A stretch of DNA of 15,921 nt from contig JADHWZ010000027.1 of the NCBI GenBank assembly GCA_016783225.1, positions 1 through 15,921 of the forward strand, in the 5' to 3' direction. Positions 1 to 15,921 of the stretch are shown here, piece after piece. This DNA comes from Dehalococcoidia bacterium. GTDB taxonomy: Bacteria; Chloroflexota; Dehalococcoidia; GIF9; UBA5620. The position numbers and the translations under genes were made by a program. Numbering within the stretch: position 1 is the stretch's first letter; every line of letters starts with the position of its first letter. The notes below the pieces were generated by a model. It worked only from the letters and a program-made list of their open reading frames with translations, was not told where the DNA came from and searched no databases.

Positions 1-372
1 TGGGTTGACCAACCTACCGAGCATGCGAACAACCTCATCGTTAGGTTTTAGAGTCAGACTCTCCTTACTTATCATCAAGCCTTTAGCCCACGCGTCAAGC
101 CCGTCACTATAGCCACCTATTCGTGTACCATAGCAATTAGTCGTGTGGCCCCAACAGCATGGGTAAATACGAGCAAACTCTTGCCCATGTTGTTTAACTC
201 CAATAAATCTTGGGTCTTGGTCTTCTTTAGTCCTTTTGCGCTGGGAAGCTAATGCAGTAAACCTGTGACCATTTGGCGTTACTAGCTGCTGTTCACCAGC
301 ATCATCTAAGCGTTTCCAAACAATATCAAATCTACTCTGTAGTATCTTTTGACTTTGATGCCGTATACTCAT
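1..372 (-). CDS. Hypothetical protein, 3' end cut by window edge
   Basis: Reading the minus strand from an ATG at 372 gives 124 codons without a stop up to base 1, so the gene continues beyond the window. The protein begins MSIRHQSQKILQSRFD and contains a PCCWGHTTNCYG segment around residues 71-82 with three cysteines and a histidine, which could bind a metal. I do not recognise the family. No clear ribosome binding site precedes the ATG. The ATG overlaps the stop of the small upstream ORF as ATGA (369-372), which would fit translational coupling. The same frame also has a GTG at 414, fourteen codons upstream, just after an in-frame TAA. It lies in the AT-richer accessory region with other minus-strand genes. 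Confidence 0.5.
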   Translation of the reverse strand, partial: MSIRHQSQKILQSRFDIVWKRLDDAGEQQLVTPNGHRFTALASQRKRTKEDQDPRFIGVKQHGQEFARIYPCCWGHTTNCYGTRIGGYSDGLDAWAKGLMISKESLTLKPNDEVVRMLGRLVNP

Positions 373-581
373 TGCATTAGCCTGTAACTGACCTGCCCCC
401 AGCAATTGTACCACGTCTTAATCCGTAGTTGTTGGAGCGCAAACCCGTATGATTGCCTGGGGGTAGAAGCGCAGAAGTAACAGATCTTGTCACAGCGGAA
501 ATCAGGGGCGTATACGTGAGTTGTTTCTGGATTTCGGCGGGCTATCGGCTTTATTTTCTGTGACCTGCGCCCATAAGTCAT
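369..581 (-). CDS. Small hypothetical ORF, doubtful
   Basis: This is a 70-residue frame with a CDKICYFC cysteine cluster in the middle (about residues 30-37). It is basic at the N-terminus and has no membrane segment or family I recognise. No Shine-Dalgarno sequence is visible before the ATG at 581. The only argument for it is position: its TGA overlaps the ATG of the next minus-strand gene as ATGA, and it lies between two genes of the same direction. It could equally be a chance frame, or the decayed N-terminal part of the downstream gene in another frame. Confidence 0.25.
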   Translation of the reverse strand: MTYGRRSQKIKPIARRNPETTHVYAPDFRCDKICYFCASTPRQSYGFALQQLRIKTWYNCWGQVSYRLMQ

Positions 582-608
582 ACCAAGTTCTAAGTTAGTC
601 TGGCTGAG

Positions 609-646
609 GGCATTTCAAGTTCAAACTAACATTCCGATGAAATGCC
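609..646. repeat. Inverted repeat behind the UDG-like gene
   Basis: GGCATTTCA (609-617) pairs perfectly with TGAAATGCC (638-646), a 9-bp stem with a 20-nt loop. It begins two bases after the stop codon of the minus-strand gene 649-1497. No T-run follows on the minus strand, so it is not a classical intrinsic terminator, but a 3'-end stabilising or terminating role is plausible. Confidence 0.4.
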
Positions 647-648
647 AA

Positions 649-1497
649 CTACTTAGGTAAGCCTCCGAACTTCTCCGATATACATTTTTTCATTTCTCTG
701 AAGTAGTACCAATCAACCTGTATAGCTTTGCGTATCAGCCCCGCCTTATCTGGAGTCCCTTGTATTACGGCTCGTAAACCCAGTTTGTCCGGTTCTGGGT
801 CGCACCCCTCATTTCTAATCAAACGCTTACCTTTTGGTACCCATCGGGAGCTCAGGTTCAAGCGACCTGGGAAAGGTATTTTGATAAGCGTGGTGTGCTT
901 GCCATCTTGCTGCAGACCTCTTCTCAGAGCATTGGCTACATCATTACCTGCACCGATGATTAAATCCGGCTGCAACACTTCAACTTCATACTTGGAATAG
1001 CATTTCCACATCGTATCGTATATGTCCAGGGGAGGGTTAGCATCCAGACGGGTGCCATCTCCCTTCTGTCGATAGAATGAGAACTTTACGAAATTTGTAA
1101 CGGCGATTTTGTCATCAACGTTATCTGATGGTTCATAGTCTGTATTCGGATAGGCATCCAACGCCAATGCAGCAATAACCTTGAGATGCCCATCGTCGTA
1201 CGGAGTTATAGAAACACTCGGTTTGTCAGGATAGTAATATTGGCGTAGCATACCTTTGTCAGATCTCTTTCGCCACACTGTGACAGCACTTGGAGTCCGG
1301 GCAAGATTTTGAGACATAGCGTATATCAGGACTCGGGGTGTCGGACCAAAGTACAGCTTACCTATGTAGGGTACGTATGGTCCCAAATATTCGCCGTTCG
1401 CATTCACTACATTGTCGTAGTAATCCTGAGGGGCGTAGCTTTGTTGTGAATGGTGCGATATTAGAGCGGCCTTTGCTACTTCAACGTCCGACTGCAT
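649..1497 (-). CDS. Possible uracil-DNA glycosylase-fold protein
   Basis: The protein has 282 residues and a Shine-Dalgarno-like GAGGA just before the ATG. The order of motifs resembles the UDG superfamily. A strand-loop PRVLIYAMSQNLA (residues 54-66) sits where the family has its catalytic GxxPG loop. VTNFVKFSF (133-141) resembles the TNxVKC segment. LQPDLIIGAGNDVANALRRG (175-194) resembles the conserved KPxxIxxLGxxAxxAL helix. IPFPGRLNLSSRW (207-219) sits where the HPSP loop is expected. Neither catalytic motif is canonical: the first lacks the usual Asp/Glu and the second lacks His. If the fold is right, the enzyme may be inactive or act on something else. The C-terminal 60 residues are unassigned. 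UDG-fold proteins occur in defence and repair loci, but no partner gene is visible. The assignment rests on pattern recognition only. Confidence 0.45.
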   Translation of the reverse strand: MQSDVEVAKAALISHHSQQSYAPQDYYDNVVNANGEYLGPYVPYIGKLYFGPTPRVLIYAMSQNLARTPSAVTVWRKRSDKGMLRQYYYPDKPSVSITPYDDGHLKVIAALALDAYPNTDYEPSDNVDDKIAVTNFVKFSFYRQKGDGTRLDANPPLDIYDTMWKCYSKYEVEVLQPDLIIGAGNDVANALRRGLQQDGKHTTLIKIPFPGRLNLSSRWVPKGKRLIRNEGCDPEPDKLGLRAVIQGTPDKAGLIRKAIQVDWYYFREMKKCISEKFGGLPK

Positions 1498-1674
1498 GGT
1501 ATGTCCTCGCTTGGGTTGTTGCCCATCTTATATCGCATTGTAGGATTATCCCCCCTCCTCTGGGGGTCGAGACGTTACAGGCTGGGTGAGGAATTCGGCA
1601 TATACAATTGGGCTCAACTTGCTTCAGGCAACCGCCAACTCGCTAACGATTTCACGAAGACTTGACGCCATTGG

Positions 1675-2160
1675 TCACTTCCTTCCTCCCAGTCTCAGCG
1701 ACAGGAAATAGCCAGCCACTATAAGAGCGTATCCGAGCAGAATGGTAATGACGCTACCTACTGCAATCCGAAGATCAAAAGTAGGTGTGGTCGCTGAAAC
1801 GTGAGCGTAGCTAAGAAAAGCAATGCCCACACCTGTTACGCCGATACCGGTGTGAGTTAGCCACCCAGGTTTTAGTTCTCTATACAGTTCCTCTAAGCGC
1901 TTCGACATCCCACTTACAACCTTATTCAGCTCGGCAAGTTGGCTCTGCACGTCTCTTGAGTCTTGGGTTATTTGGTCACTCTGTAGGGTATCTATATCAG
2001 GTGCAGTCACACGTTCCTCATTGGCTCTTTCTCTCTGTTTCTTGATATTGCGCCTCCTAAGCAAGAATGAACCGCCAATGATCAAACCGAGAAATGCATA
2101 AGTCCACAGTCTTCTTCTCGGGTTATCGTGCCTTTCGTTGCTAGCTTGTGTATCGTCCAT
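1675..2160 (-). CDS. Coiled-coil membrane protein, three predicted helices
   Basis: This 161-residue protein has a strong ribosome binding site (GGAGGGAGGG just before ATG 2160). A hydrophobic helix spans about residues 18-34 and is followed by a very basic stretch (RRRNIKKQRERA). Residues 56-97 are polar and heptad-like (LQSD...LAELNKVVSGMSKRLEELYREL), probably a coiled coil. Two more hydrophobic segments lie at about 104-122 and 131-155, and the protein ends in RLGGRK. By the positive-inside rule the basic stretch after helix 1 and the coiled coil should be cytoplasmic. I recognise no family. It lies on the same strand as its neighbours but is separated from each by 177-240 bases, so it may be transcribed alone. 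Confidence 0.7.
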   Translation of the reverse strand: MDDTQASNERHDNPRRRLWTYAFLGLIIGGSFLLRRRNIKKQRERANEERVTAPDIDTLQSDQITQDSRDVQSQLAELNKVVSGMSKRLEELYRELKPGWLTHTGIGVTGVGIAFLSYAHVSATTPTFDLRIAVGSVITILLGYALIVAGYFLSLRLGGRK

Positions 2161-2285
2161 TCATCCCTCCCTCCTAATGTACTAAAGTGCCCGCTGCTCG
2201 CATCACACACAATATGTCAACCCAATTATACACCGACCGCAAACGAAGGGAAACGCCCGCCGAGTCTAATCCCCAATTCTTTCCC

Positions 2286-2315
2286 CTTATGTGAAATACC
2301 CCATTGAGAACGCTT
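2286..2315 (-). repeat. 30-base dispersed repeat, copy 1
   Basis: On the minus strand this reads AAGCGTTCTCAATGGGG followed by TATTTCACATAAG. It matches copy 2 (3185-3214) at 27 of 30 bases, including 23 identical bases in a row, and copy 3 (4677-4706) at 27 of 30. All three copies point the same way. It lies between the 2401-2904 and 1675-2160 genes. Confidence 0.75.
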
Positions 2316-2323
2316 AAAGTCCC

Positions 2324-2340
2324 AAGAATCGAGGATTCTT
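2324..2340. repeat. Perfect 7-bp hairpin
   Basis: AAGAATC (2324-2330), loop GAG, GATTCTT (2334-2340). It lies 60 bases beyond the stop of the minus-strand gene 2401-2904 and 8 bases from repeat copy 1. There is no T-run on either side, so a terminator role is uncertain; it may belong to the same mobile remnant as the repeat. Confidence 0.4.
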
Positions 2341-2400
2341 CTTGAAAGTGATACGCTTGGGCCTTGAAACATGACCATTCTCCACGTCTTTACTCTTCTT

Positions 2401-2904
2401 TTACCATCTGATTCTGAAAATGATTTTACAGGTTCCATTGCAGTTGTTGGTGTTTCTATCCGTAATAGCCTCGCCCTCAAGGCCCAAGGCTTTGAGCCAG
2501 GAATCGAATCTCGTTTTGGCTGCACATCGGTGAATTTCCGTGATTCCTGCTTTGCTCAGGTTCTTATAGACATAGCATTCCAGGACGTGCCCTAAGAGTG
2601 AGCTATTATCCAGGGGCTTAAACTCATACTTGTGTTCTTCAGGGAAATAGAGATCGGCGAGGATTACCATCAGTGCTTCAAGGTCGTCAATATTCTTGAT
2701 CTTCCCGTAATCGGTCTCTGCAATTAATTGTTTGATTTCCGTTTTCCCGAAGGACTTAGTTACTGCGAGATTCAGTTTAGTGGCGGTATCGAAGCCAAGT
2801 TCTTCTATCGATTTCAAGAACGACCTTGCATCGTGTAAGACCCAGACGTTCCGTAGGACCTTTTCTTTTTGCTCGGATGTAAGCTTAACTTGTTTCGGAC
2901 TCAT
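2401..2904 (-). CDS. DUF6125 / L-2-amino-thiazoline-4-carboxylate hydrolase-like protein
   Basis: The protein has 167 residues, with GGGAGGT ten bases before ATG 2904. The N-terminal pattern (VLRNVWVLHDARSFLKSIEE, residues 17-36, with W21, H24, D25 and F29), followed by GFDTATKLN and a GKTEIKQL helix, matches my memory of the DUF6125 family and the related L-2-amino-thiazoline-4-carboxylic acid hydrolase family. The C-terminal half has ECYVYKNLSKAGITEIHRC (109-127), RFDSWLKALG and a final CNGTC pair (C155, C159), in line with the cysteine-containing end of these proteins. The reaction is unknown for DUF6125; hydrolysis of the thiazoline is known only for the named relative. Most DUF6125 proteins I recall are somewhat longer. 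It is flanked on both sides by copies of the 30-base repeat. Confidence 0.55.
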   Translation of the reverse strand: MSPKQVKLTSEQKEKVLRNVWVLHDARSFLKSIEELGFDTATKLNLAVTKSFGKTEIKQLIAETDYGKIKNIDDLEALMVILADLYFPEEHKYEFKPLDNSSLLGHVLECYVYKNLSKAGITEIHRCAAKTRFDSWLKALGLEGEAITDRNTNNCNGTCKIIFRIRW

Positions 2905-3070
2905 GTCTTAATACCTCCCTTCTGACTTTTCAAGGAATCTCTCCTCCAAATCCTGGATACTGATAAGAGTTTCGCGGCTTTAGCGCTTTTGACTATTCAC
3001 CGAAATAAAATGTGCGACCTCTAAAATGGTAGCCTGTGTCATGCTCAATCTCATTATATGGCCTCGACTG

Positions 3071-3082
3071 GTTGAGCTCAAC
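3071..3082. repeat. 12-bp perfect palindrome
   Basis: GTTGAGCTCAAC is a perfect dyad. It could be a dimeric regulator site, but it lies about 360 bases upstream of the nearest promoter seen (3438), so a link is unproven. Confidence 0.3.
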
Positions 3083-3121
3083 ACTTCAACCGCTGTCCCC
3101 GGTCTACTTTGCGTTCCGTTT

Positions 3122-3139
3122 TTGTCCTGATAAGGACAA
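3122..3139. repeat. 7-bp stem, 4-base loop hairpin
   Basis: TTGTCCT (3122-3128), loop GATA, AGGACAA (3133-3139). On the plus strand the Ts come before the stem, not after it, and on the minus strand As follow, so it does not look like an intrinsic terminator in either direction. Confidence 0.4.
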
Positions 3140-3184
3140 CTCCCCGCTTAGGGATAAGGAGGGTATCTCCCTGAAATCCTTCCT

Positions 3185-3214
3185 CTTATGTGAAATACCC
3201 CATTGAGGGCGGTT
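3185..3214 (-). repeat. 30-base dispersed repeat, copy 2
   Basis: On the minus strand it reads AACCGCCCTCAATGGGG then TATTTCACATAAG. It shares 23 consecutive bases with copy 1 and has the same orientation. Copies 1 and 2 are about 900 bases apart and enclose the 2401-2904 gene. Confidence 0.75.
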
Positions 3215-3437
3215 AGTTTATTCGGAGAATAGATTGTCGTACTCTGGCTTGGGTGGATTGGAACATCGGCTCCAATCATGCCTAGAGCGGATGCTCCAGG
3301 CTACCCCTACTTTCATCATTGGTTGGTGGGCACGTGTCCATGTCCGTTTGTTTGTTTGGTATTGAATTGCCAGAATTATCCCCTGTGTTAGGGTCGGGAA
3401 GTCACAGCCTGTCCTCAGAACCGACGAGCACAATGCG

Positions 3438-3466
3438 TTGACAGCTAGGGTCTATGAACATATAAT
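3438..3466 (+). promoter_or_regulatory. Perfect consensus housekeeping promoter
   Basis: TTGACA at 3438-3443, a 17-base spacer, and TATAAT at 3461-3466. All twelve bases match the sigma-70-type consensus at the optimal spacing. Transcription should begin near 3473, giving a short leader of about 28 bases before the Fe-S gene at 3502, whose ribosome binding site AAAGGAG is at 3488-3494. It is the strongest promoter candidate for the whole plus-strand cluster. Confidence 0.8.
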
Positions 3467-3501
3467 GCTCCCACGGGAACTAAATACAAAGGAGAGCAAT
3501 A

Positions 3502-4533
3502 ATGTGGGATGCTTCAAAGTGCGACCTGTGCGGCGACTGTCTGGTGAAGTGCCGTTATGTCGATTATGACAAGGATAGGGCAGTTGCTGAGATCAAGCTG
3601 CTCATGGAGGGCAAAAACGCCGACATCCTCAGCACGTGTACCACCTGCGTCGCCTGTAATGACTACTGCCCGACGGGAGCCGATCCCTCTAACCTCATCT
3701 TCAAGATGCAGGAGAAGATGGGCACCTGTCCCATAGTGGTAGTCGGTAAACCGGCACTCGAGCAATTGGTCAGCGGACTCGAGGGACGGGGAGACCCCAG
3801 GCAGCTGATACCGGGCGACCCTGATAAGCCGGTCCTCTCACTCGACGGCTTCCAGTATGAGCAGTTCCCCGATGGCACCCTTGACAGCCAGCTATTCAAG
3901 GGCATGACCGTCGTCAGGGGTGGTGAGTATATGTCCCTCGCCGGCTGTGTGCATATGGGTGGGGAGAGCTTTGTTGAGAAGTACGGCCAGGGGGTCATTG
4001 ACAAGCTCGCCAGTTTGGGCAAAGACATCGTGTACATCCACAATGAGGGTTTTGTTCTAGTGCATGTCAAGGCCAAGGAGTACGGTTTCAACGTTCCCTT
4101 CAAGTACATGCACCTCTTCGAGTACCTGCGCAACTATCTGAGGGACCACCAGAATGACATCACCAAGCTGGGCAAGAAGGTCGCCTACCAGGCTAACTGC
4201 GCCACCAGATGGATCCCGGAGCATGATGCCTTCCTTGACGAGGTCTTCGAGCTTGTCGGCGTGGAACGGCCGGCCAGGCAGTATGAGCGGTTGAACGCCG
4301 TCTGCTGCAGCGGGCCCCTTATCTACACCAACAGGGAGTTGGCCATTGACATCCAGAAGAAGAACTTCGAGGACGCCATCAAATTCGGCGCCGATGCCCT
4401 GATAACTTCCTGCCCCATATGCGACGGAGTGCTCCGGCGACCCAGTTCACAGTCTGGTCTGCCCAAGATCTTTATCACTGACCTGTGCCGCATTGCTCTC
4501 GGTGAAAAGCCCTGGCCAGAAGGCTCCGGGTAG
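3502..4533 (+). CDS. HdrC-HdrB-like Fe-S fusion protein
   Basis: This 343-residue soluble electron-transfer protein has two ferredoxin-type motifs at its N-terminus: C7-x2-C10-x2-C13-x3-C17 and C46-x2-C49-x2-C52-x3-C56-P. Each should carry a [4Fe-4S] cluster, as in HdrC. The C-terminal half has one CCG domain: C233, then CC at 268-269 and CPIC at 304-307, with 34 residues in each interval. This is the spacing of the non-cubane cluster motif in HdrB, GlcF and LutA. A first CCG domain seems degenerate, with only C149 (LAGCVHMGG) obvious. The protein is therefore shorter than a full HdrD. AAAGGAG stands seven bases before the ATG and a consensus promoter lies upstream. As first gene of the cluster it may move electrons to or from the flavoenzymes encoded downstream; the partner is inferred. 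Confidence 0.8.
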   Translation: MWDASKCDLCGDCLVKCRYVDYDKDRAVAEIKLLMEGKNADILSTCTTCVACNDYCPTGADPSNLIFKMQEKMGTCPIVVVGKPALEQLVSGLEGRGDPRQLIPGDPDKPVLSLDGFQYEQFPDGTLDSQLFKGMTVVRGGEYMSLAGCVHMGGESFVEKYGQGVIDKLASLGKDIVYIHNEGFVLVHVKAKEYGFNVPFKYMHLFEYLRNYLRDHQNDITKLGKKVAYQANCATRWIPEHDAFLDEVFELVGVERPARQYERLNAVCCSGPLIYTNRELAIDIQKKNFEDAIKFGADALITSCPICDGVLRRPSSQSGLPKIFITDLCRIALGEKPWPEGSG

Positions 4534-4676
4534 CCAAGCTCCATTCCAGGTAGTTGCGGGATTGATGGCATGGAGCCTCTCGGTTGAGGCACGTAGCAGA
4601 GACAATGCTCTCAGACCTCTACGGCGGACCAGGGACTGGTTTTGTCGTGCTCGGGACGCCTGGCTAGAACTTTTCC

Positions 4677-4706
4677 CTTATGTGAAACACCCCATAGAGA
4701 GCGCTT
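4677..4706 (-). repeat. 30-base dispersed repeat, copy 3
   Basis: On the minus strand it reads AAGCGCTCTCTATGGGG then TGTTTCACATAAG, matching copy 1 at 27 of 30 bases. It lies in the 230-base gap between the Fe-S gene and the cyclodeaminase-like gene, ending 57 bases before the latter's TTG start. Confidence 0.7.
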
Positions 4707-4750
4707 CACTGCTATCTCAAAAAATGCGGGACGTGCTGCTCAACTGGGAG

Positions 4751-4757
4751 AAAGGAG
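4751..4757 (+). promoter_or_regulatory. Ribosome binding site selecting a TTG start
   Basis: AAAGGAG lies six bases before TTG 4764. The only nearby ATG (4794) has no comparable site before it, which favours the TTG. Confidence 0.55.
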
Positions 4758-4763
4758 CCCCTT

Positions 4764-5765
4764 TTGGAGATAAGTCTGGGTGAACGGTTTGATATGCCAG
4801 CAGTCCTTGTGCTGGGGGCAGGCGAAATACGGGAATTGATCAGCATGGGCGAGGCGCTAGAGGTTGTTGAAAAGGCCTTCAGGCTGGGAGCTGAGGGTAA
4901 GGCCGTTATGCCCCCCAAGCTGTACCTGGAGCTTCCGGATTACCACGGCGATTTCAGGGCTATGCCATGCTATGTTGACGGGATTGCTGGGCTCAAATGG
5001 GTATGCGCATACCCGGATAACAAGCGCCGCAATCTACCAAGCGTGATAGCTACAATTATCCTATCCGACCCTAAGACAGGGTGTCCCCTTGCTATTATGG
5101 ACGGCACGTATATTACCGAGATCAGGACTGGGGCTGCAGGAGGCATAGCCGCCAAGTACCTGGCCAGGAGAGACTCATCTGTTGTCGGAGTAATAGGGGC
5201 CGGCGTACAGGCCAGGTCACAACTGTCGGCCATAAGCCAGGTGCTGACGGAGGTTAGAGTGGTGAAGGTATTTGACCAGAATAAGGATGCCAGTCTGAAG
5301 TATGTGCGGGACATGGAGGCAGAGCTGAATATCAACGTTCGCGCCGTGGAGACTGTCCGTGAGGCAACAGAGGCCGATGTTGTGGTGACCGCCACTCCGT
5401 CAACAACGCCGGTTGTTAGCCGGCAGTACATCAAGGCGGGGACTCACATAAACGCCATCGGTGCGGATGCCAGGGGCAAGCAGGAGCTGGAAGGAGAGCT
5501 GCTAAAGAGCGCCAAAGTCGTAGTTGACGACTTCGAACAGGCCTGTCACTCAGGTGAAATCAATGTCCCATTGTCACGGGGCACATTGAAGGTCGACGAA
5601 GTCTACGGGACTCTGGGCGAGGTTGTGGCTAACGCCAAGAGGGGACGCGAAAACGACCAGGAGATAACCGTTTTCGATTCAACCGGGCTGGCAATACAGG
5701 ATATCGCCTGTGCCAGGTTCGTATACGAAAAAGCTCAAGGGAGAAAGGGTTCTGCGTCGCGTTGA
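4764..5765 (+). CDS. Ornithine cyclodeaminase / mu-crystallin family protein
   Basis: The family includes ornithine cyclodeaminase (ornithine to proline plus ammonia), alanine dehydrogenase, ketimine reductases and related NAD(P)-dependent enzymes. Its marks are GLKWV (K78, the usual substrate lysine), TEIRTGAAGG (118-127), the dinucleotide-binding VGVIGAGVQARSQL (141-154), HINAIGADARGKQEL (228-242, with D235 at the catalytic aspartate position) and DSTGLAIQDIA (305-315). At 333 residues the length is normal. The start is probably TTG 4764, with AAAGGAG six bases upstream; ATG 4794 (residue 11, MPAVLVLG) is the alternative. Substrate cannot be read from sequence. Next to an aminotransferase it may reduce a cyclic imine or release ammonia from an amino acid in the same pathway. 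Confidence 0.85.
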   Translation: MEISLGERFDMPAVLVLGAGEIRELISMGEALEVVEKAFRLGAEGKAVMPPKLYLELPDYHGDFRAMPCYVDGIAGLKWVCAYPDNKRRNLPSVIATIILSDPKTGCPLAIMDGTYITEIRTGAAGGIAAKYLARRDSSVVGVIGAGVQARSQLSAISQVLTEVRVVKVFDQNKDASLKYVRDMEAELNINVRAVETVREATEADVVVTATPSTTPVVSRQYIKAGTHINAIGADARGKQELEGELLKSAKVVVDDFEQACHSGEINVPLSRGTLKVDEVYGTLGEVVANAKRGRENDQEITVFDSTGLAIQDIACARFVYEKAQGRKGSASR

Positions 5766-5800
5766 GCGACAGTCGTTGATGTTACGAGAGAGCTTTGGAA

Positions 5801-5833
5801 GAGAGCCGGAGCTTCTGAGGCGGCTCCGCTCTC
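5801..5833 (+). repeat. Strong bulged hairpin between genes
   Basis: GAGAG (5801-5805), bulged C5806 and CGGAGC (5807-5812) pair with GCTCCG (5823-5828) and CTCTC (5829-5833): eleven GC-rich pairs around a 10-base loop. No T-run follows, so it is unlikely to be an intrinsic terminator. In the 130-base gap between two co-directional genes it could be an mRNA processing or stability element. Confidence 0.5.
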
Positions 5834-5895
5834 CAGTATGGCGGAATCTGCGGAGCAAGCGACAAGAGGAAGGATAGGATAACGAGGAGGTAGAA

Positions 5896-7242
5896 ATGAC
5901 TAGCAAGAGGGCAGAGGAGCTTCTCAAGGCCGATGAGGAGCTCATACTACATCCGGCCTGGCCGATTGGAAGTGAAGCCGCCGGCCTAGTATTTGAGAAA
6001 GCCAAGGGGGTAATCCTGCAAGATGTGGACGGCAAGGAATACATCGACATTTCTGGCCAACTGATGAACGTCAACCTGGGACATGGGCGCAGGGAAATCA
6101 TCGACGCAATCGTGAAGCAGGCAAACGAGCTGCAGTACACTGACGCATTCCGGGGCAAATCCAGTAGAGCGACTATCGAATGTGCGCAAAACCTGGCCAA
6201 GATTACCCCGGCAGGACTGAAGCATTTCCTGTTCGCTGCCGGCGGTTCAGAGGCCAATGAATATGCCTTCGAGCTTGCTCGACTCTACTGGCGAAGGCAA
6301 CAGAAGGCCAACAAGTTCAAGATTATCAGCCTGCGCCATAGCTACCACGGCATTTCCTTCGCGGCTGCCACTGCTTCTGGGATAGGAAGGGGAAACATCA
6401 CGGCCGGCTTCGAGCCGTCGGTGCCTGGTTTCTTGCGTATCCCTTCATACTGCTGCTACCGTTGCGATTTCGGGCTGGAGTATCCTGGCTGTGGTATGCA
6501 CTGCGCCAAGTACCTTGAGACGACCATTGAGGACCACGGTGCGGAGAGCGTGGCGGCCTTCATCGCTGAGGGAATGCACGGCGCAGGTGGGGTGATCCCG
6601 CCGCCACCAGAGTGGTGGCCGTTAATCAGAGAGATATGCACTAAACACAACGTACTGCTGATTGACGACGAGGTAATGTCTGGCTTTTGCAGGACGGGCA
6701 GGATGTTCGCTATAGAGAACTGGGGCGTTGTGCCGGATATGATGACCATGTCCAAGGGTATCAACAGCGCCTATCTGCCATTCGGAGCGGTGGCAATCAA
6801 TGACATGGTCTTCGAAGGCCTGAAGGGCAGCATCTTTATCGGGTTCAGCTCTTGTGGGAATCCTATTTGCAGCGCTGCTGCATCCGCAGCCATAGACGTC
6901 TACATCAGGGAGAGAATTGCTGAGCACGTGGCCAAGGTAGGCGAGCACGTGAAAAAGCGCCTTGATACTGAGTTTGGGCCTCTGCCCTACGTAGGTGACA
7001 TTCGTGGGCTTGGCCTGTTCATTGGAATTGAGCTGGTTGCAGATAAGGCCACCAAGGCCAAGTTTGATCCAGCCTTGAATGTGCCGGAGAAACTGGGCAG
7101 ACAGATGCGCGAGAAGGGCATCCTGGTGCGCGCGGACGACGCCATGATCGTTGTTGCTCCACCACTCATAATCACCAAAGAGGAGATCGACAGAGCGCTG
7201 GACGTGATGTATCCCGTGCTGGCCGATTTCAAACCAGTCTAA
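5896..7242 (+). CDS. Class III PLP aminotransferase, omega-amino acid type
   Basis: This 448-residue fold-type I aminotransferase transfers the amino group of an omega- or beta-amino acid to a keto acid using pyridoxal phosphate. Visible marks are GGSEANEYA (116-124, phosphate binding), RHSYHG (147-152), LLIDDEVMSGFCRTG (254-268, with D258 for the PLP nitrogen), and the Schiff-base lysine K287 in MTMSKGIN. FGAVA follows at 296-300. A cysteine-rich insert (YCCYRC...YPGCGMHC, 185-203) is a feature I associate with the subgroup annotated as taurine-pyruvate or 4-aminobutyrate-like aminotransferases. GAGGAGG precedes the ATG. In this cluster, conversion of 4-aminobutyrate or a homologue to the semialdehyde would feed the hydroxyacyl-CoA dehydratases; this is inference. 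Confidence 0.88.
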   Translation: MTSKRAEELLKADEELILHPAWPIGSEAAGLVFEKAKGVILQDVDGKEYIDISGQLMNVNLGHGRREIIDAIVKQANELQYTDAFRGKSSRATIECAQNLAKITPAGLKHFLFAAGGSEANEYAFELARLYWRRQQKANKFKIISLRHSYHGISFAAATASGIGRGNITAGFEPSVPGFLRIPSYCCYRCDFGLEYPGCGMHCAKYLETTIEDHGAESVAAFIAEGMHGAGGVIPPPPEWWPLIREICTKHNVLLIDDEVMSGFCRTGRMFAIENWGVVPDMMTMSKGINSAYLPFGAVAINDMVFEGLKGSIFIGFSSCGNPICSAAASAAIDVYIRERIAEHVAKVGEHVKKRLDTEFGPLPYVGDIRGLGLFIGIELVADKATKAKFDPALNVPEKLGRQMREKGILVRADDAMIVVAPPLIITKEEIDRALDVMYPVLADFKPV

Positions 7243-7456
7243 GCGGGCAAGGCGCAAAAACAAGCGGCTTGCCCAGACAGTTGTCCATGAAGCATGTTGT
7301 TCGCAACTGCTTGCCTTGTGCAATGCGGACGAGCTCCCCGGCCATACCTTCCGAATACCCGCGCTGGTGCCAGGTGAGTCGTTGCATGTTCGCTGCCATT
7401 TGGCTATAATCAACCAAGCAGCAATTGCCCTGCGTGGGGGCTGAAGACTGAACCAT
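7229..7456 (-). pseudogene. Possible minus-strand gene remnant
   Basis: This 75-codon frame fills the first half of the long gap behind the aminotransferase and overlaps its 3' end by 14 bases. The translation (for example SEGMAGELVRIAQGKQL) looks protein-like in composition, and a second minus frame stays open through the rest of the gap to 7683. There is no ribosome binding site at its ATG and I recognise no family. It may be a decayed gene, or chance. Confidence 0.18.
7382..7410 (+). promoter_or_regulatory. Candidate internal promoter
   Basis: A perfect TATAAT (7405-7410) lies 17 bases after TTGCAT (7382-7387), which matches only the TTG of the -35 consensus. It could start a second transcript covering the SDR and dehydratase genes. 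Confidence 0.35.
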
Positions 7457-7684
7457 AGACTTTGTCTATTGCATACCTCAGCGCAGCACAATGAATGATG
7501 GAGAACGCTCCCGCCTCTGTTCCAAGATGCTGTTTGGGGTGGAGTGGTTCGGCACAGGGCGAGGTTGAGTCCAGTCGCGACTAGTACAAACACATCTATT
7601 TCGGCCAGGCTGAGTTCGCGCAGACTGTCCTCGACGACGGCTACTTCCACAGGGGGTTGACTGCTAAGACCACAAATTCGCATT

Positions 7685-7691
7685 AAGGAGG
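7685..7691 (+). promoter_or_regulatory. Ribosome binding site fixing the SDR start
   Basis: AAGGAGG lies seven bases before ATG 7699. The in-frame GTG at 7693 is only one base from it, too close to be used, so the protein starts MDFSLDG. Confidence 0.75.
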
Positions 7692-7698
7692 TGTGAAA

Positions 7699-8451
7699 AT
7701 GGATTTCTCTTTAGATGGCAAGATGGCTCTTGTAACCGGCGGCGGCCGCGGCATCGGGCGAGCTGTGGCACTTGGTCTTGCCCGGGCCGGCGCGGATGTC
7801 GTGGTGGCCAGTCGGAAACTTCCTGATCTGGAAAAGGTGGCTGAGGAGATAAGAGGTCTGGGCAGGAAATCCCTGGCTGTAGCGGCGCACATCGGCAGGG
7901 TCGAGGAAATCAGCAATCTAGTCAGCAGGGTGAAGGAGGAGTTCGGGAAGATCGATATCCTGGTGAACAACGCCGGCACGAACCCCACTATGGACCAGGC
8001 CCTGGACATAGATGAGCGTGCCTGGGACTCAATCATGAACCTCAACCTGAAAGGGTTGTTCTTTGTGAGCCAAGCGGTGGCCAGGGTGATGAAGGAACAG
8101 GGTGGAGGCAAGATTATCAACATCGCCTCGGTGGCGGGGATTACCCCCGACATATTGCCAGTTTACTCTATGAGCAAAGCCGGGGTGATCATGGCGAGCA
8201 AGGTCATGGCGCAGCAATGGGCACAGTACAACATCAGGGTAAACACGGTAGCCCCCGGGCTAACCAGGACTCAATTCAGCCAGGCACTCTGGAGTAACCC
8301 GGACATCCTACAGGGCGCTATGAGTAGAACTCCCATGGGGCGGATAGCCGAGCCTGAGGAGATGGTAGGGGCTATCATTTTCCTGGCCTCTGATGCCTCC
8401 AGTTATGTAACCGGGCAGGTCATAGCCGTGGATGGAGGCATCAGCATATAA
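7699..8451 (+). CDS. SDR-family oxidoreductase, FabG-like
   Basis: This 250-residue classical short-chain dehydrogenase/reductase has the cofactor motif TGGGRGIG (13-20), NNAG (90-93), catalytic N114, S144, Y156 and K160 (YSMSK), and the C-terminal VTGQVIAVDGG. A basic residue at R17 in the glycine loop and R39 after the second strand (VVASRK) would suit NADP(H). The cofactor is a guess from these. The family oxidises or reduces hydroxyl/carbonyl groups on many substrates. In this cluster two roles fit: reducing the semialdehyde made by the aminotransferase, or oxidising the 3-hydroxyacyl-CoA made by the crotonase. The start at ATG 7699 is set by the AAGGAGG site. The gap to the next gene is only 67 bases, so co-transcription with the dehydratases is likely. 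Confidence 0.85.
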   Translation: MDFSLDGKMALVTGGGRGIGRAVALGLARAGADVVVASRKLPDLEKVAEEIRGLGRKSLAVAAHIGRVEEISNLVSRVKEEFGKIDILVNNAGTNPTMDQALDIDERAWDSIMNLNLKGLFFVSQAVARVMKEQGGGKIINIASVAGITPDILPVYSMSKAGVIMASKVMAQQWAQYNIRVNTVAPGLTRTQFSQALWSNPDILQGAMSRTPMGRIAEPEEMVGAIIFLASDASSYVTGQVIAVDGGISI

Positions 8452-8518
8452 GGAGGCACTGTGTCGGTGTAGCTTAGTAGAAAGCACATATGGAAATATC
8501 GAATAACGGGAGGTCAAA

Positions 8519-10000
8519 ATGATTACATCGAGTGAGTATCGCAAGAGGTTGAGCAAGATGAGGCGGAATGTCTACATGGATGGCGAGCTTGTGGATCGCG
8601 AGAATCCGCGGATGGAGGGGGCGGTAAATGTCCTGGCCAAGACCTATGACTTGATAAACGACCCGGAATTCAAAGAGTATGAGGATATACTCACGACCAC
8701 GTCTCACCTGACTGGCAAGAAGATAAACCGGTTCTGCCACACTCATCGGAGTGTTGAAGACCTGCTTGCCAAGCAGAGGATGACAAGATTGGCGTGTCAC
8801 CAGGTAGGTGGATGTATTGCCAGGTGTATGGGCATCGACGCTATCAACGCAAATTCCGTGGTTAGTTACGAGGCTGACCAGGCGTACGGCACTGAGTATC
8901 ACAAGAGGTTTGAGAACTGGTTGAGGGAGTTCCAGGAGAACGATCGCACCGGTTGCTGTGCCCAGACAGATGTCAAAGGAAACCGCCCGTGGAGACCTCA
9001 TGAACAGCTAGACCCAGACCTCTACCTCCGCGTGGTGGAAACGAAAAGCGATGGTGTCGTCATCAGGGGAGCCAAGGTGCACAACTCAGTTGCCCCCTGT
9101 GTGGAATGGCTCATGGTGCTACCTACACGGCGACTGACGGAAGAGGAGGGTTCTTGGGCGATTTCCTGTGCTGTTCCGGCTGATGAAGAGGGTGTAAAGC
9201 TAATTGTTAGCGCTGCCAACTATGAGGTCTCTAAGGACCTGGGCATGGCGGGTCCTTTTGGGTCGGCTGACTCTCTGACGATTTTCGACAACGTGTTTGT
9301 TCCCTGGGAGAGAGTGTTCCTGAATGGAGAGTATGAGCTGGGTGGCAGGCTGGCGCTTTTGTTTGCCCTGTATCACCGCCACAGCTACACTGGCTGCAAA
9401 CCGGCTATGACGGATGTTCTTACAGGGGCCACTGCGCTGATGGCTGAATGCAACGGGATAGAAAAGCAGGCGCATGTGAGGGAGAAGCTGGCTGAGCTGA
9501 TCTGTACTTCTGAGCTGTGCTATGGGACAGGTATTGCCGCCGCGATCAATGGCCAGAAGTCGGGTTCGGGAACGTATATACCCGATATCCTGTACTGCAA
9601 CGTAAGCCGCAGGCATGCAGGTGTAAATATCTACCATGAGTTCGACATCCTGGCCGATATTGCTGGAGGCATGCCTGCAACCTTGCCGCGCGAGGGCGAT
9701 TGGTTGAACCCGGAGACTCGCCCATTCATGGAGAAGTACATGATGCGGAACCCGGAGGTGCCCATCGAAGACATACACCGTGCCTTTCGCTGGGTACAGG
9801 CTATATCATGTTCAGAGCTTGCTGGCGTCATGCAGTACGCTGGCGTTCACGGTGGCGGTTCTCCCAGGATGGAACAGATAGCCATCATGGGTAGCTACGA
9901 TGTGGAGAAGACGAAGAGTATCGCCAAACGCCTGGCGGGCATTCCGGTAAAGGAGGAATACTCCTTCGGTAGGTTGGGGGTGACGCCGGGAGAACGGTGA
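8519..10000 (+). CDS. abfD: 4-hydroxybutyryl-CoA dehydratase family, paralog 1
   Basis: This 493-residue member of the HpaB/AbfD flavoprotein family is preceded by GGGAGG. In Clostridium aminobutyricum AbfD, FAD and a [4Fe-4S] cluster dehydrate 4-hydroxybutyryl-CoA to crotonyl-CoA by a ketyl radical mechanism; ligands there are C99, C103, H292 and C299. All are present here: C99-IAR-C103, and H286 with C293 in HRHSYTGC. The Y296 and K300 equivalents are Y290 and K294. These ligands separate it from the oxygen-dependent HpaB hydroxylases. By hand alignment AbfD T190, E257 and E455 correspond to S190, D251 and A441, and a glutamate conserved in AbfD (SHE) is W197, so the substrate may differ. 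It is about 88% identical to the next gene. The family call is firm, exact substrate unproven. Confidence 0.82.
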   Translation: MITSSEYRKRLSKMRRNVYMDGELVDRENPRMEGAVNVLAKTYDLINDPEFKEYEDILTTTSHLTGKKINRFCHTHRSVEDLLAKQRMTRLACHQVGGCIARCMGIDAINANSVVSYEADQAYGTEYHKRFENWLREFQENDRTGCCAQTDVKGNRPWRPHEQLDPDLYLRVVETKSDGVVIRGAKVHNSVAPCVEWLMVLPTRRLTEEEGSWAISCAVPADEEGVKLIVSAANYEVSKDLGMAGPFGSADSLTIFDNVFVPWERVFLNGEYELGGRLALLFALYHRHSYTGCKPAMTDVLTGATALMAECNGIEKQAHVREKLAELICTSELCYGTGIAAAINGQKSGSGTYIPDILYCNVSRRHAGVNIYHEFDILADIAGGMPATLPREGDWLNPETRPFMEKYMMRNPEVPIEDIHRAFRWVQAISCSELAGVMQYAGVHGGGSPRMEQIAIMGSYDVEKTKSIAKRLAGIPVKEEYSFGRLGVTPGER

Positions 10001-10123
10001 GTTGGAATCGGGTTACCAAGAGGCCTCTTTGCAGTTTCGCAGAGAGTGGTAGTTGGCGGTGAGGGAACGCCCCACAGTGGTAGTGTGACAGTTGGGAGAT
10101 GAGGTTTCACTCAGGAGGGCACG

Positions 10124-11605
10124 GTGATTACATCAAGTGAATATCGCAGAAGACTGAGCAAGATGAGGCGGAATGTCTACATGAACGGCGAGCTCATAGA
10201 CCGCGACGACCCCCGGCTGGAAGGAGGGGTCAACAGGCTCGCTAAGACCTACGACATGGTGGCGGCCCCGGAGTTTAAGGAATATGAGGGCATTCTTACG
10301 GCTACATCTCACCTGACCGGTGAGAAGATAAACCGATTCTGCCATATTCACCGAAGCGTTGCCGATTTGCTTGCCAAGCAGAGGATGACCAGATTGGCCT
10401 GCCACCAGGTAGGCGGGTGCATCGACAGATGTATGGGTATCGACGCTATCAATGCAAATTCCGTGGTCAGTCATGAGGCCGACCAGGCGTACGGAACTGA
10501 GTATCACAAGAGATTTGAGAACTGGCTCAGGGACTTCCAGGAGAATGACCGCATGGGTTGTTGCGCTCAGACAGATGTCAAAGGAAACCGCCCGTGGCGA
10601 CCTCACGAACAGCTGGACCCCGACCTCTACGTCCACGTGGTAGAGACAAAAAGCGACGGTGTTGTCATCAGGGGAGCCAAAGTGCACAACTCGGTTGCCC
10701 CTGTTGTCGAAGAGATCATGGTGATACCTACCAGGCGACTGACGAAGGAGGAGGGAGAGTGGGCGATTTCGTGTGCGGTTCCGGCCGATGCAGAGGGCGT
10801 GAAACTGATTGTCAGCGCCGCTAAGCAGCCTATCTCCAAGCGGTTAGGGATGCCCGGCCCCTATGTGGGCGCCGACTCTCTGACGGTTTTCGACAACGTG
10901 TTTGTTCCCTGGGAGAGGGTGTTCCTGAATGGCGAGTATGAGCTGGGTGGCAGAGTGGCGCTCTTGTTTGCCCTTTTCCACCGCCACAGCTATACGGGCT
11001 GTAAGCCAGCCTTGACAGACGTGCTTACGGGAGCTACTGCCCTGATGGCTGAATGCAACGGGATAGAGAAGCAAGCGCACGTCAGGGAGAAGCTGGCGGA
11101 AATGATTTGTACCTCGGAGCTGTGTTACGGCACGGGAATTGCCGCTGCGATTAACGCTGAGAAGTCGGGCTCAGGAACCTACATTCCAGACATAGTATAC
11201 TGCAACGTCAGCCGCAAACATGCAGGTGTAAATATCTACCATGAGTTCGATATCCTGGCAGATATTGCTGGAGGGATGCCTGCAACCTTACCGCTGGAGG
11301 GCGATTGGTTGAACCCGGAGACTCGCCCGTTCATGGAGAAGTACATGATGCGCAACCCGGAAGTTCCGATTGAAGATATACACCGTGCCTTTCGCTGGGT
11401 GCAGGCCATATCGTGCTCGGAAGCGGCTGGCGTGGCGCAGTATGCGGGCGTTCACGGCGGTGGTTCTCCCAGGATGGAGCAGATTGCCATCATGGCCAGC
11501 TACGATGTCGAGAAAACTAAGAACATCGCCAAGCGCCTGGCTGGCATTCCCGTGAAAGATAAATACTCCTTCGACAGGTTCGGGGTGATGCCGGGAGAAC
11601 GATAA
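10124..11605 (+). CDS. abfD: 4-hydroxybutyryl-CoA dehydratase family, paralog 2
   Basis: This 493-residue protein starts at a GTG with AGGAGG five to ten bases upstream. Aligned gaplessly with the preceding gene it differs at about 58 positions. The differences concentrate at residues 1-60 and 181-250; residues 271-450 are nearly identical. The [4Fe-4S] ligands (C99, C103, H286, C293) and Y290/K294 are kept, as are the substitutions S190, D251 and A441. Unlike paralog 1 it has E197, matching the conserved glutamate of AbfD, so it may be the more conventional of the two. AbfD is a homotetramer; two close paralogs could form a mixed tetramer or serve different chain lengths. The 123-base gap between the copies shows no promoter that I can identify. 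Confidence 0.82.
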   Translation: MITSSEYRRRLSKMRRNVYMNGELIDRDDPRLEGGVNRLAKTYDMVAAPEFKEYEGILTATSHLTGEKINRFCHIHRSVADLLAKQRMTRLACHQVGGCIDRCMGIDAINANSVVSHEADQAYGTEYHKRFENWLRDFQENDRMGCCAQTDVKGNRPWRPHEQLDPDLYVHVVETKSDGVVIRGAKVHNSVAPVVEEIMVIPTRRLTKEEGEWAISCAVPADAEGVKLIVSAAKQPISKRLGMPGPYVGADSLTVFDNVFVPWERVFLNGEYELGGRVALLFALFHRHSYTGCKPALTDVLTGATALMAECNGIEKQAHVREKLAEMICTSELCYGTGIAAAINAEKSGSGTYIPDIVYCNVSRKHAGVNIYHEFDILADIAGGMPATLPLEGDWLNPETRPFMEKYMMRNPEVPIEDIHRAFRWVQAISCSEAAGVAQYAGVHGGGSPRMEQIAIMASYDVEKTKNIAKRLAGIPVKDKYSFDRFGVMPGER

Positions 11606-11681
11606 GTCCCGGCAGGTGGAGGCAAAGCCTGGGTTTCGGTGTGATAGGCGTGCCATTCAGTAGTACTGGACAGGAGGTGAA

Positions 11682-12464
11682 ATGGAGTTTGAGACGATTC
11701 TCTACGACAAAAAGGATAACGTTGCCTGGATAACGTTTAATCGGCCGGACAAGTTGAATGCGCAGAACGAGACCTTGCTTGGTGAAGTCGTTGCCGCGCT
11801 GGAGAAGGCCAACGACGATGATGAGGTGTACGTCATCGTCATAACGGGGGCTGGAGATAGGGCTTTCAGCGCCGGTGCTGATATCAGTATGTTTTCCAAA
11901 TGGGGTCCCATTGACGTCATCAAGTGGACCAAGGCGACAAGAAGGCCATACGAGTTCATAAGGGAGATTCCCAAGCCGGTCATAGCCATGGTGAACGGGA
12001 TTGCAGTTGGCGGCGGGACTGAGATATCGATTGCCTGCGACATAATCATAGCCGCCGAGAATGCCCAATTTGGGCAGCCGGAGATAAGCGTTGGAGTTAT
12101 ACCGGGTGGAGGAGGCACCCAGATGTTGCCGAGGCTCGTGGGGGAGAAGAAGGCCAAGGAGCTTATCCTGACCGGCGATTTCATCTCAGCCGAGGAGGCC
12201 TTGCAGCTCGGGTTGGTCAACAGGGTTGTCCCAAAGGAGAAGCTGAGGGAAGCGGTTGACGAAGTCATCGGTAAACTCAAGAGCAAGAGCCCGGCCATCT
12301 TGAAGTTTGCCAAGCTGGCGGTGAACAAGTCCCTTGAGACTCCCCTTTCAGTCGGGATCCAGAGCGAAGCCGACCTCTTTGCCCTCTGTTTCGGAACCGA
12401 GGACCAAAAGGAAGGGGCAAAGGCTTTCCTGGAGAAGAGGCCTCCCAGGTACACCGGGAGATGA
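11682..12464 (+). CDS. Enoyl-CoA hydratase/isomerase (crotonase family)
   Basis: This 260-residue enzyme is preceded by AGGAGGTG and ATG. Marks of the family are AFSAGADI (61-68, first part of the oxyanion hole), VNGIAVGGGTEISIACDI (104-121, second oxyanion-hole part) and FGQPEISVGVIPGGGGTQ (130-147). Both catalytic glutamates of true enoyl-CoA hydratases are present, E114 (GGGTE) and E134 (QPE), so hydration of a 2-enoyl-CoA to the 3-hydroxyacyl-CoA is likely. The C-terminal KAFLEKRPPRYTGR is typical. Directly behind two enzymes expected to make crotonyl-CoA or a homologue, it supplies the next beta-oxidation step. It is 76 bases from the preceding gene and likely in the same transcript. Confidence 0.9.
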   Translation: MEFETILYDKKDNVAWITFNRPDKLNAQNETLLGEVVAALEKANDDDEVYVIVITGAGDRAFSAGADISMFSKWGPIDVIKWTKATRRPYEFIREIPKPVIAMVNGIAVGGGTEISIACDIIIAAENAQFGQPEISVGVIPGGGGTQMLPRLVGEKKAKELILTGDFISAEEALQLGLVNRVVPKEKLREAVDEVIGKLKSKSPAILKFAKLAVNKSLETPLSVGIQSEADLFALCFGTEDQKEGAKAFLEKRPPRYTGR

Positions 12465-12588
12465 GTCGGGGGTTCCTTGCATAAGTTCTGGAAGCGGTCG
12501 AGAGAAGACTGCCAGGGGTCTATCTCGCTTTTCGGTTGGTGGTCTCTCGTGGGGTTTGGGGAAGAAAGTAAAACTTGGAGCGATAAGA

Positions 12589-14505
12589 ATGAAATTATTA
12601 CAGCCTATTAGCATTGGAAAGATGGAACTGAAAAACCGGCTGGTGGTGCCACCCATGGGGACCGGCTTTAGTGCGCCCGATGGAACGGTATCAGACCGGC
12701 TCATCGAGTACCACGAGGCCAGGGCCAGGGGAGGCTTTGGGCTCGTCATCGTGGAGGTGACCGCTATCGATCCTCTGGGTAAGGGGAGTCCCATCCAGTT
12801 GGGCATCTGGGACGACAAGTTCATACCCGGGTTAGGCCGCCTTGTCGACCGGATCCACGCCGCTGGCGCCAAGATTGCTGTACAGTTGCATCATGCCGGG
12901 CGTGTGGCATTTTCCTCTAATGTCGGTGGCCAGCAGCCCGTAGCCCCATCGCCTATCCCTGACCGCGTTTTTCGAGAGATGCCCAGGGAGCTAACCGTAG
13001 AGGAGATAGGTTCGCTGGTTGAAGCCTATGCCCAGGGGGCACGGCGTGCCAAAGAGAGCGGTTTTGATGCGGTAGAGCTGCATGGCGCCCATGGCTACCT
13101 CATAGCCCAGTTCATGTCAGCTTACGCAAACAAACGGACCGACGAGTACGGCGGTAACTTAGAGGGATTCCTGCGCTTTCCCCTGGAGATCTTGCAGCGG
13201 ACGAGAGAACTGGTGGGGCCTGATTACCCCATCCTGTTCCGCATCAGCGCTGACGAAGCGGTTCCCGAAGGCCGTACCATTGAGGAGAGCGTGGTGGTAG
13301 CCAAGCGGCTCGTTGAGGCGGGCGTTGATGTGCTTCATGTCTCCGCAGGAGTACCTGAGTCGTCTCACCTCACCAGTGCGCCTCCTGCCATGGAGCCAGG
13401 ATTCAATGCCGCGGCGGCTGCTACCATCAAGTCGGCTGTTTCGGTGCCGGTCATTGCCGTAGGACGGATAGTAAACTCTGGCGTTGCCGAGGATATCCTC
13501 AGCTCCGGGAAGGCCGACCTGGTGGCCATTGGGAGGGCGTCATTAACCGACCCTGAATTCGCCATCAAGGCAGCAGAGGGCCGCGATGAGGATATTGTCA
13601 AGTGCCTTTCCTGCAATGAGGGCTGCATTGATATGCTGATGCTGGGCACGCCGCCGATAACCTGCATTCAGAACCCGGCGCTGGGGCGAGAAGCGGAATA
13701 CGCTTCAGCAGCTGCGGCAACGGCCAAGAGGGTGGTGGTTGCTGGTGGTGGGCCAGCGGGTCTGGAAGCAGCCAGGACGGCAGCTTTGTGGGGACATAGG
13801 GTCACCCTGTGTGAAAAGCGCGACTGCCTCGGCGGGCAAGCTCTGCTGGCAGCAGTGCCTCCTACCAAGGAGATTTGGCTGGAGGTGGTTCGGTCTCGAA
13901 TCAAAGACCTGGAGCGATTGGGAGTGGACATAAGGCTGAATTGTGAGCTGACCCCCGGGATGGCTAATGAGTTGTCGCCGGACGTAGTCATAGTGGCCAC
14001 GGGGTCAGCGCCGCTCTTACCGGATATTGCAGGAATAGATCGAGGCAATGTTGTCACCGCTCACGATGTCCTCAGCGGAGCCCCGGTTGGCGTCAGGGTG
14101 GTGGTGGTTGGAGGGGGCATGGTGGGGTGCGAGACCGCCGACTACCTGGCTCAGCAGGGCAAGGACGTGACCATAGTTGAGATGCTCCGGCGTACTGCTC
14201 AGGACGTCTCGCCATCGGCCCGCTACTTTCTGCGCCAGCATCTCAGGGAGAGAAATGTGACGATACTGACCTCCACTCCGGTGAAGGCTATCACTGACGC
14301 TGGCGTGGTTGTTAGCTCCGAGGGGGAAGAGCGAACACTCGAATCTGTGGATACCGTGGTTCTGGCCACAGGGGCAAAATCGGTCAATGACTTGGCTGGA
14401 GTGAAGGATCTCGCCCCGGAGGTGTATGTGGTGGGTGATGCCGCCAGCCCGGGTAAGATACTGCAGGCTGTCCAGCAGGCGGCAGAGGTAGCGCGGAGTC
14501 TGTAG
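12589..14505 (+). CDS. 2,4-dienoyl-CoA reductase-like FMN/Fe-S/FAD enzyme
   Basis: This 638-residue enzyme is of the old-yellow-enzyme/FadH/2-enoate reductase/trimethylamine dehydrogenase group. The N-terminal TIM barrel carries FMN: PPMGTG (21-26), QLHHAGR (99-105), ELHGAHGYLIAQF (163-175, with Y170 at the FadH catalytic tyrosine) and VGRI (291-294). C339-x2-C342-x3-C346-x12-C359 binds a [4Fe-4S] cluster. The FAD domain follows with VVVAGGGPAGLEAA (382-395), an NAD(P) motif VVVVGGGMVGCE (504-515) and VVGDAASPGKI (614-624). The FadH catalytic histidine seems not to be in the same place (nearest is H260), so the reaction may be another C=C reduction. I chose ATG 12589 (GGAG upstream); the frame is open to 12334, but that part overlaps the crotonase gene and looks non-coding. 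It may reduce the enoyl-CoA formed upstream. Confidence 0.85.
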   Translation: MKLLQPISIGKMELKNRLVVPPMGTGFSAPDGTVSDRLIEYHEARARGGFGLVIVEVTAIDPLGKGSPIQLGIWDDKFIPGLGRLVDRIHAAGAKIAVQLHHAGRVAFSSNVGGQQPVAPSPIPDRVFREMPRELTVEEIGSLVEAYAQGARRAKESGFDAVELHGAHGYLIAQFMSAYANKRTDEYGGNLEGFLRFPLEILQRTRELVGPDYPILFRISADEAVPEGRTIEESVVVAKRLVEAGVDVLHVSAGVPESSHLTSAPPAMEPGFNAAAAATIKSAVSVPVIAVGRIVNSGVAEDILSSGKADLVAIGRASLTDPEFAIKAAEGRDEDIVKCLSCNEGCIDMLMLGTPPITCIQNPALGREAEYASAAAATAKRVVVAGGGPAGLEAARTAALWGHRVTLCEKRDCLGGQALLAAVPPTKEIWLEVVRSRIKDLERLGVDIRLNCELTPGMANELSPDVVIVATGSAPLLPDIAGIDRGNVVTAHDVLSGAPVGVRVVVVGGGMVGCETADYLAQQGKDVTIVEMLRRTAQDVSPSARYFLRQHLRERNVTILTSTPVKAITDAGVVVSSEGEERTLESVDTVVLATGAKSVNDLAGVKDLAPEVYVVGDAASPGKILQAVQQAAEVARSL

Positions 14506-14601
14506 AGGGCTCCCGAGGACGAGGAAGAACGTACGCTTGAGGTAGCCGGGGTATTCACGACCGCCAAGCTGCGCTACCTGATTGGTCAAGGCTTGATTCT
14601 A

Positions 14602-14988
14602 TCATTGCCGCTTCCTGAGCTTCTGCCTTTCTATCCTGCGCAGGGTATCGTCGCCAATGCCGAAGTGATGGGCGATCTCGTGACGGACTACTTCGCCTAT
14701 CTCCGTTTCGATTTGTCTCTCAGAGCGGCATCTTGCCTCGATGGGTTTCTGAAAGATGGTTATCTTGTCTGGCAGAACCAGGTTGTAGCCTCTGTCCCGA
14801 CTGGTTTGAGGTACTCCTTCATAAAGACCTAGCAGTTGACTACTATGCCTGAGTCCCAAGTTGCGCACTTGACTTCGGCTCGGCCAGTCCTCTACCACCA
14901 CGTCGACATTTTCCAGTTTGCTCTGGAATTCGGCTGGGAGTTCTTCCAGGGCTTTGGTTACAAGGGCTTCGAACCTGTTCCTGTGCAT
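14602..14988 (-). CDS. Zinc metallopeptidase family protein (DUF1025-like)
   Basis: This 128-residue protein has the zincin motif HEIAHHFGIGDD: H103 and H107 as zinc ligands, E104 as general base, and D113 as probable third ligand (HExxHxxGxxD). The N-terminal half, with F6, LEELPAEF and VDVVVEDWPS, then LLGLYEG and ITIFQKPIE, is the pattern of the short 'metallopeptidase family protein' (PF06262 in my memory), usually 110-140 residues. No signal peptide is seen, so it should be cytoplasmic. The substrate is unknown for the family. It lies 29 bases behind the small membrane protein gene and is probably co-transcribed with it. It converges on the dienoyl-reductase-like gene with 96 bases between the stops. 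No clear ribosome binding site precedes its ATG. Confidence 0.85.
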   Translation of the reverse strand: MHRNRFEALVTKALEELPAEFQSKLENVDVVVEDWPSRSQVRNLGLRHSSQLLGLYEGVPQTSRDRGYNLVLPDKITIFQKPIEARCRSERQIETEIGEVVRHEIAHHFGIGDDTLRRIERQKLRKRQ

Positions 14989-15017
14989 GTCTGTTAGTCT
15001 GCCTGGTTTGGATACTG

Positions 15018-15245
15018 CTACGCCTCGGTGCGGCTTTCAAGATGGGCAAGTATGCGCAGCGCAACCACCCAAATCATGCCCAGATAACATGCGATGGCTA
15101 ATAGGAACCAGAGCATCGGCGTGAAGCCTGCTATCGTTACGTCCGTGGCTGCGGCAACGATGCCAACAATTACTAAGGCGTCGCCGAGAATACCGAAGTA
15201 CCACATGAAAAGCGGGCGTGCTGCCAACTTGGTCAGTTCGTCCAT
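15018..15245 (-). CDS. Small membrane protein, two helices
   Basis: This 75-residue protein begins MDELTKLAARP. Two hydrophobic stretches, about 13-34 and 42-66, are probable membrane helices, and the C-terminus is short and charged (LRILAHLESRTEA). I recognise no family. The frame extends upstream to an ATG at 15284, but AGGAGG (15253-15258) lies seven bases before ATG 15245 and would fall inside the longer version, so I chose 15245. It precedes the metallopeptidase gene by 29 bases on the same strand, suggesting a two-gene operon. Confidence 0.7.
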   Translation of the reverse strand: MDELTKLAARPLFMWYFGILGDALVIVGIVAAATDVTIAGFTPMLWFLLAIACYLGMIWVVALRILAHLESRTEA

Positions 15246-15252
15246 GCTCGCA

Positions 15253-15258
15253 CCTCCT
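15253..15258 (-). promoter_or_regulatory. Ribosome binding site fixing the small membrane protein start
   Basis: AGGAGG on the minus strand, seven bases before ATG 15245. It argues against the longer frame starting at 15284. Confidence 0.7.
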
Positions 15259-15359
15259 ACTGAAGCTTCTGCTCCTATGTTCATTATACATTGCTTTGTC
15301 CGACTTTGGCAGCTATTTAGTGTCGTTTAATCTTCCGAAAACCTCAAATTTGCGAACCA

Positions 15360-15424
15360 ATGTAGTGCGACCTTTCAAGGTCGCCTGGGTGTGGTTCTGG
15401 CGAGGCTAAAGCCTCGCACTACAT
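15360..15424. repeat. 65-base palindromic MITE/REP-like element
   Basis: The ends are perfect 11-base inverted repeats, ATGTAGTGCGA (15360-15370) and TCGCACTACAT (15414-15424). Inside are two further perfect hairpins: GCGACCTT-TC-AAGGTCGC (15367-15384) and GCGAGGCT-AA-AGCCTCGC (15400-15417). The element codes for nothing. The layout is that of short non-autonomous elements or REP doublets scattered through genomes. It lies between two divergent genes. Confidence 0.75.
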
Positions 15425-15517
15425 GTTGCTCAAAAGCAAAGCTGTGTTCTGCTTCTGTAACTGCGTCTACCAATGCGGGAAGGTGTCGTTTCAAAAAGCG
15501 GATAAGGTGCGTGCGTG

Positions 15518-15546
15518 TTGACGACATAGCCGCAACGGGATACAAT
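15518..15546 (+). promoter_or_regulatory. leuS promoter, very close to the start codon
   Basis: TTGACG (15518-15523), a 17-base spacer and TACAAT (15541-15546): ten of twelve consensus bases at optimal spacing. The leuS ATG is at 15556, only nine bases beyond the -10 box, so transcription should start within a few bases of the ATG. No Shine-Dalgarno sequence is seen before that ATG, in agreement. Confidence 0.72.
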
Positions 15547-15555
15547 CAGTCCGTT

Positions 15556-15921
15556 ATGAGTTCTTCTCTCAAATACAACCCCCAGGAAATCGAAAAGAAA
15601 TGGCAGGACAAATGGGCGGCTGATAGGCTTTACGAGGTCAGGGACGATGATAGCCGCCCCAAGCTGTATGAGTTGACCATGTTCCCCTATACCTCGGGTG
15701 ACCTCCATATCGGACACTGGTATGCCATGGCGCCGTCGGACGTCCATGCCAGGTTTAAGCGTATGCAGGGTTATAATGTGCTCCACCCCATGGGCTTCGA
15801 TGCCTTTGGGCTGCCTGCAGAGAACACGGCTATCAGTCGCGGTATTCATCCCTACACCTGGACGATGGAAAATGTCGAGAACATGCGCCGCCAGCTCAAA
15901 AGTATGGGTGCCATATATGAT
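15556..15921 (+). CDS. leuS: Leucyl-tRNA synthetase, N-terminal part
   Basis: The first 122 codons of a class I aminoacyl-tRNA synthetase, cut by the window edge. It charges tRNA-Leu with leucine in the cytoplasm. The start [20 protein letters not shown] is typical of bacterial LeuRS. The ATP-binding HIGH signature appears as [16 protein letters not shown] (about residues 48-63) after [21 protein letters not shown] follows at about 84-98, the usual leucine-site region. Editing domain and KMSKS lie beyond the window. The gene has its own promoter and no visible ribosome binding site. It is a housekeeping gene and not functionally tied to the catabolic cluster. Confidence 0.95.

Follow-up and report, generated by a model that had tools for sequence, protein, structure and literature searches.

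The two adjoining AbfD-like genes described here, copy A and copy B, are on balance best explained as an old tandem duplicate within a Dehalococcoidia gene set ordered SDR-A-B-ECH-OYE, with copy B kept for its changed active-site surroundings and possibly acting on a different substrate. The pair lies in a stretch of 15,921 nucleotides, called the window here, from a Dehalococcoidia bacterium (GenBank assembly GCA_016783225.1, contig JADHWZ010000027.1; Table 1). Both genes are open and intact, encode 493 amino acids each and align without gaps. The proteins differ at 58 residues (88.2% identity, counting both start codons as Met) and the genes at 259 of 1482 nucleotides, so the tandem paralogues reported in a first-pass annotation of this DNA, with 58 differences (88%), are borne out. 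Each copy carries the HpaB_N and HpaB C-terminal domains, both above the cut-off. For the OYE-like gene, the best NCBIfam model is BaiCD (NF041087), which at 606.8/825 bits is below the cut-off. The tRNA synthetase at the window end is leucyl by our own reading rather than by a profile-model call.

Table 1. The tandem pair and its neighbours in the window.
Feature	Position	Strand	Evidence and remarks
SDR-family dehydrogenase, 5' of the AbfD-like pair	7699..8451	+	PF13561/PF00106; ATG after AAGGAGG
Copy A, AbfD-like, with the usual residues of the subfamily	8519..10000	+	PF11794 and PF03241; 1u8v E=4.1e-99; C99, C103, H286, C293
Copy B, AbfD-like, with the B-type residues D101, V248, A434, A438	10124..11605	+	PF11794 and PF03241; joins L010 copy B in the tree of residues 1-260 (99/97)
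Enoyl-CoA hydratase (ECH), crotonase family	11682..12464	+	PF00378
OYE/2,4-dienoyl-CoA-reductase-like oxidoreductase	12592..14505	+	PF00724 and PF07992; start codon is our choice
Zincin-like metallopeptidase, marker of the orthologous site	14602..14988	-	PF06262; common to 6 loci
N-terminal part of a class I tRNA synthetase, truncated at the window end, marker of the orthologous site	15484..15921	+	PF09334/PF00133; common to 5 loci

A genome scan with copy B as the query gave 13 loci. One of these, L010, comes from a Dehalococcoidia genome (G001, isolate PowLak16_MAG20) that has the same tandem, and its gene order matches that of the window: SDR, A, B, ECH, OYE, the zincin gene on the opposite strand and the tRNA synthetase. 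At L002, L003 and L005, a single AbfD-like gene lies between SDR and ECH, and the zincin gene follows; at L012, the contig ends inside the AbfD-like gene, and the locus is alike from there on. In the family to which G001 belongs, 14 of 30 genomes have a member at E<=1e-200. The side-by-side pair occurs there only in G001, and G002 and G404 have two members each on different contigs. A class-wide survey found such a member in 11 of 393 genomes. Related Dehalococcoidia genomes hold up to eight members of the AbfD-like family each. Tandem DNA thus represents two lineages, the window and L010, to which one further B-type protein (P0003) can be added.

In the window, the two copies are separated by a dS of 0.88 (dN/dS 0.08), and in L010 by one of 0.72. 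Between the window and L010, dS is 0.75 for SDR, 0.97 for A, 0.89 for B, 1.02 for ECH and 0.78 for OYE. As the two copies are about as far apart as the two lineages, their separation is placed near the lineage split or earlier. The dN/dS between the lineages is 0.089 for A and 0.069 for B, and both copies are under purifying selection. The recent duplication suggested by the annotation was rejected, because the A/B dS of 0.88 is close to the between-lineage range of 0.75–1.02, the same pair is present in L010, and residues 1-260 reject a window-only pair (p-AU 0.0002). The duplication would instead predate the split of the window and L010 lineages; copy A would retain the ancestral role, and copy B would have been kept because its active-site surroundings changed.

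The whole-protein tree has 85 rows: 71 of the 120 proteins listed at that stage, 12 more contributed by 11 of the 13 loci (L012 and L013, being partial, were left out), and the two window copies. Copy B groups with P0003 and L010 copy B (87/91), copy A groups with single-copy relatives (81/87), and 4% of the bootstrap trees pair the two window copies as sisters. The copies fall into neighbouring clades of one subfamily and not into separate distant clades, the outcome that the annotation had named as contrary to its reading. Clade tests were run on 25 of 68 rows that we chose. They compared the B clade (WIN_B, P0003, L010_B) with a window trio (WIN_A, WIN_B, P0003) and an L010 trio (L010_A, L010_B, P0005). 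The B clade has a support of 81/95 over the whole protein and 99/97 over residues 1-260, and the latter residues also reject the L010 trio (p-AU 0.0105). Over residues 261-493, the B clade is neither recovered nor rejected (p-AU 0.197), the L010 copies are joined with P0005 (66/88), and the window trio is not rejected (p-AU 0.337).

This conflict between the half-gene trees is what past gene conversion would leave. A possible history, to which we give a minority share of belief, is concerted evolution, in which the C-terminal part of an old duplicate has been homogenised within each genome while residues 1-91 and approximately 181-260 keep the old A/B split. It can hold together with the old duplicate as the best explanation. 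Apart from the trees by halves, it draws on segment trees of 67 of the 68 rows, in which residues 1-91 plus 181-260 join WIN_B, P0003 and L010_B (98) and residues 92-180 plus 261-493 join WIN_A, WIN_B, P0003 and P0001 (86). However, these segments were chosen from the A/B distance, which makes the trees partly circular, and residues 261-493 do not reject the B clade. Site sharing is highest within genomes for nucleotides (57 same-genome, 38 orthologue and 27 the third way), for amino acids (19, 9 and 5) and for silent sites (31, against 15 and 15 for the other two kinds). The GC3 of A and B is 0.64 and 0.66 in the window versus 0.57 and 0.53 in L010, so part of the same-genome silent patterns is expected from base composition: 22 of the 31 pair G/C in the window with A/T in L010, 7 are the reverse, and 2 are neutral. 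Composition is not the full explanation of the same-genome excess, since all 30 silent patterns of the other two kinds are GC/AT changes too, and the sole two composition-neutral patterns are both same-genome. A free-segment chi-square over all informative sites gave P=0.037, and in residues 377-423 the sharing is within genomes at 11 of 11 sites, but the free-segment tests were not significant for third positions (P=0.45), silent sites (0.127) or first and second positions (0.063). The four-fold A/B differences in the two parts, 33/66 and 58/135, also speak against conversion. Given the circular segments, the non-significant silent-site tests and the tilt in base composition, C-terminal conversion is not shown to be the cause of the uneven divergence. 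The annotation had offered, as one of two readings, that conversion keeps the C-terminal half alike; with P>0.05 for third, silent, and first and second positions this is not established, but it keeps its minority share of belief.

The unevenness itself had been counted and placed correctly: of the 58 differences, 30 are in residues 1-60 and 181-250, and 11 are in 271-450. With an even spread as the null expectation, scanning 40, 60 and 80 residues at a time gave P=0.02, 0.03 and 0.07. At the codon level, the non-synonymous differences are mildly clustered (40-residue scan P=0.02), but the silent differences show no significant cluster (scan P 0.05–0.07) and no trend, with pS of 0.37–0.71 per 50-codon block. 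The two intervals of the annotation, which were picked from the same data, stand out at P=0.0018 when compared with how variable the sites are in 66 further rows, made up of 64 homologues and both L010 copies. They hold 52% of the A/B differences versus a mean of 35% in 245 other family pairs with 40–85 differences, only one of which reaches this value. When any two intervals may be chosen freely and sites are weighted by family variability, the A/B unevenness has P=0.148, so the placement of the differences is real but an excess over the family site rates is not shown. In the same free-interval test, the A/B pair of L010 gave P=0.023, and 6 of 40 family pairs, a random sample of 120, had P<0.05; mild unevenness is therefore common in the family. 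Much of the A/B pattern reflects where the family ordinarily tolerates change, and any excess is modest at most.

Copy B nevertheless has residues of its own. Residues 35, 38, 101, 236, 248, 434 and 438 are fixed in WIN_B, P0003 and L010_B and shared with at most three other rows of 68. In a 173-row alignment, of which 172 rows cover these positions, D101 and V248 are confined to four of the B type: WIN_B, P0003 and the L010 B gene, present twice. A434 and A438 are also seen elsewhere among the relatives. The cluster cysteines C99 and C103 enclose D101; V248 precedes D251 (AbfD Glu257) and A438 precedes A441 (AbfD Glu455) by three residues each, which places all three within three residues of AbfD active-site positions. 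Both lineages have this trio in copy B, whereas copy A and the single-copy relatives differ there. That these residues were kept over a dS of 0.89 at a dN/dS of 0.07 is a point in favour of selection. They may line the pocket, and copy B, in which conserved changes peculiar to it adjoin the predicted reaction centre, may act on a different substrate. The specialisation put forward by the annotation finds indirect support in this form but not as a general enrichment: 6 of 59 A/B differences (start codon counted) versus 47 of 493 positions are within three residues of nine positions that we take to form the AbfD active site.

The lack of enrichment, together with a concentration of differences that stays within the family site rates when intervals are free, would also fit two functionally alike copies that serve dosage only and differ by drift at tolerant sites. 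We consider this rather unlikely, as drift does not sit well with B-only residues beside the cluster and active-site positions that are kept across two lineages. An improbable reading is a mixed tetramer made of the two copies, or two consecutive radical steps carried out by them, the B subunit, with Asp between the cluster cysteines and an altered pocket, having a non-dehydration chemistry as a partner of OYE. That the window and L010 lineages each duplicated the gene in tandem on their own is very doubtful: both the window trio (p-AU 0.099) and the L010 trio (p-AU 0.287) survive the whole-protein tests and L010 copy A is placed next to the B clade in the 85-row tree, but residues 1-260 reject both trios, and the B copies share D101 and V248, absent from other rows, at the same place in the same gene order.

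For an old duplicate with a specialised copy B, the neighbouring genes offer a context. An SDR-family gene is directly upstream in 8 of the 13 loci and in 7 of 10 additional ones; that of L001 is only 38% alike, and L012 in the first set and L048 in the second are cut at this point. ECH directly follows the AbfD-like gene in the window and at L002, L003, L005, L010 and L012. Other downstream neighbours are a thiolase (L009), an AMP-binding ligase (L047) and a Peripla_BP_6 binding protein (L008, L044, L045); in the remaining loci, none of these four kinds adjoins or the locus is without annotation. OYE is at the site in both tandem loci and in none of the four single-copy loci (L012 is cut upstream). 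Among 12 genomes, its relative is 84–85% identical in L010/G001 and 45–60% in six other matching genomes. With two tandem and four single loci as the basis, we hypothesise that B and OYE are an added branch. A 4-aminobutyrate-like route through the upstream aminotransferase, alanine-dehydrogenase and Fe-S genes was also considered and is not supported: BLAST found no relatives of these genes in the 13 loci, and only 1 of 12 genomes matches the aminotransferase at E<=1e-60.

Judged from sequence, A and B are likely FAD/[4Fe-4S] enzymes that act on acyl-CoAs in the SDR-A-B-ECH-OYE set. A or B would act on an acyl-CoA through a ketyl-type radical, removing or shifting a group at C3/C4 to yield a 2-enoyl-CoA. 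In the simplest scheme, a 4-hydroxy- or 3-enoyl-CoA would be converted to the 2-enoyl-CoA by A or B, ECH would hydrate it, and SDR would then oxidise the 3-hydroxyacyl-CoA. OYE, which is at the site only where B is present, would reduce the conjugated product of a second substrate branch. Because the Glu455 position is Ala, the substrate would be other than 4-hydroxybutyryl-CoA, or 4-hydroxybutyryl-CoA would be handled without the glutamate of AbfD. The AbfD radical mechanism behind this scheme is given here after excerpts of PMC13101534, a paper on other enzymes that cites the original work for it.

The tandem pair and the subfamily were not found in the titles and abstract openings of the literature searched, a coverage that mostly excludes subscription papers. 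The subfamily is without the glutamate of the known enzyme yet has the cluster ligands. This suggests that family matches alone are a poor ground for naming its members 4-hydroxybutyryl-CoA dehydratase and should not be counted as a marker of 4-hydroxybutyrate carbon fixation. As A and B are 88% identical and differ beside the predicted reaction centre, single-residue swaps could show how substrate choice is controlled in cluster/flavin dehydratases.

The wider family includes members of other kinds. Three related genomes have further members without the cysteine ligands (L052-L054). Six distant paralogues were checked by tblastn for in-frame stops; two have a stop in the aligned hit, at its C-terminal end, and four have none, so there is no sign of recoding. 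In the portion of PMC8364193 consulted, BbuA is given as approximately 10% identical to 4HBD. The HpaB-type flavin monooxygenases (4-hydroxyphenylacetate 3-hydroxylase) share PF11794/PF03241 and the fold with the window proteins, but the window proteins are set apart by their cluster ligands. A monooxygenase of this type was rejected for A and B, as the curated HpaB-1 and HpaB-2 models (TIGR02309/TIGR02310) gave 146.4 and 140.6 against a cut-off of 480.2, and 75.3 and 68.2 against 885.2.

The fold of copy A was predicted from 12 aligned sequences. The best of five models had a mean pLDDT of 83 (the others 80, 53, 50 and 45) and falls below 50 at residues 439-457; its top matches in the PDB are 6vjr and 1u8v. 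The latter, AbfD of Clostridium aminobutyricum, a homotetrameric 4-hydroxybutyryl-CoA dehydratase with bound FAD, matches copy A in fold and over the full length (4.1e-99) but is only 37% identical to the window protein. C99, C103, H292 and C299 of AbfD, which we take to be the [4Fe-4S] ligands, and Y296 and K300 are the same residues at the aligned positions in the window proteins, where H286 and C293 correspond to H292 and C299; the residue table behind this comparison covered non-identical hits of at least 330 query residues. Among 126 homologues, Cys99 is present in 124/124 and Cys103 in 125/125 rows with a residue there, and His286, Cys293, Y290 and K294 (AbfD Tyr296 and Lys300) are each present in 126/126. 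By analogy, A and B, which belong to this superfamily, probably work in an AbfD-like manner, with cluster, FAD and radical. In contrast, Glu455, Glu257 and Thr190, which presumably have active-site roles in AbfD, are replaced in A and B by Ala (A441) and, conservatively, by Asp (D251) and Ser (S190). The Glu455 position is Ala in 119, Gly in 5, Thr in 1 and Glu in 0 of the 125 homologues with a residue there. The name AbfD is thus right at the level of the family only and not for the specific enzyme, and the pair should not be filed as 4-hydroxybutyryl-CoA dehydratase. The window proteins also have HGGGSPRME where AbfD has HGAGSPQAQ, and M149 and P152 of AbfD are Q and V.

The Nitrosopumilus maritimus 4HBD (PDB 6vjr, deposited as vinylacetyl-CoA Delta-isomerase) likewise matches in fold and over the full length (2.6e-97; 36% identity). 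Unlike the window proteins, it retains TESMHGAGSP with the Glu. Closer to the locus, the AbfD-type paralogues L031 (G005), L032 (G003), L034 (G008) and L039 (G007) keep Glu at the 455 position and HGAGSP. They are 40–41% identical to copy B, and their genomes also hold members of the window subfamily.

AbfD/HpaB-family members were found at E<=1e-60 in all 12 related genomes (G001-G012), with a maximum of eight in G002. A comparison of residues showed that these members split into several subgroups: one bears Glu455 (AbfD residue numbering), one combines Ala/Gly455 with HGGGSPxME, one is of the HGGGSG type, and one is without the cysteine ligands. Two loci of G002 (L001 and L003), on separate contigs, belong to the AbfD-like subfamily of the window, and both have the residues typical of copy A at positions 248, 434, and 438.

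The gene set neighboring the tandem encodes three kinds of protein (see table). The TIGR02371 score of the alanine-dehydrogenase-like protein exceeds the cut-off. The set was not found in any of the 13 loci from the genome scan with copy B, and the class-III aminotransferase has a match in one of the 12 genomes. The GC content of window positions 1-3000 is 0.45-0.48, compared with 0.52-0.60 beyond. Given this low GC content and three scanned ORFs that gave no Pfam match, this region may be an unrelated or acquired flank.

Window features outside the tandem AbfD-like genes
Feature	Position	Strand	Content
ORF	649-1497	-	no Pfam match
ORF	1675-2160	-	no Pfam match
ORF	2404-2904	-	no Pfam match
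Neighboring gene set	3502-7242		Fe-S/CCG protein, alanine-dehydrogenase-like protein, class-III aminotransferase

In L010, the second Dehalococcoidia lineage with the same tandem, a Sir2 gene adjoins a macro-domain gene just 5' of the tandem gene set (L010:2707-4180). Instead of ECH, the gene downstream of the AbfD-like gene in other clades encodes a Peripla_BP_6 binding protein (L008, L044, and L045), an AMP-binding ligase (L047), or a thiolase (L009).
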